A DNA stretch of 64,000 nucleotides. It comes from Jiella flava (GTDB taxonomy: Bacteria > Pseudomonadota > Alphaproteobacteria > Rhizobiales > Rhizobiaceae). The stretch is taken from positions 310,001 through 374,000 of the forward strand of contig NZ_JAFMPP010000001.1 of the NCBI RefSeq assembly GCF_017349315.1. The letters are read 5' to 3'. Shown here piece by piece: positions 1 to 64,000 of the stretch (its first letter is position 1; each line of letters opens with the position of its first letter). The notes under the pieces were generated by a model. The model ran no database searches, was not told where the DNA came from, and was given only the letters and a program-made list of their open reading frames with translations. Position numbers and translations under genes: made by a program.

Positions 1-3000
1 ACCGAGAGATAGTTGGTCAGCGCCGCGGTATCGGCCGTAAGCCTGGGATCCGACGTCGGTCCAGACAGTCCATAGGTCACCGTCGGATCGGCGCCCTCGA
101 CATGGTCGAGGCCGGGATCGATGACCAGATTGAGATTGCCGCCGAGCGTCAAGGCCGCAAGATTGAGGTTCGCCGCCACGGTCAGCCGTTCGCCGTTCTG
201 GACAAGATCGACCGGCGCGAGGTCAAGCTTGCCGCCATTCACCGTAAAGTCGCTGGTGACGTCGTCGATTGGAAAGGCCGCGCCAGTGCTCAGCCGCTGC
301 CATGTGGCCGCCGTGTCGGCCTGCGGCTTGAAGGTCGGCGCGTCGGCGGCAGCGAGCAGCGGCTTGAAGACCGCAGGTGGCACGCCGGGAATCTTGGCGT
401 TGGCGACCGTGACATTGCCCGCCCCGGACAAGGAGGCGATCATCGCCTGATAGGACTGGCCGCTGGTCTCCAGCCGGATCTCGCCGTCAAGCCGCGCCGC
501 GCCCTCGCCATTCGACAGCGCCGGCGCATATTTCGCCAGGTCGATGCCCTGGCCAAAAGCGGCCAACGAAAAGCCCGCAAGGCCACCGGCATTGCGCATG
601 ACCAGGGTGCCGGTGGTCTCGGCGGATTCGAGCCTGCCGCGCAGATTGGCAAGAGACAGCGAGGTCGGGGTGAATTGCAGATCGGCGCCGACACCGGACA
701 ATGTCAGTCCGCCGAGCAGATCCAACCGGCCGGCGGACAGCTTCAATTGGCCGTCGACCGGCGGCAGAAGCGTGGGAGAAAAGGCGCTCTTCGACCAATC
801 GACGGTCCCGGTCGCCTCGACCAGCGGCCGGCCATAGGCGAGATTGGCGAGCCACGGCAGCGACAGCGAGGAAAGCTTCACCCTTCCGCCGAGCGGCTGC
901 CCGGCCGGCATTTCGAGATCACCATCCACCGTGTCACCGGCGACCTCACCGTTGATGCCGGACACCTGCCAGCCACCATCCTGATAGATGACGCTGGCAT
1001 TCAGCGAGACCGGCACCGCGTTGACCGATTGGCCGAGATCGAGCGCCAAGGCTCGCAACCAGGGCGAGGCATCCTCGCTGTTCATGTAGAGGGCGAGATT
1101 GGCGCCGGTGACCCCACCGGGCGCGACATCGACCATGCCGTCGATGCTGATCTCGCTTCCCGGCGATCGCGCCGTGGCACTGGTCACCGCCGGCCCGGTT
1201 TCGGCGGCCGAGACCGATAGCTCCACTTCCAGCGGCTGCTCCGGCGCGGCGCCGGCGGCCGGAATGCCGAGTTGCGACAACAGCACCGTCGGCCGATCGT
1301 TCTCAAACCGCAGATCGAGGCCGAACCGGCCGCTCTCGGTGCGGGCATAGATGCCGTTCTCGATGGCCGAGGACAAATCGATCTTGGTGCCGGCGGCGGT
1401 GCCGTCGAGACGCACCAGAAGGGTCGGCTTCTTGCCCGTTTCGCCCTCGATCGTCTCGACGTCGCCGGACAGCTTCAGCGGCGCCAGTTGCCCCGCCCGG
1501 CGCGACAGCACCTCGATCAGCGGAATGCCCGGCTGCAGCTCCCGCAGGAAGGCGAAGAAGCGCTTCGGATCCTTGGCATCAAGCCCGACGTCGAGCTTGC
1601 CCTTGGGCGCGCCGCCATTGAGATCGGTGAGATTGCCCGACGACGTGAGATTGGCGCCGGCAAGACCGGCGATTTTCAGGTGATCGACCGTCAGCGAGTC
1701 GCCGTCGAAGCTGAGATCGGCATCAACCTTATCCGCCTGACCGTCGGCAAAGGTCACCGGCCCGGCGTCGAGCGCCAGATCGAACCGGTCGGCATCGGCG
1801 ATCGAGTGCGCGTGGCCGGTGAAGAGCCGCGACAACGCCAAAACGGCGTCGAGATCGACCCGGCCGCCGGAGAGCTTCGCGGTCATGGTCGTCGCGCCGT
1901 CCGCCTCCTGGCGCGCCATGCGCCCGGTGATCTTGTCGCCGCCGACGTCGATTTCGAGGTTGTCGAAGACTTGAGCTTGCGCCGTCAGCGTCGTCCGAGC
2001 CGAAAAGCCCGCCCGTGTCAGGCTTCGCACCGCCGGGTCGACATGGCCGGTCAGCCAGTCCGAAAAGCCGGACGGCTGGCGCGAGGCCAAAAGCAGATCG
2101 CCCGTAAAGCCCATGGCGTCGTCGAGAGTGAGATCCCCCGATGCTTCAAGCCGCGTTCGCCCCGGAAATTCGGCACCGAAGCTGTCGAGCTTCCAGCCGG
2201 CCCGGCGCGGCTCAGCGACGAAGGCGACGTCGCGAATGGTGGTATCGCCGGCGGTCACCACCGGCAGGCTGATCTCGACCCGGCCGTCCATCCGCGGCCG
2301 CGGCACCTTCTGAAGCACCCGCCGCATCGCCTCGATGCGCTGTTCGAGGGTCTGGCGCGTCGCCTTGCTCGACGTCTCGGTCGGCGCCGCGTTGGCCGGT
2401 TTCTGCTCGGCCAGCGCGTCGACATTGACCTGCTCTCCCTTCAGCTTCAGCGAAAACCGGACCGCCTTGCCGTAATCGAGATCGCCGCTGCCCGTCAGAA
2501 CATAAGGCTGTGGCCCGCCGCCCGCCTGAACCCGCAAATCGCTCACCGCCGCATGCGCCGGCCCGAGCGTGATCGCGCCGCTCGCCTTCAAAGGCGCGGC
2601 GTCCAGCCGGCCGGTTCGTCCCTCGCTCGCCGCCTCGCCTTGCGCCTTCAGCGCGGTGAAGGGTCCTGCCTGATCGTCCGCAGCGACGAGCGCTGCGAGC
2701 TTTGGCGCGGGGCGCAGCATGCTCAGCGTGCCGACGAAGCTCGGCACCCCCTTCGGCGCACTGGCCTTCCCGTCAAGCGTGATCTGACCGTCGAGAGCCT
2801 GATTCGAGGCGGTGATCCGCAGCGGCAAGGTGCCGTCGTCCTGTGGCACCCCGGTCGAGAGATCAAAATCGACCGGCTCGCCGTCCACGGTGAAGGAGCC
2901 CCCGCCATCGACGGGTCCAGCGAGCGAGCCGGCGGACAGCTTGGCATTGACGTCGAACAGCGTTTGTGTTCGGCCAAGCCCCTTGTCCTCGATGACCACC

Positions 3001-3452
3001 GTGCCGTGGTCGATCACGACGTTCTGCAGCACGACCTTGGCGCCGGTCGGGATCTTCGGATCGGAGACCACCCAGCGCACGCTGTGATCCGGTCGCACCG
3101 GCAGGCGCACGATCGGCCGGTCGAGGGTCATGGAATAGATGTAGATCTCACCGGAGAGATAGGGCGCGAGTTCGGCATCCATGCGAAAGCGCGCGACCGT
3201 CAGCAGCGTCGAGCCATCGTCGTCCTTGACTTCGACATCGTTGAAGGTGACCGAGGGAAACGGCAACAGGCGAGCCGAGGCGGTGCCCTCCACGACCACC
3301 TTATGGCCGAGGATCTTCGAGGCTTCGCGCTCGAAATCGGCGCGATAGGCCGTCCAATCGATGAAATACGGCGCGACCAGCGCTCCGACGAGCGCCAGCA
3401 CCAGCAGTCCACCGACAAGGACAAACGCCCTGACCAGGTTCCTATCTCCCAC
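1..3452 (-). CDS. AsmA-family protein (3' end beyond window)
   Basis: Large inner-membrane-anchored protein of the AsmA/TamB-like group, which acts in the periplasm in outer-membrane lipid and protein homeostasis. About 1,150 residues are visible and the frame is still open at base 1. A single hydrophobic N-terminal helix (FVLVGGLLVLALVGALVAPY) is followed by the typical AsmA start FIDWTAYRADFEREASKILG. The rest is long beta-rich repetitive sequence with many GxxxL and 'sGdl.l' stretches, as expected of the family's elongated lipid-conduit fold. The start is a GTG at 3452; a TAA lies two codons upstream, so nothing longer is possible. The next minus-strand gene upstream is the FAD-linked dehydrogenase, 222 bp away, so co-transcription is uncertain. 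Long open frames on the plus strand here are codon-bias shadows. Confidence 0.85.
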   Translation of the reverse strand, partial: MGDRNLVRAFVLVGGLLVLALVGALVAPYFIDWTAYRADFEREASKILGHKVVVEGTASARLLPFPSVTFNDVEVKDDDGSTLLTVARFRMDAELAPYLSGEIYIYSMTLDRPIVRLPVRPDHSVRWVVSDPKIPTGAKVVLQNVVIDHGTVVIEDKGLGRTQTLFDVNAKLSAGSLAGPVDGGGSFTVDGEPVDFDLSTGVPQDDGTLPLRITASNQALDGQITLDGKASAPKGVPSFVGTLSMLRPAPKLAALVAADDQAGPFTALKAQGEAASEGRTGRLDAAPLKASGAITLGPAHAAVSDLRVQAGGGPQPYVLTGSGDLDYGKAVRFSLKLKGEQVNVDALAEQKPANAAPTETSSKATRQTLEQRIEAMRRVLQKVPRPRMDGRVEISLPVVTAGDTTIRDVAFVAEPRRAGWKLDSFGAEFPGRTRLEASGDLTLDDAMGFTGDLLLASRQPSGFSDWLTGHVDPAVRSLTRAGFSARTTLTAQAQVFDNLEIDVGGDKITGRMARQEADGATTMTAKLSGGRVDLDAVLALSRLFTGHAHSIADADRFDLALDAGPVTFADGQADKVDADLSFDGDSLTVDHLKIAGLAGANLTSSGNLTDLNGGAPKGKLDVGLDAKDPKRFFAFLRELQPGIPLIEVLSRRAGQLAPLKLSGDVETIEGETGKKPTLLVRLDGTAAGTKIDLSSAIENGIYARTESGRFGLDLRFENDRPTVLLSQLGIPAAGAAPEQPLEVELSVSAAETGPAVTSATARSPGSEISIDGMVDVAPGGVTGANLALYMNSEDASPWLRALALDLGQSVNAVPVSLNASVIYQDGGWQVSGINGEVAGDTVDGDLEMPAGQPLGGRVKLSSLSLPWLANLAYGRPLVEATGTVDWSKSAFSPTLLPPVDGQLKLSAGRLDLLGGLTLSGVGADLQFTPTSLSLANLRGRLESAETTGTLVMRNAGGLAGFSLAAFGQGIDLAKYAPALSNGEGAARLDGEIRLETSGQSYQAMIASLSGAGNVTVANAKIPGVPPAVFKPLLAAADAPTFKPQADTAATWQRLSTGAAFPIDDVTSDFTVNGGKLDLAPVDLVQNGERLTVAANLNLAALTLGGNLNLVIDPGLDHVEGADPTVTYGLSGPTSDPRLTADTAALTNYLS

Positions 3453-3674
3453 CTCTTAAGCCGGCCGGTCCCGATAGCGAGACGCCGGCATAGGACGAAA
3501 AGCCGCCGCCGTGCCGCAACGGCTGACGCAGAACGCCCGGCGCTCACACCGATCGCCCCTCGACCACGTGGCCACGCCGTTTCGGTCTCTCCCCCGTCGA
3601 TCACACGAAGCCGGTGCCAAGCTTTCACAGGATAGGCCAGAACGGATCGCGAATGTCGATAGGCAAGTGCCGTG

Positions 3675-5087
3675 TCAGGTCAGGAAGATCTTACCGGGGT
3701 TCATGATACCGTGCGGATCCAGCGCCGTCTTCACCGCCTGCATCACCTCGACCGCCGCGCCGAGTTCGCCATGCAGATAACCGCGCTTGCCCTGACCGAC
3801 GCCGTGCTCGCCGGTGCAGGTGCCGTCCATCGCCACTGCCCGCTCGGCCAGCCGCGTCAAGAAGGCCTCGGCCGCCTCGATTTCGTTGGCCGCATCCATG
3901 TCGAGCAGCAGCGTCACGTGAAAATTGCCATCGCCGACATGGCCGATGATCGGCCCGATCAAGCCGCTCGCCTGCAAATCCTCCTGGGTTTCGCCGATGC
4001 AGTCGGCCAGCCGCGAAACCGGCACGCAGACATCCGTGGCAATCGCCCGCGATCCGGGGCGCAGTTGCATCGACGCCCAATACATGTCGTGCCGCGCCTT
4101 CCAAAGACGGCTGCGCTCCTCCGCCCGGTTCGATGCCTCCAACGCGCCGGCGCCGTTTTCGGCGGCGAGAATGCCGAACATCTCCGCCTGCTCGGCGACC
4201 GAGGCGGGCGAGCCGTGGAACTCGACGAACAGCGAGGGCTGCGGCTTCAGGTCGAGCTTGGCATAGGCGTTCGCCGCCTGCATCGACTGGGCGTCGAGCA
4301 GTTCGATCCGGGCCACCGGAATACCGGTCTGGACGGTCTGGATCACGGTGTTCACCGCGTCGCGCACGCTCGGAAACGGGCAGACGCCGGACAGGATCTG
4401 CTCGGGGATGCCGTAGAGCTTCAAGGTCAGGCTGGTGATGACGCCGAGCGTGCCCTCCGAGCCGACCAGCAGCCGGGTGAGATCGTAACCGGCCGAGGTC
4501 TTCTTCGCCCGCCGCGCGGTGCGGATCAGCCGTCCGTCGGCCATCACCGCGTTCAACGCGATGACGTTGTCGCGCATCGTGCCGTAGCGCACCGCATTGG
4601 TGCCCGAGGCCCGTGTCGCCGCCATCCCGCCAAGACTGGCATTGGCACCGGGATCGATCGGAAAGAACAGGCCGGTGTCGCGCAGGTGGGCGTTCAGCGC
4701 CTCGCGGGTCACGCCCGGTTCAACGACGCAGTCGAGATCTTCGGCATGGACCGCCAGGACCCGATCCATCCGCGACAGATCGATGGAGATGCCGCCCTGC
4801 GGCGCGTTGACGTGCCCTTCCAGCGAGGAGCCGACGCCGAAGGGAATGATCGGCGTCTCGTTGGCCGCGCAGATGCCGACGATGCGCTGGACCTCGGCTT
4901 CGCACTCGGCAAAGATCACCGCATCCGGCGCCTGATTGGGGATATAGGTGGTGGTGTGGGCATGGGCCCGGCGCACGTCCTCGCCGGTGACAATGCGCTC
5001 GCCAAAGACTGTGCGCAGGCTTTCGATCGCCGCCGGAATTTTCGGCCGCGCCGCCGGCCGTTCTGCCAAAATATCCCGAAGCGTCAT
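3675..5087 (-). CDS. FAD-binding D-lactate/2-hydroxyacid dehydrogenase (GlcD/Dld family)
   Basis: 470-residue flavoprotein that oxidises a D-2-hydroxy acid (D-lactate or similar) and passes electrons to cytochrome or quinone rather than NAD. The N-terminal half is the VAO-type FAD-binding domain: PFGVGSSLEGHV near residue 100, then PGANASLGGMAATRASGTNA and LLVGSEGTLGVIT. The C-terminal half is the FAD-oxidase C domain, with GHVGDGNFHVTLL, CTGEHGVGQGKRGYL and a final PHGIMNPGKI. The length matches the cytochrome-type D-lactate dehydrogenase family. The ATG at 5087 is preceded by GGGAGGATGGG, a strong ribosome site; longer upstream open sequence lacks one. It diverges from the thioesterase gene across a 194-bp gap. 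The exact substrate cannot be read from the sequence, and D-2-hydroxyglutarate or glycolate are alternatives. Confidence 0.85.
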   Translation of the reverse strand: MTLRDILAERPAARPKIPAAIESLRTVFGERIVTGEDVRRAHAHTTTYIPNQAPDAVIFAECEAEVQRIVGICAANETPIIPFGVGSSLEGHVNAPQGGISIDLSRMDRVLAVHAEDLDCVVEPGVTREALNAHLRDTGLFFPIDPGANASLGGMAATRASGTNAVRYGTMRDNVIALNAVMADGRLIRTARRAKKTSAGYDLTRLLVGSEGTLGVITSLTLKLYGIPEQILSGVCPFPSVRDAVNTVIQTVQTGIPVARIELLDAQSMQAANAYAKLDLKPQPSLFVEFHGSPASVAEQAEMFGILAAENGAGALEASNRAEERSRLWKARHDMYWASMQLRPGSRAIATDVCVPVSRLADCIGETQEDLQASGLIGPIIGHVGDGNFHVTLLLDMDAANEIEAAEAFLTRLAERAVAMDGTCTGEHGVGQGKRGYLHGELGAAVEVMQAVKTALDPHGIMNPGKIFLT

Positions 5088-5281
5088 CCCATCCTCCCGT
5101 GATCGGTCTTGCCGCCGATTGGTACCGCACGCGCGAGGCCCGTCCACGCGCCTGTCTGTCCGCCCGCCTGTCCACCGGTGTGTGCCACAGCCAAGGACGG
5201 ACGAGAAGCCGCACCGCAATTGACTTTCGCGCGAGCGGCGCGAGGTCCCTGGCGATCCGCCGCGCCAAAAGAGCCGCCCCG

Positions 5282-5776
5282 ATGCCTGAGATTATCCCTG
5301 TGCCATTCCGCTCGCCCGAACTCGCGGTCGAACCGGCCTGGATCGACTACAACGGCCATCTCAACCTGGCCTATTATCACGTACTCTTCGATCGCGGGCT
5401 CGATCCGTTCTCCGACGCCATCGGCCTTGGCGAACAGTATCGCGCCCGCACCGGCTTCACCACCTACACAGCCGAGGCGCATGTGCGCTATCTGAAGGAA
5501 GTCCCGCCCGCGGCCGAGGTCGTGGTGACCACCCGCATCGTCGGCCTCGACGCCAAACGCCTGCATCTCTTCCAGGAGATGCACCACGCAGACGGGTGGC
5601 TCGCCGCGACGCTGGAAAGCCTGTCACTGTCGATCGACCAGCGCGGCGAAACGCCCAAGGTCACGCCGTTCCCGGTCGAGACGTTTCAGGCGCTCGAAGC
5701 CGCCGCGCACCGACATGCCGAACTGCCACGACCGCCGGAGCTGCACCGCGCGGTCCAGCATCTGCAGACCCGGTAG
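5282..5776 (+). CDS. acyl-CoA thioesterase, 4HBT hot-dog family
   Basis: 164-residue single-domain hot-dog thioesterase. The early motif WIDYNGHLNLAYYHVLFDRG is the 4-hydroxybenzoyl-CoA thioesterase-type active-site loop, with the Asp/Asn-Gly-His core. TTYTAEAHVRYLKEV marks the central strand. Family members hydrolyse short or modified acyl-CoA esters in the cytoplasm, and close relatives occur with carnitine/betainyl-CoA metabolism, but no such genes are nearby. The start is the ATG of MPEIIPVPF; the open frame extends upstream into the divergent promoter region without a better site. It stops just before the oppositely oriented ABC transporter ATPase, so it appears monocistronic. Confidence 0.75.
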   Translation: MPEIIPVPFRSPELAVEPAWIDYNGHLNLAYYHVLFDRGLDPFSDAIGLGEQYRARTGFTTYTAEAHVRYLKEVPPAAEVVVTTRIVGLDAKRLHLFQEMHHADGWLAATLESLSLSIDQRGETPKVTPFPVETFQALEAAAHRHAELPRPPELHRAVQHLQTR

Positions 5777-5815
5777 GAGCGCAGAACGACAGGGCCACCA
5801 CAGGCCCGTTCCAGC

Positions 5816-6541
5816 TCATTGCATGCCGAGGAACTGCCGCAGCTCCGGCGTCTTCGGGGCACCGAACACCGCCTCCGGCGGGCCGATCTCATGCACCTTG
5901 CCGAGATGCATGAAGACCACCCGCGAGCAGACCTCGCGGGCAAAATTCATCTCGTGGGTGACGGTGATCAGCGTCATGCCCTCCTCCGCGAGCTTGCGCA
6001 CCACCTGCAGCACTTCCGCGACCAGTTCAGGATCGAGAGCGGAGGTGATCTCATCGCACAAGAGCGCCGCCGGTTTCATGGCGAGCGCCCGCGCGATCGC
6101 CACCCGCTGCTGCTGACCACCGGAGAGTTCTTCCGGCAAAGCGTCGAAGCGGTTGCCGAGACCAACGCGGTCGAGCATCTCTTCGGCGATCCGGCGCGCC
6201 TCCTCCTTCGGCGTCTTCTTCACCACCGTTTGGGCGAGCATCACGTTGCGGCCCGCCGACAGATGCGGAAACAGATTGAACTGCTGGAAGATCATTCCGA
6301 CCTTCAGCCGCAACTCCCGCAGCTGCCGATCTTCGCCGGAAACGTGCACGCCGGCGACCGCGATGCTGCCGCCATTGATCGTCTCCAGGCCGTTGATGCA
6401 GCGCAAAAGCGTCGATTTGCCCGAACCGCTCTTGCCGATGATCGCGATCACCTCACCCGGCTCAATGTCGAGGTCGATGCCCTTCAGCACCTCGGTCTGA
6501 CCGAAGCTCTTGCGGACGTCAGTGATGGCGATGAGAGACAT
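5816..6541 (-). CDS. amino-acid ABC transporter ATP-binding protein (GlnQ/HisP type)
   Basis: 241-residue ATPase subunit of a polar amino-acid importer. It carries Walker A GKSGSGKSTLLRC near residue 38, signature LSGGQQQRVAIARAL, Walker B ALLCDEITSALDPE, the D-loop and the switch histidine in VTHEMNFAREV. Length and sequence are typical of the GlnQ/HisP/ArtP family. It is the last gene of a four-gene minus-strand unit (binding protein, permease, permease, ATPase), and its start overlaps the preceding permease gene by 23 bp, which implies translational coupling. The substrate is not identifiable from this subunit. Confidence 0.92.
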   Translation of the reverse strand: MSLIAITDVRKSFGQTEVLKGIDLDIEPGEVIAIIGKSGSGKSTLLRCINGLETINGGSIAVAGVHVSGEDRQLRELRLKVGMIFQQFNLFPHLSAGRNVMLAQTVVKKTPKEEARRIAEEMLDRVGLGNRFDALPEELSGGQQQRVAIARALAMKPAALLCDEITSALDPELVAEVLQVVRKLAEEGMTLITVTHEMNFAREVCSRVVFMHLGKVHEIGPPEAVFGAPKTPELRQFLGMQ

Positions 6542-7178
6542 GCAGCTTTCTTTCGAGGAGCCGGCTGGTCAGCGACAGCGGCCAGCAGAGCGCAAAATAG
6601 AACAGCGCCACCAGCCCATAGACGGTGAAGGGCTGAAAGGTGGCGTTGGTGATAATGGTGCCGGCCTTGGTCAGTTCGATGAAGCCGATGATCGAGGTGA
6701 GCGCGGTGCCTTTGACCACTTGAACCGAGAAACCGACCGTCGGCGGCACGGCGATCCTGAGCGCCTGGGGCAGGATGACATGGCGCATCTGCTCCAGCCG
6801 GCTCATGCCGAGGCTCGCCGACGCTTCCCACTGCCCCTTGGCGATCGCCTCGACACAGCCGCGCCAGATCTCGCCGAGAAACGCCGCAGTCCATAAGACC
6901 AGCGCCACCCCGGCGGCGAGCCAAGCCGGCACGGAAATGCCGAAGAGACCGAGGCCGAAGAACACCAAAAAGAGCTGCATCAGCAGCGGCGTGCCTTGAA
7001 ACAACTCGATATAGAGCTTGGCCGGCAGGCGCGCGAAACGCCGCTTGGCGATCCGGGCAAACAGCACCAAGAGACCAATCACACCGCCCCCGACGAACGA
7101 GACGAGCGACAGAAGCACGGTCCATCGCAGGGCGAAGAGGAGATTACGGACGATGTCCCACAGAGTGAAATCGGTCAT
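6519..7178 (-). CDS. amino-acid ABC transporter permease (second subunit)
   Basis: 219-residue HisM/GlnP-type inner-membrane permease with about five transmembrane helices. The cytoplasmic coupling loop EASASLGMSRLEQMRHVILP is the EAA motif that docks on the ATPase. The early helix pair (LLSLVSFVGGGVIGLLVLF) and YIELFQGTPLLMQLF, the family's conserved ExxRGTPxxxQ-like segment, fit the polar amino-acid class. The ATG at 7178 overlaps the stop of the upstream permease by 4 bp (ATGA). The two permeases would form a heterodimer. Confidence 0.92.
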   Translation of the reverse strand: MTDFTLWDIVRNLLFALRWTVLLSLVSFVGGGVIGLLVLFARIAKRRFARLPAKLYIELFQGTPLLMQLFLVFFGLGLFGISVPAWLAAGVALVLWTAAFLGEIWRGCVEAIAKGQWEASASLGMSRLEQMRHVILPQALRIAVPPTVGFSVQVVKGTALTSIIGFIELTKAGTIITNATFQPFTVYGLVALFYFALCWPLSLTSRLLERKLHVSHRHH

Positions 7179-7846
7179 CGAGACACCCTTCGCGGAAATA
7201 CCAGCCGGCCGACGCCGGCCATCGCCTGTCGCACGAGGATGGCGAGGATCAGATAGATCGCCGTCGTGACGGAATAGGCCTCGAAGGAGCGGAAGGTCCG
7301 CGACTCGATGTAGTTCGCGGCATAGGTCAGATCCTGGGCGGCGATCTGCGAGACGACGGCCGAGCCGAGCATGACGATCACCACCTGCGAGGACAGCGCC
7401 GGCCAGATCCGCTGCAACGCCGGGACGAGCACGACATGGCGAAAGGTTTCGAGCCGCGACATGGCAAGGCTGGCGCCGGCTTCGAACTGGCCCCTCGGCG
7501 TCGCCTGGATGCCGGCCCGGATGATCTCGCAGGCATAGGCGCCGAGATTGACGACCATGGCGATATTTGCCGCCTCCAACTCGCCAAGCCGAATGCCGAG
7601 CGCCGGCAGGCCGAAGAAGATGAAGAACAGCTGCACCAGAAACGGCGTGTTGCGGATCAATTCGACATAGGTGGCAACGACAACGCGCAGCGGCGCCGTG
7701 CCATAGAGCTTGACGAAGGCGCACAAAATGCCGAGTGCAATGCCAAGAACGCCGCCGACGATCGTCAGTTCAAGGGTGATCAGAATGCCCTTGACGATAA
7801 CCGGGTAATAGGTGGCGAGCCACATGAAGTTGAAACTATAGGTCAC
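7175..7846 (-). CDS. amino-acid ABC transporter permease (first subunit)
   Basis: 223-residue HisQ/GlnP-type permease that pairs with the overlapping downstream permease. The hydrophobic N-terminus (VIVKGILITLELTIVGGVLG), YVELIRNTPFLVQLFFIFFG (the conserved ELxRNTPxLVQ segment) and the EAA loop EAGASLAMSRLETFRHVVLV are diagnostic of the polar amino-acid uptake family. It lies 121 bp after the binding-protein gene. A GC-rich hairpin in that gap (7883-7896) could lower expression of the membrane genes relative to the binding protein, as is common in such operons. Confidence 0.92.
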   Translation of the reverse strand: MTYSFNFMWLATYYPVIVKGILITLELTIVGGVLGIALGILCAFVKLYGTAPLRVVVATYVELIRNTPFLVQLFFIFFGLPALGIRLGELEAANIAMVVNLGAYACEIIRAGIQATPRGQFEAGASLAMSRLETFRHVVLVPALQRIWPALSSQVVIVMLGSAVVSQIAAQDLTYAANYIESRTFRSFEAYSVTTAIYLILAILVRQAMAGVGRLVFPRRVSR

Positions 7847-7882
7847 GGTCAGTCCGCTGATTGCGCCGTCAGATCAGGAAGA

Positions 7883-7896
7883 CGCCGCCTTCGGCG
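7883..7896 (-). terminator. intercistronic hairpin after binding-protein gene
   Basis: CGCCG-CCTT-CGGCG, a perfect 5-bp stem with a 4-nt loop, 71 bp downstream of the binding-protein stop codon. Read on the minus strand it is followed by GTCTTCCTG, not a clean T-run. A partial attenuator or mRNA 3'-stabiliser is more likely than a full terminator. Confidence 0.4.
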
Positions 7897-7967
7897 CGCC
7901 GGGCGATCGACAAAGGGAGCCCCCGCCGATCGCGCGCGGCACGCGCCAAGAGCGCTTCACGATGTGG

Positions 7968-8762
7968 TTAAAGATCCTTCGGCAGCTTCGCGCCGAGCCA
8001 CTTTTCGCTGACCTTGTCGAGCGAGCCGTCCTTCTTCGCCTCGGCGATGATCTCGTTCACCTTCGCCATCAGCTTCGGCTCGCCCTTCGATAGGCCGACA
8101 TAGCAGGGCGAATTCTTCATCAGGAACAAGGAATCCGGCTGGCGCGGCGGATTGCGCTTCAAAATCGCAGCCGCAACGACGTTGCCGGTGGCGACCACGT
8201 CGACCTGATTGGACAGGAAGGCCGAGATCGTGCCGTTGTTATCCTCATAACGCTTGATGGTCGCATCCTTCGGCGCGATCTTTGACAGCTGCAGATCCTC
8301 GACCGAGCCCCGGGTCACGCCGACGATCTTGCCGGAAAGATCCGCCGGCTTGGCGATACCGCTGTCCTTCGGGCCGAAGACGCCGTTGAAGAAGGGCGCA
8401 TAAGCGTCGGAAAAGTCGATCACCTTCTCACGGTCGGGATTTTTGCCGAGGCTGGAGATGACGAGATCGACCTTGTTGGTCTGCAGGTAGGGAATGCGGT
8501 TGGTGCTGGTGACCGGAACGAGTTGAAGCTTCACGCCCATCTTGCCGGCGACGAGTTCGGCCATATCGATGTCATAGCCCTGCGGGCTCATATCGGCTCC
8601 AACACTGCCGAAGGGCGGAAAGTCCTGGGGCACGGCCACCCGCAGCGTCCCACGCTGCAGAATGCCGGCCAGACCGTCGGCCAGAGCGGGCGAAACCGTG
8701 ACAGCCGCGGTCAGGGCGAGTGCTGCTGCCGCGATGCGGGCGACGAAATTCCGGCGGTTCAT
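7968..8762 (-). CDS. amino-acid ABC transporter substrate-binding protein (SBP family 3)
   Basis: 264-residue periplasmic receptor of the importer encoded just downstream. The N-terminus MNRRNFVARIAAAALALT with cleavage near ALADG is a signal peptide; the paired arginines before N-F are Tat-like, but Sec export is equally possible. The mature protein has the family-3 pattern: LRVAVPQDFPPFGSV, QGYDIDMAELVAGKM, DLVISSLGKNPDREKVIDFS (the Arg binds the ligand alpha-carboxylate) and a C-terminal WLGAKLP. Of two adjacent ATGs (8765 and 8762) the second has AAAGGA at better spacing. It is the first gene of its transcription unit. Arginine, histidine, glutamine or cystine are all possible ligands. 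Confidence 0.88.
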   Translation of the reverse strand: MNRRNFVARIAAAALALTAAVTVSPALADGLAGILQRGTLRVAVPQDFPPFGSVGADMSPQGYDIDMAELVAGKMGVKLQLVPVTSTNRIPYLQTNKVDLVISSLGKNPDREKVIDFSDAYAPFFNGVFGPKDSGIAKPADLSGKIVGVTRGSVEDLQLSKIAPKDATIKRYEDNNGTISAFLSNQVDVVATGNVVAAAILKRNPPRQPDSLFLMKNSPCYVGLSKGEPKLMAKVNEIIAEAKKDGSLDKVSEKWLGAKLPKDL

Positions 8763-9002
8763 CATGATCCTTTCAAACTCACACGTCACGGCCACGCGAC
8801 CGCGACAAGGCAGGCGTAGCATGGTTCATGCCAGTTTGATGACGGATTGTTGTCGGTTGGAACGGCCCACTGTCCCGCATTGCCCCCGAGAGATGGTCTG
8901 CCGTCCGTGCGCTGCAGGCATGCGCGATGACGCCGGCCACAGATTGCCGACTTCATAGACGAAATGAATATTTTCTCAGCTGATAAACGAAGAAAAGGGG
9001 CT

Positions 9003-9926
9003 TTAGGCGGCCCTCGCCGCCGTGCCGCGGCCCTTGTGTTGCCCATCGCGCAGCTGCCGGGCGAGTTCCGACAGCATCGCCTCGGCGCCAGCCGGGCGCC
9101 CCTCCCGCGCAACGGCTCCAATCGCGAGTTCGTCGAGCACAGTGCGCAGGATCGTCTGCTCGATCCCGCGGGCATCCTTGACGAGGCAGTAGATCATCAC
9201 ATGGAACTGCAGCTTGCCGAGATCGCTGGTCGTCACCGAGACTTCGGTCGTCGGCCCGGCGGTATCGAATCCCGCCTTGCGCGCCGCGTACTGATGGAAG
9301 CGCGCCGCAAGCTCACGATCAGCGCCAAGCGCGTTCTCTGCCGCCGTCTCAAGGGCGGCGATCACCCGGCCCGGCGCCTGGGGATGCTCGAGAGTCAGGA
9401 TGAAGCGATGCGGCGCGTAATGCCGCGGTTGCGCTTCGACGCGCACGACGCCGGTGAGCAGCACCGAATTCGGCAGCATCACGGTTCGGCCGGTGCCGGA
9501 CGCGCCCAAGGCGTGCGACGGCAATTCGGCGATAGTCGTTGAAAACAGACCGTGATCGATCACCTCGCCATGGATGCCGCCAAGCTCGATCCGGTCGCCG
9601 ACCTTGAACAGATGGCCGCCGAAGCGCAGCATCGAGCCCGCCGCGCACATGATCAGCTCCTTGGTGGCGACGACGAAAGCGACGAGAACCGCCGTCAAGG
9701 ACAGCATCATGTCCTGAATCTCGGACAGCCATATCGCCAGCAGCCCGACGGCGAGGATGACGTTGCCAATCGCCCGGATGGTGAACTTGCGCCGCCGCAT
9801 CGTCGCCGGATCGGCCCGCCGGGTGAACACGGCCTCGGCCACGAGGCGCGTGGCGAACAGCAGGGCGACGAGCACCAGCGTGACGGTCAGATTGTCGGCG
9901 ATGCGCGACGGAATAAACAGATGCAA
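9003..9926 (-). CDS. MscS-family mechanosensitive ion channel
   Basis: 307-residue small-conductance mechanosensitive channel, an osmotic safety valve in the inner membrane. Two to three N-terminal helices (LTVTLVLVALLFATRLVAEA; FTIRAIGNVILAVGLLAIWL) lead to the pore-lining segment around SLTAVLVAFVVATKELIM. The MscS beta-domain follows: FKVGDRIELGGIHGEVIDHG and GRTVMLPNSVLLTG. The C-terminal part is the cytoplasmic vestibule domain. The start is a TTG at 9926, placed by GGGAG eight bases upstream. It is monocistronic, and a 274-bp gap separates it from the divergent leuB gene. Confidence 0.85.
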   Translation of the reverse strand: MHLFIPSRIADNLTVTLVLVALLFATRLVAEAVFTRRADPATMRRRKFTIRAIGNVILAVGLLAIWLSEIQDMMLSLTAVLVAFVVATKELIMCAAGSMLRFGGHLFKVGDRIELGGIHGEVIDHGLFSTTIAELPSHALGASGTGRTVMLPNSVLLTGVVRVEAQPRHYAPHRFILTLEHPQAPGRVIAALETAAENALGADRELAARFHQYAARKAGFDTAGPTTEVSVTTSDLGKLQFHVMIYCLVKDARGIEQTILRTVLDELAIGAVAREGRPAGAEAMLSELARQLRDGQHKGRGTAARAA

Positions 9927-10200
9927 CGGTCAAACTCCCACCTGGCACCGGCGCACGGGGCGCCCGTCCAAGGCGGTCTCAGGGCAGGACAAACGATCGA
10001 AACGAGGCCCTATTTGACGCCGATAGCGTTAAGCGAAGCTTGATCGATTATGGTCATTTCGAGGAGTTTTGGCGGCGGGCGCACCGGCCATCGCCGAGAG
10101 CTCAATGCACCCGGTGGCGTTGTTGCAAAGCCCGGCAGCAAACTCTATGCCAGCGTTCGTCACATGACCTGATCCTCAGTCCCAACCATTGAGAGCCCCC

Positions 10201-11316
10201 ATGGCATCGCGCAAGCTCCTCCTTCTTCCCGGCGACGGCATCGGCACCGAAATCATGGTCGAGGTCGAGAAGCAGATCGGCGTTCTGAACACGGTCTTGG
10301 ACGCCGGCTTCGAAACCGAGACAGCTCTGGTCGGCGGCGCCGCCTTCGATACGGAAGGCGCCCCGGTCTCCGAGGCGACCATGTCTCTCGCCCAGGCCGC
10401 CGATGCGGTCTTGTTCGGCGCTGTCGGCGGGCCGAAGTGGGACGGCGTCGGTTACGACAAACGCCCTGAGGCTGGGCTCCTGCGGCTGCGCAAGGAGATG
10501 GAGCTGTTCGCCAATCTCAGGCCCGCCATCTGCTATCCGGCGCTCGCCGATGCCTCCTCGCTGAAGCGCGAGATCATCGAAGGCCTCGACATCCTGATCG
10601 TGCGCGAACTCACCGGCGGCGTCTATTTCGGCGAGCCAAAGGAGATCATCGATCTCGGCAACGGCCAGAAACGGGCGATCGACACCCAGGTCTACGAGAC
10701 ATACGAAATCGAGCGCATCGCCAGGGCCGCCTTCGACCTCGCCAAGACCCGCCGCGGCAAGGTCACGTCGATGGAAAAGCGCAACGTGATGAAGTCGGGC
10801 GTGTTCTGGAACGAGGTCGTCACCCGCGTCCACAAGGACGAATATGCCGAGATGACGCTCGAACATGAGCTTGCCGATGCCGGCGGCATGAAGCTGGTCA
10901 GGGCGCCCAAGCAGTTCGACGTCATCGTCACCGACAATCTGTTCGGCGACATGCTGTCCGACATCGCGGCGATGCTGACCGGCTCGCTCGGCATGCTGCC
11001 CTCCGCCTCGCTCGGCGCGATCGACGCCAAGACCGGCAAGCGCAAAGCGCTCTACGAGCCGGTCCATGGGTCGGCACCGGACATCGCCGGCACGGGCAAG
11101 GCCAATCCGTTGGCGATGATCGCCTCGTTCGCCATGGGCCTGCGCTACTCGTTCGAGATGATCCCGGAGGCCGACGCTCTGGAGGCCGCCATTGCCGAAA
11201 CGCTTCAAGCAGGCATCCGTACCGGTGACGTCATGGCTGCGGGTTGCCGGCACGTCGGCACCACCGCCATGGGCGATGCCGTCGCCGAGCGCTTCAAGGC
11301 GAAGCTCACCGGCTGA
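10201..11316 (+). CDS. leuB: 3-isopropylmalate dehydrogenase
   Basis: 371-residue NAD-dependent enzyme of leucine synthesis; it oxidatively decarboxylates 3-isopropylmalate to 2-oxoisocaproate in the cytoplasm. The N-terminus KLLLLPGDGIGTEIM, LRLRKEMELFANLRPA (substrate-binding arginines) and VRELTGGVYFG are LeuB-specific. VTDNLFGDMLSDIAAMLTGS carries the metal-binding aspartates, and EPVHGSAPDIAGTGKANP is the NAD site. Full length for the family. The ATG at 10201 follows GAGAG; an in-frame TTG at 10189 is less likely. leuC and leuD are not adjacent. A hairpin at 11335-11360 follows the gene. Confidence 0.96.
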   Translation: MASRKLLLLPGDGIGTEIMVEVEKQIGVLNTVLDAGFETETALVGGAAFDTEGAPVSEATMSLAQAADAVLFGAVGGPKWDGVGYDKRPEAGLLRLRKEMELFANLRPAICYPALADASSLKREIIEGLDILIVRELTGGVYFGEPKEIIDLGNGQKRAIDTQVYETYEIERIARAAFDLAKTRRGKVTSMEKRNVMKSGVFWNEVVTRVHKDEYAEMTLEHELADAGGMKLVRAPKQFDVIVTDNLFGDMLSDIAAMLTGSLGMLPSASLGAIDAKTGKRKALYEPVHGSAPDIAGTGKANPLAMIASFAMGLRYSFEMIPEADALEAAIAETLQAGIRTGDVMAAGCRHVGTTAMGDAVAERFKAKLTG

Positions 11317-11334
11317 TCAAAGCTTGTCTGTGAT

Positions 11335-11360
11335 CGGGCCGCCGGTTCATCCACGGCCCG
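11335..11360. terminator. hairpin between convergent leuB and unknown gene
   Basis: CGGGCCG and CGGCCCG form a perfect 7-bp stem with a 12-nt loop in the 49-bp space between the leuB stop and the stop of the facing gene. There is no T-run on either side. The position suggests a shared bidirectional terminator. Confidence 0.5.
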
Positions 11361-11365
11361 AGAAC

Positions 11366-11875
11366 TTAATGCGGGACGCCGACGAGGGTCGCCTTTTCGG
11401 CCTTGACGATACCGCCGTGATCGTTGGGCTCGATGGCGAGGATCTTGCCGAGCCCCGGCACCTCGGTGCCGACCTCGACCCGCCACAGCTCACCAGGCGA
11501 AGCGAGATGGGCTTCGTCACCAAACACCATCACGATTGAAAAGTCCTTCGGCTTCAGCGTCCAGGGCCGGACGATCTTCGGCACAGGGAGCGCGGCGACC
11601 GGCGGCGATTCGATGGTGTCGTCGGCCTTGCTGGTCGAGCCGACAGCGATCGGATCGATATCGGCATCGGCCATTTGCTGCATCAGCAGGCGGTCGAAAT
11701 AGCCGGGATTGATGTAGGAAATCGTCGTAACCACCGAGAAGAAGCCGATGGACAGGACGAATAGGCACATCGAAAGCGCCTTGATCAACCGGTCCGACTT
11801 CGCCGCGGCGTCGCGTTCGGCAGAAGCGGAGCGGGGTGGATGAAGCAACCTAGCGGTCGCGTTGACGGACGACAT
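11366..11875 (-). CDS. unknown protein with one membrane anchor
   Basis: 169-residue protein not assigned to a known family. A basic cytoplasmic N-terminus of about 45 residues is followed by one strong transmembrane helix (LSMCLFVLSIGFFSVVTTIS), then a roughly 110-residue periplasmic part rich in Pro and Val. That part ends with a compact stretch including PGELWRVEVGTEVPGLGKIL. The ATG at 11875 is preceded by GAGG; an upstream in-frame ATG at 11941 has no visible ribosome site. It is convergent with leuB and divergent from the PilZ gene. The topology suggests an envelope protein; no function is proposed. Confidence 0.7.
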   Translation of the reverse strand: MSSVNATARLLHPPRSASAERDAAAKSDRLIKALSMCLFVLSIGFFSVVTTISYINPGYFDRLLMQQMADADIDPIAVGSTSKADDTIESPPVAALPVPKIVRPWTLKPKDFSIVMVFGDEAHLASPGELWRVEVGTEVPGLGKILAIEPNDHGGIVKAEKATLVGVPH

Positions 11876-12051
11876 GAAACGACCTCGGACTGGACTTGAG
11901 CGACTGGAGGCCGCCTCATGCCCCTCCATGTCTTCAACCATCGCAGCCGCAGGTTAATCTTTTCTCGCTAGACCGCTCTTCATTCGTCGCCCTGCCCTGG
12001 CGGCGCGCCGATTTATCCGACAGTTCGCCGCTCAGACTCGAGGAATGCCAC

Positions 12052-12381
12052 ATGGGATGGTTCGCAGACGACAACCGCGTCTATCCGCGACGGCGCACCC
12101 GGCTGCGACCAGTCAAGATCGCCGGCATGTCGCGCCAATTCCTCGACGAGGGAACGCTCTACGACCTTTCGAAGGGCGGCGCTCGCATCCGCCGCATCGG
12201 CGATCGCCCGCTGCCCAGGCGTTTCCTGCTGCTCGACGAGGTCGAACTGAAATTCTGGCAAGTGGCGTTGGTCTGGGAGAGCGGGCGCGAGGCGGGTGTG
12301 CGGTTCATCGGCAGCGAGATAAAGCCCACCCGCGCCGAGACCCTGCGCCTCACCGGTCGATATTACGCGCTGACCGATTGA
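12052..12381 (+). CDS. single-domain PilZ protein (c-di-GMP receptor)
   Basis: 109-residue protein consisting almost only of a PilZ domain, which binds cyclic di-GMP. Both ligand motifs are visible: an arginine-rich RxxxR segment (YPRRRTRLRPVKI) near residue 12 and DxSxxG as LYDLSKGGARIRRI near residue 43. The family's closing hydrophobic strand is present as ALVWESGREAGVRFIG. The ATG follows GAGGAATGCCAC. It faces the end of the flagellar cluster tail to tail, so a role in c-di-GMP control of motility is plausible but inferred from location only. A diguanylate cyclase is encoded about 34 kb away. Confidence 0.82.
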   Translation: MGWFADDNRVYPRRRTRLRPVKIAGMSRQFLDEGTLYDLSKGGARIRRIGDRPLPRRFLLLDEVELKFWQVALVWESGREAGVRFIGSEIKPTRAETLRLTGRYYALTD

Positions 12382-12442
12382 GCCCGCCGGCGGCGGCGAT
12401 CCGGACCATGGCTCGATCGCGCCTGCCCGCCGCTCCACGCTG

Positions 12443-12961
12443 TCAGTGTGCCGGCGCCCCAATCTTGACGACGGACGCCGGATTCTCGCCGGCCCCGGCC
12501 CCGGCGCCGCGGGCATCCTTCTTGGCGATATAGTCGAACTGCTCGACCATCAGCTCATGCACGAGCTTCATGCCATAGCGCTTGTTGACCGCGTCGCGAA
12601 TGCCGTCGGTCAGGGCTTTCAGGTCGAACTTCTCGGGATGGTCGAAGTCGAAATTGTCGGTCGAATAGAGCCGGCGGAACACTTCGTCGAGGATAAACGG
12701 ATCCGGCGGCACCTTGAGCTTGTTCCCGATCGTGCCATCGATCGTGTAGACGAAGCGGGCGAGAATATAGCCCTTGATCGTCTCGTCGGAAATCATCGGA
12801 ATAGTGACGCTGTCGGTCGAGCGATAGTCGAGCCCATCGAAATAGGTCGGCGCCTTTTTCTCCGCGGCAACCGGGGTCGGTGCGAACAGCGCGCTCATGA
12901 GATAGCTCGAGCCGAGCGCGACGAGGGCCGCCCAGACACCCACTCCGATGAGCTTGATCAC
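12443..12961 (-). CDS. FliL-like flagellar protein (unassigned)
   Basis: 172-residue bitopic protein: one N-terminal transmembrane helix (IGVGVWAALVALGSSYLMSA) and a periplasmic domain. The region TIPMISDETIKGYILARFVY, then a long helix near FDLKALTDGIRDAVNKRYG, resembles the layout of FliL, which sits around the stator in the basal body. Similarity is weak, and I treat FliL as an analogy. It is the last gene of the minus-strand flagellar block, starting at a GTG 4 bp after the FlgN-like stop with GAGG upstream, so it is almost certainly co-translated with flagellar genes. The C-terminus ends in Gly/Ala-rich sequence. Confidence 0.6.
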   Translation of the reverse strand: MIKLIGVGVWAALVALGSSYLMSALFAPTPVAAEKKAPTYFDGLDYRSTDSVTIPMISDETIKGYILARFVYTIDGTIGNKLKVPPDPFILDEVFRRLYSTDNFDFDHPEKFDLKALTDGIRDAVNKRYGMKLVHELMVEQFDYIAKKDARGAGAGAGENPASVVKIGAPAH

Positions 12962-12965
12962 GGCT

Positions 12966-13313
12966 TCAGCCTCGACGCAGGACGGCAGTGGTGTAGGTGC
13001 CGTCGGAATCGGCGGCGGCGATCGTCTTGGCGATCACACTGCCGATCTCGTTGCTGGCCTTGACGTGCAGATCGAGGACCCGTTGATTCTCGTTCAGCGC
13101 CGCCTTGAGGCTGCGCAGACGCGTCTCGATCCGGGGATCGACCTCGGCCTGGCCGGCAAGCGATCGCGACAGCCGGCTGAACTCCAGAAGGCAGTAGTTC
13201 TTGCGGCTGGTCAGCTCGGCCAGCGGCTCGCTGATCTGGCCGCGCAGCGCGTCGATCTCGAGCGCGAGGATCGCCTCCAATCGTTCCGCCGCCTTATCGA
13301 TAACCTGATACAT
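12966..13313 (-). CDS. FlgN-like flagellar export chaperone
   Basis: 115-residue all-helical protein. The pattern LAELTSRKNYCLLEFSRL followed by LRSLKAALNENQRVLDLHVK (the LxxxNxxxL...A signature) matches the FlgN family, cytoplasmic chaperones for the hook-filament junction proteins FlgK and FlgL. Both clients are encoded in this cluster. The gene lies between the rod-binding protein and the FliL-like gene with short spacing on both sides. Assignment rests on helical pattern and context rather than strong identity. Confidence 0.6.
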   Translation of the reverse strand: MYQVIDKAAERLEAILALEIDALRGQISEPLAELTSRKNYCLLEFSRLSRSLAGQAEVDPRIETRLRSLKAALNENQRVLDLHVKASNEIGSVIAKTIAAADSDGTYTTAVLRRG

Positions 13314-13355
13314 GTCTGCCGTCCCTTTTTCTTCCCATGCGCCCGCCGGAGCGCG

Positions 13356-13889
13356 TCACAGGCGATTCTTGTCGGATCCCGTCGCCAGCCCAGCCTCGGT
13401 GTTTCGTTCGCCGTTCAGGGCGTCGACACCGCGGACACCTTCGGCGCGATGATGCGGGGTGCCGGTGTGAATGCCTTCCTTCTTGGCAATGACATCGGCG
13501 ATGCCGATACCGCCGGAGGCGGCGATTTCCTTGCCGATCTGATCGGCCAGCATCGAGCGCCAGATCTCGCCGGCCGTGCCCTTGCCGAAAAAGCCCGAGG
13601 ATTTGTCCGGCAGCATCGATTCGACGAAGCTGCGCAGAACGAAGCCCTCGAACTGCTCGAGCGGTCCGACCTTGCGGGCCTCATGCTTGACGAGCGGATG
13701 GATCGCCGCAGGCGCGCTCGTCGCCGCGCTCTCGTCCGTGGCTTTCGCGGTGTCGAGGGCCGCGGCAAAACTCGCCGCCGCGCTCTTTTCCGCCGCGCCG
13801 GTCTTGCGCTCGCTCGCCTTCGTCAAGGCCTGGGTCTTGGCCTGGGCAAGCGCCGCGAGCTTGAGCGAAAAATCGGTGTTGATCGTCAT
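13356..13889 (-). CDS. rod-binding protein (FlgJ N-terminal domain, CheL type)
   Basis: 177-residue protein with the rod-binding domain of FlgJ: LEQFEGFVLRSFVESMLPD, then FFGKGTAGEIWRSMLADQIG and KEIAASGGIGIADVI, the classic FlgJ motif series. The muramidase half of enterobacterial FlgJ is absent, as is usual in alphaproteobacteria, so peptidoglycan cutting must be supplied by another enzyme. An Ala/Lys/Thr-rich N-terminal stretch of about 60 residues precedes the domain. It acts as the periplasmic scaffold for rod assembly. Confidence 0.82.
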   Translation of the reverse strand: MTINTDFSLKLAALAQAKTQALTKASERKTGAAEKSAAASFAAALDTAKATDESAATSAPAAIHPLVKHEARKVGPLEQFEGFVLRSFVESMLPDKSSGFFGKGTAGEIWRSMLADQIGKEIAASGGIGIADVIAKKEGIHTGTPHHRAEGVRGVDALNGERNTEAGLATGSDKNRL

Positions 13890-13948
13890 GATGCGCTGGA
13901 CACCGCGAATTTCTGATGAGCCGTCCCATCGGTTCTATTGCGTCCGGC

Positions 13949-14356
13949 TTATTCGAAGCTTGATGCCGTTCGGGCAAGGAAGGCATCGATGCTGGCGTCG
14001 CGCTGCTCGGCCTCGGCCTCGGCGCCCGCTTCGCGCTTGGTGCGATCGCGCACCTTCTCGATGCTCTTTTCCACCCGCCGCACGTCTCGCAAGCGGGCCT
14101 CGACAGCGCTTTCCTCCGCCACCGCCTTTTGCCGCTCGGTCTCGTTGCGCCGCAAGTTGTTGACCTTCGCGCCGAGAAACAAGCCATGCAACGCATTGCC
14201 GATATCGAGGCTCGCCAAGATCTCGGCGTCGCTTTTTTCCAAAGCCGCGCGCTGCTCGCGCAGCTGGCCGATCCGCCACTCTTCCAAGAGCCGCTTTTGC
14301 GCCTGGACCTTGAGAATGCGGTTCAGCCTCTTCACACGGTCGGCCGCGTCACTCAT
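13949..14356 (-). CDS. FliJ-like coiled-coil flagellar protein
   Basis: 135-residue highly charged, almost entirely helical protein with long heptad stretches (RLNRILKVQAQKRLLEEWRI; RLRDVRRVEKSIEKVRDRTK). The size and coiled-coil character match FliJ, the central stalk that links the export ATPase FliI to the FlhA gate. Its ATG overlaps the fliR stop by 4 bp, and it sits next to the export-gate genes flhA, fliQ and fliR, which supports an export role. Coiled coils align poorly, so identity as FliJ is inferred. Confidence 0.6.
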   Translation of the reverse strand: MSDAADRVKRLNRILKVQAQKRLLEEWRIGQLREQRAALEKSDAEILASLDIGNALHGLFLGAKVNNLRRNETERQKAVAEESAVEARLRDVRRVEKSIEKVRDRTKREAGAEAEAEQRDASIDAFLARTASSFE

Positions 14357-15108
14357 CCGTTCAACACCCAGTTCTGGAAGGCCTGCATGAAGATCGTCAG
14401 GAAATCGCCGATCGTATAGCCGAACAGCACCACGCCGCCGGCTAGAACAAACGGCAGCGAGATGAAGTAGACCGGGATTGTCGGTGTCAGTTTGTTGGCC
14501 AGGCCGATGGCGAAGTTGACGACCACCGCGTAGAGGATGAACGGGCTGGAGATCCGCAGGCAGAGCATGAAGGTGTCCGACAGCTTGTCGGTGACGGCGA
14601 TCAGGCTCGCCCGCGGCACAAAGCCGATCGAGGGGGAAAGCGAACTGTAGGAGGCAACGAGCGCCCGGGCGATCTCGGCATGCAGGTTGAGCACGAAGAT
14701 CAGCGTCGTCGCCGTGAGCGTGATCAGCGAGGTGATCGCGGCGGATTGCTCGTGATCCTCGATCGCCAAGCCGAGCGACTGTCCCATGCCGATCGAGTTG
14801 GCGACGACGTGGCCGGCAAAGTTCAACGCCAGCATGAAGATGCGCCCCAACATGCCGATGAAAAAGCCGATCATCGCCTCGGAGAAGATCAGATGAAGCT
14901 GGGTCGCGTCATTGCCGTTGCGCACCAGCGGCTCGACGAAGGGCAGCACCGTCGGCGCCAGCGCCATCGAGACGGCAAAGGACAAAAACAGGCGGATCTG
15001 CGGCGGGATACGGGCCGACGAAATGCCCGGCAACACCATCAGGCAGGCCCCGACCCGACAAAAAATCAGGAACAGCGACAAAACGATATCGGGCAGATCG
15101 CCGATCAC
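14353..15108 (-). CDS. fliR: flagellar export gate protein FliR
   Basis: 251-residue polytopic membrane protein of the FliP-FliQ-FliR export gate, with about six hydrophobic segments. Typical FliR segments are [20 protein letters not shown] near the N-terminus, [20 protein letters not shown] centrally, and [20 protein letters not shown] with [16 protein letters not shown] near the end. The start is a GTG at 15108 that overlaps the flhA stop as GTGA, giving tight coupling; the longer open frame upstream lies inside flhA. FliJ-like follows with another 4-bp overlap. Confidence 0.9.
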
Positions 15109-17216
15109 GAGATCGAACCGATCGGCCGGATATCGACACCGCGCGCGATCTCCACATGGCTGAGCACCGGCAGGTTGACGAAGATCCGCTCGATCATCAT
15201 CCGCACATAAGGCCGCGCATCCGGCGCCGAGACGAGGACGAAGGACTCGCCTTGATCCATCTTCGCGCGGATCACCGTCGTCGCCTCGCCGGCGAACTGT
15301 TCCACCAGCCGCGGATCGATGTCGAATTCGACCACATCGCCCTTGGCGTCGCGCTTCAGCGCCTGATGGAAAGCGAGATCCCACTGATTGCCGAGCCGCA
15401 AGACCGAGAGCTTGCCATTGTGCAGGAGGTCACCGCAGATCTGCTGGGCCATCCGCATGCGCACATGCTCGACGATCTGCTCGGAGCGGCGCACATGCGG
15501 CGCGATTTCGGCGATGGCTTCGAGGATCAGATTGAGATTGCGGATCGAGACGCGCTCGGCGAGCAGCAGTTTGAGCACCGCCTGCAAGCCCGAATAGGAC
15601 ATGTGCGTCGGGATGATCTCGTCGATCAGGCGCTTGTATTCGCTCTCCAACCGATCGAGCAGCGTGCGCATGTCCTTGTAGGACAGAAGCTGCGCCAGAT
15701 TGTTGCGAATCACCTCGGACAGATGGGTGAGGACGATCGACAAGGTATCGATCGGCTCGAAACCCTGGCGCTTCAGCTCCGATGCGAAGCTCTCCGACAC
15801 CCAGGCGGCGCGCATGCCGAAGGCTGGCTCCTTGGTCACATCGTGCGGCACGTCCGGGCCGGGCGCATCGCCAAGCACGATCATGATTTCGCCGAGGCGC
15901 AGTGGCTGCGCGGCGATCGTCGTGCCATGGATCCTGATCTGATAGGATTTCGGCTCGATGGTCAGATCGTCCGACAGCTTGATTTCCGGGACCACGAAGC
16001 CGTAGCGCGAGGCAAAGCGCTTGCGCATCTTCTGCACCCGCCGACCGAGTTCCTCGCGCTTGGCCATCATGTGGGCGGCGGTCTGCTTGCCGAGCACCAG
16101 CTCGATCTCGACGATCTTCAGCGATTCCTTGACCGAGTCCTTCTCCACCTCGGCGGCGAGCTGGCTCTCGGCCGCCTTCTTGGCGGCGGCCGCCTCCTCT
16201 TCCTGGCGGCGCTTCTTGGGCACGGTCCAGGCGACGAAGGCCATCAGCGCGCCGGTGCAGAAGAACGGCAGGAAGGGGAGGCCCGGCAGCAGGGCGAGAA
16301 TGCCCATCAGTCCGGCGGCGAGCGACAAGGCCTTCGGATAATAGCCGAGCTGGCCGAGCACCGCGGTCTGAGCCGCGCCGCGCGTGCCGCCCTTGGAGAC
16401 CAAAAGACCGGCCGCCAGCGAGACGATCAGCGCCGGAATCTGCGAGACCAGGCCGTCGCCGACCGACAGCTTGGTGAAGACGTCGGCGGCGGAGCTGGCA
16501 TCCATCCCGTAGCGGGTGATACCGATGACGATGCCGCCGAAGACGTTGACGGCGGTGATGATCAGGCCGGCGATCGCGTCGCCGCGCACGAATTTCGACG
16601 CACCGTCCATCGAACCGAAGAAGGAACTTTCCTCTTCGAGTTCCTTGCGGCGGCGCTGGGATTCCTTCTCATCGATCAGGCCGGCGGATAGATCCGCATC
16701 GATCGCCATCTGCTTGCCGGGGATCGCATCGAGGGTGAAGCGCGCGCCGACCTCGGCGATACGCGTTGCACCCTTGGTGATGACGAGGAAGTTCACCGTG
16801 ATCAAAATGACGAAGACGATGATGCCGATGAAGAAGTCGCCGCCCATGACGAATTGCGAAAAGCCGCCGATCACGTGACCGGCAGCGTTCACACCTTCAT
16901 GGCCCTGGGACAGAATCATGCGGGTCGTCGCGATATTGAGCGACAGGCGCAGCATGGTGGCGAGCAGCAGGACGGTCGGAAAGGCCGAAAATTCCAGCGG
17001 CTTTTGGATCCACAAGGCGACCATCAGGATCAGGATCGACAGGGCCACCGAGAAGGACAGGCCGATATCGATCAGAAACGGCGGAATCGGAATGAACAGG
17101 ATCGTCAGGATCAGGACGACCGCCACCGCAAAGCCGATTTCGCGATTGCTCGCGTTCCTCGCCTGGCTGCTGTTCTGCGGACCAGGCAGTCCCGGCTTGA
17201 GAATGTCGACGGCCAT
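15105..17216 (-). CDS. flhA: flagellar export gate protein FlhA
   Basis: 703-residue core of the flagellar type III export gate. The N-terminal third has eight predicted transmembrane helices, starting around [20 protein letters not shown]. It includes the conserved stretch [20 protein letters not shown] and the FHIPEP-type loop [20 protein letters not shown]. After a charged linker ([14 protein letters not shown]), the C-terminal half is the cytoplasmic nonameric ring that docks export chaperones. The start is one of two adjacent ATGs (17219 or 17216), with GGGTGG better spaced for the second. A 277-bp gap with a very strong hairpin separates it from fliQ, so it may have its own promoter. 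Confidence 0.95.
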
Positions 17217-17428
17217 CATGCCACCCAATCGGCTCTTTGAACGCTTCTGAAGCCCCCGCCGCTCGCACGGATTCGACGCTTCGATCCCTTGATTTTCTGC
17301 GTCGGCGCGATCGAACATCGCGTTCGCGCCGCCCACCAATGCCGAGCCGCGCGTGGCATGCGCGTCCTCACGAACACTCGTCGCAAATCAAGATTGCTTC
17401 AGGCTGGTCGCAGGCGGCGAAACGACGA

Positions 17429-17460
17429 CGCCCGCCCGCCACGGCGGTGGCGGACGGGCG
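17429..17460 (-). terminator. 13-bp GC hairpin between fliQ and flhA
   Basis: The arms CGCCCG-c-CCGCCAC and GTGGCGG-a-CGGGCG pair over 13 of 14 positions around a GGCG loop. It lies 33 bp past the fliQ stop in an otherwise featureless 277-bp gap. There is no T-run on the minus strand. It could be a strong attenuator, a Rho-assisted terminator or an mRNA processing boundary between the flgD-fliQ and flhA-fliR segments. Confidence 0.55.
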
Positions 17461-17493
17461 CGATCGATGCGCAGAGAAACGACGGCCGAGCCG

Positions 17494-17766
17494 TCAGCGG
17501 TCGAAGCCGGTCTCGATGCGGGAATAGGATTCTTTCGTGAAGGCGTAGACTTGCGCACCGGTGAAAGACGCGGTCATCGCGATCACCACGAAGATCGCGA
17601 GGATCTTCGGGACGAAGGTGAGCGTCACCTCCTGGATCTGGGTCAGTGCCTGGAACAGCGCGATGACGACGCCGACGCCCATCGCCGCGGCGACCGCCGG
17701 CCCGCAGGCCACGACAATCGTCCAGACCGCGGACTGAACGATGGTGATTGCCTCAGCCTCGTTCAT
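17494..17766 (-). CDS. fliQ: flagellar export gate protein FliQ
   Basis: 90-residue two-helix membrane protein, the standard size for FliQ. Helix 1 is ITIVQSAVWTIVVACGPAVA and helix 2 is LTFVPKILAIFVVIAMTASF, joined by a loop with ALTQIQEVTL, the signature of the family. Four copies assemble with FliP and FliR as the export gate. It lies 2 bp after flgD, and the next flagellar gene, flhA, follows after a strong hairpin. Confidence 0.93.
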   Translation of the reverse strand: MNEAEAITIVQSAVWTIVVACGPAVAAAMGVGVVIALFQALTQIQEVTLTFVPKILAIFVVIAMTASFTGAQVYAFTKESYSRIETGFDR

Positions 17767-17768
17767 CG

Positions 17769-18182
17769 TCAGTACACCTCGGTTCCCGACCCCAGCGTCA
17801 CGGTGTCACCGTTCTTCAGCACCGCCTCGATGCCCGACGAGCCCGCCTTGACGCCGGCGACGACGCCGCCGTTGCTGCCATCCGCCGCAACCACCGTCCG
17901 GCCGATCAGCGAATTGGCCTGGGTAAGCGCCGAAACCGCCATCATCGAATCGAGCTTGGCGTTGGTCTTGATCGACTGCTCGACCGAGGAGAAAGTGGCG
18001 AACTGCGCCACATACTGGGTCGAATCAGTGGGGTTGAGCGGATCCTGATTGGACATCTCGGCAACCAGCAGCTTGAGGAACGAGTTGTAGTCCATCTGCG
18101 GACCGGCGGTAGTGCTACCACTGCCCGCAGTGCCACTCGTTGCACTCGCTTGCTGCGTCGCCGACACCGGGGATACGGTCAT
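17769..18182 (-). CDS. flgD: flagellar hook cap protein FlgD (short form)
   Basis: 137-residue hook-assembly scaffold. The conserved FlgD core is MDYNSFLKLLVAEMSNQDPL followed by STQYVAQFATFSSVEQ, near residues 30-70. After a linker, the protein keeps only a short beta-rich tail (LIGRTVVAADGSNGGVVAGV) and lacks the larger FLG-Ig/tudor region of the roughly 230-residue enterobacterial protein; this short form is usual in rhizobial relatives. The N-terminal 28 residues are Ser/Thr/Gly-rich. It sits 1 bp after flbT and 2 bp before fliQ. Confidence 0.92.
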   Translation of the reverse strand: MTVSPVSATQQASATSGTAGSGSTTAGPQMDYNSFLKLLVAEMSNQDPLNPTDSTQYVAQFATFSSVEQSIKTNAKLDSMMAVSALTQANSLIGRTVVAADGSNGGVVAGVKAGSSGIEAVLKNGDTVTLGSGTEVY

Positions 18183-18183
18183 C

Positions 18184-18636
18184 TCACGCTCCCGCCGCCA
18201 TGCGAACCGGCGGCTCGAACTTGGTGATGCCGCCCGGTGCGTTGTTGATCTCGCCGAGAATGTGATCCTCGATCGGAATCATCGAGCGGATCCGCTTCAG
18301 CGCCTCGAAGCTGCGGCCGCGGCCGATCAGCTCTTCGACTTCAAGCAAACCGTCGATGATGTCGCGGTTGCTGTAGGTCTTCAGCATGGCCGGATGGGCC
18401 TTGTCGAACAGCTGCATTGCCGCCCCGATGCTGTTGGGATCCATCAGCATCATTTGGACGATGAAATAGAGCTGCCGCATCGGAGTGCGGGCATGCTCGG
18501 CCTGCATGACGTGGCTTTCCAGGAGAAAGGTGACGTCATTGAGGAACTCCAAAGTCGTCTTCCGATCGACCTTGAGGACGGCGCCGTTGACGAAGATGCG
18601 TTCACCGGCACGAAGAGAAATGCGCAAAGTTGACAT
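18184..18636 (-). CDS. flbT: flagellin synthesis repressor FlbT
   Basis: 150-residue post-transcriptional regulator of flagellin. In Caulobacter, FlbT binds the flagellin mRNA 5' leader and couples its translation to hook completion. Family features are the N-terminal LRISLRAGERIFVNGAVLKV, FLNDVTFLLESHVM and RQLYFIVQMMLMDPNS. The start is the ATG at 18636, which follows the flaF stop after two bases; an upstream TTG overlapping flaF is less likely. The gene pairs with flaF as in most alphaproteobacteria. Confidence 0.93.
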   Translation of the reverse strand: MSTLRISLRAGERIFVNGAVLKVDRKTTLEFLNDVTFLLESHVMQAEHARTPMRQLYFIVQMMLMDPNSIGAAMQLFDKAHPAMLKTYSNRDIIDGLLEVEELIGRGRSFEALKRIRSMIPIEDHILGEINNAPGGITKFEPPVRMAAGA

Positions 18637-18638
18637 GG

Positions 18639-18986
18639 TCAATTCAGTCCGTCGCGGATCAGAGTGGTGATTTCGATGATGCCTGAAAAATTCGTCGACC
18701 GGCCAAGACGGATCGCTTCCGCCTCGCGCATGATCCAGAGCCCGATCGAAATCAGTTCGGCGCGCAGCGTCTCCGGCAGGCCGTTTTCGGCGCTGGACAG
18801 ATCCTCGACAAGGATCGCCCAGAGGCTGCGTGTCATGTAGATCGCCTCGATCGCATCACGGGATCGCGGGCCGTTCTTCTCCGCGCGCTTCAGAAGATCG
18901 ATCGAGTGATCGAGCGCCTGCCGCTCGCGTTCGCGTGCGTTGATCTCCGTGTCCTCAGAGATTTCCGCATAGGAGAACTGATACAT
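18639..18986 (-). CDS. flaF: flagellar biosynthesis regulator FlaF
   Basis: 115-residue small helical protein that acts with FlbT in control of flagellin secretion and synthesis. Family hallmarks are the N-terminal YAEISEDTEINARERERQAL and the central MTRSLWAILVEDLSSAENGL. It ends in a helical segment with IRDGLN, and its TGA precedes the flbT ATG by two bases. A pair of hairpins separates it from flgL upstream, so flaF probably begins a distinct transcript segment. Confidence 0.92.
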   Translation of the reverse strand: MYQFSYAEISEDTEINARERERQALDHSIDLLKRAEKNGPRSRDAIEAIYMTRSLWAILVEDLSSAENGLPETLRAELISIGLWIMREAEAIRLGRSTNFSGIIEITTLIRDGLN

Positions 18987-19140
18987 TCCTACCCCTTGAT
19001 CCTACCCGCGCAGTGGCCTTCGGCCTTGACATGCGGGCTCGTTTCAAACCGTTGATCGGCTGCGGAGCGGCGCCGACATGGTGCCCTCCGGTCGTTGGTG
19101 ACTGCGGCGCTCGGGAAAACGCCGGCGAAAGTTTCATGCG

Positions 19141-19181
19141 GCCGGGCCAGAGCCCGGCAGGCGATCGCGGGCAGATGCCCG
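19141..19181 (-). terminator. two tandem hairpins between flgL and flaF
   Basis: GCCGGGC-CAGA-GCCCGGC (7-bp stem, 19141-19158) and CGGGC-AGAT-GCCCG (5-bp stem, 19168-19181) lie 32-73 bp past the flgL stop within the 227-bp gap before flaF. Both have 4-nt loops and no T-run. Their position at the end of flgE-flgK-flgL suggests transcript punctuation. Confidence 0.45.
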
Positions 19182-19213
19182 ACGCTCGCTCATCTCCGTC
19201 GTCGCCAGACGGC

Positions 19214-20296
19214 TCAGAGGTAGTTCAGCAAGCTGAGCCGCGAGATCCGCGCGGTCAGCGAATAAGACGTCTCCAGCAGGGTCTGCAGGCCGGTCACCCG
19301 CGTGCTCGCCTCGTACGGATCCACATCCTCGAGATTCGAGATCGACATGGTCAAAACGGTCTTGCGCGCATCCAAACCCTGATTGGCCTGATCGACACGA
19401 TTCTGATTGCCACCAACCTCCGCCTGGAGCTGGGTCAACTGGCTGAGCCCCTTGCTCAGAGTTTCGATCGCCCGGCTTGTGAGAAGCTGGCGTGCGCCTT
19501 CCTGCATCTTGTCGGCGCCCAGATCGGACAGCATCACGTAAGCCTTGGCGATGTTGCGAAACGCTTCCTGGTTCGACGAATAGGACGTCTTCACCGATTC
19601 ACTGTCGCTGATGCGCGCGGTGACCGTGTTGTCGTCGGCATTCGACCAATTGGTCGTCCAGCCGCCGCCGGCACCGGTCGAAAACAGGTTCTCGAACGGA
19701 CCGTCGAGGAACGACTTGAGGTCCGCCTCGGAAATATTGGCGACGCCAGAATCGCTCTGGGAGATACCGAAGGCCGACGAGAACGCCGCAGCGGTCGCAT
19801 CCTGGGCCGTCGATCCGTCGAAATAGGTCTTCACGCTATTGCCGGCCGCCGTCTTGAAGCTGATCGCGGATTTGTCGGTCGCAGCGCCCGAGAACAAGAA
19901 GCGGGAGCCCGACGAGCTGTTCAAGGCGCCCATGAAGGACTGCAGACTGGCCATCGCCTGCTGCTCGTTGGCGGCAATCCCCGGCTCGTTGGTGCCGTTG
20001 GCGATGAGCGAGGAGAGAAATTTGTTGCCGGTGTCAGCGACCGATTTCAGCGCGTCCTGCATGATCGAAAAGCGCTGCGAGACGATGGCGTTGGTGTCGC
20101 GTTGACGCTCGACGCTCTCCTGCTCGGAGCGCAGCGAGATCGACTGGTTGGTGCGCAGACCAAGCGCCAGGCCGACATCCGCGAGACGGCCGGTGGTCGC
20201 CTGCTTCTGCATGATTGCCAGCTCCTGCTGAATCTTGGAGACGGCGGTGCGTGGTGCAGACAGCAGCGAATAATTGGAAATCAGGAAGTTGGTCAT
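19214..20296 (-). CDS. flgL: hook-filament junction protein FlgL
   Basis: 360-residue flagellin-like hook-associated protein that joins hook to filament with FlgK. The N-terminal helix (MTNFLISNYSLLSAPRTAVS, then KQATTGRLADVGLALGLRTN) and the C-terminal helix (TVLTMSISNLEDVDPYEAST) are the paired D0/D1 coiled-coil ends of the flagellin superfamily. The central NSSSGSRFLFSGAATDKSAI matches the FlgL 'YLFSG' segment. The ATG at 20296 lies 11 bp after flgK. It is a likely client of the FlgN-like chaperone in the same cluster. Confidence 0.93.
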   Translation of the reverse strand: MTNFLISNYSLLSAPRTAVSKIQQELAIMQKQATTGRLADVGLALGLRTNQSISLRSEQESVERQRDTNAIVSQRFSIMQDALKSVADTGNKFLSSLIANGTNEPGIAANEQQAMASLQSFMGALNSSSGSRFLFSGAATDKSAISFKTAAGNSVKTYFDGSTAQDATAAAFSSAFGISQSDSGVANISEADLKSFLDGPFENLFSTGAGGGWTTNWSNADDNTVTARISDSESVKTSYSSNQEAFRNIAKAYVMLSDLGADKMQEGARQLLTSRAIETLSKGLSQLTQLQAEVGGNQNRVDQANQGLDARKTVLTMSISNLEDVDPYEASTRVTGLQTLLETSYSLTARISRLSLLNYL

Positions 20297-20307
20297 TTCA
20301 CGCCGCC

Positions 20308-21756
20308 TCAGGTGATCTTGAGGATCGAATCGATCATGTCGCCGACGGTGGAAATCAGTTTGCCCGACGCCTGGTAGGACCGTTCGAGGTCGAGGAGGTG
20401 CGACATCTCCTCGTCGATATTGATGCCGGTGACGTTGGAAAGGGCTTCCTTCGCCCGGGACTGGACGGTTTCCTGATATTCGGCGTCGTTGTGGGCGGTG
20501 GAGCGCTTGTCCTCGAGCCAACCGACCGAGGCGGCGATATAATTGCCGATCGTGCCCGAATCGCCGGCGCCATAGCTGCCATCGAAGGTCTGCTCGGCGT
20601 CGAGACCGTCGGTCAAATCGTTCAGCCGACCGGCAAAACCCGCCGTACCGTCCGTGTTGTAGACAATGCCCTGGCCGGAAATATTGCCGTCGCGAAGCAG
20701 GTTCGGATCGGCGACCGCGGCTGACGACACCCGCAACAAGCCGGCGAAGCCGGTCTTCGAGGTGATCGTCGAAAGATCGGTGCTGGAGCCGTCAGCCTTG
20801 ACCGAGAACAGGCCGGAATAGCTGGCGCCGCTCGAATCGGTTTCCGAAAAGGCTTTGACCAGCGCGTTGGCGGTCTCGTCGAGCTGGCCCTGGAAGGCGA
20901 CAGCGGTGTTGTCGCGCAGATTGAGCAGGCCGTAGATGGTGCCGCTTTTGACCGGCATACCGGCGGACGAGCCGGCGACATCGACGCCATCGATCTTGAA
21001 ACTGTTGCCGGTGACCGTCGCGTCGTAATTCGACTTCGGTGTGAATTCGACCTGCCGCGCCGTCGTCTCGAAAAGCGTGATGCCCGAATCGGTGTAGAGC
21101 GTCATGTCGTTGCCAGCGCGGACCTGGACGTTCAGGCCGACATAGTTCGATAACTGATCGACGATCTGATCGCGGCGATCGACCTGGTCGGTCACGTCCT
21201 GGCCGGTGGCGGTGCCCGCCACGATTTGACCATTGAGCTTTTCGAATTGCTTGAGCAAGCTGTTCATCTGGCTCGCCGCATCGGCGAGTTGTGTGTCGGC
21301 GTCGGAACGCGCCTTCTGCACCGCCGTGGTCGCCGAGTTGAGGCTTGTGGCAAGATCGGACGCGGCATTGATCGCTGCGCGAGCGGCTTGCGGATCCTCC
21401 GGCGTCACCGCATATTGCTCCAACGCCGCCTTCAGTTTGGAAAGGCGGGTGGCCGGCGACAGGATCGAGTCGGTGTCACCAATGACGTCGCGGATCGAAT
21501 CGAGGGCGCCCTTGGTCGCCTGTGACGCGCCGAGTGCCGAATTGGCCGAGGTCAAAGCGCGAAACAGCGCCTGATTGCTCGACTGCGACACCGATTGGAT
21601 CGAGACCCCGCCATAGTTCGGGGACGTCAGATTGGCATATTTCCGCGTGGCAGAGGTGTTCTGGGCATTCGCGACATTGCGCGAGACCAGAGCCGACTGC
21701 TGCGAAACGGTGGCCAGCGACGACCGGGCACTGTTGAAGGCAGAAAGAAGCGACAT
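20308..21756 (-). CDS. flgK: hook-filament junction protein FlgK
   Basis: 482-residue hook-associated protein 1. It begins with the FlgK/FlgE rod-domain signature (ARSSLATVSQQSALVSRNVA followed by NAQNTSA). A middle region has VDRRDQIVDQLSNYVGLNVQ, typical of FlgK. It ends with the conserved flagellar C-terminal helix (INIDEEMSHLLDLERSYQAS, then GKLISTVGDMIDSIL). Length is at the shorter end for the family. It sits between flgE (38 bp upstream) and flgL (11 bp downstream). Confidence 0.95.
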   Translation of the reverse strand: MSLLSAFNSARSSLATVSQQSALVSRNVANAQNTSATRKYANLTSPNYGGVSIQSVSQSSNQALFRALTSANSALGASQATKGALDSIRDVIGDTDSILSPATRLSKLKAALEQYAVTPEDPQAARAAINAASDLATSLNSATTAVQKARSDADTQLADAASQMNSLLKQFEKLNGQIVAGTATGQDVTDQVDRRDQIVDQLSNYVGLNVQVRAGNDMTLYTDSGITLFETTARQVEFTPKSNYDATVTGNSFKIDGVDVAGSSAGMPVKSGTIYGLLNLRDNTAVAFQGQLDETANALVKAFSETDSSGASYSGLFSVKADGSSTDLSTITSKTGFAGLLRVSSAAVADPNLLRDGNISGQGIVYNTDGTAGFAGRLNDLTDGLDAEQTFDGSYGAGDSGTIGNYIAASVGWLEDKRSTAHNDAEYQETVQSRAKEALSNVTGINIDEEMSHLLDLERSYQASGKLISTVGDMIDSILKIT

Positions 21757-21794
21757 CTCAATTCATTCCGTTCGAAGGCGACGCGATCGATCGA

Positions 21795-22979
21795 TCAGCG
21801 CTTCAGATTGATCAGAACGTCGAGGATTTCCGAGCCGGTCTGGAAGACCTTCGAGTTGGCGCTGTAGGAGCGCTGCGACTCGATCATGTTGGTCAGCTCG
21901 CTGGCGAGATCGACGTTGGAGTTTTCGACCGCATTCGAGACGACACTGCCGAAGCCGTTGGAGCCAGGCACACCGTATTCGACATTGCCGGACTGCAAGG
22001 TCGCCGAATAGACGTTGCCGGGGCCGGCCTGAAGCTGATCCGGGCTGTTGAAGCGGGCCAGATTGAGCTTGTAGAGCTGGACCGTCGAGCCGTCCGCCAT
22101 GACACCGATGATGCCGGTCGAGTCACCGGTGTCGGCGATCGAGAAACTCTGGAAGTAGCCGGCCGGGTTGCCATCCTTCGAGACCTTGGCCGAAAAGTCG
22201 GAATTGTACTCGGTGAGCGAACCGAAATCGACCGCTACCGTGTTACCGGTGCCGAGGGTGATGTTCATCGTGCCCGGATTGCCGGTCGTCGTCGGCAGAC
22301 CGTTCGTCCCGTCGAAGGTGACCGTTGACGACGTGGTCGTGGTGCCGTCGCTGAGATCGAGCGACCACTGGTTGGCCGCCGTCTTGGTCATCGTCATCGT
22401 CAAGGTCTTGGCCGTGCCGACCGCGTCATAGACCTGGATCGACGTCGTCTTCTGATCGCCGACATTTGCAGTGACTGGGAACTGCAGATCGAGCTTGGCG
22501 CCGGTAGTCGGCGTCGGCGCGACAATCTCACCGACCGGCAATTCGACCGGTCCGGTCACGCCGGTCTTGGCATCGGTGCCGGTGAGGCGATAACCGGCTG
22601 AATTGACAAGATAGGTGGTCGAGCCGTTCGCACCGGTCTCGGTGCGGCGCACGAAAGAGCCGGCGCGGGTGTAGAATTCGCGGCCGGACTGATCCTGAAC
22701 GACGAAGAAGCCGTCACCGGAGATCGCGGCGTCTGTCGACGAAGAGGTCGAGGCGATCGAGCCCTGTTCGCTGACGGTCTGGCGTACCTGCGTCTTGACC
22801 GTGCCGGAATTGTAGTCGCCGGCGCCGGGACTGGAGAGCACCAGGGAGGAGAATTCCGCCTCGCTGCGCTTATAGCCGTTCGTGCCGGAATTCGAGATGT
22901 TGTCCGAAATGACAGACAGGCGGTTGGCCTGCGCGTTCATTCCCGAAACGCTCGTTCTGAAAACGCCGTTGATGCTCAT
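21795..22979 (-). CDS. flgE: flagellar hook protein FlgE
   Basis: 394-residue hook subunit. The N-terminal rod motif is MSINGVFRTSVSGMNAQANR, then LSVISDNISNSGTNGYKRSE, and the C-terminal matching helix is ASELTNMIESQRSYSANSKV with FQTGSEILDVLINL. The middle is Thr/Gly-rich beta sequence forming the outer hook domains. It starts at an ATG 166 bp after the ftcR stop, beyond an intrinsic terminator, so it probably has its own promoter, plausibly an FtcR target by analogy with Brucella and Sinorhizobium. Confidence 0.95.
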   Translation of the reverse strand: MSINGVFRTSVSGMNAQANRLSVISDNISNSGTNGYKRSEAEFSSLVLSSPGAGDYNSGTVKTQVRQTVSEQGSIASTSSSTDAAISGDGFFVVQDQSGREFYTRAGSFVRRTETGANGSTTYLVNSAGYRLTGTDAKTGVTGPVELPVGEIVAPTPTTGAKLDLQFPVTANVGDQKTTSIQVYDAVGTAKTLTMTMTKTAANQWSLDLSDGTTTTSSTVTFDGTNGLPTTTGNPGTMNITLGTGNTVAVDFGSLTEYNSDFSAKVSKDGNPAGYFQSFSIADTGDSTGIIGVMADGSTVQLYKLNLARFNSPDQLQAGPGNVYSATLQSGNVEYGVPGSNGFGSVVSNAVENSNVDLASELTNMIESQRSYSANSKVFQTGSEILDVLINLKR

Positions 22980-23071
22980 TCCGCAAGGCTCCGCAACCGA
23001 TCGATTTCCGTAACGGATAGGCCGGCAAGCTTGTGCCTAGCTGTTTCGGTTGGCCAATTTCAGCCGAAATC

Positions 23072-23113
23072 AACAAAACAAAAGCGCCTCACCGAAATAA
23101 ATCGACAAGGCGC
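23072..23113 (-). terminator. intrinsic terminator after ftcR
   Basis: On the minus strand GCGCCT and AGGCGC form a 6-bp outer stem around an inner CGA/TCG pairing, followed at once by TTTTGTTTTG. It lies 33 bp past the ftcR stop and about 95 bp before the flgE start, and is the best Rho-independent terminator in the window. Confidence 0.7.
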
Positions 23114-23145
23114 CTATGGTTAATACTTTCGAAATAATTTGACGA

Positions 23146-23817
23146 TTACTCTACGCCGATGCCGTACCCAAGGTAACGCTTCGACGACACGGGGTCGTAT
23201 CCAAGGCGCATTTTCAGCTTCTTACGCAACTTCGAGATGTGGCTTTCGATCACGTTTTCTTCGACGTTCTCGTCGAAGATGCCGTAGATGGCGTTGAACA
23301 GCTGCTGCTTCGACACCCGGCGGCCGCGATTGGCGACCAGATACTCGAGAATGCGACGCTCGCGGCGCGGTAAAGCCATCGACTTGCCGGCGACTTCGGC
23401 GTCGCGGCCGTCCTGATAGACGCAGATCTCGCCGACGACGGTGCGCGTCACTTCAGCGTTTTCCCGCCGGCGGATGGCGCCGACCCGAGCGAGGATTTCC
23501 TTGACATGCACCGGTTTGGCGACGACGTCATCGACACCGGCTGCGAAGAGGTCGAGCGTACCGTCAAGATTGCGGCTCTCGGAAAGCGCGATCATCGGGG
23601 CCGTCGAGCGCGACCGGATCACCCTCGGGCAGCCTGCACGATCGTCGAAATCGCCCAGGAGGAAAGCCTCGACCGCCGAGAGATCCGCCTCGGGAGCCGT
23701 TTCGACCCAGTCGCGAAACTCGCTCGCTCCAAACGTTGCAGTGGACACGCCTTCCCGTGCAAAAAGAGACTGATATCCACTCGTGACCAGTTCACGATTG
23801 TCAACCACTACGATCAT
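23146..23817 (-). CDS. ftcR: flagellar transcriptional regulator FtcR/Rem (OmpR type)
   Basis: 223-residue response regulator with a receiver domain (about 1-115) and a C-terminal winged helix (about 125-223). The DNA-binding part is strong: LPRRERRILEYLVANRGRRV, FDENVEENVIESHISKLRKK and SKRYLGYGIGVE. Position between fliK and flgE, and overall form, match FtcR of Brucella and Rem of Sinorhizobium, orphan master regulators of hook and filament genes. The receiver looks partly degenerate: the acidic pair is D6-N7 and the segment AFLLGDFDD leaves the phospho-acceptor position unclear, while K101 is kept. A CtrA-type box lies 87 bp upstream. Confidence 0.9.
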   Translation of the reverse strand: MIVVVDNRELVTSGYQSLFAREGVSTATFGASEFRDWVETAPEADLSAVEAFLLGDFDDRAGCPRVIRSRSTAPMIALSESRNLDGTLDLFAAGVDDVVAKPVHVKEILARVGAIRRRENAEVTRTVVGEICVYQDGRDAEVAGKSMALPRRERRILEYLVANRGRRVSKQQLFNAIYGIFDENVEENVIESHISKLRKKLKMRLGYDPVSSKRYLGYGIGVE

Positions 23818-23904
23818 TTTACCGCTCCGTCCGCCGCCGCGTTGTTGGTAAAAAAAACGTAACCTGACGCGAGTCTTACTCCAATCCTCAAATTTAGTGG
23901 TCTG

Positions 23905-23920
23905 TTAACCATGACTTAAC
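23905..23920 (-). promoter_or_regulatory. CtrA-type box upstream of ftcR
   Basis: TTAACCATGACTTAAC is an exact match to TTAA-N7-TTAAC, the full recognition site known for the alphaproteobacterial cell-cycle regulator CtrA. It is embedded in a larger perfect inverted repeat, CTGTTAA-ccatgac-TTAACAG (23902-23922). The near edge is 87 bp from the ftcR ATG. Confidence 0.6.
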
Positions 23921-24122
23921 AGATTTTATCCAAATGACTGATTTATATCGATAAATTTTTTGAAAACGATGCCGTCGCCGCGCTGATTATGAATCCGCAT
24001 GCGTCGATTTTCAGAAAATTTGCGCGAATTGAACCATCGGAAACAGGCCTCGAGGTTCCGTTCGTGAGCGCGCCGCGTGTCTGACAGGACGCCTGACGGA
24101 CGCTCACTCCGATTGTTTCAAC

Positions 24123-24166
24123 GCATCGTGCTTGCCGAAAGGTGATTCCGATTTTCGGCCCGATGC
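24123..24166. repeat. palindromic intergenic repeat, copy 1
   Basis: A 44-bp imperfect palindrome: the ends GCATCG and CGATGC pair, as do internal CCGAAA and TTTCGG. It shares long identical segments with 53734-53782, including ATTCCGATTTTCGG and the CCGATGC end. It begins 8 bp past the fliK stop codon. It resembles the REP-like elements scattered through Hyphomicrobiales genomes. Confidence 0.7.
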
Positions 24167-24173
24167 TGCCGTC

Positions 24174-26474
24174 TCAGAGATAGACGAACGGCTCAGTATC
24201 GGCCTCGGACGCCATATCAGCGAACTCGAGCGGCAACCCGCGCCCTCCGGCGCGTTGCAGCTCGCGTCGGCGGCTCGTGCCGGTGGAAGCGGTGTCGTTC
24301 GAGCCCCTGCCGTCGCGGATTTGGTCAACGCTGCCGTCCGTCGCGGCCAAGGTGATGCTCGCCTCGTCGACATTGAAGCCGGCCGATTTCAGCAAGGTCG
24401 TCAGCCCTTCGGTGTCGTCCTTGAGCCGCAGCGCCGTTTCGGGCTCGCTCGTCTCGATATGAACGGCGAGATTGCCCTCGATCAGCTTCAAGGTCACGTT
24501 GACTTTGCCCAGTTGCTCCGGCGAGAGTTGGATCTGGATCGTCTTCAAGGCGGCACCGCCCGCCCGCATGCGGGTTCGGCTGGCAGGATCGGCGCTGCTC
24601 GCGCCAGGCCCCATCTCAGCCAAGGCCGCGGCGACCGCATCGACAACCTGGCGGCCGGCCGAAGCCTGTGGCGCGGCTGCCGCGGCTGCAGCAGCCGCCG
24701 TGGTCGCCTGCGCGGCGCGGCTCTGGCTCATCTGTTGGGCGGCAATGGTCTCGGCCTGCTGGTCGGGCCGCGGGTTCAAATCGGCGCGAAGATCGGTGGC
24801 GATGCCCTTAGACCTCGCGCCGACGCTTTGGTGGTGCGGAGATTGCTCTGCCACAAGGGACCGCGCGGCGGCCATCGCCTTGCTCGGAAGACGCGTTGCA
24901 GGCATCGGCGTCGCGCCGGAGGGCCGGCCGTCGTTCGACACCGCCGACGCGGACGGCATATCCGCCGTCGACCCAGACCAGACGGACCGGCTCGCATCGC
25001 GGCGGGACGCCAATGCGGCCGACGCTTTCGACTGCCCAGAATGCGAGCGCCGCTCGCTGCCCGAGCCACGCTCGCCACCGTTGCCGCCGGAGGTCGAAAC
25101 ATCGACCGACGCCTGCGCCTGGTCGGTTCCCGCCACGCTCTGCGGCATCGTCGGTCTCGTGTCTACCGGTGACGTCGAATGCGCAAGCGTCCGACCGAAG
25201 GCCGCCATGACGTCGCGCGGCGCCTTCGGTTCGGCCCGAGGCTGATCGGTCGCGGGCGTGGTGGCCGCGTCGCGGTTGGCCCGCCGGGTCGCCGGCTCAA
25301 AATCCGTCCGCATCGAGACCAGATCAACCTTCGCCGCCAGGCCCGGCGTCGAAATCCGGGTCGAGGCTGCCGCAGCTGTTGCAGCGCTGGCCGAAGCCGC
25401 GCTCATCGCGTGGCCCGTAGCCGACGCCGAGGAGGCGTTGGAGCCGGCATTGGCGTTATCCGTCTTCAGCCGCGCCGGATCGATCGCGGCGTCGCGGTGG
25501 TCGTGCTGCTTGGCCGTCGAAGGGCTCGCCCCATCGGCCGCCTTCGTCGAATCGCTTGCGCCGGTCAGGCCTTTGCCGGCCGTCCCCAGCGCGGCGGCAA
25601 GAGCGCCCTCAGGTTTGGCCTTTCTCGCCTCGGAGTCTTCGCCGGTCGTTTTGCCCTGGCTCACCGCTTCCGCCACCTTGTCGTTGGTGGATTCGGGAAC
25701 GATCTGATAGGTCACGCCGAAACTACCGAGGATGGCCACCAGCTTGGCGTCCGGGGCCACCGGCCGCGACGGCGGCGCGGCATCCTTGTCCTTGACCGGT
25801 TCGGCGATCGCCTGGCCACGACCGACGGTGACGATGATCCGACCGGAATGGCGGCGCGTGGGGACCGCCGCCGGATCCACTTCACCCGGCAGCAGGAGGC
25901 CAAGCTCCTTGGCGTTGTTTTCAGCCGACAGAGGCTCTTCGATCTTGATGTGCGGGGCCGCAGCCTTGGCCGCACCCGCGAGCTGCGGATCGTTTTCCGC
26001 CGTGACCGGCGCAAACAGCGAGCGGCGGATCGGCCGGCCCGCGGCGTCAAGACGCAACGTCTCGGCCGCGAGCTCCGCCTTCTTCTCCTCGACCTCTTGA
26101 CCACCCGGGAGAGGCGTGAGGGTCTCGCCGGCGTCCGCCTCTGACTGCACAGCGGCTGTGTTGTGGCGAGCGGCGGCGACGGTGTCGCCCTTGCCCGCCA
26201 GCTTGGCGGCAAGTTGCGTGCTGCGGTCCGCGATGACGGCGCTTGGCGCCTTGCCATCGGCTGTATTGGGATCCGGCCGGTCGCCACCATCGTCGGAAAC
26301 GGCGGCCGCTTTGCTCGCCGTCTTCGAAGCGTCGCGCCCGTCCTTCGATGAGTGGGCCTCGCGCATCATTGCGCCGAAGCCCTTGCCCTCGTTTCCATCC
26401 TGCTCCCGGGACCCAGCCCCACGGGTGGACGGCACATTGGTGGTCTCGGAGACGAGACGCGCAGCAACGGTCAT
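24174..26474 (-). CDS. fliK: flagellar hook-length control protein FliK
   Basis: 766-residue secreted molecular ruler that sets hook length and triggers the export switch. Only the C-terminal domain is conserved: LKTIQIQLSPEQLGKVNVTL followed by HIETSEPETALRLK and LLKSAGFNVDEASITL, the Flg_hook signature near residues 620-710. The rest is low-complexity Ala/Asp/Ser/Thr/Lys-rich sequence, as expected of the stretchable ruler, but much longer than the 405-residue Salmonella protein. The corresponding rhizobial gene was once called motD. Its ATG overlaps the motC stop by 4 bp. A repeat element follows the stop. Confidence 0.85.
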   Translation of the reverse strand: MTVAARLVSETTNVPSTRGAGSREQDGNEGKGFGAMMREAHSSKDGRDASKTASKAAAVSDDGGDRPDPNTADGKAPSAVIADRSTQLAAKLAGKGDTVAAARHNTAAVQSEADAGETLTPLPGGQEVEEKKAELAAETLRLDAAGRPIRRSLFAPVTAENDPQLAGAAKAAAPHIKIEEPLSAENNAKELGLLLPGEVDPAAVPTRRHSGRIIVTVGRGQAIAEPVKDKDAAPPSRPVAPDAKLVAILGSFGVTYQIVPESTNDKVAEAVSQGKTTGEDSEARKAKPEGALAAALGTAGKGLTGASDSTKAADGASPSTAKQHDHRDAAIDPARLKTDNANAGSNASSASATGHAMSAASASAATAAAASTRISTPGLAAKVDLVSMRTDFEPATRRANRDAATTPATDQPRAEPKAPRDVMAAFGRTLAHSTSPVDTRPTMPQSVAGTDQAQASVDVSTSGGNGGERGSGSERRSHSGQSKASAALASRRDASRSVWSGSTADMPSASAVSNDGRPSGATPMPATRLPSKAMAAARSLVAEQSPHHQSVGARSKGIATDLRADLNPRPDQQAETIAAQQMSQSRAAQATTAAAAAAAAAPQASAGRQVVDAVAAALAEMGPGASSADPASRTRMRAGGAALKTIQIQLSPEQLGKVNVTLKLIEGNLAVHIETSEPETALRLKDDTEGLTTLLKSAGFNVDEASITLAATDGSVDQIRDGRGSNDTASTGTSRRRELQRAGGRGLPLEFADMASEADTEPFVYL

Positions 26475-27907
26475 TTGCCCGATTCCTTCAAATCGCCGCG
26501 GACGGCGTTGAGCAGTTTATTTGCCCGATCGACGACAGCGGAATCGAACGCGGCTTCGCTCGCCGGCGCCGCATCCTTGTCCGTTCGACTGACGGCCATG
26601 AGTGGTTTGCGGATCTGGTTGAGAACGCCGAGCGCCGCGTCATAGAGCTTGCGATCGGCAGGATGCAGCTTGTCGCGATCGATCGACTGAAGCGAGGCCA
26701 GCATCTCCGCAGGATCGCGTTCGGTCAGGGTCGAGGCGGCGACGTAGAGACGGGCGCGCTGGCGGGCATAGTCGCTGAGATTGGCGTAGCCAAGCACCTT
26801 TTCACCCATCGCGCCGGCGAGCTTCATATTGCCGGCGATCAGCGAACGGCGACCGATCGACAGATAGATCATGATCTGCTGATCGGCGGGAATCCGCGCG
26901 ACCGCGTCGGCGACTGTCGCCAGTGTCTTGTTCGCCTGAGAAGCCGGCCGCGCGACATAGATGGCCGAGAAGCGGGCGCGGAAGTTGCCGGCATAGATCG
27001 ACTTGTCGTAGCGATCGAAATAGAGCCGGGCGTAGTTGTCCGCGCGGTCATGCTCGCCAAGCTGGTCGGCCAACACCATGGCCAGACGCAGGGCCGCTTC
27101 TTCCAACAGCGTGCCCGTCCCCTCCAACATCACCAGCCGAAGCCGCTCCAGCGCTTGTTTCGGATGCTCTTTTTCCAACAGCTGCGCCAGGGCCAGATTG
27201 ACCTGCGCGCCGAGCCCGGGCTCCAAATGGGCAATATCGAGGCCCGACAGCAGCGTTTCCGCATCCTTCTGGCGGTTTTCGACATAAGCGAGCGCTCCCT
27301 TCAGAAGCGGCATCACCGACTCTGGCATCGCGTTTCTGGCGATGATCATCCGCAGTACCGAAGGTGGACCGCCGCTGAGAACGAAAAGCGCGGCCGCGCG
27401 CTGATTGCGCGGGTCTTTCCAAACGTCATTGCTGGCATGTTCGAAGGACGGGCCATACCACTGCAGAAGCCGCGCCTGCACCCGGTTGGCGGCCGGATTG
27501 CCGCGGGCCGCCTGATCCTGCAGAAACTGCAGCGACCGGATCACCTCATAGGGCTGCGGACCGCGAACCGGCACTGCCGGATGGCTGTTGGTCACATGGG
27601 CATCGTTCCCATGCCCCGCGGCATCGTTGCTCTCGGTCTCCGGGCTGCCAGCGCCGTCAGCCGGGGCATCGCCATGACCATCGGCCGCATCGGATGCTGT
27701 GCCGGGCATGGCGGTCTGAGGACCTTGATCGGGGGCATGCGCGAGGGGATCCTCGCCCATGCGCGCGTCCTCGCCGGCCTGACGGACCGCTTCGGCGGAC
27801 GTGTCACTGGGGCCGGCGGAAGGAGCGTCCTTCGCGCGGGCCGGCGCGACCAGGACCAACACCGTCGCCACCAGCGCAAGAAGCCAGTCGAGACGGCGCC
27901 AGGTCAT
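26471..27907 (-). CDS. motC: periplasmic motility protein MotC
   Basis: 478-residue exported protein found in rhizobial motors, where MotC is a periplasmic partner of MotB needed for motor function. The N-terminal signal sequence is RLDWLLALVATVLVLVAPAR with cleavage near ARAKD. About 90 residues of Asp/Gly/His/Ala-rich linker follow, then a helical domain with RGPQPYEVIRSLQFLQDQAA, PSVLRMIIARNAMPES and TPR-like repeats, as in known MotC. Length is close to the family. The ATG at 27907 overlaps the motB stop by 4 bp, and fliK overlaps the far end in the same way. Confidence 0.88.
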   Translation of the reverse strand: MTWRRLDWLLALVATVLVLVAPARAKDAPSAGPSDTSAEAVRQAGEDARMGEDPLAHAPDQGPQTAMPGTASDAADGHGDAPADGAGSPETESNDAAGHGNDAHVTNSHPAVPVRGPQPYEVIRSLQFLQDQAARGNPAANRVQARLLQWYGPSFEHASNDVWKDPRNQRAAALFVLSGGPPSVLRMIIARNAMPESVMPLLKGALAYVENRQKDAETLLSGLDIAHLEPGLGAQVNLALAQLLEKEHPKQALERLRLVMLEGTGTLLEEAALRLAMVLADQLGEHDRADNYARLYFDRYDKSIYAGNFRARFSAIYVARPASQANKTLATVADAVARIPADQQIMIYLSIGRRSLIAGNMKLAGAMGEKVLGYANLSDYARQRARLYVAASTLTERDPAEMLASLQSIDRDKLHPADRKLYDAALGVLNQIRKPLMAVSRTDKDAAPASEAAFDSAVVDRANKLLNAVRGDLKESGK

Positions 27908-29202
27908 GACTTGGGCTCTCTGAGGAAGATTTCGATCCGCCGGTTGATCGCCGCTTCGGGATGCTTCGTGTCCTTCAATTCGCGGTCGGCAAAGCCTTCG
28001 ATCGCTTTGACCCGGTTTTCGTCGAGCCCGCCGCGCACCAGCATGTAATAGGCCATGTGAGCGCGGGCGGTAGACAGACGCCAATTGTCATATTCGCCGT
28101 TGGAGAAGGGGCGGGCATCGGTATGGCCGCGAATGGTGATGTCGCCGGGCTGCTTGGCAATCACCGCCGCGATGCGGTCCATCATCCGGATGGCATCGGC
28201 CGTCGGCTTGGCCGATCCAATCGGGAACATGCCGCCCTTGATGTCGTCGGCGAGCGAAATGGTCACGCCGCCATCGCCGTCCTCGACCTGGATCTTGGAG
28301 GGGATGTGGTCGCCGAGATCGGCAAGTTTGGCGTCGATTTCGCTGCGCAACTTAGTGGCGAGGTCTGGCGCCATGCCAGACTTGGCCTTGGCCTTGTTGC
28401 CCGTGATCTTATCCTTGCCGTCCTCGGCCTTCCCCTTCGGATCCGTGCCTTTGCCGGAAGGCGCCCCCGCTTCGTCGCCGGCGTCCTTGTAGCCCTTCTT
28501 GTCTTTCTGATCGCCCTCGCCGACACCGGCGCCCTGCTCATCAACACCGGTGCCCTTCGGCCCCTTCGACGGATCGCTCATCGGATCTTCGGCCGGCAGA
28601 ACGGCGGTGCGGAACTCGAGCGGCGGCACATCTTCGAGCCGGCCGCCGCTCTCGGTCATGTTGGGCGAGAGCTGCCAGGAATCCGGATCGAAGGGGTCGC
28701 GATAGGCTTCGCCGCCATTGAGGCCCGGCAGACCGGAGCCATCGGGCTTGCCGCTCATCTCGCCGTCGCCGTTCTTGTTGCTTTCCGACACGATCTCCGC
28801 GAGCACGGAATAGGGATCGCGGAAGATCGCCTTTTCCTCGCCGCCCTTCTCTTTGCCGGCGACGGGATTGCCGTGCGGGTCGCCGTTGGTCTTGGCCTCG
28901 CTCTCGCCATTGGTCGATTGTTCGCGGTCGGCGCCGTCATCCTTCTGCTTGATGCCGCGGGTTGCCGGTGACGGATCGTTGAGCTTGATCGGATTGAAAT
29001 ATTGGGCGACCTGCTTGCGGGTCGCCATGTCCGAAGAATTGGTCAGCCACATCACCAGGAAGAACGCCATCATCGCCGTCATGAAGTCGGCGAAGGCGAT
29101 CTTCCAGGCACCGCCATGATGGCCGTCCTCACCATGCCCACCGCGGCGGACAATGATGATTTCCTGCTTTTCGAGGTGACCCGCTTCGGACTGCTCGCTC
29201 AC
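27904..29202 (-). CDS. motB: flagellar motor stator protein MotB
   Basis: 432-residue stator subunit. Residues 30-55 hold the plug/transmembrane segment with the proton-carrying aspartate: WKIAFADFMTAMMAFFLVMW (the Asp of FADFMT). The C-terminal OmpA-like peptidoglycan-binding domain spans roughly 300-430, with ITIRGHTDARPF, WRLSTARAHMAYYML and PEAAINRRIEIFL. Between them lies a linker of about 200 residues rich in Gly, Asp and Lys, much longer than in E. coli MotB (308 residues) but usual where MotC is present. motA is not in the window. Both ends overlap neighbouring genes by 4 bp. Confidence 0.95.
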   Translation of the reverse strand: MSEQSEAGHLEKQEIIIVRRGGHGEDGHHGGAWKIAFADFMTAMMAFFLVMWLTNSSDMATRKQVAQYFNPIKLNDPSPATRGIKQKDDGADREQSTNGESEAKTNGDPHGNPVAGKEKGGEEKAIFRDPYSVLAEIVSESNKNGDGEMSGKPDGSGLPGLNGGEAYRDPFDPDSWQLSPNMTESGGRLEDVPPLEFRTAVLPAEDPMSDPSKGPKGTGVDEQGAGVGEGDQKDKKGYKDAGDEAGAPSGKGTDPKGKAEDGKDKITGNKAKAKSGMAPDLATKLRSEIDAKLADLGDHIPSKIQVEDGDGGVTISLADDIKGGMFPIGSAKPTADAIRMMDRIAAVIAKQPGDITIRGHTDARPFSNGEYDNWRLSTARAHMAYYMLVRGGLDENRVKAIEGFADRELKDTKHPEAAINRRIEIFLREPKS

Positions 29203-30038
29203 TGAAGAGCCTCTTCAAGCGCGTTCTTCCAATCCGCGAGACGCGTCTCGAGCGTGGTCTGATCGCATTCGATGCGGATGTCGGTCATGGTCTCGTTGGC
29301 TTCGAAGGCGACGAAACCGCGCCGCTCCCCGAGCGCTTCGGCAAAGGCATCAAGGAGCAATGCCGGTCCGATGGCCTGCAGCGACAGGGCCCGCCCGTCA
29401 AGCGACAAGACCGCCACCGCCGCGGCAAGATCCTCGACGGTCTGGCGGATGCGCGCATCGATGGCAATCGGCTTGAGGACGCTGGCGAGCGAGGTGCGCA
29501 GCGCCGCCTCAATCCGTTCCAGCTTGTCGATAACCATCGCGCCGAGCTGATTGCCCTCTTCGGCGAGAACTTCGAGCCGCGTCGCGTTGACGGCCTCGGC
29601 TTTTTCGGCCTCGGCCCGTGCCCGTTCAGCGGCAACGGCTTCGGCCACCGCCACGGCGACGCGCGCCTCGGCCTCGGTCAGCGCCTCAGCGCGGCCGGCC
29701 TCTTGGCCCTCGGCGCGGGCGGCATCGAGATCCGCCTCGGTGATCGTCGTTGCCGCAGCGGTCAAATCCACCGTTGCCATGTCGGCATCGAAGCCGAAAT
29801 CCGCGGCATCGAAATCGACCTCGTCCAGCGCTGCCTCGGCCTCACCCATTTCGGGAATGGCTTCGAACTGCAGAGGAACCGACTTCTTCTTTTTCGTCTT
29901 GGCCGGCGCGTCTGAGACGAGAGTCAAATGCTCGAAGCTCGGCTTCTTCTCGGGCTTCGGCTTGGCTGCCTTCAGGCTCTGGAACGGCCTGTCGCTCTCT
30001 TCGGGAAATTCCGTCAGATATTGTGCGAGAGAGATCAT
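29199..30038 (-). CDS. FliH-like flagellar export ATPase regulator
   Basis: 279-residue acidic protein. The N-terminal 90 residues are Lys/Glu/Pro-rich and unstructured. They are followed by a long Ala/Glu helix (DAARAEGQEAGRAEALTEAE, then a run of alternating Ala, Glu and Arg) and a C-terminal mixed domain ending DQTTLETRLADWKNALEEAL. This is the FliH layout (coiled-coil stalk with AxxxG-like repeats plus a globular C-domain), the peripheral stalk that restrains the FliI ATPase. It sits directly between fliF and motB, overlapping motB by 4 bp. The C-terminal match to FliH is modest, so the name is an inference. Confidence 0.62.
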   Translation of the reverse strand: MISLAQYLTEFPEESDRPFQSLKAAKPKPEKKPSFEHLTLVSDAPAKTKKKKSVPLQFEAIPEMGEAEAALDEVDFDAADFGFDADMATVDLTAAATTITEADLDAARAEGQEAGRAEALTEAEARVAVAVAEAVAAERARAEAEKAEAVNATRLEVLAEEGNQLGAMVIDKLERIEAALRTSLASVLKPIAIDARIRQTVEDLAAAVAVLSLDGRALSLQAIGPALLLDAFAEALGERRGFVAFEANETMTDIRIECDQTTLETRLADWKNALEEALQ

Positions 30039-30041
30039 CTC

Positions 30042-31745
30042 TTACGCCGCCTCTTTGATGTTGATCCACTGCTTGAGGACATTCGCCGCTTTCAGCTCGT
30101 CCTGGTCGATGAGCTTCTCGAGGCGCTCCTGCGGGCTTTGATGGTCGTCTTCATCGAACTGGCCGAGATAGGCCGGCGCGCCACCACCGAACTGGGATAT
30201 ATCCGGCGTACCTTGTGCGAAGTCGAAACCACCCGGCAGTTCGAGATTGCCGCCCGCGTCGCCGTCCATGCCAAGGGCCTGAAGGCCCTCGCCATCGCTC
30301 TCGAGACCCCGCGTCGCCGATTCCGCCGGCGCCTGGATGATCGCCCGGATCGCCGGCTTCAGGCCGAACCAAATGACCAGCACCGCGACGACGAGGATGG
30401 TGAGCGCGTTGATCAGCGTGCCAGACTGGCGCATGAACATCTCGCCAAGACCCGGGCCCGGAACCGGTTCGAGAGCAGTCTTGGTGTCGATGAAGTCGAC
30501 GGCCGTCACGTTCAGCTTGTCGCCGCGCGCTTCCGACAGGCCCGAAGCGGAGGTGACGAGTGCCTGGATCTTGGCGACCTGAGCATCGATCTGCTGTTCG
30601 GTCGCATCTTTGCCTAGCACTTCCTTCAGCCGTGCCCGGTTGACCACCACCGCGACCGAGAGCTTCTCGACATTATAGCCGCCGCTCGTGGTTTGAACGG
30701 TCTTCTCGTTGATCTCGTAATTGGTGAGTTCCTCACGACGGTCGTTATTATCTTTTGAGGTCTGACCACTGGAGCTGTTTGGCTTTTCGCCGGCCGGCTG
30801 GATGTCCTGCTGGACACCGACGGCATTCTGCTTGGTCGAATTCTCGCTCGTACCGCTTTCGCGGACCGTCCGCACCGACCGCTCGACCCGGCTGTCGGGA
30901 TCAAAGATCTTCTCGTTGGTCTGCTTGCGATCGGTGTTGAGCGTCGCGGAGACCGAAGTCTGAAAGTTGCCGACGCCGAGATAGGGCGCGAGCGTGCGGC
31001 GGATCGAGTCCTCGACACTCTTGGAGACCACGCGCTCCATGCCAAACAGTTTCGATGGAGAATTGGACCCGGAATCGTCGTCGCCGGAGGCGAGCAGCGT
31101 GCCGTCAGCGTTGAGGATCGTCACCTCGTCTGGGGTCATGCTAGGGATCGCCGAGGCGACCAGATGGCGGATCGCCCGCGCCTCGCCGAAGCTGTCCTGC
31201 TCGTCGGTCCGAATGACCACGCTGGCCGACGGCTTGCGCGCGTCGCGGCGAAAGCTTCCCTCGTCCGGCAAGACGATGTGAACGCGCGCCGCCCGCACAT
31301 GCGCGAGCGACTGGATCGTGCGGGCGATTTCACCCTCGAGTGCCCGAACCTTGGTAATCTGCTGCATGAAGGAGGTGAGGCCGATCGAGCCGAGATTGTC
31401 GAACAGCTCGTAACCAGCATTGTCGGAGCGTGGCAGCCCCTTTTCGGCCAGCAACATGCGAGCCGGCGCCGTCTGCGCAAAGGCCGTCATGATGGCATCG
31501 CCCTTGGCATTGACGTCGAAAGGGATACCCGCTTCGGTCAAGGCTGCGCCAATCCGCGTCACATCGGTGCGATCAAGGCCGGAATACAGAACCTCCATGT
31601 CAGGGCGCGACAGGAAGTAGCTGCCGAGCCCGACAAGTGCGACAACGAGAAACCCGATGAGCCCGAGCGCAGCGAGCTTGCGCGTGCCGAGCCCGGAAAG
31701 ATTGGTCATGATCTGCTGGGCTTGCCCGCCGATGGCCAAAGCCAT
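30042..31745 (-). CDS. fliF: flagellar MS-ring protein FliF
   Basis: 567-residue MS-ring subunit of the inner-membrane basal body. It has an N-terminal helix (AALGLIGFLVVALVGLGSYF) and ring-building motif domains with DMEVLYSGLDRTDVTRIGAA, LAEKGLPRSDNAGYELFDNL and VRAARVHIVLPDEGSFRRDA, all characteristic. A second helix near residue 430 (TLINALTILVVAVLVIWFGL) is followed by the cytoplasmic FliG-binding tail. The ATG has AAGGAG 6 bp upstream. It is the first gene of the minus-strand flagellar block, with a near-consensus CtrA box 79 bp upstream. Confidence 0.95.
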   Translation of the reverse strand: MALAIGGQAQQIMTNLSGLGTRKLAALGLIGFLVVALVGLGSYFLSRPDMEVLYSGLDRTDVTRIGAALTEAGIPFDVNAKGDAIMTAFAQTAPARMLLAEKGLPRSDNAGYELFDNLGSIGLTSFMQQITKVRALEGEIARTIQSLAHVRAARVHIVLPDEGSFRRDARKPSASVVIRTDEQDSFGEARAIRHLVASAIPSMTPDEVTILNADGTLLASGDDDSGSNSPSKLFGMERVVSKSVEDSIRRTLAPYLGVGNFQTSVSATLNTDRKQTNEKIFDPDSRVERSVRTVRESGTSENSTKQNAVGVQQDIQPAGEKPNSSSGQTSKDNNDRREELTNYEINEKTVQTTSGGYNVEKLSVAVVVNRARLKEVLGKDATEQQIDAQVAKIQALVTSASGLSEARGDKLNVTAVDFIDTKTALEPVPGPGLGEMFMRQSGTLINALTILVVAVLVIWFGLKPAIRAIIQAPAESATRGLESDGEGLQALGMDGDAGGNLELPGGFDFAQGTPDISQFGGGAPAYLGQFDEDDHQSPQERLEKLIDQDELKAANVLKQWINIKEAA

Positions 31746-32201
31746 GGGTTACTCCTTGCATACGCACGATCGACTGATCTGAGTCGCAAGGACCATGCCG
31801 GTTCAAGCTTGCGCGAGACCCCGGTTAACAAATGGTAAACACGTCTATTCCTGAAATACTCTCGCCACCGTCGGCGCCTGCAATCAGTGTAATCGGAACT
31901 GCCGCAGTCCGAAACGCTCGCATCGGCCAGCCGTCTTCTTGATCGCCCGCAGCCGAAACGCCCAGCGAATGGCCGATACTCGTCAAGTCTGGAAGTAAGC
32001 GACGATGATGTCCTTGCGGCAATAAAAATGACGGCGCACTGACGGACTCTGTAATCATCAATGGCCTTCGTCTCTCAGGCCAACGTGCCCCCGGGGCCGG
32101 CGAATGCCAGGAGACACGGCGCATCAAGGTCAGATGAGCGCATGCCGCTCTTGGCCGGAGTCCTGCCGCCGGCCGCATCGCCGTCAATCAGCGGCTGCGC
32201 C
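31746..32201. other. 456-bp gap upstream of fliF
   Basis: Separates fliF from the Rdx gene, both on the minus strand. The only clear signals are the fliF ribosome site (AAGGAG) and a CtrA-like box at 31825-31840. A minus-strand open frame at 31825-32187 overlaps that box and has no ribosome site or recognisable domain, so it was not called. The rest shows nothing I can support. Confidence 0.5.
31825..31840 (-). promoter_or_regulatory. near-consensus CtrA-type box upstream of fliF
   Basis: TTAACAAATGGTAAAC (read on minus as GTTTACCATTTGTTAA) fits TTAA-N7-TTAAC with one mismatch in the second half (TAAA). Its near edge is 79 bp from the fliF ATG, almost the same distance as the ftcR box, and the two share ACCAT at the same place on opposite strands. 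Confidence 0.45.
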
Positions 32202-32489
32202 TTATTTGCGGTCGCTATGGCCGAGGTCGCGGCCCGGATCGAGACGATCGCGGACCCGCTGTTTGAGGATCTTCGCCTCGGGAAACCCGCCATCGGCCTT
32301 ACGCTCCCAGATCAGCGCCTCACCATAGCGGATCTCGAAGGTTCCGCCGGTCCCCGGGATCAGCGCAACCTCACCCAGATCCGTGCCGAAGGTCGAGAGC
32401 AGCTCCTGCGCCATCCAGGCGGCGCGCAGCAGCCACTGGCATTGGGTGCAATAGGTAATCGCAATTCGCGGCCGATCCATCTCGCCCAT
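32202..32489 (-). CDS. SelW/SelT-like Rdx-family thioredoxin-fold protein
   Basis: 95-residue protein of the Rdx family (selenoprotein W/T/H relatives). The N-terminal redox motif is C14-x-x-C17 in ITYCTQCQWLLRAAWMAQEL; both positions are cysteine, no selenocysteine. VALIPGTGGTFEIRYGEALI and WERKADGGFPEAKILKQRVR are the conserved core of bacterial members. They are presumed cytoplasmic thiol-redox proteins with unproven partners. The start at 32489 follows GAGGAG. It diverges from the potassium channel gene across 88 bp, so the two share an upstream region. Confidence 0.85.
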   Translation of the reverse strand: MGEMDRPRIAITYCTQCQWLLRAAWMAQELLSTFGTDLGEVALIPGTGGTFEIRYGEALIWERKADGGFPEAKILKQRVRDRLDPGRDLGHSDRK

Positions 32490-32577
32490 CGCGGCTCTCC
32501 TCAATGTCGTTACGGCCGGGACGGCCCCCGATCGAATACGCCCTATCTGGGGCGGATCGAAGCCTTAAAGGATGCCG

Positions 32578-33390
32578 ATGTCCAGATCATCCGAGCCCGC
32601 CGATGGCGCACCGCGTGACGAAGCCCCGCTGGCGCGCCTCCGCATCGCTCTGCGGCAGCTCTATTACGGCAACACGCGCACGGCACGGCGCTTTCAAACC
32701 GCGGCGCTCAGCGTCGATCTGGCGATCATCGCGCTGTTCATCGCCCAGCCGGTGCTGAAGAACACGCCGGTCTTTCTGTCCGTCGATTACAGCGTCGCCG
32801 CCGTCCTGGCGCTCGACATCGGCGCGCGTCTCCTCGCTGCACGGCGGCCGCTCGAATGGCTCAAGCGACCGGTCGTGCTGCTCGACCTGTTCATTCTGAT
32901 CACCCTGCTCTTGCCCTACACACTGATCAATTTCGGCTTCTTGCGGATCATCCGGCTGTGGTCGCTGTCAAAGACCGGTCGGCTGTGGCAGCCGCTGCGC
33001 CGGCAGGGTCTTGCCGAATGGGAATTGCCGGCCCGGGCGGTGCTCAACCTCGTCACCTTCCTGTTCCTGGCGACGGGCTTCATCTATACGACCTTCTTTC
33101 GGCAAAATGCCGGCCTCGAAGGCTATCTCGACGCGCTCTACTTCACCGTCGCCTCGGTGACGACCACGGGTTACGGCGACATCACCCTCAGCGGCCCCTG
33201 GGGCAAACTGACCTCGATCGTGGTGATGATCATCGGCATCAGCCTGTTCGTGCAACTCGCCCAGGCGATCTTCCGGCCGCGCAAAGTGCATCACACCTGC
33301 CCGCAATGCGGGCTGCAGCGCCATGATCCGGATGCCGTTCATTGCAAAGCCTGCGGCCACATTCTCAACATTCCAAACGACGAGAGCTGA
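32578..33390 (+). CDS. voltage-gated-type K+ channel with C-terminal zinc ribbon
   Basis: 270-residue six-transmembrane channel subunit. S1 to S3 are visible as ALSVDLAIIALFIAQPVL, VAAVLALDIGARLLA and LLDLFILITLLLPYTL. S4 carries spaced charges in FLRIIRLWSLSKTGRLW. S5 is followed by the pore helix and filter ASVTTTGYGDITL near residue 195, then S6 (IVVMIIGISLFVQLAQAIF). The cytoplasmic tail is a zinc ribbon, CPQCG...CKACGH, in place of the usual RCK or cyclic-nucleotide domain. The ATG at 32578 has AAAGG at good spacing; an ATG 6 bp upstream does not. It would conduct K+ across the inner membrane; the ribbon could sense metal or redox state, which is inference. Confidence 0.88.
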   Translation: MSRSSEPADGAPRDEAPLARLRIALRQLYYGNTRTARRFQTAALSVDLAIIALFIAQPVLKNTPVFLSVDYSVAAVLALDIGARLLAARRPLEWLKRPVVLLDLFILITLLLPYTLINFGFLRIIRLWSLSKTGRLWQPLRRQGLAEWELPARAVLNLVTFLFLATGFIYTTFFRQNAGLEGYLDALYFTVASVTTTGYGDITLSGPWGKLTSIVVMIIGISLFVQLAQAIFRPRKVHHTCPQCGLQRHDPDAVHCKACGHILNIPNDES

Positions 33391-33552
33391 GCCCTCACGC
33401 AAACCATCAACGCCCTCCGACCCTTGAAGTCTTCGCCGCAAACGGGCATGTGTGCTTGCCATCCAAGATACCTTGGCGCATCGTGACGGTGACGCCCGGT
33501 TGCGCTGTCCTTCATCCGGGCGGGCGACGAGAAGTTTTCGCGAAGGACCATC

Positions 33553-34797
33553 ATGGCCATTTCGATCGATCTGAAAGCGCCTGAAACGCGCACCGCCTTC
33601 GGCGAGCAGGCGCTTGCAGCCTCACCCGCGTCCGCACGCGCGGCTTCGGACGAAAGGCCCTCGCTGATCGGCCTGTCGCGCGACGAACTCGGCGAGGCGC
33701 TTGGCGCGATCGGCGTGCCGCATCGCCAGGTGAAGATGCGCGTCGCCCAGCTCTGGCACTGGCTCTATGTGCGCGGCGTCTCCAACTTTTCCCTGATGGC
33801 CAATGTCTCGAAGGAGCTGCGCGAAAAGCTCGACGCCGCCTATACCATCGCCCGGCCGGAGATCGTGACCGAACAGGTCTCGGTCGACGGCACCCGCAAA
33901 TGGGTGCTGCGTTTTCCGGCCAAGGGTGCCGGCCGGCCGGTGGAAATCGAGACCGTCTACATTCCGGAAGAAGGCCGCGGCACGCTCTGCGTCTCGTCGC
34001 AGGTCGGCTGCACTCTCACCTGCACCTTCTGCCACACCGGCACCCAGCGGCTGGTGCGCAATCTGACGCCCGACGAGATCGTCGGCCAGCTGCTGCTCGC
34101 CCGCGACCGGCTCGGCGACTTTCCGGACGCTGCGACACCCGCCGGGGCGATCGTTCCCTCGGAGGGGCGTTTGGTCTCGAACGTCGTCATGATGGGCATG
34201 GGCGAGCCGCTCTACAACTTCGACAACGTCAAGACGGCGCTGGCCGTCGTGTCCGATGGCGAAGGCCTCGCTTTGTCAAAACGGCGGATCACGCTGTCGA
34301 CCTCCGGCGTCGTGCCGATGATCGAAAAGACCGGTGCCGAGATGGGCGTCATGCTGGCGATCTCGCTGCATGCGGTGCGCGACGAATTGCGCGACGAACT
34401 GGTGCCGATCAACAAGAAATATCCGCTCAAAGACCTGCTCGAGGCCTGCCGCGCCTATCCGGGGCTGTCCAACGCCAAACGGATCACCTTCGAATATGTG
34501 ATGCTGAAGGGCGTTAACGATTCCCCGGAGGATGCCCGCGAGCTGGTGCGCCTGCTCAAGGGGATCCCGGCGAAAATCAATCTGATTCCGTTCAATCCCT
34601 GGCCGGGCAGTCGCTACGAATGCTCCGCCTGGGATGAGATCGAGCGCTTCGCCGATTACGTGAACCAGGCGGGCTACGCCTCGCCGATCCGCACCCCCCG
34701 TGGCCGCGACATCTTTGCCGCCTGCGGCCAGCTGAAATCGGAATCGGAGCGTCTGCGCAAGAAGGACCGCGAGGCCTTGGAAGCGGCAGCGGGCTGA
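33553..34797 (+). CDS. rlmN: 23S rRNA/tRNA adenine-C2 methyltransferase RlmN
   Basis: 414-residue radical-SAM enzyme that methylates A2503 of 23S rRNA and A37 of some tRNAs. The cluster-binding CxxxCxxC is in [20 protein letters not shown]. The substrate domain near the N-terminus has [34 protein letters not shown] and [20 protein letters not shown] are family signatures. Catalytic cysteines are the last Cys of the radical-SAM fold and one near the C-terminus (DIFAACGQL). The ATG follows GAAGGACCATC. An N-terminal extension of about 35 Ala/Ser-rich residues is typical in this group. Confidence 0.96.
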
Positions 34798-34928
34798 CCG
34801 GTTGCGCGGCCGCCAAGACGATGGCGGCGCACAGGTCAACTGGCCGCGCCGAGGGCGGAAGGGGGACCGTCGGCCTGTGCGCGGATTCGAGCCGCACCCT
34901 TGCCCCGCATTGGAGGAAGCACCCGTCG

Positions 34929-35420
34929 ATGGCCACGGTGTTGAGATTTTTGTTCGTCGTTCCGCTTGCCTATGTTGCGGCATGCCTCGCGGCTGCCTTC
35001 GCAATGTTGTGGCCGTTCGTTCACCTCGGCAGCGGCGCCGCCTTCGATCCACTCTTCATCGGCGAAACGACATTCTATCTTGGCGCCCAGGCGGTGCAGA
35101 TCGGGGCTGTCGCCTTTCTCCCTTGGGTCATCTTCATGGTGGCGAGCGAAATCCTGGTCCTGCCATCCCTGTTGCTCCACCTGCTTGCGGGCTTTCTCGG
35201 CGGCATTGCCATCCTGTTCAGCGCTTACGGCCCAAATGTCCCGCATATGAGTGTGCAGACGGCGATCCTCGTCGCATCGCTGACATTCGCGTTGGTCTAT
35301 TGGATCCTCGCCGGCAACGGCGCTGGTCGCTGGCGCCGCGCTGCGGCCCGATCGCGGTCGCGGCGGCATTCTTCTTTGTCCGACGAACCGGCACCGGCCG
35401 CCAATGTCGATGTGCCTTGA
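34929..35420 (+). CDS. unknown four-helix membrane protein
   Basis: 163-residue integral membrane protein with about four hydrophobic helices: FLFVVPLAYVAACLAAAFAM; IGAVAFLPWVIFMVASEILV; LLLHLLAGFLGGIAILFSAY; ILVASLTFALVYWILAG. A basic, Arg-rich cytoplasmic tail follows (WRRAAARSRSRR). I do not recognise a named family; small proteins of this form are common in Hyphomicrobiales. The ATG is preceded by GGAGGAA ten bases upstream. It lies between rlmN and bioY, ending 75 bp before the bioY start, so possible read-through to the biotin transporter should be considered. Confidence 0.65.
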   Translation: MATVLRFLFVVPLAYVAACLAAAFAMLWPFVHLGSGAAFDPLFIGETTFYLGAQAVQIGAVAFLPWVIFMVASEILVLPSLLLHLLAGFLGGIAILFSAYGPNVPHMSVQTAILVASLTFALVYWILAGNGAGRWRRAAARSRSRRHSSLSDEPAPAANVDVP

Positions 35421-35450
35421 CAATTTCCATTGATTTTTCACCGGGCCTAC

Positions 35451-35468
35451 GGTCACTCCTACGTGACC
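35451..35468. promoter_or_regulatory. inverted repeat upstream of bioY
   Basis: GGTCAC-tcctac-GTGACC is a perfect 6+6 bp inverted repeat centred about 36 bp before the bioY GTG. The dyad could be an operator or the stem of an mRNA hairpin near the ribosome site. It does not resemble the TTATAGATAA-type BioR operator. Confidence 0.4.
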
Positions 35469-35495
35469 TCTTTGCGTTTCGAAAGGAACCTAACC

Positions 35496-36053
35496 GTGTC
35501 GACCCGCGATATTGTCTTGATCGCCCTGTTCACCGCTTTGACTGCGGTGCTCGGCGCCTTCCCGCCCTTGATGATTCCAGCGCTCGGCGTGCCCGTGACA
35601 GCCCAGTCGCTCGGCCCGATGCTGGCCGGCGGCATTCTCGGGGCCAAACGCGGCGCCCTGTCGATGCTGCTGTTTAACGTTCTCATCGCCGTCGGCCTGC
35701 CGATTCTGGCCGGTGGCCGCGGCGGCCTCGCGGTCTATGCGGGCCCGAGCGCCGGCTTCATCCTCGGCTGGATCGCCGCGGCCGGCGTCACCGGCCTGAT
35801 CGTCGAGAGGCTGTGGAGCGGCTTGAACTTTGTCACCGCCTTCATCGCATCGGTGATCGGCGGCATCGTCGTCCTCTACGGCATCGGCGTGCCCTGGATC
35901 ACCGCGGTGACCGGCACCCCGCTGGGCAAGACCTTTGCCGGCTCCGCCGTCTTCATTCCGGGAGATCTGGCCAAGGCCGGCGTCGCCGCCGCGGCGATCG
36001 TGTTGATCAAGCGCGCTTATCCGATGATTCGCCACGCTCATAGCCGCTCCTGA
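35496..36053 (+). CDS. bioY: biotin ECF transporter substrate-binding subunit BioY
   Basis: 185-residue membrane S-component that binds biotin. It has about six helices: DIVLIALFTALTAVLGAFPP, the conserved VTAQSLGPMLAGGILGAKRG, LLFNVLIAVGLPILAGGRGG and YAGPSAGFILGWIAAA, all hallmark BioY segments. The start is a GTG at 35496 placed by AAAGGAA seven bases upstream; an upstream ATG has no such site. It is followed 17 bp later by bioM and then bioN, making a complete BioMNY importer. No biotin synthesis genes are in the window. Confidence 0.95.
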   Translation: MSTRDIVLIALFTALTAVLGAFPPLMIPALGVPVTAQSLGPMLAGGILGAKRGALSMLLFNVLIAVGLPILAGGRGGLAVYAGPSAGFILGWIAAAGVTGLIVERLWSGLNFVTAFIASVIGGIVVLYGIGVPWITAVTGTPLGKTFAGSAVFIPGDLAKAGVAAAAIVLIKRAYPMIRHAHSRS

Positions 36054-36070
36054 CGAACGCGGACACCGCC

Positions 36071-36745
36071 ATGATCCAGTTGCAGGACGTCCGCCTCGAT
36101 CGAGGCGAACGAACGGTGCTCTCCGGTCTCGATCTGACGCTCGGCGAGCGCCGGATCGGCATTGTCGGCGCCAATGGATCCGGCAAGAGCAGCTTTGCAC
36201 GGCTGCTCAATGGCCTCCTCCTGCCAAGCCGCGGAACGGTGACGGTGGAAGGGCTCGACACCAAGAGTGACGCCAAGGCGGTTCGCCGGCGCGTCGGCTT
36301 CCTCTTCCAAAACCCCGACAACCAGGTGGTCTATCCGACCGTCGGCGAGGATCTCGCCTTTGGCCTCAAAAGTCGCGGTCTGCGCAAGGCGGCGATCGCG
36401 GAGAAGGTCAACGCGACCCTGAAACGCTTCGGGCTGGATGGCTTTGCCGATCGGCTGGTGCATGAATTGTCCGGCGGCGAGCGGCAGATGGTGGCGCTCG
36501 CCGGTGTGATGATCCTGGAGCCGCTCTGGCTGGTGCTCGACGAGCCGACGACGCTGCTCGATCGCCGCAACACCCGGCGGATCATGGAGACGGTCGCCGG
36601 CCTTGATGAGCATGTCGTCCTGGTCACGCATGATCTTGCGCTCCTCAGTGATTTCGACCGCGTCCTGGTCTTTGAAGGCGGGCGGATCGTCGCCGATGCG
36701 GCACCCAGCGCCGCGCTCACCCATTACCGTGAGCTCGTCGGATGA
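36071..36745 (+). CDS. bioM: biotin ECF transporter ATPase BioM
   Basis: 224-residue CbiO-like ATPase that energises BioY. Walker A is GANGSGKSSFARLL near residue 35; the Q-loop region reads VGFLFQNPDNQVVYPTVGED; the signature is ELSGGERQMVALAG; Walker B is LWLVLDEPTTLLD; and the H-switch is LVTHDLALL. The PDNQ sequence after the Q-loop is typical of ECF ATPases. Group I ECF systems usually have two ATPases, but BioMNY uses one, as here. It overlaps bioN by 4 bp. Confidence 0.95.
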   Translation: MIQLQDVRLDRGERTVLSGLDLTLGERRIGIVGANGSGKSSFARLLNGLLLPSRGTVTVEGLDTKSDAKAVRRRVGFLFQNPDNQVVYPTVGEDLAFGLKSRGLRKAAIAEKVNATLKRFGLDGFADRLVHELSGGERQMVALAGVMILEPLWLVLDEPTTLLDRRNTRRIMETVAGLDEHVVLVTHDLALLSDFDRVLVFEGGRIVADAAPSAALTHYRELVG

Positions 36746-37332
36746 TCGCCGGGCTCTATCGAGCCGGCGACAGCCCGCTGCACCGCACCCGGCCGGGGCT
36801 GAAGCTGCTCAGCCTCGCGATCGCCGGGACCGCCCTCCTGGCACTGTCGTCCTTGTGGCTCGCCGGCGCGGCGATGGTTTTGATATTCGGGCTCTATTGC
36901 CTCGCCGGCTTCGGCCTGCGCACCATGATCGAGCAAGTGCGCCCGGCCGCCTTCATCCTGGCGATCCTGGCCTTCGCCCAACTCTGGCTCGCCGGCCCGA
37001 GCGAGGCCCTGCTTTTCGTGACGCGCTTTGCCGTCCTGATCCTTGCCGCAGGTCTGGTCACACTGACGACCCGCACCAGCGATCTCGTCACCGCCCTCGA
37101 AGTTGCGCTGTCGCCCTTGTCGCGCTTCGGCCTCAACGTTTCTGGCATCAGTCTCGCCATTTCGCTCGCCATCCGCTTCATCCCCGCCATCGGCCAGATC
37201 CTGAGCGAGCTGCGGGAAGCCCAGATCGCACGAGGCCGCAAGCCGACGGTGCTGACCCTCGTGGTGCCGATGATCATCCGGCTGTTGAAGATGGCTGACA
37301 GCATCGCCGAGGCGATCGACGCGCGTTCGTGA
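36742..37332 (+). CDS. bioN: biotin ECF transporter T-component BioN
   Basis: 196-residue CbiQ-type transmembrane coupling protein that links BioY to BioM. Its helices include LKLLSLAIAGTALLALSSLW and LILAAGLVTLTTRT, followed by a cytoplasmic helix with the ARG motif (LREAQIARGRKPT) that docks on the ATPase groove. Standard EcfT proteins carry two such motifs; BioN members have shortened coupling helices. It is the last gene of bioYMN, with a 98-bp gap before the next ABC transporter. Confidence 0.93.
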   Translation: MIAGLYRAGDSPLHRTRPGLKLLSLAIAGTALLALSSLWLAGAAMVLIFGLYCLAGFGLRTMIEQVRPAAFILAILAFAQLWLAGPSEALLFVTRFAVLILAAGLVTLTTRTSDLVTALEVALSPLSRFGLNVSGISLAISLAIRFIPAIGQILSELREAQIARGRKPTVLTLVVPMIIRLLKMADSIAEAIDARS

Positions 37333-37430
37333 ACATGGCGGCGTCGTTTTTGGGAGCACGCCCCATCGAAAATGCGATCGCATGTCTTTATGCTTCCGCT
37401 CGGGCATCGTCGATTTTTGGGAGGATCGTC

Positions 37431-38417
37431 ATGCGGTTTCTGCGAGCCGTCTGGGCCGCACTTGCGCTTTTGGCCACCATTCACGTCGCCCACGCGGGAG
37501 AAGCGGCGACGCTGCGCATCGGCGTGCTGAAGTTCGGCACGGTGAATTGGGAACTCGACGCGATGCAACGCGCCGGCCTCGACAAGCAGGCCGGTCTCGA
37601 TCTTTCCGTCGTGCCCTTTGCCGGGGAAACAGCGTCGGCCGTGGCCCTTCAGGGCGGCGGCGTCGACATGATCGTCTCCGACTGGCTCTGGGTGTCGCGG
37701 CAACGGGCGGAGGGCGCCGATTACACCTTCGTGCCCTATTCGACCTCGGTCGGATCGCTGATGGTGCCGGAGACGAGCGCCGTCAACACCCTCGGCGACT
37801 TGAAGGGCAAGACCATCGGCGTTGCCGGCGGCCCGCTCGACAAGAACTGGCTGCTGATCCAGGCCCTCGCCAAGAAGGATTTCGGCATCGATCTCGCCGC
37901 AGCCAACACCATCGTCTACGGCGCCCCGCCTTTGCTGACCGAAAAGGCCCGCGAGGGCGAACTCGATGCGGTGCTGAACTTCTGGCATTACGCCGCCCGG
38001 CTCGAAGCGCAAGGATTCCGCACCCTCATCTCCGGCAGCGATGCGGCGATGAAGATGGGCGCATCCGGCCCGGTGGCCTCGATCGGCTGGGTGTTTCGCG
38101 ACCGCTTCGCCAAGGATCACCCGGATGTGATCGCCGACTTCTTGAAGGCTGACGCGGCGACGAAGCAGCTCCTCGCCACCTCCGATGCGGCCTGGGAGAC
38201 GCTCAAGCCGCTGATGAAGGCCAAGAATGAAAAGACCTTCGAGATCCTGCGCGAGCGCTATCGCGACGGCATCCCGCAGCGCTCGCCCGCCGACGAGCAG
38301 AAGGACACCGCCAAGCTCTACACGATCCTCGCCAATATCGGCGGTGCCAAGCTCGTCGGCCCGGCGCCGGCGCTCGTCAAGGGCACCTATTACGACGGCA
38401 AAGCGAATGGCTCTTGA
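37431..38417 (+). CDS. ABC transporter substrate-binding protein, NitT/TauT-like
   Basis: 328-residue periplasmic binding protein of the SsuA/TauA/THI5-like class. Signal peptide: MRFLRAVWAALALLATIHVA, with cleavage near AHAGE. The core shows LRIGVLKFGTVNWELDAMQR, ALQGGGVDMIVSDWLWVSRQ and LKGKTIGVAGGPLDKNWLL, with a late RSPADEQKDTAKLYTILA segment. The ATG is preceded by GGGAGG at ideal distance. It is followed by a permease (11-bp overlap) and ATPase, so the importer is complete. Systems of this class carry sulfonates, nitrate, cyanate, thiamine precursors or small organics; I cannot choose one. Confidence 0.85.
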   Translation: MRFLRAVWAALALLATIHVAHAGEAATLRIGVLKFGTVNWELDAMQRAGLDKQAGLDLSVVPFAGETASAVALQGGGVDMIVSDWLWVSRQRAEGADYTFVPYSTSVGSLMVPETSAVNTLGDLKGKTIGVAGGPLDKNWLLIQALAKKDFGIDLAAANTIVYGAPPLLTEKAREGELDAVLNFWHYAARLEAQGFRTLISGSDAAMKMGASGPVASIGWVFRDRFAKDHPDVIADFLKADAATKQLLATSDAAWETLKPLMKAKNEKTFEILRERYRDGIPQRSPADEQKDTAKLYTILANIGGAKLVGPAPALVKGTYYDGKANGS

Positions 38418-39204
38418 GGCACCGTCGCTTTCGGCGCCGTCGGTGATCTCGCGGCTGGCGCCGGGTCTCGTCACGCTCGCTTCGCTGGCGGGGCTGCTCG
38501 CCCTGTGGTGGATTACGGCGACATTTGCCGACAGCCGCGTCCTGCCGACGCCGCCGCAAGTTGCGGCGGCTTTCTGGCGCGATGCCGTCTCCGGCGAGAT
38601 GGAATTTCATCTCGCCATGACGCTGATGCGCGTCGCCGCAGCCTTCGTCATCGCCATGGTGATCGGCTCGGCGATCGGCATCGCACTCGGGATGAACCGT
38701 GAGGCCAATCGCTTCTTCGATCCGTGGCTGATTCTTTTCTTGAACCTGCCGGCGCTGGTGGTGATCGTCCTTGCCTATATCTGGTTCGGCCTCAATGAAG
38801 CGGCCGCGATCGGCGCCATCGCGGTCAACAAGATCCCCAACGTCGTGGTCACCATGCGCGAGGGCGCGCGCGCCCTCGATCGCGACCTTGACGAAATGGC
38901 CCGGGTCTACCGCTTTTCGACCGTCAAAACCCTGCGCCACGTGGTGTTGCCGCAGCTGCAGCCCTATTTCGCCGCGGCGTCGCGCTCCGGCATCAGCCTG
39001 ATCTGGAAAATCGCCCTCGTCGTCGAACTGCTCGGCCGCTCGAACGGTGTCGGCTTTCAGATCAACCTTTACTTCCAGCTCTTCGACGTCGCCTCGATCC
39101 TGGCCTACACCCTGGCGTTCGTCGCCGTCATGCTGATCATCGAGTTCGCCCTTGTCCAACCTTTCGAAGCCTATTCCACCCGCTGGCGGCCAAAACGCGC
39201 TTGA
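38407..39204 (+). CDS. ABC transporter permease, NitT/TauT type
   Basis: 265-residue inner-membrane permease with about six helices, homologous to SsuC/TauC. The segment RVLPTPPQVAAAFWRDAV is the characteristic LPsP entry, HLAMTLMRVAAAFVIAMVIG is the first core helix, and EMARVYRFSTVKTLRHVVLP is the cytoplasmic coupling loop. The ATG at 38407 lies inside the end of the binding-protein gene, so translation is probably coupled. The ATPase gene begins before this gene ends. Confidence 0.9.
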   Translation: MALEAPSLSAPSVISRLAPGLVTLASLAGLLALWWITATFADSRVLPTPPQVAAAFWRDAVSGEMEFHLAMTLMRVAAAFVIAMVIGSAIGIALGMNREANRFFDPWLILFLNLPALVVIVLAYIWFGLNEAAAIGAIAVNKIPNVVVTMREGARALDRDLDEMARVYRFSTVKTLRHVVLPQLQPYFAAASRSGISLIWKIALVVELLGRSNGVGFQINLYFQLFDVASILAYTLAFVAVMLIIEFALVQPFEAYSTRWRPKRA

Positions 39205-39913
39205 GGTTGAGATCCGCGACAAAGTCTTCCGCGGCGCCGATGGCGTCGATGTGCGGGCGATCGCGGATATCGCCTTTGCCGTCGAGCCGGCCAGCTTTGC
39301 CACGCTGATCGGCCCGTCGGGCTGCGGCAAGACGACGACGCTGCGGATCATTCTTGGGCTCGACAGCGAGTTTTCCGGGCAACTGCGACTGCCGGAAAAC
39401 GAACCGCGTCGAATTGCGGCCGTTTTTCAGGAGCCGCGATTGCTTCCCTGGCGAACAGTCGAAGACAACGTTCGCCTGGCGCTTGCCGATGACGCGACCG
39501 ATCGCGACCTCAGCGACCTTTTCGCCGCGCTCGGTCTATCAGAAATGCGCGGCCGCTTTCCGGGCGAATTGTCCCTCGGCCTGGCGAGACGCGCGGCGCT
39601 CGCCCGCGCCTTCGCCATCCGCCCCTCGCTGCTGGTCCTCGACGAACCCTTCGTCTCGCTTGACGAGCAGACCGCCGGCCGCTTGCGCAATCTGTTGACC
39701 GAGGTGTGGTCGGCCCGTCCGACAACGGCGCTGATGGTCACCCACAATCTGCGCGAGGCCGTGCAGCTGTCCGACAAGATCATCTTTCTCACCGAGCGGC
39801 CGGCGCGCATTCGCGGCATTCACGAAATCAGCACGCCGCGCGCCGAGCGCGACACCCGCTGGCGCGAGACCACGCTCTCCACCGTCGCCAAGCGCTATTC
39901 CGGCGTCCTGTAG
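39152..39913 (+). CDS. ABC transporter ATPase, NitT/TauT type
   Basis: 253-residue ATPase. Walker A is IGPSGCGKTTTLRIILG, the Q-loop VFQEPRLLPWRTVEDN (typical of SsuB/TauB), Walker B LLVLDEPFVSLDEQ, the H-switch MVTHNLREAVQLSDKI. The signature motif is unusual: LSLGLARRAALARAFA instead of LSGGQ, losing the second Gly and the Gln. This variant occurs in a subset of such importers, so the protein is probably functional. The most likely start is a TTG that overlaps the permease gene by 53 bp; no ATG is available in frame before the conserved region. Confidence 0.85.
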   Translation: MSNLSKPIPPAGGQNALEVEIRDKVFRGADGVDVRAIADIAFAVEPASFATLIGPSGCGKTTTLRIILGLDSEFSGQLRLPENEPRRIAAVFQEPRLLPWRTVEDNVRLALADDATDRDLSDLFAALGLSEMRGRFPGELSLGLARRAALARAFAIRPSLLVLDEPFVSLDEQTAGRLRNLLTEVWSARPTTALMVTHNLREAVQLSDKIIFLTERPARIRGIHEISTPRAERDTRWRETTLSTVAKRYSGVL

Positions 39914-39996
39914 CGCGCCATCGCCCGCATCGAAACGACAACGGGCACCCGTTGCCGAACAGCCGCCGAGCCGCATGCAAAATTTGCAGCTTTGGC

Positions 39997-40245
39997 TCAG
40001 ATCGTTTGCAGAACCGGCCTCTCCTCATCGGCGTCATAGATCACCACCACGGTCATGCCTTTGGTGATGGCCTGATAGTCGAAGTCCGACGGCAGATGAT
40101 AGATCTCGCCGTCGCTCAACCGAATTTGCGCGTGTTCCTGATCGATGGCTTCGATCACCCCGTCGGTCTCCTTGGCCATGGCAGGGATCGACATGGCGAC
40201 CGTCAGGAAGGAACTTGCGAAAAGCGCCAGAATCCGTTTCGTCAC
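39997..40245 (-). CDS. small exported DUF1344-type protein
   Basis: 82-residue protein with a signal peptide (RILALFASSFLTVAMSIPAM, cleavage after AMA). The short mature domain contains TDGVIEAIDQEHAQIRLSDG and ITKGMTVVVIYD, matching the DUF1344 pattern known from Hyphomicrobiales; its function is unknown. The start is a GTG at 40245 with GAGGAG eight bases upstream; a longer frame from 40305 has no ribosome site. It is convergent with the ABC ATPase and divergent from aroC. Confidence 0.78.
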   Translation of the reverse strand: MTKRILALFASSFLTVAMSIPAMAKETDGVIEAIDQEHAQIRLSDGEIYHLPSDFDYQAITKGMTVVVIYDADEERPVLQTI

Positions 40246-40614
40246 GACTTTACTCCTCGCTTCCTTGCGTCCCTGCCCGGCTTCAGCCATCCCTTGCAGC
40301 ACCATGACGGGGCGACTGCCGGGCTCGGGATCCGATCATCGTCGGTCGAAAACGAAAGTCGCGTCCGATTGTGTCCAAAGTCGTACCGATGAAGGGCAAA
40401 TTGTATCGAAAGATTCAAAGACTTGGTAACCAGATCGTTAAGCCCGGCGCCACAGCCATCGGCTCCGTCGAGCAGGCCGCCCAGCCGCTTGATCTCGCAA
40501 CGAAATTGCGCTGCGGCCGTCTGGGCGACGACAATGTTTGCGGAACGCCATGCTTTGCGCATACACAAGCACCGTTATTGCGCAGATCCGGCCCATCGAC
40601 GATAGAAGCAGCAA
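40246..40614. other. 369-bp gap before aroC
   Basis: Lies between the divergent DUF1344 gene and aroC. It holds the ribosome site of the former and an AGAAGCAGCAA leader before aroC. Open frames on both strands run through it but carry no recognisable domain or start signal. No strong hairpin, promoter or RNA gene was seen. Confidence 0.5.
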
Positions 40615-41715
40615 ATGTCGCACAACAGCTTCGGCCATCTTTTCCGCGTCACCACCTGGGGCGAGAGCCACGGGCCGGCCATCGGCTGCACCGTCGACGG
40701 CACGCCCCCCGGTGTGCAATTCTCCGAAGCCTGGATCCAGACCTTTCTCGACAAGCGCCGACCCGGCCAGTCCCGCTACACCACCCAGCGTCAGGAGCCC
40801 GACCGGGTGCGCGTGCTCTCCGGGGTCATGCCGGGCGAGACGGACGGCGAGCTGGTTTCCACCGGTACGCCGATCGCCCTTGAGATCGAGAACACCGACC
40901 AGCGCTCGAAGGACTATTCCGAGATCGCCCGCCGCTATCGGCCGGGCCATGCGGACGTCACCTACGACGTCAAATACGGCATTCGCGACTATCGCGGCGG
41001 CGGCCGCTCATCGGCCCGAGAGACCGCGATGCGAGTCGCTGCGGGCGCGATCGCCCGACTGGTCGTGCCGGGGGTCAAGCTGCGCGGCGCGCTCGTCGCC
41101 ATCGGCGATCAGTGGATCGACCGAACCCGCTGGGACTGGGACGAGATCGACCGCAATCCGTTCTTCTGCCCGGATGCCGAGACGGCCGGTCGCTGGGCCG
41201 ATCAGCTCGACCGGGTGCGCAAGGCCGGCTCCTCGATCGGCGCCGTCGTCGAGATTGTCGCCGAAAACGTCCCCGCCGGCCTTGGCGCGCCGATCTACGG
41301 TAAGCTCGACGCCGATATTGCCGCCAATCTCATGTCGATCAACGCCGTCAAGGGCGTTGAGATCGGCGAAGGCTTTGCGGCCGCCGCGCTCTCCGGCGAG
41401 GCCAATGCCGACGAGATGCGCCCCGGCCCCGATGGGCGGCCGTACTATCTCTCCAACCACGCCGGCGGAATTTTGGGCGGCATTTCGACCGGCCAGCCGA
41501 TCGTCGCGCGCTTCGCGGTCAAGCCGACCTCGTCGATTCTGACGCCGCGCCAATCGGTGGATGCCGATGGGAATGCCGTGGACGTCATGACCAAAGGGCG
41601 TCACGATCCCTGCGTCGGCATTCGCGCCGTGCCGGTCGGCGAAGCGATGGTCGCCTGTGCGATCGCCGATCATTATCTGCGTGATCGTGGCCAGGTCGGA
41701 GCCCAGCGCCACTGA
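40615..41715 (+). CDS. aroC: chorismate synthase
   Basis: 366-residue enzyme of the shikimate pathway, converting 5-enolpyruvylshikimate-3-phosphate to chorismate with reduced FMN. The three family signatures are present: [20 protein letters not shown] at the N-terminus, [20 protein letters not shown] with [19 protein letters not shown] in the middle, and [20 protein letters not shown] near the end. Full length. It is the first of four plus-strand genes (aroC, HDAC-like, xseB, dxs) with 63-235 bp spacings. Confidence 0.97.
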
Positions 41716-41778
41716 TGCACGCCTGTCGCGCGGACGCGGCGGATTGAACTTCAGGCGGGGAGGCGTTAGCTCGGATCG

Positions 41779-42708
41779 ATGAACACGCGGCTTTATTTCC
41801 ACGATATCTTCGCCGAGCACCTGACCGGTCCCGGCCATCCCGAACGGCCGGACCGGATGAAGGCCGTTGCGGCAGCGCTCGAACAGGAAGCCTTTCACCT
41901 TCTCGACCGGGCCGAGGCGCCGGAAGGCGATCTCGAATCGATCTATCGCTGCCACCCGGAAGACCATGTGCGCAAAGTTGCGACGGCAATCCCCAAAGAC
42001 GGCGAACTGACCCGGATCGACGCGGACACCATCGTCAGCGCCAAGAGCTTTGCTGCCGCCCTGCATGCCGTCGGCGCGGCAACGGCGGCGGTCGACGACG
42101 TGATCGGCGGCGCGTCGCAGACCGTCTTCGTTGCCGCCCGTCCCCCTGGCCACCACGCCGAGACGGCGACGGCGATGGGCTTTTGCCTGTTCAATAACGC
42201 CGCGATCGCCGCCCGCCACGCGCAGGCCATCCATGGATTGGAGCGCATCGCCATCGTTGATTGGGACGTCCATCACGGCAATGGCACCCAGGACATCTTC
42301 TGGTCCGACAAAAGCGTCCTATACGCCTCCACCCATCAGATGCCGCTCTATCCCGGCACAGGAGCCAAGAGCGAGACCGGCGCCGGTAACATCGTCAACG
42401 CGCCGCTCGCGGCCGGCGACGGCGGCGACGCATTCCGCGCGGCGATGCGCGACCGGGTGCTACCGGCGCTCGATGCGTTCGCGCCCGATCTCGTCATCAT
42501 CTCCGCAGGGTTCGACGCCCATCACCGCGATCCGCTGGCCGGCCTGAACCTCACAGAGCAAGACTTCGACTGGGCGACGGGCCAATTGCTGGAGATCGCC
42601 GCCCGCCATTGCAAGGGGCGGCTTGTGAGCCTCCTCGAAGGCGGGTACGACCTGCAGGGACTGGCGCTCTCGACCGCCGCCCACGTCAAGCGGTTGATGA
42701 CCGGCTGA
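41779..42708 (+). CDS. histone deacetylase-family amidohydrolase
   Basis: 309-residue zinc amidohydrolase of the arginase/deacetylase fold. Bacterial members deacetylate small amines such as acetylpolyamines or acetoin-related substrates, not histones. Active-site motifs: ARPPGHHAETATAMGFCLFN (His-His pair), IVDWDVHHGNGTQDIF (zinc Asp and His), ISAGFDAHHRDPLAGL (second zinc Asp) and LEGGYDLQGLA. The start of the protein, HLTGPGHPERPDRMKAV, is typical of the class II-like group. Immediately downstream is xseB; a conserved HDAC-xseB-dxs neighbourhood is common in Hyphomicrobiales. Confidence 0.92.
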   Translation: MNTRLYFHDIFAEHLTGPGHPERPDRMKAVAAALEQEAFHLLDRAEAPEGDLESIYRCHPEDHVRKVATAIPKDGELTRIDADTIVSAKSFAAALHAVGAATAAVDDVIGGASQTVFVAARPPGHHAETATAMGFCLFNNAAIAARHAQAIHGLERIAIVDWDVHHGNGTQDIFWSDKSVLYASTHQMPLYPGTGAKSETGAGNIVNAPLAAGDGGDAFRAAMRDRVLPALDAFAPDLVIISAGFDAHHRDPLAGLNLTEQDFDWATGQLLEIAARHCKGRLVSLLEGGYDLQGLALSTAAHVKRLMTG

Positions 42709-42774
42709 CATGGCGGGCGCGGGAGCGCGGCCCGAGCGACGCGACACTGCACAGACTGAGGAAGGGCCCGAACC

Positions 42775-43047
42775 ATGGCCGAAACAGGCGAGACCGCCCT
42801 GCCCGCCGACGATTCCGACATCAAACGCATGAGCTTCGAGGATGCGATCGCCGCGCTGGAGCGCATCGTCAGCGATCTCGAACGGGGCGACGTGCCGCTC
42901 GACATTTCGATCCGCATCTATGAGCGTGGCGAAAAGCTCAAGAACCACTGCGAACGCCTGCTCTCGGCGGCCGAGGACAAGGTCGAGAAGATCAAGCTGA
43001 ACCGGGCCGGCAAGCCGACCGGCATCGAGGCGCTCGATCCCGGTTAA
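42775..43047 (+). CDS. xseB: exodeoxyribonuclease VII small subunit
   Basis: 90-residue helical subunit that assembles with XseA to degrade single-stranded DNA. The conserved core is [20 protein letters not shown], then [20 protein letters not shown] and [12 protein letters not shown]. Normal length for the family. xseA is not in the window. It sits between the HDAC-family gene and dxs, as in many related genomes. A strong hairpin follows 12 bp after the stop. Confidence 0.95.
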
Positions 43048-43058
43048 GCGACCGCCTT

Positions 43059-43080
43059 GCGCAAGCGACGCCGCTTGCGC
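43059..43080 (+). terminator. hairpin after xseB
   Basis: GCGCAAGCG-ACGC-CGCTTGCGC forms a perfect 9-bp stem with a 4-nt loop 11 bp past the xseB stop. No T-run follows. It probably ends or attenuates the upstream transcript, leaving dxs with its own promoter in the remaining 200 bp. Confidence 0.6.
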
Positions 43081-43282
43081 GCTCAATCGTCACGGATTTG
43101 CTAAAAGCCTCGTCTTTTCCGAGACAAAAGCCACCGAGGCCTTGCAGATCGCGTCTTGAAGGGCGCACTCTCCAACCGATCTAATGAAGACTCCCGCTCG
43201 AGCCCTTCCCGGTGCCGACGAGCGGCTCCGAGCCACGCCCCTTTCGGCCGGCCGGACATGCGTTTTATTGAAAGGTTTTGAT

Positions 43283-45199
43283 GTGTCTGAGACATCGACC
43301 ACGCCCCTCCTCGATCGCATTGCCGAGCCGGCGGATCTTCGCGCATTGGACGCGGCCGATCTTCGTCAACTGGCGGACGAGCTGCGCCGCGACCTGATCG
43401 AGCAGATCTCGCGCACCGGCGGCCATCTCGGCGCCGGGCTCGGCGTCGTCGAACTGACCGTGGCCCTGCATTCCGTCTTCGACACGCCGCGCGATCGGCT
43501 GATCTGGGACGTCAGCCATCAGGCCTATCCGCACAAGATCCTCACCGGCCGGCGCGAACGGATGAAGACGATCCGCCAGGAGGGCGGTCTGTCGGGCTTC
43601 GCCAAGCGCGCCGAGAGCGAATACGATCCATTCGGCGCCGGCCATTCCTCGACCTCGATCTCCGCGGGCCTCGGCATGGCGGTGGCGCGCGATCTGTCGA
43701 AGGGAACCAACAACGTCATCGCGGTGATCGGCGACGGGGCGATGAGCGCCGGCATGGCCTATGAGGCGATGAACAATGCCGGCGCCCTCAACGCCCGGCT
43801 GATCGTCATCCTCAACGACAACGACATGTCGATCGCGCCGCCGACCGGGGCGATGAGCGCCTATCTCGCCCGCCTCGTTTCCGGCAAGACCTATCGCTCG
43901 CTGCGCGACCGAGCGAAGAGTTTGACCAAACATCTGCCGGCGCCAATCCGCGAGGGCGCCCGGCGCACCGAGGAATACACCCGCGCCTTTTTCACCGGCG
44001 GCACGCTGTTCGAGGAACTCGGCTTCTATTACGTCGGTCCGATCGACGGCCATGACCTCGACCATCTTCTCCCGGTTCTGAAAAATGTTCGCGACGCCGG
44101 TGCGGGCCCGATCCTCGTCCACGTCGTCACCAAGAAGGGCAAGGGCTACGAGCCGGCCGAGAATTCAGCCGACAAGTATCACGGCGTCTCCAAATTCGAC
44201 GTCATCACCGGGGCGCAAGCCAAATCCAAGGCCAATGCGCCGAGCTATACCGGGGTCTTCGCCGACAGCCTGATCCGCGAGGCCGAAGAGGACGACAAGA
44301 TCGTCGCCGTCAACGCCGCGATGCCGTCCGGCACCGGTCTCGACAAGTTCGGCGCGCGCTTTCCGGATCGCAGTTTCGATGTCGGCATTGCCGAGCAGCA
44401 TGCGGTCACCTTCTGCGCCGGGCTCGCGGCCGAAGGCTATCGGCCTTTCGCCGCGATCTACTCGACCTTCCTGCAGCGCGGTTATGACCAGGTGGTCCAC
44501 GACGTCGCGATCCAGCATCTGCCGGTGCGCTTTGCCATCGACCGGGCCGGTTTCGTCGGCGCCGACGGGCCGACCCATGCCGGCTCCTTCGATGTCGGCT
44601 TTCTCGCCCAGTTGCCGGGCATGGTGGTGATGGCGGCGAGCGACGAGGCCGAGTTGAAGCATATGGTGCGCACCGCCGCCGCTTATGACGAGAGTCCCAT
44701 CGCCTTTCGCTATCCGCGCGGCAACGGCGTCGGCGTCGATATGCCCGAGCGCGGCGAGATTCTCGCCATCGGCAAGGGCCGGATGGTCAAAGAGGGCACC
44801 AAGGTCGCGATCCTCTCTTTCGGCACGCGGCTTGCCGACGCCTTGATCGCCGCACGCGAACTCGATGGCTTCGGCCTCTCGACCTCGGTCGCCGATGCCC
44901 GCTTCGCCAAACCGCTCGACACCGAACTCGTCGCCCGGCTTGCCCGTGAGCACGAGGTGCTGGTCACGATTGAGGAAGGCGCCGTCGGCGGCTTCGGCTC
45001 GCAGGTTCTGCAGTTCCTGGCGATGAACGGGCTGCTCGATGCCGGACTGAAAATCCGGCCGATGGCGATGCCCGACCGCTTCATCGATCATGCCTCGCCC
45101 GATGCGATGATCCGCGAAGCCGGCCTCGACGCCAAGGCGATCGTCGACACCGTGTTCCGCGCCCTCGGCAAGGAGGCCAAGCGCCAGCTGCAGGCGTGA
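43283..45199 (+). CDS. dxs: 1-deoxy-D-xylulose-5-phosphate synthase
   Basis: 638-residue thiamine-diphosphate enzyme, first step of the methylerythritol phosphate route to isoprenoids (pyruvate plus glyceraldehyde-3-phosphate). Visible motifs are [40 protein letters not shown], the cofactor motif [20 protein letters not shown], the central [13 protein letters not shown], and in the pyrimidine domain [15 protein letters not shown] and [15 protein letters not shown]. The start is a GTG at 43283 with AAAGG seven bases upstream; a longer frame from 43184 has no such site. Its isoprenoids would feed ubiA-dependent quinone synthesis encoded further on. Confidence 0.96.
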
Positions 45200-45326
45200 T
45201 CGCAGATCGCTGGCGAGATAATACCAAGCGCCGATAAAACATGTCGGCAGGCCTTATCCCGCAGCCTGCAACTTCCGCTCGCCCGCGTCCTCGTCATGGG
45301 TCGCCCGGGCCCAGACGATCGCGGTT

Positions 45327-45752
45327 TTATCCAGACGGCCGCACTTTTTGTCGCCGATAGGCCCGCCAGTCGCCGCCCGGCACCAGCGGATCCTCGCGGG
45401 AGAGCTGCGAAAGATAGATCCAGGCCTCAATGCCCTCCGGCTCGGCCAACGTGATCCGGCGGCGCAGATACATCGACCGCGGTTCGTCGGCCGGGTCGTA
45501 ATTCTCCCAGGCGTCAAAGACGGCAAAGGCTTCGGGCCGCAAAATCTCGTGCAGTTCGGCGATCACTGTTTCCGAAAACGCTTGTCCATCGCCCGCCTCC
45601 CGCAGGAAAAAGCCGGGATAAGCCCCGTGCGAACGCAATTCGCCGTGCAGCCGGCAAGGCCCGATGCGGCGCACCAAACCCTCGGTCGACGGCGTGTCGG
45701 CGTTGCCCGCATCGTCCATGAGCGTTCCGTAGAAAGCGAAATACTCGGTCAT
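45327..45752 (-). CDS. gamma-glutamylcyclotransferase-like protein (AIG2/YtfP family)
   Basis: 141-residue protein of the GGCT-like fold. The N-terminus TEYFAFYGTLMDDAG is the substrate-binding YGTL motif, followed by GPCRLHGELRSHGAYPGFFL and a downstream helix-strand with VFDAWENYDPADEPRSMYLR, containing the expected catalytic glutamate region. Family members form 5-oxoproline from gamma-glutamyl compounds or repair crosslinks; the substrate is unknown. The start at 45752 has GAAGAG upstream and is preferred over an ATG 39 bp further up. It is convergent with dxs. Confidence 0.82.
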   Translation of the reverse strand: MTEYFAFYGTLMDDAGNADTPSTEGLVRRIGPCRLHGELRSHGAYPGFFLREAGDGQAFSETVIAELHEILRPEAFAVFDAWENYDPADEPRSMYLRRRITLAEPEGIEAWIYLSQLSREDPLVPGGDWRAYRRQKVRPSG

Positions 45753-45862
45753 CGTCAGCTCTTCGCTCGGACGTTGGATCGAGAGCGACATAAACCGCAG
45801 GCGCTGATCTTTCCAGCCGGAAACAACCGTTTCGGCGCGTCGTCCCAGGGCCGATTTTAATC

Positions 45863-46732
45863 TCAGCCGGAGATCGACCGGTCGCGGCCTTCCCGCTTGG
45901 CGCGGTAGAGATTTTCGTCGGCACGATTGAAGAGATCGTCGAGCTCCTCGTCCTCCAAACGCAGCGTCGCCACGCCGATGCTGAGCGTCACGGCTCCGAC
46001 ATCGAGCAGCGAGCGGGTGCTGATCCGCGTCATGTCGCGAATGCGCTTCGCCGCGTCCTCCGCCGACGGACGGTCGGCGCGCGGGAGAAACACGCAGAAT
46101 TCGTCCCCGCCGACTCGAACCGCATAGTCGGTGCCGCGAATGCTGCCGCGGATCGCGTCGGCGACGAGGATCAGAACCTGGTCGCCCAGTGTGTGGCCAT
46201 GCGCGTCATTGAGCTGCTTGAACTTGTCGACGTCGATAACGAGGAGGGACAGAAGGCGTTTCTCGGCCTTTGAGTCGGAGATGAGACGCGGCGCTCGATC
46301 GGCAACCCAGCGGCGATTATAAAGGCCGGTCAGCGGGTCGGTCGTCGATAGATCCTCCAGCTTGCCGATCCGGCGGTCGAGCTCCAAAAGCGTCGACTGG
46401 ACGCGGGCCATCAAGCGCCCGGCGAGATCGTGATATTGGGTCGGCAGATCTGGAATCGACCGATCGTCCGCATAAGCCTCGAGCGCAGCGGCCGCCTGGG
46501 TCATCGGCGACAGCATCGCAGCCACCGCCACGAGCGTGATGACGGAACCGAAAAGCGTCGCAAGCAAGATGATACTGACATGCCAAATCTCGGCGGCGAT
46601 TTCTCCTTCGCTTAACAGAAAAAGCGAAAAGGCGATCAGCGGGACGTGAATTCCAAGAAAACAAATCGCTAGAATTCTTCCGACATAGGAACTCGGCCAG
46701 CGCATTCGTTGCATGAGCGCGTAAAATCTCAT
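45863..46732 (-). CDS. membrane-anchored diguanylate cyclase
   Basis: 289-residue enzyme making cyclic di-GMP from two GTP. Two N-terminal transmembrane helices (ILAICFLGIHVPLIAFSLFL; VSIILLATLFGSVITLVAVA) are followed by a HAMP-like linker and a complete GGDEF domain (about 128-289). The catalytic motif is GGDEF at 208-212. The RxxD inhibitory site is present as RGTD (199-202) with the correct five-residue spacing. TDPLTGLYNRR and VIDVDKFKQLNDAHGH carry the metal and substrate contacts. No extracytoplasmic sensor domain is evident. A PilZ receptor and flagellar genes elsewhere in the window could respond to its product. Confidence 0.93.
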   Translation of the reverse strand: MRFYALMQRMRWPSSYVGRILAICFLGIHVPLIAFSLFLLSEGEIAAEIWHVSIILLATLFGSVITLVAVAAMLSPMTQAAAALEAYADDRSIPDLPTQYHDLAGRLMARVQSTLLELDRRIGKLEDLSTTDPLTGLYNRRWVADRAPRLISDSKAEKRLLSLLVIDVDKFKQLNDAHGHTLGDQVLILVADAIRGSIRGTDYAVRVGGDEFCVFLPRADRPSAEDAAKRIRDMTRISTRSLLDVGAVTLSIGVATLRLEDEELDDLFNRADENLYRAKREGRDRSISG

Positions 46733-46937
46733 CCAGACCCCGCTTCAATTGCCCTGATGAAAGGCCACAGTTGAAAAATGCAAGGATCTTGAGATCCACG
46801 GCTCAAGACCTTCCATCGCAGTGAGATGTCGAATTAACACGCAAAAGGAGCGTTCCGCAATTGAATCAATTGAGGATTGACATTATGGGTGCGATGAAAA
46901 CTCCCGACGGCTGGCGCCCAGTGCCGTCTTCGAAACC

Positions 46938-47339
46938 TCACTCGGGTGCGAATTCCAAGGCCACGCCATTGATGCAATAACGCAGGCCCGTCGGCGGCGG
47001 GCCGTCCGGAAAGACATGGCCGAGATGGCTGCCGCACTGGCTGCAATGCACCTCGGTGCGCACCATGCCGTAGCTGCGATCTTCGCTGACCTCGACCGCC
47101 CCTTCGAGCGGGGTGTCGAAACTTGGCCATCCGGTCCCGCTCTCGAATTTGCGGGTGGCGACAAAGAGCGGCTGGCCACAGCCGATGCAGGAAAACGTAC
47201 CGGCACGCTTTTCATTAAGCAGCGCGCAGCTGCCCGGACGCTCAGTGCCATGCCCACGCATCACCTCGTATTGCTCGGGTGTCAGCATTTCGCGCCATTC
47301 GGCATCGGTGCGCGCCACCGGAAAACGACTGTGATCCAT
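46938..47339 (-). CDS. msrB: peptide-methionine (R)-S-oxide reductase MsrB
   Basis: 133-residue repair enzyme that reduces methionine-R-sulfoxide in proteins. Two zinc-binding CxxC pairs are seen in SCIGCGQPLF and HCSQCGSHLGHVF. ESGTGWPSFDTPLEGAVEV is the conserved substrate-binding region, and GLRYCINGVALEF carries the catalytic cysteine. The residue after Cys-Ile-Asn is Gly rather than the very common Ser. Full length, ATG preceded by GAGGAG. It is monocistronic on the minus strand; msrA is not nearby. Confidence 0.95.
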   Translation of the reverse strand: MDHSRFPVARTDAEWREMLTPEQYEVMRGHGTERPGSCALLNEKRAGTFSCIGCGQPLFVATRKFESGTGWPSFDTPLEGAVEVSEDRSYGMVRTEVHCSQCGSHLGHVFPDGPPPTGLRYCINGVALEFAPE

Positions 47340-47685
47340 CTTGATCTCCTCATGGAATAGGGATTTCGGTCTGGATATAGGGCTCGGCGAGGGCGGCGCA
47401 GCGAAAAGATGCCGCAGTCGCTAAGATCGTTGCCCGCTGCGGAAGCGCACGCCATCCCCATCACCGCTCACACGATTTTTTGCCGCGGGCCCTTTGAAAC
47501 GCCCGCTTCAGCCGAAAATGCCACAAGACACTCAAATCAAACGATTTTTTACTTATCCCCATGAGAGGATTCGGTCCTGAACGGAGAAAATCTTGCGTAT
47601 CGTAATCTGAAAATCAGGAACATGAGCGACGTTCACGTGTTTGCCTCACCCGAAGCGGACAATCGCTGAATTGAGGTATAAGTCC
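47340..47685. other. 346-bp divergent intergenic region
   Basis: Separates msrB (minus) from the DUF992 gene (plus) and must hold promoters for both. It has several A/T-rich patches (two ATTTTTT-type runs near 47482 and 47547). A GAGG lies before the DUF992 start. No strong dyad, known operator or RNA gene was recognised. Confidence 0.45.
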
Positions 47686-48249
47686 ATGAAGACCAAGCAC
47701 ACGGCGCTCGCCCTTGCGGCAGCAACCGCTCTCTCCTTGACCCTTTTTGCCGGTCCCGCGTCGGCCTCGGTCAAGGTCGGCACACTCGGATGCCACAGCG
47801 ACGGATCGACGGGCTTCATCATCGGCTCCTCGGACAAGCTCGTTTGTGAGTTCACGCCGGCCAGCGGCGGCAATCCGGAGGTCTATTCGGGCACGCTGAA
47901 CACCTTCGGCCTCGATGTCGGCGTCACCGGCCGCACCGTGATGACCTGGGCTGTCGTCATGGCCGATGGCCGAGCCTACGAGGCTAGCGGCTTGGCCGGC
48001 ACCTTCATTGGGGCCAGCGCCGATGCGTCGGCCATCGTCGGCGGCGGGGCCAAGCTGCTCGTCGGCGGTTCCAATGACAGTTATACGTTGCAGCCGCTCA
48101 GCATTCAGGCCCAGGAAGGCATCAACGCCGCGATCGGCGTCTCCAAGCTGACGCTGGAGTCCGCCGTCGCCGTGCCGGCCCAGAAGCTGCCGGTGGCGGT
48201 TCCGTCGGAACCGGTCACGCCGGATGGCAGCGTCGTACGTCCGGACTGA
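47686..48249 (+). CDS. exported DUF992-family protein
   Basis: 187-residue secreted protein. A signal peptide (TALALAAATALSLTLFAGPA, cleavage near ASASV) precedes a domain matching DUF992: VKVGTLGCHSDGSTGFIIGS, LVCEFTPASGG, and GLDVGVTGRTVMTWAVVMAD followed by a Gly/Ala-rich stretch and LLVGGSNDSYTLQPLSIQAQ. Members are about 150-200 residues and widespread in Hyphomicrobiales, with no known function. Two conserved cysteines (CHSD and LVCEF) probably form a disulfide. A 20-residue Val/Pro-rich tail follows the domain. Confidence 0.85.
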   Translation: MKTKHTALALAAATALSLTLFAGPASASVKVGTLGCHSDGSTGFIIGSSDKLVCEFTPASGGNPEVYSGTLNTFGLDVGVTGRTVMTWAVVMADGRAYEASGLAGTFIGASADASAIVGGGAKLLVGGSNDSYTLQPLSIQAQEGINAAIGVSKLTLESAVAVPAQKLPVAVPSEPVTPDGSVVRPD

Positions 48250-48448
48250 CCGGCCGACGGATATTGCGAAACGGACGCGGCGCCCACCTGGCGTCGCTTT
48301 CGCGTCGGTCAGCCGGCAACGATTCGCCCGGGCGCCGCCCGCTTTCAACATTCGCCACGAAAAGCGACGGCCTGCGCTGGGCCGCTTTGGGCTTTGGCTG
48401 GAAATCCGCTATCGATTTTGATCAAGACCGAATCGATAAAGGCAGATC

Positions 48449-49066
48449 ATGACCATCCGCGTGCACAAGGGCGACCTGCCCGATCTTTCCCGCTACACCG
48501 GCCCCGTCGCCATCGACACCGAAACCCTCGGCCTGAATACGCGGCGCGATCGTCTGTGCGTGGTTCAGCTGTCGCCAGGCGACGGCACCGCCGATGTCGT
48601 GCAGATCGCCAAGGGGCAGAACACGGCGCCCAATATCGAAGCGCTCTTGAAGGACGCGTCAAAGACCAAAATCTTCCATTACGCCCGCTTCGACGTCGCA
48701 TCCCTCTACCACGCCTTCGGCACGATGACCGAGACGATCTTCTGCACCAAGATTGCCTCACGGCTCACCCGCACCTACACCGATCGCCACGGCCTGAAGG
48801 ATCTTGCCCGCGAACTGATCGGCGTCGACATCTCCAAACAGCAGCAATCGTCCGACTGGGCGGCCGAAACCCTGTCGCCGGCGCAGATCGAATACGCCGC
48901 GTCGGACGTGCTTTATCTGCACGACATCATGGGCGTTTTGTACAAGCGGCTTGACCGGGAAGACCGGATGACGATTGCCAAGTCCTGCTTCAACTTCCTG
49001 CCGACACGAGTGAAACTCGACCTTGCGGGTTGGGAAGAAGAAGACATCTTTTCGCACTCGATCTGA
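48449..49066 (+). CDS. RNase D-like 3'-5' exonuclease
   Basis: 205-residue DEDDy exonuclease of the RNase D type. ExoI motif VAIDTETLGLN (Asp23, Glu25); ExoII in FHYARFDVASLYHAFG; ExoIII YAASDVLYLHDIMGVLY with the Tyr four before the Asp. It lacks the HRDC domains that make E. coli RNase D 375 residues long, so it is a short form common in alphaproteobacteria. It probably trims structured RNA 3' ends. The ATG has AAAGG upstream at good spacing. Confidence 0.9.
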   Translation: MTIRVHKGDLPDLSRYTGPVAIDTETLGLNTRRDRLCVVQLSPGDGTADVVQIAKGQNTAPNIEALLKDASKTKIFHYARFDVASLYHAFGTMTETIFCTKIASRLTRTYTDRHGLKDLARELIGVDISKQQQSSDWAAETLSPAQIEYAASDVLYLHDIMGVLYKRLDREDRMTIAKSCFNFLPTRVKLDLAGWEEEDIFSHSI

Positions 49067-49284
49067 CGGTTCAGGTCGGCCGAATCGATGCCGTCGTCCG
49101 GCTCCTCCTCTGTCTGCACACGGTGTGGATCGAACCCGCGAGTCGCAGGCTTGCAGAAAAATGATCCGATGAAGACGAATATTCGCGTTGCGTCATCGCG
49201 TGTCGCAAACGCGCTTTCGCGGCGTTGTCGAAACGGCCACATGCGGCAAAGATCGCAACCCGTCGTCCAGAAAGGATCCCAGCC

Positions 49285-49392
49285 ATGATCCGCACGATTT
49301 TCAAAACCGAAACGGTCCAGACCATCGCCCTCACCGGCCTGATTTCCGCCGCGCTAGTCCTGACGGTCGGCTTCTTGCATCTCGTCGCCTGA
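49285..49392 (+). CDS. 35-residue single-helix membrane peptide
   Basis: Short open frame with a good ribosome site (AAAGGA nine bases before the ATG). The product has a basic/polar start (MIRTIFKTETVQT) and one transmembrane helix (IALTGLISAALVLTVGFLHL), ending VA. The size, charge pattern and spacing look like a real small membrane protein rather than a chance frame. It lies alone between the RNase D gene and the convergent phosphoesterase, 17 bp from the latter's stop. The function is unknown. Confidence 0.5.
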   Translation: MIRTIFKTETVQTIALTGLISAALVLTVGFLHLVA

Positions 49393-49408
49393 CCGGCAGC
49401 GACATGCC

Positions 49409-50239
49409 TCAGACCACGATTTGGCGGAGCGCTGCGTCCGGCGCCCGCCTCCCCCGCCACTGCTTTGGATAGCCAAAGGACACCTCTTCGAACCGCACCC
49501 CGTCGACCGTTCGGCTCGACGGCATATGGAGATGGCCGGAGACAACGACACTGGCCTTGAAGCGTCGATGCCAGTCCTGCGTCGCTTGCGTGCCACACCA
49601 CAGCGAGAAGCGCGGAATGCGGGGCGGCTTGGCCAGTTCCTCGCGCAGCGGCCAGTGGTTGACGAGAATGCGCGGCGCGTCCTCCTCGCCAAGCGCCAGA
49701 AGCCGCGCCTTTGTCTCTTCACAGCGCTGCCGGCACCAATCCGATCGGCTCTCATGGGGATGCGGCGACAAGAACTGCTCGTCGGCGCAGCGCACACCGG
49801 TTTCACGCGCCCAGGCCAAAGCGTCCTCAATCGCGATGTCCGGCGGACGAAAGCTATAATCATAAAGCAGAAACATCGGCACCAGGCGCGCCGCCCGTCC
49901 GTCGACGGCGATCAACGGATAGGGATCTTCCGGCGTCAGCACGCCATACTCCCGGCAGAGCGCGACAAAAGCCCGATAGCGCTCTTCGCCGCGCAGCGGC
50001 GGCGTATCGGCCGGATCGTCCCGCCCGGCGACGGCCCACAGTTCGTGATTGCCGGGCACCCAGACCAGTTGCCTGAACTTCGGGGCCAGGCTCTCAAAGG
50101 CGATTTGCAGATGCCGCTGCGTTTCGCCAACGTCGCCGGCCAAGATCAGCCAGTCGTCGGGGCGCGGCGCGATCTCGGCCAGCGCCTCGCGATTGGCGGG
50201 AAAGCCGAGATGCAGATCGGCGACAGCGAACAGTCTCAC
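49409..50239 (-). CDS. metallophosphoesterase, PptH-like, coupled to PPTase gene
   Basis: 276-residue calcineurin-type phosphoesterase. All metal motifs are present: VADLHLGF at the N-terminus, LAGDVGET, VPGNHELW, VNHWPL and VSGHLHMP. The middle region, YRAFVALCREYGVLTPEDPY and PMFLLYDYSFRPPD, looks like the family of mycobacterial PptH, which removes the 4'-phosphopantetheine arm from acyl carrier proteins. The start is a GTG at 50239 that overlaps the stop of the phosphopantetheinyl transferase gene (GTGA). The pairing with the enzyme that adds the arm strongly suggests, but does not prove, the reverse reaction. The alternative is a generic phosphodiesterase. Confidence 0.75.
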   Translation of the reverse strand: MRLFAVADLHLGFPANREALAEIAPRPDDWLILAGDVGETQRHLQIAFESLAPKFRQLVWVPGNHELWAVAGRDDPADTPPLRGEERYRAFVALCREYGVLTPEDPYPLIAVDGRAARLVPMFLLYDYSFRPPDIAIEDALAWARETGVRCADEQFLSPHPHESRSDWCRQRCEETKARLLALGEEDAPRILVNHWPLREELAKPPRIPRFSLWCGTQATQDWHRRFKASVVVSGHLHMPSSRTVDGVRFEEVSFGYPKQWRGRRAPDAALRQIVV

Positions 50240-51147
50240 GCCGACGGCGTCCCCGCGCCGGGCGCTGCGAGGCGCACGGCAGGCTCGGCGAACGCTTCGG
50301 GCTTGGCAACAAGCGGCCGCGCCTGCCAAAAGCAGACGCTCACAACGCCCGCCCCAGCCACCGCCATCGCCAGCGCCAGGCGGTGGCTCGCGCCGATCCG
50401 GCGCGCGAAAAACCGCCAGCGGCTCGGATCGTCCGGGCATGTCGGCTCGAAGCGGATCGTCGGCTCGCTCGCCGACACATCGTAGGCAAAGCCGTCGAGC
50501 GGCAAGGCGAGGCCCATGCCGCGCGCCTTGATATAGGCCTCCTTCAGCGTCCAGAAGGTGAAGAAGCGGTCGGTCAGTTCATCATCTTCGGCGGCATGGA
50601 CGAACGCCGTCTCGCTCGGTGCGAAATAGCGCGTGCACAGATCGGCCAAGCGCCCCTGACGGTCGATCCATTCGACATCGACGCCGAGGTCGCAGTTGCG
50701 GCCGATCGCCAGGGCGACGAGCCCCCGCGTGTGCGAGAGATTGAAGACAAGGCCAGGCGCCGCGTGCGCCTGATCCGGCGCGATTGCGGGCCGGCCGTAG
50801 CGATTGGCCTCGAACCGCCAGTCCGCCGGCGAACAATCGGCATGGCGCGACAGCGTGGTGCGAACCAGAGCCCGCCCGGTCAGATATTCCCGCCGTGCGC
50901 CCTCGACCTTGAACCGGTCGTAGCGCGCGCGCTCAGTTGAACTCAGGAGGCCCAGCCAGGCCAACGCGGTCTCACCGGTCGCAAGCGCAGGATCGGCGAG
51001 ATAGACGTCGACCCGGTCGCGATCGCTCGCGCAGCCGTTGGTCGGGCAGCTATCATTGGCAACGGATTGGGTCACGGCGCTTTGAAATTCGACGGTCGAC
51101 AAAGACGGCGGGCGGCGCTCCGCCGCTTGCGCATCGCAGTCGGACAT
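50236..51147 (-). CDS. 4'-phosphopantetheinyl transferase, Sfp type
   Basis: 303-residue transferase that moves the phosphopantetheine arm from coenzyme A to a serine on acyl or peptidyl carrier proteins. Diagnostic motifs: FNLSHTRGLVALAIGR, the magnesium site LGVDVEWIDR, and FFTFWTLKEAYIKARGMGLA. The N-terminal half has the pseudo-duplicate with LSSTERARYDRFKVEGARRE and YLTGRALVRTTLSRHA. The first 45 residues (from MSDCDAQAAERR) are unlike the family and have no good ribosome site, so the true start may lie nearer VDVYLADP. It is translationally coupled to the metallophosphoesterase. No polyketide or peptide synthase genes are in the window. Confidence 0.88.
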   Translation of the reverse strand: MSDCDAQAAERRPPSLSTVEFQSAVTQSVANDSCPTNGCASDRDRVDVYLADPALATGETALAWLGLLSSTERARYDRFKVEGARREYLTGRALVRTTLSRHADCSPADWRFEANRYGRPAIAPDQAHAAPGLVFNLSHTRGLVALAIGRNCDLGVDVEWIDRQGRLADLCTRYFAPSETAFVHAAEDDELTDRFFTFWTLKEAYIKARGMGLALPLDGFAYDVSASEPTIRFEPTCPDDPSRWRFFARRIGASHRLALAMAVAGAGVVSVCFWQARPLVAKPEAFAEPAVRLAAPGAGTPSA

Positions 51148-51207
51148 ATGGGGCGACCGAGCGGTGAGCGGGAGTCCCGCCGGTTCTGAAGGCGGCGGGA
51201 TCGCCGC

Positions 51208-52215
51208 TCAGCCGACGGCGACAGGCATCGAGAGCGACCAGAGCCCCGAAAAGATCAACCCGAAAAAGATGATCCAGCCGAACACCGTGTTCGACTTGAA
51301 CAGCGCCAGACATTGGTCCGGATCGTCGATGTCGAGGCTGGAGATTTGCCAGATCATCTGTACCGCGCCGATCACCAAAGCGATATAGGCCGGCCACGAG
51401 GGCCCGCCGGCCGGGGTCATCCCCGCCGCCGCAAAGGCCGCGAAGAACAGAATGATCGTGCCGAGATAAAGAACGGACAAGGCCTCGCGCGTGCGGCTGC
51501 CGAACAGCCGGGCGGTGGAGCGCACCCCGACCAGCGCATCGTCTTCCTTGTCCTGATGGGCGTAGATCGTATCGTAGCCGATGGTCCAGAGGATCGCACC
51601 GGCATATAAAAGCAGCGGCGCCAAGGTGAGCGAGCCGCGATCGGCGGCCCAGCCCATCAGCGCGCCCCAGGAAAAGGCGAGCCCCAGACCGAGCTGCGGC
51701 CAATCGGTGACGCGCTTGAGAAAGGGATAGATCGCCACCGTCGCCAGCGACGCGATGCCGAGCAGCACAGCGAACAAATTGAACTGGATCAGCACGATGA
51801 AGCCGACCAGCGCCTGGGCCACCAGGAAGAGCTTCGCCTGGAGGCGGGTGACGCGGCCAGACGGCAACGGCCGTGAGCGGGTGCGGGCGACCTTGTCGTC
51901 GATCTTCTGATCAACCAAATCATTATAGGTGCAGCCAGCGCCGCGCATGGCGATCGAGCCGACCAGAAACAGGAAGAGGTGCCAGAGGCTCGGCAGTCCC
52001 GTGTGGATCGCACTCGGCGCCACCGCCTGCGGCGCCAGCGCCGCCGACCACCAGCACGGCCACAACAAGAGTTGCCAGCCGATCGGCCGGTCCCACCGCG
52101 CGAGCTGCGCATAGGGCCAGATCGCCCTGGGCAACAACCGATAGACCCAATTGTAGAGGGCTGCATCGGAAACCCGATCGGTCGGTTCGGCCAGACTGGT
52201 TTTCAGATTCGTCAT
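51208..52215 (-). CDS. ubiA: 4-hydroxybenzoate polyprenyltransferase
   Basis: 335-residue integral membrane prenyltransferase of ubiquinone synthesis. The two aspartate-rich prenyl-diphosphate motifs are GCTYNDLVDQKIDDKVAR and YDTIYAHQDKEDD. RWDRPIGWQLLLWPCWWSAA and RSRPLPSGRVT are UbiA signatures. About eight helices are seen. The chosen ATG at 52215 lies two codons inside a GTG; neither has a strong ribosome site. The gene is divergent from purD across 169 bp and 60 bp after the PPTase start, same strand. Confidence 0.94.
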   Translation of the reverse strand: MTNLKTSLAEPTDRVSDAALYNWVYRLLPRAIWPYAQLARWDRPIGWQLLLWPCWWSAALAPQAVAPSAIHTGLPSLWHLFLFLVGSIAMRGAGCTYNDLVDQKIDDKVARTRSRPLPSGRVTRLQAKLFLVAQALVGFIVLIQFNLFAVLLGIASLATVAIYPFLKRVTDWPQLGLGLAFSWGALMGWAADRGSLTLAPLLLYAGAILWTIGYDTIYAHQDKEDDALVGVRSTARLFGSRTREALSVLYLGTIILFFAAFAAAGMTPAGGPSWPAYIALVIGAVQMIWQISSLDIDDPDQCLALFKSNTVFGWIIFFGLIFSGLWSLSMPVAVG

Positions 52216-52384
52216 GGCCACACAGTGAGTGCATCAATGCTCCAGTCAAGTGAAAAACTGTATCAATCGTGTCTTTCCGCCGATTTCCTTCGATTTGCCT
52301 GGCTTGACCTTCCCATATGAAGCCCCGTATCGCCTCCCCGACGAACGAAATCTCGACGACAACTCACCACGCGGACGATTGCGC

Positions 52385-53656
52385 ATGAAGGTCCTTTTGA
52401 TCGGTTCCGGCGGCCGCGAACACGCGCTGGCCTGGAAGCTCGCCCAGTCAAGCTTGCTGAGCGAGCTCTTCGCGGCACCGGGCAATCCGGGGATCGCGGA
52501 ATGCGCGACGCTCGTCCCCCTCGACACCGATGACCATGCGGCGGTGGTGGCGTTTTGCCGCGAGCAGGCGATCGATCTGGTCGTGGTCGGCCCCGAAGCG
52601 CCGCTGGTCGACGGCATCGCCGACAGCTTGAACGAAGCCGGAATCCTAGTCTTCGGCCCTTCAAAAGCCGCCGCCCGGCTTGAGGGCTCGAAGGGTTTTA
52701 CCAAGGATCTCTGCGCGCGGCATGACATCCCGACGGCTCGCTACAAGCGGTTTTCCGACCTCGCCGCGGCCAAAACTTATGTCGACGAAACCGGCTTTCC
52801 GATGGTGATCAAGGCCGATGGCCTGGCCGCCGGCAAGGGCGTGACCATCGCCACCACGAAGGCCGAGGCCGAAGCGGCGATCGAGGCTTGCTTCGATGGC
52901 GCTTTCGGCGGGCCGGGCGCCGAACTGGTGATCGAGGAATTTCTGGAGGGCGACGAGGCAAGCCTCTTCTGCCTGTGCGACGGCGAGCGGGCGATCGTCT
53001 TCGGCACCGCCCAGGACCACAAGCGCGCCTTCGACCGCGATCGCGGACCCAACACGGGCGGCATGGGCGCCTATTCGCCGGCCCTCGTGATGAGCGACAG
53101 TCTGGTCGATCGGACAATGCGCGAGATCATCGCGCCGACGCTGAAAGGCATGGCGGACATCGGCGCGCCGTTCCGCGGCGTCCTCTATGCCGGCCTGATG
53201 CTGACGGAGACAGGCCCGAAGCTGATCGAATACAATGTCCGCTTCGGCGACCCGGAAACTCAGGTGCTGATGATGCGCCTTCAGAGCGACCTTCTGGCCG
53301 TCTTCCTGGCCGCCGCCAAAGGCGACCTTTCCGGCGCCGAGGTCACATGGTCGCGGCAGCGGGCGCTGACCGTGGTGATGGCCTCCGAAGGTTATCCGGG
53401 GCCTTACAAAAAAGGCACCGAAATCACCGCCCTCCCCGATCCGGCGGACACCGGCCGGGTCTTCCACGCCGGGACACGGCGCGACGGCGACAAGCTCGTC
53501 GCGGTCGGCGGCCGTGTGCTGAATGTCACGGCCACCGGCAGTACCGTCAAGGATGCGGCGGCGCGGGCCTATGCGATGGTCGATCAGGTCGGCTGGGACC
53601 ATGGCTTCTTCCGCTCCGATATCGGCCACCGGGCGATCATGGTCGAAGGCGCGTAA
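52385..53656 (+). CDS. purD: phosphoribosylamine-glycine ligase
   Basis: 423-residue ATP-grasp enzyme, second step of purine synthesis. N-terminal [20 protein letters not shown] is the GARS signature. The ATP-grasp core has [60 protein letters not shown] and the metal-binding [13 protein letters not shown]. Full length. The ATG at 52385 is the start of the conserved region; 52 upstream in-frame codons are not family sequence. Convergent with a GNAT gene, with a palindromic repeat in between. Confidence 0.96.
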
Positions 53657-53733
53657 CGCGGCTGGCGGCACGCGGGCCGAGAGCGCCTGACCTCTTGCAA
53701 GACGCGCAAGGGACACGCGAACTTATTGATTTT

Positions 53734-53782
53734 GAGCATTGTGCTTGGCCGGAAAGCAATTCCGATTTTCGGGCCGATGCTC
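53734..53782. repeat. palindromic intergenic repeat, copy 2
   Basis: A 49-bp imperfect palindrome whose ends GAGCAT and ATGCTC pair exactly. It is nearly identical in its right half to 24123-24166 (ATTCCGATTTTCGG, then CCGATGC). Its last base touches the stop codon of the GNAT gene, and purD ends 77 bp to the left, so it may act as a terminator for convergent transcripts. Confidence 0.72.
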
Positions 53783-54291
53783 TACCCGTGCCAGGCGAAG
53801 GCGAGCTTGCGAAGCGTCGTTGCGCCGAAACGCTCCTCGCCTTCGGCCATGGGCACACCGCCCAACCACTCGTAAAAGCCAGTTGCCATCGCGTTTTCGT
53901 CCAGCGCCCAAACCGCGTGGCTTTCCATTTCACGTTCGCGCAAAAGCTTTTGCGACGCGGCAAAAAGCCGACGGCCGAACCCGACGCCCTGATGTGATGG
54001 TTTGAGATAAAGTTCGTAAATCTCGCCCTTGACCGCCAAAGCCTGCGTGCGGTTTGGCCCCATGGTCGCGTAGCCAACAGTCTCGCCACAAAAATCGGCG
54101 ACGAGAATGCCCGCCCCGTTCCGGATGGCGCGGGTCCACCAATCGTGGCGCCGGCGATCGATGATCGCGTTCAGGCAGCCATGGGGGATGATACCGGCGT
54201 AAGCGCCGCGCCACGCCGCCTCATGGACGCACGCCAGTGCGGTGGCGTCCTTTGGATCAGCGAATCGAATGGCAGTCGTGATCGTCGGCAT
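53782..54291 (-). CDS. GNAT-family N-acetyltransferase
   Basis: 169-residue single-domain acetyltransferase. IRFADPKDATALACVHEAAW is the start typical of RimI-like proteins, and VADFCGETVGYATMG is strand beta4. The acetyl-CoA pyrophosphate loop is ELYLKPSHQGVGFGRRLF (Q-G-V-G-F-G). ALDENAMATGFYEWLGGVPM is the final helix and strand. The substrate is unknown. On the minus strand it follows the PH-domain gene by 111 bp; a small GCGGT/ACCGC hairpin and A/T-rich patch lie in that gap, so it probably has its own promoter. Confidence 0.85.
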   Translation of the reverse strand: MPTITTAIRFADPKDATALACVHEAAWRGAYAGIIPHGCLNAIIDRRRHDWWTRAIRNGAGILVADFCGETVGYATMGPNRTQALAVKGEIYELYLKPSHQGVGFGRRLFAASQKLLREREMESHAVWALDENAMATGFYEWLGGVPMAEGEERFGATTLRKLAFAWHG

Positions 54292-54402
54292 CGCCGATCA
54301 ACGTACAAGACCACAATTCGATCCATGGTTTCCAAAAAGTTTAAAAAGAGAAATTGTCATCGAGCGGTCACAACCGCGTCTCGAGGAAATAGGTCTTACC
54401 CA

Positions 54403-54783
54403 TTATCGACGCCCCAGAACCCCTTCGGCCAAGGCTTTTTGAATGCCGGCAATATTCGAGCGACGCGACAGCTCGCGGTGCAGCGGCGGCTGCCCGCTGA
54501 TCCAGATCGTCATCTCGGAATCCACATCGAAGGTTCCCGCCGTCTCGATCGAAAAGGTGCTGATCGCCCGATAGGGAATCGAGGTGATATTGCGCTTGCG
54601 CCCGGTCATGCCCTGCTTGTCGACCATGATCAGCCGCAGATCGGTGAAGACGAGCATGTCTCGCACCACCATGAAGGCCAGCTCGATCTCCTCGCCCGAC
54701 ACTAGAATCGGCTCCAGTTCGCTGCGCACCGTTTCGACGTCGACATCGCTGGTCAGGCCCATCAGGCCGGATAAAAGTCCCAT
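54403..54783 (-). CDS. bacterial PH-domain protein (YvbH-like)
   Basis: 126-residue protein of the bacterial pleckstrin-homology family. Typical features: MGLLSGLMGLTSDVDVETVR at the start, FMVVRDMLVFTDLRLIMVDK, GMTGRKRNITSIPYRAISTF and SIETAGTFDVDSEMTIWISG. Members form ring-like oligomers in crystal structures; the cellular role is not known. Family members begin at the MGLL position, so I place the start at 54783 rather than the ATG five codons upstream or the longer frame beyond. It stands alone, 222 bp after the enoyl-CoA hydratase gene's stop on the same strand. Confidence 0.85.
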   Translation of the reverse strand: MGLLSGLMGLTSDVDVETVRSELEPILVSGEEIELAFMVVRDMLVFTDLRLIMVDKQGMTGRKRNITSIPYRAISTFSIETAGTFDVDSEMTIWISGQPPLHRELSRRSNIAGIQKALAEGVLGRR

Positions 54784-55005
54784 CCCCGTACCACTCATTG
54801 CAGCTTCGATCGCGCCGACTTTTCCGTCATCCGGCGCCCGCGGATGAAGATAGGCACCCGGCGCTCGATGTCCGCAGGCTTCTCGAGATTTCCCCAGCCC
54901 GTGGCTGCCGACCGAAACGCTTTTCTCGGTCAAAACTTGCATGCAGTAGCATCGCAACACATCGATCGCGCGGTGCGCATCCGTTGCGGGCGGGCCGAGG
55001 CGGGA

Positions 55006-55743
55006 TCAGCGATGCAGGAAGGCGGCGAAGGCGGCGCGGGCTTCGGAGGAGCGGAGCCTTTCGGCGAAGATTTCGAGTTCCTGACCGAGACGGCCGCGGA
55101 TATCCTCGCGGGTGCCCTTGAGCAGGTCGCGGGCGATCCGCAGCGCTTCCGGTGGCTTTTGGGCGAGCCTCGCCGCCGCCGCTTGCGCTTCGGCCTCCGG
55201 ATGGTCGGTGATCTGATAGACGAGACCCGCTTCGCGGGCTGCTTGCGCGTCGAAGGCATCGCCGAGAACCAGGAGAGCAAAGGCTCGCTGGTCGCCCATC
55301 AGACGCGGCGCGATCAGGCTGGAGGCCGCTTCCGGCGTTAGGCCAAGATCGAGAAAAGGCGTGCGAAACAGCGATCGCGGGCTGGCATAGGCAAGATCGC
55401 AATGCATCAGCAGCGTCGTGCCGATGCCGATCGCAAGGCCGTCGACCGCCGCGATCGTCGGTTTGGGGGCCGCCGCGAGTTGATGCAAGAAGTCCCGGGT
55501 CTCGGAGGGGAGCGCGCCACCCTCGGCGATCGTCATGAAATCCTTGATGTCGTTGCCAGCTGAAAAGGTCCCCGGCACTCCGGCAAAGACGACGGCGCGA
55601 ATGACCTCGTCGATCGAAGCCTTTTCAAGCGCTTTGTTCATGCCGTGATACATTTCGCGATTGAGCGCGTTCTTCTTCTCCGCCCGGTTGAGGCGAATGA
55701 TCATCACGCCGTCGGCGACGGTCGTCTGAATGAGATCGGTCAT
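55006..55743 (-). CDS. enoyl-CoA hydratase/isomerase (crotonase family)
   Basis: 245-residue crotonase-fold protein. The oxyanion-hole segments are TFSAGNDIKDFMTI and AVDGLAIGIGTTLLMHCDLA. The second catalytic region reads FRTPFLDLGLTPEAASSLIA, which has a Leu-Thr-Pro-Glu with the active-site glutamate typical of isomerases of the ECI/PaaG type. Its ATG overlaps the stop of the acyl-CoA dehydrogenase by 4 bp, so the two form a two-gene operon. It may hydrate or isomerise the product of that enzyme. The exact acyl chain is unknown. Confidence 0.88.
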   Translation of the reverse strand: MTDLIQTTVADGVMIIRLNRAEKKNALNREMYHGMNKALEKASIDEVIRAVVFAGVPGTFSAGNDIKDFMTIAEGGALPSETRDFLHQLAAAPKPTIAAVDGLAIGIGTTLLMHCDLAYASPRSLFRTPFLDLGLTPEAASSLIAPRLMGDQRAFALLVLGDAFDAQAAREAGLVYQITDHPEAEAQAAAARLAQKPPEALRIARDLLKGTREDIRGRLGQELEIFAERLRSSEARAAFAAFLHR

Positions 55744-57551
55744 GACTGCGCCTTTGCTGCGAGAAGATCGTGGGCCGCGGCGAGGCTGGCAGCACCGAAG
55801 CGAACGGTCCGCCTCAAGGCGGCCGTCTCCGGCACGAGATTTTCGGCGACGAAGCGGCAAAGCGCAACGCGCTCGGGATCGGCTTCGGCGAGCGCCCCCT
55901 TGGCGATCAAGGCACCGCCGGCAGCAAGGCCGAACAGCTTCAGATAGGGCGCCGCCCCTGCCAGCGCGGTGTCCGTTTCGCCGCTCCGCAGAAGCTCCAG
56001 AAGGAAATCGGTCGCCGCCGTCAGATCGGCGGTCGCGGCCGCAAGGCAGACAGCCGTCTCACCAAAATCCGGCGCGTTGCGGCCGGTGAGCTCGGTCACG
56101 ATCGCCTCCAGTTCGCCGATGAAGGCCGAGACCGCCTCGCCTCCCGATTGACCGATCTTGCGGGTGACGAGATCGATCGCCTGAATGCCGTTGGTGCCCT
56201 CGTAGATCGGCGTGATGCGGGCATTTCGCAGGAGGCGCGCGGCGCCCGTCTCCTCGACAAATCCCATGCCCCCATGGACCTGAATGCCGAGCGAGGCGAC
56301 CTCGCAGGCCGCATCGGTGGAAAACGCCTTGGCGATGGGGGTGAGCAGATTGGCCCGCTCTTGCCAGGCTTTTGCCTTGTCCGGATCGCTCGCGCCATAG
56401 GCCCGGGCGCGATCGATCGCAACGGCGCAGGAGAAGGCGATCGCCCGCGAGGCCTCGGTCAAGCCCTTCATGGTCAGCAACATGCGCGCGACATCGGGAT
56501 GGCCGAGGATCGGGCTCATGCCGCCGGCAGGCTCGGCGCCGGGGGCCAGCCGCGTCGCCCTGCCCTGGCGGCGCTCCGCAGCATAGGCCAGCGCTTTCCC
56601 GTAGGCCGCGTCGGCGAGCCCCACGCCCTCCATGCCGACCATCAGCCGGGCATTGTTCATCATGGTGAACATACAGGCCAGACCGCGATTTTCCTCGCCG
56701 ACCAGCCAGCCGATGGCGCCAGGCTCCGCGCCGTCGACCGTGCCCTCGCCAAACAGCATGGTGCAGGTGGGCGAGGCATGGATGCCGAGTTTGTGCTCGA
56801 TCGAATGGCAGAAGACGTCGTTGCGCCGACCTGGCGCGCCGGCCTCGTCGGGGAGAAATTTCGGCACGAGAAACAGCGAGATCCCCTTCACCCCGGCCGG
56901 GGCGTCGGGCAGGCGGGCGAGCACCAGATGGATAATGTTCTCAGTCAGATCATGCTCGCCATAGGTGATGTAGATCTTCTGGCCGAAGATCCGGTAACTG
57001 CCGTCGTCGCGCCGCTCGGCGCGGCTGCGAAGCGCGGCAAGATCCGAACCCGCCTGGGGCTCGGTCAGGTTCATCGTCCCGGCCCACGTACCGGAGACAA
57101 GTTTCTCCAGATAGATGCGCTTCAGCCCCTCGGAGCCATGCTTGTCGAGTGCCTCCACCGCACCCGCCGTCAGCAGCGGGCCCAGTGCGAAGGGCATCGA
57201 GGCGAAATTCCACATTTCGGCAACGGCTGCAGCCAGAGCCGTCCCCAGCTCCTGTCCGCCATAATCGGCTGGGCCGGCAATGGCGTTCCAACCACCGGCC
57301 GTCCAATCACGATAAAGCTCGCGCCAGCCCTCCGGCATGGTGACCGCGCCGTTTTCGAAGTTTGCGCCAACCTGATCGCCGATCGCATCGAGCGGCGCCA
57401 TGCGCTCGGCGGCAAATTTTGCCGCCTCATCCAGAACCGCATCGACAAGGTCCGGCGCAAGATCGGGAAAAAGTCCCTCGGCCATCGCAGCGTCGAGGCC
57501 GGCGATGGTCCTGAGCGTGAAGGCGATCTCTCTGACGGGTGGCTGCGGCAT
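55740..57551 (-). CDS. acyl-CoA dehydrogenase, long DmdC-like form
   Basis: 603-residue FAD enzyme with the extended C-terminal domain seen in DmdC (3-methylmercaptopropionyl-CoA dehydrogenase) and related proteins. Motifs: MNLTEPQAGSDLAALRSRAE and KIYITYGEHDLTENIIHLVL in the N-terminal half; FTMMNNARLMVGMEGVGLAD; and YGASDPDKAKAWQERANLLT then GGMGFVEETGAARLLRNARI with the ITPIYEGTNGIQAIDLV segment carrying the catalytic glutamate. GAGAGG lies before the ATG. Followed by an overlapping enoyl-CoA hydratase. A dmd-type function is possible but the family is broad, and a generic branched or medium-chain dehydrogenase is equally likely. Confidence 0.88.
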   Translation of the reverse strand: MPQPPVREIAFTLRTIAGLDAAMAEGLFPDLAPDLVDAVLDEAAKFAAERMAPLDAIGDQVGANFENGAVTMPEGWRELYRDWTAGGWNAIAGPADYGGQELGTALAAAVAEMWNFASMPFALGPLLTAGAVEALDKHGSEGLKRIYLEKLVSGTWAGTMNLTEPQAGSDLAALRSRAERRDDGSYRIFGQKIYITYGEHDLTENIIHLVLARLPDAPAGVKGISLFLVPKFLPDEAGAPGRRNDVFCHSIEHKLGIHASPTCTMLFGEGTVDGAEPGAIGWLVGEENRGLACMFTMMNNARLMVGMEGVGLADAAYGKALAYAAERRQGRATRLAPGAEPAGGMSPILGHPDVARMLLTMKGLTEASRAIAFSCAVAIDRARAYGASDPDKAKAWQERANLLTPIAKAFSTDAACEVASLGIQVHGGMGFVEETGAARLLRNARITPIYEGTNGIQAIDLVTRKIGQSGGEAVSAFIGELEAIVTELTGRNAPDFGETAVCLAAATADLTAATDFLLELLRSGETDTALAGAAPYLKLFGLAAGGALIAKGALAEADPERVALCRFVAENLVPETAALRRTVRFGAASLAAAHDLLAAKAQS

Positions 57552-57773
57552 GGTTTCCTCTCCTGCGGATCCAAGGTGGCGCCAATTCCGCGCCAGCCAA
57601 GAAAATTATTAGATATTCCTTTGACTTGCCTCGGCAGCTCCATCGACGGAGCGACCGTTGAGTTCCATATGCCCCTGCGAAAGTTGCCGTCTCGATTGTG
57701 CACTCGCTGACGACGATGAGGAACCTTGCGGGCCCGTCGGCCATTGACGCGAGCGAACGAAAGGGAGGTATGC

Positions 57774-58616
57774 ATGCGTCTTGTTCGGTTTGGCGATCGC
57801 GGCGCTGAACGACCGGGTCTCATCGACGAGCAGGGCACACTCAGGGATCTTTCGAGGCATGTGTCGGCGCTCGACGGCGCCGCGCTGGCGCCGGGCAGCT
57901 TGGCGGCGTTGGCGGCGATCGATCCGACCAGCCTGCCGCGGGTGGCCAAGGGCACGCGGCTGTGCAAACCGATCGAACGGATCGGCAAAATCGTCGGCAT
58001 CGGCCCGAACTATGCCGACAGCGCCAGGCTTGCGGGCTTTCGCATCAATCCCGAGCCGACGTTGTTCCTTAAGGCGGCGACGAGCGCCTGCGGGCCGACC
58101 GAAGCCATCGAAATTCCCAAATTGGCGGCCCGCGTCGACTGGGGCGTCGAGCTGGCAGTCGTCATCGGCCGCACCAGCAAATATCTGAGCGTCGAGGCGG
58201 CCGAACAGGTCATCGCCGGCTACTGCCTCGCCAATGACATCACCGAACGCAATTTCCAGCTCCAGCGGGGTGGGCAGTGGACCAAGGGCAAGAGCCACGA
58301 CACCTTCTGCCCGCTCGGGCCCTGGCTGGTGACGCCAGACGAACTGCCCAATCTCGATGCCATCGAAGTCTGGCTCGACGTCAATGGCGAGCGTCAACAG
58401 ACCGGCTCGACGAGCGCGATGATCTTTAAGATCCCGTATCTCGTCTCTTATGTCTCGCGCTTCATGCGGCTTGAGCCGGGCGACGTGATCCTGACCGGCA
58501 CGCCGGCCGGAGTCGGCCTGTCCTACGATCCGCCGCGATTCCTGAAGCCCGGCGACCGGGTGCGCCTTGGCGCCAGCGGTCTCGGCGAGCAGGACTGCCT
58601 CTGCGTCTCGGCCTGA
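57774..58616 (+). CDS. fumarylacetoacetate hydrolase-family protein
   Basis: 280-residue enzyme of the FAH superfamily (ring-cleavage hydrolases and isomerases). The C-terminal catalytic fold shows KIVGIGPNYADSARLAGFRI, VDWGVELAVVIGRT (metal-binding Glu), GYCLANDITERNFQL, KSHDTFCPLGPWLVTPDE and LEPGDVILTGTPAGVG. The N-terminal 60 residues are the small FAH_N-like part, MRLVRFGDRGAERPGLIDEQ. The start at 57774 is set by GGGAGG. Substrates cannot be predicted. A strong hairpin begins 8 bp after its stop. Confidence 0.88.
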   Translation: MRLVRFGDRGAERPGLIDEQGTLRDLSRHVSALDGAALAPGSLAALAAIDPTSLPRVAKGTRLCKPIERIGKIVGIGPNYADSARLAGFRINPEPTLFLKAATSACGPTEAIEIPKLAARVDWGVELAVVIGRTSKYLSVEAAEQVIAGYCLANDITERNFQLQRGGQWTKGKSHDTFCPLGPWLVTPDELPNLDAIEVWLDVNGERQQTGSTSAMIFKIPYLVSYVSRFMRLEPGDVILTGTPAGVGLSYDPPRFLKPGDRVRLGASGLGEQDCLCVSA

Positions 58617-58623
58617 ATGAATA

Positions 58624-58653
58624 GCGGGCGGCGAGGCGGGCCTCATCGCCCGC
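58624..58653. terminator. strong hairpin between FAH gene and fad operon
   Basis: GCGGGCG and CGCCCGC form a 7-bp stem, then a GC/AT internal loop, then GAGG/CCTC around a CGGG loop. It begins 8 bp after the FAH-family stop and contains the stop codon of the facing gene remnant, so it could terminate both convergent transcripts. Confidence 0.55.
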
Positions 58654-58813
58654 CCCCGCCCGGCCGATCCGCACTATGCAGTAAGGCGGCCGGAAGCACC
58701 GCTCCGGTGAGACGCTCGCCGAGCCCGAGCGGCAGGCCGAGGACGATCGTCCGCCCGACCCGCTCGACGATCGCTTGGGCGAGCGCGTCGGCGTCTTGGA
58801 ATCGCTGGGGCAT
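58643..58813 (-). pseudogene. N-terminal remnant of acetyl-CoA hydrolase/transferase gene
   Basis: 56-codon open frame whose ATG overlaps the fadB stop as ATGA, so it was or is translationally coupled. Its first 33 residues (MPQRFQDADALAQAIVERVG, then RTIVLGLPLGLGE) read like the N-terminus of the large acetyl-CoA hydrolase/transferase family (about 600-700 residues), where the ...VLGLPLGLGKA... start is conserved. After that the sequence departs (RLTGAVLPAALLHSADR), ending in a Gly run and a TGA inside a hairpin. The rest of the gene is missing. I interpret it as a deletion remnant; whether the short peptide is still made is unknown. Confidence 0.55.
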
Positions 58814-60915
58814 CACCCCTTCAGCCGCTCCCAGCCCGGATGTGGGGAAAAGCGTGGTCCGTGCTTGGCCGCAAGTTCCTGCATCCGTGTGACGATCGCG
58901 TCGATGCCGCGCTGGCGGGCGTAGTGGACGGGCCCGCCGCGGAAGGGCGCAAAGCCGGTGCCGAAGATCATCGCGCCATCGGTGATCTCTTCATCGGTGA
59001 TGACGCCTTCGTCGAGGCAGGCGACGACGGCGTTCAGCATCGGCAAGATCAGCCGATCGATCAGGTCCTGATCGTCCTTGGCATCATCGGGAAGCGCGTC
59101 GGTCGCGACCTTCTTCGGCTTGCCATCCTCCCCGTAATCGTAAAGGCCGCGGCCGGTCTTGCGGCCAAGCCGCTTTTCCTCGACCATCTTGGTCAGCCAG
59201 CCCGGCGCCGCCGGCAGGGTGTTTTCACCGAGGCGCTCGCGCAGCGACGTGGCGACGTCGAGAGCGATATCGAGACCGACCTGGTCGGTCAGCTCGATCG
59301 GCCCCATCGGCATGCCGAACTCTTCGGCCCGCTGATCGATCCGCTCCTTCGGAAGACCTTCGTCGAGGAGGACCAGCGCCTCGGCCATATACGGCGTCAG
59401 GGCGCGGTTGACGAGGAAGCCCGGCGCCGAGGCGACGGGCGCCGGAAGCCGCGAGATTTCGGCGGCAAAGGCCGTGGCTCGGCGCTCGGTCTCCGGCGCG
59501 ATGGCGTCGTGGCGGACGATCTCGACGAGCTGCATGCGCGAGACCGGATTGAAGAAATGCAGGCCGACGAAGCGCGACGGGTCCTTCAGCCCCGAAGCGA
59601 GATCCGCCAACGGCAGGGCCGAGGTGTTGGTGGCGAGCAGCGCGCCGTCCTTCAGCTTCGGCTCGATCTCGGCGTAGATCTTATGCTTCAGCGCGATCTT
59701 TTCCGGCGCCGCCTCGATGACGAGGTCGGCATGGGCGACGCCGAGACCGTCGGGATCGGGGATCAGCCGGTCGAGCGCGTCGCGCACCTTCAGAGGATCC
59801 TTCAGCGCCCGCTCGAGCATCTTGGTCGCCTTGCCGATGGCCTTGCCGATCGGCTCGACCTTGATGTCGCCGAGAGTGACGAGAAACCCCTGCGCCGCAG
59901 CCCAGGCCGCGATTTCGCCGCCCATTGCGCCGGCACCGATGACGTGGAGATGGGACACTCCCGAGGCGCCTTCCTTGAGGCTTTTCATCTTCTCGCGCAG
60001 GAAGAAGACGCGGACAAGATTCTTCGAGGTCTCGCTCTCGATCAGCCTGGCGAAGCTGTCGATCTCGGCCTTCTGCATGGCCTTGGGATCGCCGCCGTTC
60101 TCCTCCCACAGATCGATCAGCCGGAAGGGGGCGGGATAGTGCTCCTCCTTGACCTTTTCGGCCGTCTTCTTGCGCATCATCCGCGCGGCGAACGACCGCG
60201 CCGGCTTGAACGCCATCGCCTTGCCGGCAAAGGACTGGGGCTTTTTGCGCAAATCCCCGTAGAAAGCCGCCTCGACGGCACTGGCGACATGGCGTTCCTC
60301 GACCACGGCATCGACGAGGCCGACCGATTTCGCCCGCTTGGCTGGCATCGCCCGGCCGGTCAGCATCATCGTCATCGCCTCGACGGGATCGGCCACCGCC
60401 GGCGCGCGGACGGTGCCGCCGAGCCCCGGATGCAGGCCGAGCATCACTTCGGGAAAGCCGAGCGAGGCGTTGGCGACGGCGATCCGCCGATCGCAAGCGA
60501 GCGCCAGTTCCAGCCCGGCGCCGAGGCAGTGGCCATGGATCACCGCGACGGTCCGGCAGGGCAGCGCCGCCAGGCGGTCGAGCACCTCATGGCCCTGCGT
60601 CAGCGCAGCCTTGATGTCGGCCGTCGAGGCCCCGACGAACTGGTTGATGTCGGCCCCGGCGGCAAAGCCCGCCCGCTTGCCGGAGCGCAGAACGACCGCC
60701 GCCGGCTTCTCGGTCTCAAAGCGCGCAATATGGATCGCGAGCTCTTCCAGCATCGGCCGATCGATGGTGTTGACGCTCTTGTCGCTACGGTCGAGCACCA
60801 TCCAGACGATGCCATTGTCGTCGGTGGCGACCTTGAAATGGCCACTCGGCTCGGCAAAGCGCGCCGGCCCCAATTCGAGAGTACGCTCGGAAAGCGCCTT
60901 CAGCATCCTGCCCAT
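58813..60915 (-). CDS. fadB: bifunctional enoyl-CoA hydratase/3-hydroxyacyl-CoA dehydrogenase
   Basis: 700-residue two-domain beta-oxidation enzyme (FadB/FadJ type). The N-terminal hydratase (about 1-230) has AGFAAGADINQFVG, GHCLGAGLELALACDRRIAV and GFPEVMLGLHPGLGGT. The dehydrogenase follows: NAD fold HVIGAGAMGGEIAAWAAAQG, TNTSALPLADLASGL, FVGLHFFNPVSRMQLVEIVR (catalytic His) and PGFLVNRALTPYMAEALVL. Two C-terminal helical domains complete it. It follows fadA by 64 bp, and its stop overlaps the start of a truncated gene. Confidence 0.95.
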   Translation of the reverse strand: MGRMLKALSERTLELGPARFAEPSGHFKVATDDNGIVWMVLDRSDKSVNTIDRPMLEELAIHIARFETEKPAAVVLRSGKRAGFAAGADINQFVGASTADIKAALTQGHEVLDRLAALPCRTVAVIHGHCLGAGLELALACDRRIAVANASLGFPEVMLGLHPGLGGTVRAPAVADPVEAMTMMLTGRAMPAKRAKSVGLVDAVVEERHVASAVEAAFYGDLRKKPQSFAGKAMAFKPARSFAARMMRKKTAEKVKEEHYPAPFRLIDLWEENGGDPKAMQKAEIDSFARLIESETSKNLVRVFFLREKMKSLKEGASGVSHLHVIGAGAMGGEIAAWAAAQGFLVTLGDIKVEPIGKAIGKATKMLERALKDPLKVRDALDRLIPDPDGLGVAHADLVIEAAPEKIALKHKIYAEIEPKLKDGALLATNTSALPLADLASGLKDPSRFVGLHFFNPVSRMQLVEIVRHDAIAPETERRATAFAAEISRLPAPVASAPGFLVNRALTPYMAEALVLLDEGLPKERIDQRAEEFGMPMGPIELTDQVGLDIALDVATSLRERLGENTLPAAPGWLTKMVEEKRLGRKTGRGLYDYGEDGKPKKVATDALPDDAKDDQDLIDRLILPMLNAVVACLDEGVITDEEITDGAMIFGTGFAPFRGGPVHYARQRGIDAIVTRMQELAAKHGPRFSPHPGWERLKG

Positions 60916-60979
60916 ATCGTCCGTTTCCGTCCGCTTCGTTCGCGTTCCGTCGTTTATCGACGCTGTGCCGAGCGCCCGC

Positions 60980-62266
60980 TCAGGCCGCTTCGAGCAGCAT
61001 CGCTCCGCCGAGGCCGCCGCCGATGCATTGGGTGGCGATCCCGCGCTTTTTGCCCAGCCGCTTCAGCGTATTGGCAAGATGCAGCGTGATGCGATTGCCG
61101 GAGGTGCCGACCGGATGGCCGAGTGCGATCGCGCCGCCATCGACATTGAGCTTGTCATGGTCGATCTTGCCGCCCCGACCCTCCAGTCCGAGCACGCCAT
61201 CGGCGATATCGGGCTGGTCGAGCGCGGCGACGCAGGAGAGCACCTGCGCGGCAAACGCTTCGTTCAGCTCCCACAGATCGACATCGGCGACACTCATGTC
61301 CTGCCGCTTCAAAATCGGCGCGACAGCGGTCACCGGGCCCAGCCCCATGATCGAGGGATCGAGGCCGCCCCAGTCGGAATCGACGATCCGGGCAAGCGGC
61401 GTCAGCTTGTATTTGTCCACCGCGGATTCCGAAGCGAGAATATTCCAGGACGCGCCGTCGGTGATCTGCGAGGCGTTGCCGGGCGTGACCTTGCCGTAAG
61501 GCCGCTCGAACACCGGCCGCAACCTGGCGAGATCCTTGACCGTGGTGCCCGGCCGAATGCCGTCGTCATGGTCATAGGCCCGGCCGTCGCGGGCGATCGC
61601 CGGCAGCATCTCATCCTTGAGATAGCCCTTCTCGGTCGCCTCGCCCAGCCGGCGATGGCTTTCCACCGCATAGGCGTCAGCGTCGCGCCGCGAGACGTTG
61701 AAGAGATGGGCGAGGATCTCGGCGGTCTGGCCCATATTGAGATCGGTGATCGGGTCGGTAAGGCCGCGTTCGAGGCCGATGACCGGCTTCAGATAGCCCG
61801 CCTTCAGCCGGGTGAAGACCTTCGCCCGCTCGCCGACGCTTTTGGCCCGGTTGAGCGCCGCGAACCACTCCACCGCGCCGCGCCGCAGCACCAGCGGCGA
61901 ATGGCTGAGCGCCTCCGCGCCGCCGGCCAGCACGATCTCGTGGGTGCCCCGCTCGATGTAGCGGAAGGCGGTGTCGAGCGACTGCATGCCCGATCCGCAA
62001 TTGATCTGCACCGTGAAGGCCGGCGTCTCGTCGGACAGGCCGAGCCGCAGAGAGGCGACCCGCGCCGGGTTCATCTCGTCGGCAATGACGTTGACGCAGC
62101 CGAGGATGACGAGATCGATCGCCGAGACCGGAAAGTCCTGCCGCAAGAGCAGCGGCCGGCCGCATTGCACGGCGAGATCGACGGGGGTGAAAGGACCGGG
62201 ACGTCCGCGCGCCTTGATGAAAGGCGTGCGGGCGCCATCGACCAGATAGACGGGTTGTGCTGTCAC
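60980..62266 (-). CDS. fadA: 3-ketoacyl-CoA thiolase / acetyl-CoA acetyltransferase
   Basis: 428-residue thiolase ending each beta-oxidation round by releasing acetyl-CoA. Active-site features: QINCGSGMQSLDTAFR (nucleophile Cys), LNVDGGAIALGHPVGTSGNR (catalytic His) and ATQCIGGGLGGAMLLEA (second Cys). LWELNEAFAAQVLSCVAALD is the NEAF motif. N-terminus PVYLVDGARTPFIKARGRPG. The length, above the usual 390-400, matches the longer FadI-like group, which partners with FadJ-type enzymes. Its ATG overlaps the fadE stop by 4 bp, and fadB follows. Confidence 0.95.
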   Translation of the reverse strand: MTAQPVYLVDGARTPFIKARGRPGPFTPVDLAVQCGRPLLLRQDFPVSAIDLVILGCVNVIADEMNPARVASLRLGLSDETPAFTVQINCGSGMQSLDTAFRYIERGTHEIVLAGGAEALSHSPLVLRRGAVEWFAALNRAKSVGERAKVFTRLKAGYLKPVIGLERGLTDPITDLNMGQTAEILAHLFNVSRRDADAYAVESHRRLGEATEKGYLKDEMLPAIARDGRAYDHDDGIRPGTTVKDLARLRPVFERPYGKVTPGNASQITDGASWNILASESAVDKYKLTPLARIVDSDWGGLDPSIMGLGPVTAVAPILKRQDMSVADVDLWELNEAFAAQVLSCVAALDQPDIADGVLGLEGRGGKIDHDKLNVDGGAIALGHPVGTSGNRITLHLANTLKRLGKKRGIATQCIGGGLGGAMLLEAA

Positions 62267-64000
62267 TCGGCAGCCTCGCGCGATGGCATTGCGTCGGTGC
62301 CGGCCTTGCGCTGGGTGGCGTGTTGGTCGGCTAGCGGCGATACGACATGCGGATCGTAGGCATCAACGGCCACCACCTTGGCGACGGCGGCCTTCGCCTC
62401 AACGACACGCTGGTATTCCGCTTCGGTGATAACGCCCGTATCGCGCGCGGCAAGGGGATCCTTGAGCTTCTTTTCGCGCATTTTCTTCTCGATCGGCGCG
62501 TTCTCGCAGACGAGTTCGAAGGCGTATTCGAGATCTTTCACGGCGTGATCATCATGGCCCTCGCCGAGATAAAGATCCGGCGTCAGGCGGTCACGCTGGG
62601 ACGAGGCCCGCATCACCATGCCGGCGACTTCGCTGGTGAGTTCGTCCGACGGTTCCTCGTATGGCACACCCAGCGGAAAGGCCAGGAAGCGGACCAGAAC
62701 TGCGGCCCAGCGCGCCGGCAGATTGTTGAGCACACCGTTGAAGGCGACGCCGATCCGGCAATAACCCTTTTCCATGATGTATTCGATCAACGGCTTGTCG
62801 GCTTCCGGCCGGCCCTCGACCTCGAAGCGCTTCAGCGCGGCGCCGAGCAGGTAGAGCTCCGCGAGGATGTCGCCGAGACGCGCCGACAGCATCTCCTTGC
62901 GCTTCAACGCCCCGCCAAGGGTCAACAGCGACAGATCGGAGAGCAGCGCAAAGGCCGCCGCATAGCGCGACAGCTGGCGCCAGTGGCCGGTGAAGGCCGC
63001 ATCTTTCGGCGCCGGGGCGGCGAGGCCGCCGGTCCAACCGCGGGCGAACGTGCGCCAGGCGGTCTTCAGCGAATGGCCGACATGGGCCCAGAAATGCTTG
63101 TCGAATTCGGCAAGGCCCTTCTCGCGGTCCTCCTCCGACAGCGCCAGCATTTCCTTCAGCATGTAGGGATGGGCGCGGATCGCCCCCTGCCCGAAGATCA
63201 TCAGATTGCGGGTGAGAATGTTGGCGCCCTCGACGGTGATGCCGATCGGCACCGACTGGTACATCGGCGCCAGATAGTTCTTGCGGCCCTCGATGATGCC
63301 CTTGCCGCCATGAATATCCATCGCCCGCTCGACGCATTCCCGCATGCGGTAGGTGGCGTGGGCCTTCATGATCGCCGACAGCACCGACGGCTTGTGGCCC
63401 TGATCCAGCGCACCGACCGTCAGACGGCGCGCGGCGTCGATCTGATAGGCGTTGGCGACGATTTCGGCGAGCGGCTGCTGGATGCCCTCGAACATGCCGA
63501 TCGGCACGCCGAACTGGGTGCGCACGCGAGCGTAGGCACCGGTCACGCGGGCGCAATAGGCAGCCGCTGCGGCCGACTGCGACGGCAGCGAAATCGAGCG
63601 ACCGGCAGCCAGCGCCGTCATCAGCATCGTCCAGCCCTGGCCGATCTGCGCCTCGCCGCCGAGAATCCAGTCGAGCGGGATGAACACGTCCTCACCGGAC
63701 AGCGGGCCGTTCTGGAAATAGGTGTGCAGCGGAATGTGCCGTTCGCCGTGGGTGACGCCCGGTGTCGAGGTTGGCAGCAGCGCGACGGTGATACCGAGAT
63801 CCTCGCCGCGGCCAAGATGATTTTCCGGGTCGACCATCTTGAAGGCAAGCCCCATGACGGTCGCGACCGGGCCAAGGGTGATGTAGCGCTTGTGGAAGTT
63901 CAGCCGCAGGCCGAGAACCCGCTCACCCTCATGCTCGCCATATTCGACGATGCCGGTATCGGTCATCGCCGCCGCGTCGGATCCGGCGTCCGGCGAGGTC
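62263..64000 (-). CDS. fadE: FadE-type acyl-CoA dehydrogenase (5' end beyond window)
   Basis: At least 578 residues of a long FadE-type dehydrogenase, the first step of fatty-acid beta-oxidation. The frame stays open to base 64000: the last codons read TSPDAGSDAAAMTDTG, the conserved FAD-binding region of this family, so the ATG at 63966 is internal and the true start lies outside. Further motifs are FHKRYITLGPVATVMGLAFK, GRGEDLGITVALLPTSTPGV, LPSQSAAAAAYCARVTGAYA and the catalytic-Glu region TVEGANILTRNLMIFGQGAI. The C-terminal 250 residues are the FadE-specific extension. First visible gene of fadE-fadA-fadB. Confidence 0.94.
   Translation of the reverse strand, partial: TSPDAGSDAAAMTDTGIVEYGEHEGERVLGLRLNFHKRYITLGPVATVMGLAFKMVDPENHLGRGEDLGITVALLPTSTPGVTHGERHIPLHTYFQNGPLSGEDVFIPLDWILGGEAQIGQGWTMLMTALAAGRSISLPSQSAAAAAYCARVTGAYARVRTQFGVPIGMFEGIQQPLAEIVANAYQIDAARRLTVGALDQGHKPSVLSAIMKAHATYRMRECVERAMDIHGGKGIIEGRKNYLAPMYQSVPIGITVEGANILTRNLMIFGQGAIRAHPYMLKEMLALSEEDREKGLAEFDKHFWAHVGHSLKTAWRTFARGWTGGLAAPAPKDAAFTGHWRQLSRYAAAFALLSDLSLLTLGGALKRKEMLSARLGDILAELYLLGAALKRFEVEGRPEADKPLIEYIMEKGYCRIGVAFNGVLNNLPARWAAVLVRFLAFPLGVPYEEPSDELTSEVAGMVMRASSQRDRLTPDLYLGEGHDDHAVKDLEYAFELVCENAPIEKKMREKKLKDPLAARDTGVITEAEYQRVVEAKAAVAKVVAVDAYDPHVVSPLADQHATQRKAGTDAMPSREAAE

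Follow-up and report, generated by a model that had tools for sequence, protein, structure and literature searches.

Phosphopantetheinyl (Ppt) hydrolase activity was first seen in 1967, and its function is not known, according to the accessible part of a 2021 paper (PMC8557913). The same text reports that PptH of Mycobacterium tuberculosis acts on more than a single holo carrier protein, those of other organisms included, to release Ppt, and that it also strips bulky S-modified (biotin-PEG) Ppt arms loaded by Sfp. There, PptH (Rv2795c) and the phosphopantetheinyl transferase (PPTase) PptT (Rv2794c) have neighbouring gene numbers, M. tuberculosis also has AcpS, and PptH appears limited to mycobacteria. 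AcpH of E. coli (PF04336) performs the same reaction with no kinship to PptH in sequence or fold, as far as the available text goes (PMC8557913). In Streptomyces, a PPTase of the SCO6673 type overlaps a calcineurin-like gene in most genomes sequenced by 2014, and the partner was left as a protein of unknown function in the portion of that report at hand (PMC3909215). Among open-licence articles, no title or abstract was found that deals with PptH in non-mycobacteria or describes Aurantimonas-like bacteria that have lost AcpS. Why bacteria keep an eraser of an essential modification is the question addressed by the gene pair described here.

The pair lies in the window, the 64,000-nucleotide stretch of Jiella flava DNA analysed in this study. 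As in M. tuberculosis, the hydrolase and PPTase genes adjoin, and the window hydrolase is 47% identical to Rv2795c, sharing its fold and ligand positions. In contrast to PptT, the window PPTase is nearest to Sfp and its gene comes first; moreover, no AcpS was found in the window genome. The Streptomyces loci examined likewise carry a PptH-like phosphoesterase, whereas their gene order is the reverse of that in the window and the one PPTase tested (L078) is PptT-type, so the partner of pptH varies by lineage. Compared to Sfp- and HetI-type PPTases, both of which it matches, the window PPTase differs in that its gene overlaps pptH.

We propose, with a probability of about 0.83, that the pair is a writer and an eraser of carrier-protein phosphopantetheine, the writer being the only one of the cell. 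The proposal draws on homology, predicted fold, ligand positions, the gene overlap, its conservation and the lack of an AcpS or AcpH match, the reaction itself being predicted. The Sfp-type PPTase would transfer 4'-phosphopantetheine from CoA to the carrier-protein serine, and the PptH-type phosphodiesterase would hydrolyse the Ppt-serine bond to give back the apo carrier protein; we infer the same reaction and substrates for the window hydrolase as for its mycobacterial relative. Ribosomes finishing the PPTase may re-start on the hydrolase at the GTGA, and the eraser would therefore be made wherever the writer is made. With what appears to be the sole writer together with an eraser in one overlapping pair, the question of why the eraser is kept becomes testable without interference from a second PPTase.

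The gene pair and the identity of the phosphoesterase

The PPTase gene (50236..51147, minus strand) encodes 303 residues from an ATG at 51147 and ends in TGA; its start is uncertain because the stretch before about residue 44 varies among relatives, and the true start may be further downstream. The gene of the PptH-type metallophosphoesterase, a predicted phosphopantetheinyl hydrolase (49409..50239, minus strand; 276 residues, GTG start), overlaps it through a shared start/stop GTGA (50236..50239, minus strand), where translational coupling, including a fixed ratio of the two enzymes, may operate. A UbiA prenyltransferase gene (51208..52221) on the same strand ends about 60 nt ahead of the PPTase ATG and is possibly the first gene of one transcript with the pair. 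Pfam assigns Metallophos (E 1.7e-14) to the phosphoesterase, and ACPS (E 5.5e-16) plus AASDHPPT_N to the PPTase.

Sequence search against the PDB gave one strong relative of the phosphoesterase, 6unc (E 5.8e-71, 242 bits), in an alignment that spans almost the whole length; the only other matches at E ≤ 10 were two PhzD entries with E of about 0.2. The Foldseek title identifies 6unc as PptH of M. tuberculosis. An AlphaFold2 model of the phosphoesterase (pLDDT 93.3) matches 6unc with a TM-score of 0.91, and the remaining rows among the 50 listed have a query TM of at most 0.51. With TM values no higher than 0.52, general phosphoesterases of the kind of Rv0805 and LpxH were ruled out. An AcpH identity was also ruled out, as PF04336 matched nothing in 61 genomes; in the controls of this search, E. 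coli alone of 14 gave a match. In NCBIfam, all matches fell below the cut-offs, which counts against the proposal.

In an alignment of 43 sequences, the window protein and 42 others that are 48-82% identical to it, the residues D8, H10, D36, N64, H65, H195, H236 and H238, which we take to be the expected ligands of a binuclear metal site, are invariant. H236, the first histidine of GHLH, aligns with His249 of the 6unc chain, which would be His246 of PptH given a three-residue tag (313 versus 310 residues); the His246 to Asn mutant of PptH is inactive in the accessible part of the 2021 paper (PMC8557913). A quickly built tree without an outgroup family, in which 30 of 92 inner branches are open and L113 and L114 were left out, places 6unc among actinobacterial rows (99*) and the window protein with Aurantimonas and Fulvimarina.

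Altogether, the phosphoesterase is PptH-like. The preliminary description had guessed this family, and sequence and fold now agree with it; the GTGA overlap of two minus-strand genes lies where it had been read, and all PPTase and metallophosphoesterase motifs that it quoted were found, in line with Pfam.

Conservation of the pair and loss of acpS

In all 17 clade genomes the PPTase gene lies directly against pptH, and 16 of them have the GTGA with an identical GTG start. The seventeenth, Fulvimarina manganoxydans, has TGATG instead, a one-base overlap read from the printed context. In all 16 members with GTGA, pptH begins with GTG and not once with ATG; GTG may be a weak start that limits the eraser relative to the writer. 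When the window was set against genomes of the same genus, three comparisons gave dN/dS values of 0.11-0.16 (phosphoesterase) and 0.24-0.30 (PPTase), and both genes are under purifying selection.

Full-length PptH is present in 11 of 61 near genomes: nine of the ten of the same genus, including the window's own, two of the 27 in the rest of the family, and none of the 24 from other families of the order. The conservation across Hyphomicrobiales that the preliminary description had put forward as a check thus holds for near relatives and fails order-wide, 50 of the 61 being without a full-length PptH. Its idea of reversible carrier-protein activation in this order, as a predicted activity, is supported by the PptH sequence and fold and by the conservation in the clade. 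The near genome G028 encodes a 29% identical phosphoesterase that retains YDYSF and GYPK; this protein (29-33% identity) is a distant relative from a sister family and was left out as a PptH member, and BLAST of its 1.5 kb flanks gave no PPTase.

The nearest solved structure of the window PPTase is Sfp (1qr0, E 4e-20), and the HetI model scored 116 bits where its cut-off is 370. It has the ACPS domain with the motifs GVDVE and WxxKEA and is about twice as long as AcpS; from these sequence features, it is a predicted Sfp-type PPTase. The preliminary reader could not see that no PPTase besides this paired enzyme was found in the genome: in the 4.16 Mb window genome (reported as 99.99% complete) it is the single PF01648 match, whereas TIGR00516 (AcpS) matched nothing, the paired PPTase included. 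Both models match in the positive controls E. coli, B. subtilis and Caulobacter.

The near relatives show the same picture. In each of the 11 near genomes with full-length PptH, the sole PF01648 match is at the pair, and AcpS was found in 0 of these 11 versus 46 of the 50 without PptH, a pattern that may go back to one loss event. Four near genomes are without both AcpS and PptH (G008, G010, G044 and G052); in G008, of the same genus, neither a PPTase nor PptH was found, perhaps owing to an assembly gap, and G010 (85% complete) has one Sfp-like PPTase. Among six Aurantimonas and Fulvimarina genomes, five (L017-L021) have one PF01648 match, at the pair, and A. aggregata (L016) has a second one; none of these matches sits in an AcpS-sized frame, the frame sizes being suggestive of AcpS absence.

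The former place of acpS can be recognized from genes that we take, by their sequences, to be rpoZ, rsh, lepB, rnc and era. We used lepB-rnc-era as the marker because the pdxJ surroundings in the window genome share nothing with acpS loci, which made pdxJ unusable. In G028, G012 and G034, acpS stands directly ahead of lepB-rnc-era. The same gene order is intact in the window genome, G035 and G030, where nothing matches acpS; these three genomes, like G028 and G012, also keep rsh and the rpoZ-like gene farther upstream. In the window genome, lepB lies about 100 nt from the short ORF before it, an ORF that matches the one preceding acpS in G028 and G034. The acpS gene has been lost in the window lineage, and because of this loss the pair should control every carrier protein that the cell makes. 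The empty place ahead of lepB spans about 4565-4659 of L106 on contig C49 of the window genome.

PptH and AcpS across Alphaproteobacteria and the role of the eraser

In a sample of 385 alphaproteobacterial genomes, PptH (E ≤ 1e-30) was found in 12 and AcpS in 349. Six of the 12 have PptH together with AcpS (G159, G167, G235, G331, G424 and G440), and six have PptH without AcpS (G000, G195, G219, G272, G296 and G362), among which G296 and G362 are absent from the AcpS matches and have a single, Sfp-like PF01648 match. The six without AcpS contain exactly one PPTase each, within 3.5 kb of pptH; among the six with AcpS, only G159 and G424 have a PPTase within that distance. This gives a PPTase within 3.5 kb of pptH in eight of the 12 genomes, versus 0.045 expected by chance, and none in the other four.

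The eraser could serve turnover or the clearing of wrongly loaded Ppt arms. Simple turnover or homeostasis, in which PptH would reduce the holo form of carrier proteins or set Ppt free at CoA or carbon shortage with no editing, is a reasonable contender, though short of even odds. It suits an eraser that is co-made with its writer, and Ppt turnover from holo-ACP rises at low CoA in work cited by the 2021 paper; by contrast, mycobacterial PptH had no role in CoA salvage, in the part of that paper accessible to us (PMC8557913).

Editing is a refinement of the writer/eraser proposal that concerns the role of the eraser, and we hold it tentatively, as somewhat less probable than turnover: a relaxed Sfp-type PPTase that took the place of AcpS would also load acyl- or damaged CoA, and PptH would strip the blocked arms for re-priming. 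The removal of Sfp-loaded biotin-PEG-modified Ppt by M. tuberculosis PptH speaks for it, within the available text (PMC8557913). So does the distribution of AcpS, which is missing in 6/12 genomes with PptH versus 30/373 without (Fisher p 3e-4), and in 6/11 versus 18/304 among good-quality genomes (p 4e-5); both tests ignore kinship, and the genomes are not independent, as G195 and G296 share one genus and G272 and G362 another. However, half of the 12 PptH genomes carry both PptH and AcpS, the 30 genomes have neither, and G010 combines one Sfp-like PPTase with no AcpS and no PptH match. A strict rule likewise has these six and these 30 genomes against it. G378 belongs to the same genus as G195 and G296; AcpS was found in it and PptH was not. 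G272 and G362 (L117 and L118) are one-contig genomes of 1.5 Mb in which 3 kb lie between PptH and the sole PPTase and no AcpS was found; G440, of the same genus and 5.6 Mb in size, has both PptH and AcpS.

Going further, we regard it as speculative that editing or resetting by a co-made PptH makes the loss of AcpS and the take-over by an Sfp-type enzyme workable, that one pair thereby runs a whole-cell write/erase cycle, and that PptH and a PPTase were brought together on several occasions in different bacterial phyla.

Spread and gene arrangements of PptH relatives

PptH relatives reach beyond mycobacteria, under record titles of many phyla. Scanning of genome_contigs revealed at least 568 relatives, the best 80 of which were retained as named loci. 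The record titles include alpha- and deltaproteobacteria, myxobacteria, Acidobacteria, Gemmatimonadetes, Planctomycetes, Latescibacterota and SAR324, in addition to titles that we take to be other proteobacteria and actinobacteria; the phylum names are those of the records, many of which are metagenome bins. L038, titled 'Comamonas', sits among Myxococcus rows in the tree and is probably mislabelled.

A PPTase lies within 6 kb of pptH at 32 of the best 80 of at least 568 loci: in 13 cases it is upstream in the same orientation (Jiella, Aurantimonas and Fulvimarina account for nine of these), in 12 it is downstream in the same orientation, and in seven it is on the opposite strand. It is not the immediate neighbour at L034 (4.5 kb) and L064 (2.4 kb), two of the 32. 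Among 11 loci tested that have pptH ahead of the PPTase gene, seven show a candidate ATG or GTG in a 4-nt overlap with the pptH stop. At least 19 changes of arrangement occur on the tree, a rough count in which 'none' and contig ends were treated as a state. Moreover, in one open frame of Streptomyces sp. CNH099 (L092:5341-7620) an Ala/Pro-rich link joins a PptH domain to a PPTase domain, which is of the same kind as the PPTase beside pptH in other Streptomyces; a sequencing error may lie behind the single frame. The wide spread, the three arrangements and the fused frame argue that the writer and eraser activities belong together.

At the other 48 of these 80 best loci, the search for a PPTase, which reached 6 kb out or as far as the contig went, gave none, and on one side 11 of these loci have less than 1 kb; some PPTases may have been missed, because they were sought by a motif scan and by HMMs made from these same loci. 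As the gene caller overlooked pptH at 23 of the 80, the neighbour scan was confined to 20 of the 48, where one neighbour each was scanned and none is a PPTase. Four kinds of neighbour occur twice: a sulfotransferase (L063 and L073), a polyketide cyclase (L054 and L066) and a trypsin (L058 and L090), each in close tree neighbours, and a response regulator (L025, below the cut-off, and L074). PptH may have partners other than a PPTase at such loci.

Metallophosphoesterases with a similar fold can have differing substrates. The phosphoesterase might thus cleave another phosphodiester, for example a nucleotide or a CoA fragment, and stand beside the PPTase for other reasons, as the functional breadth of the superfamily and the 48 loci would allow; we consider this improbable, since a PPTase stands beside pptH repeatedly, in three arrangements and once in a fused frame, and PptH is by far the nearest solved fold among the 50 matches listed. 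Against the writer/eraser proposal itself count this diversity of substrates, the 48 loci, the four alphaproteobacterial genomes with no PPTase within 3.5 kb and the 50 near genomes in which full-length PptH is missing.

Viral spread of PptH was considered and rejected, the viral_contigs search giving one weak partial match (31% over 69 residues). A PptH relative is carried by 33 plasmid records; in four that were inspected, an overlapping PPTase is annotated in two and not in the other two. PF01648 matches were counted in 20 named PptH genomes, namely the six of Aurantimonas and Fulvimarina and 14 others. Ten of the 14 have two to five matches, and four have one (L031 Polyangium, L071 Magnetospirillum sulfuroxidans, L080 Halopolyspora and L065 Rhodospira); this sole match is away from pptH in L065 and at the pair in L031, L071 and L080.
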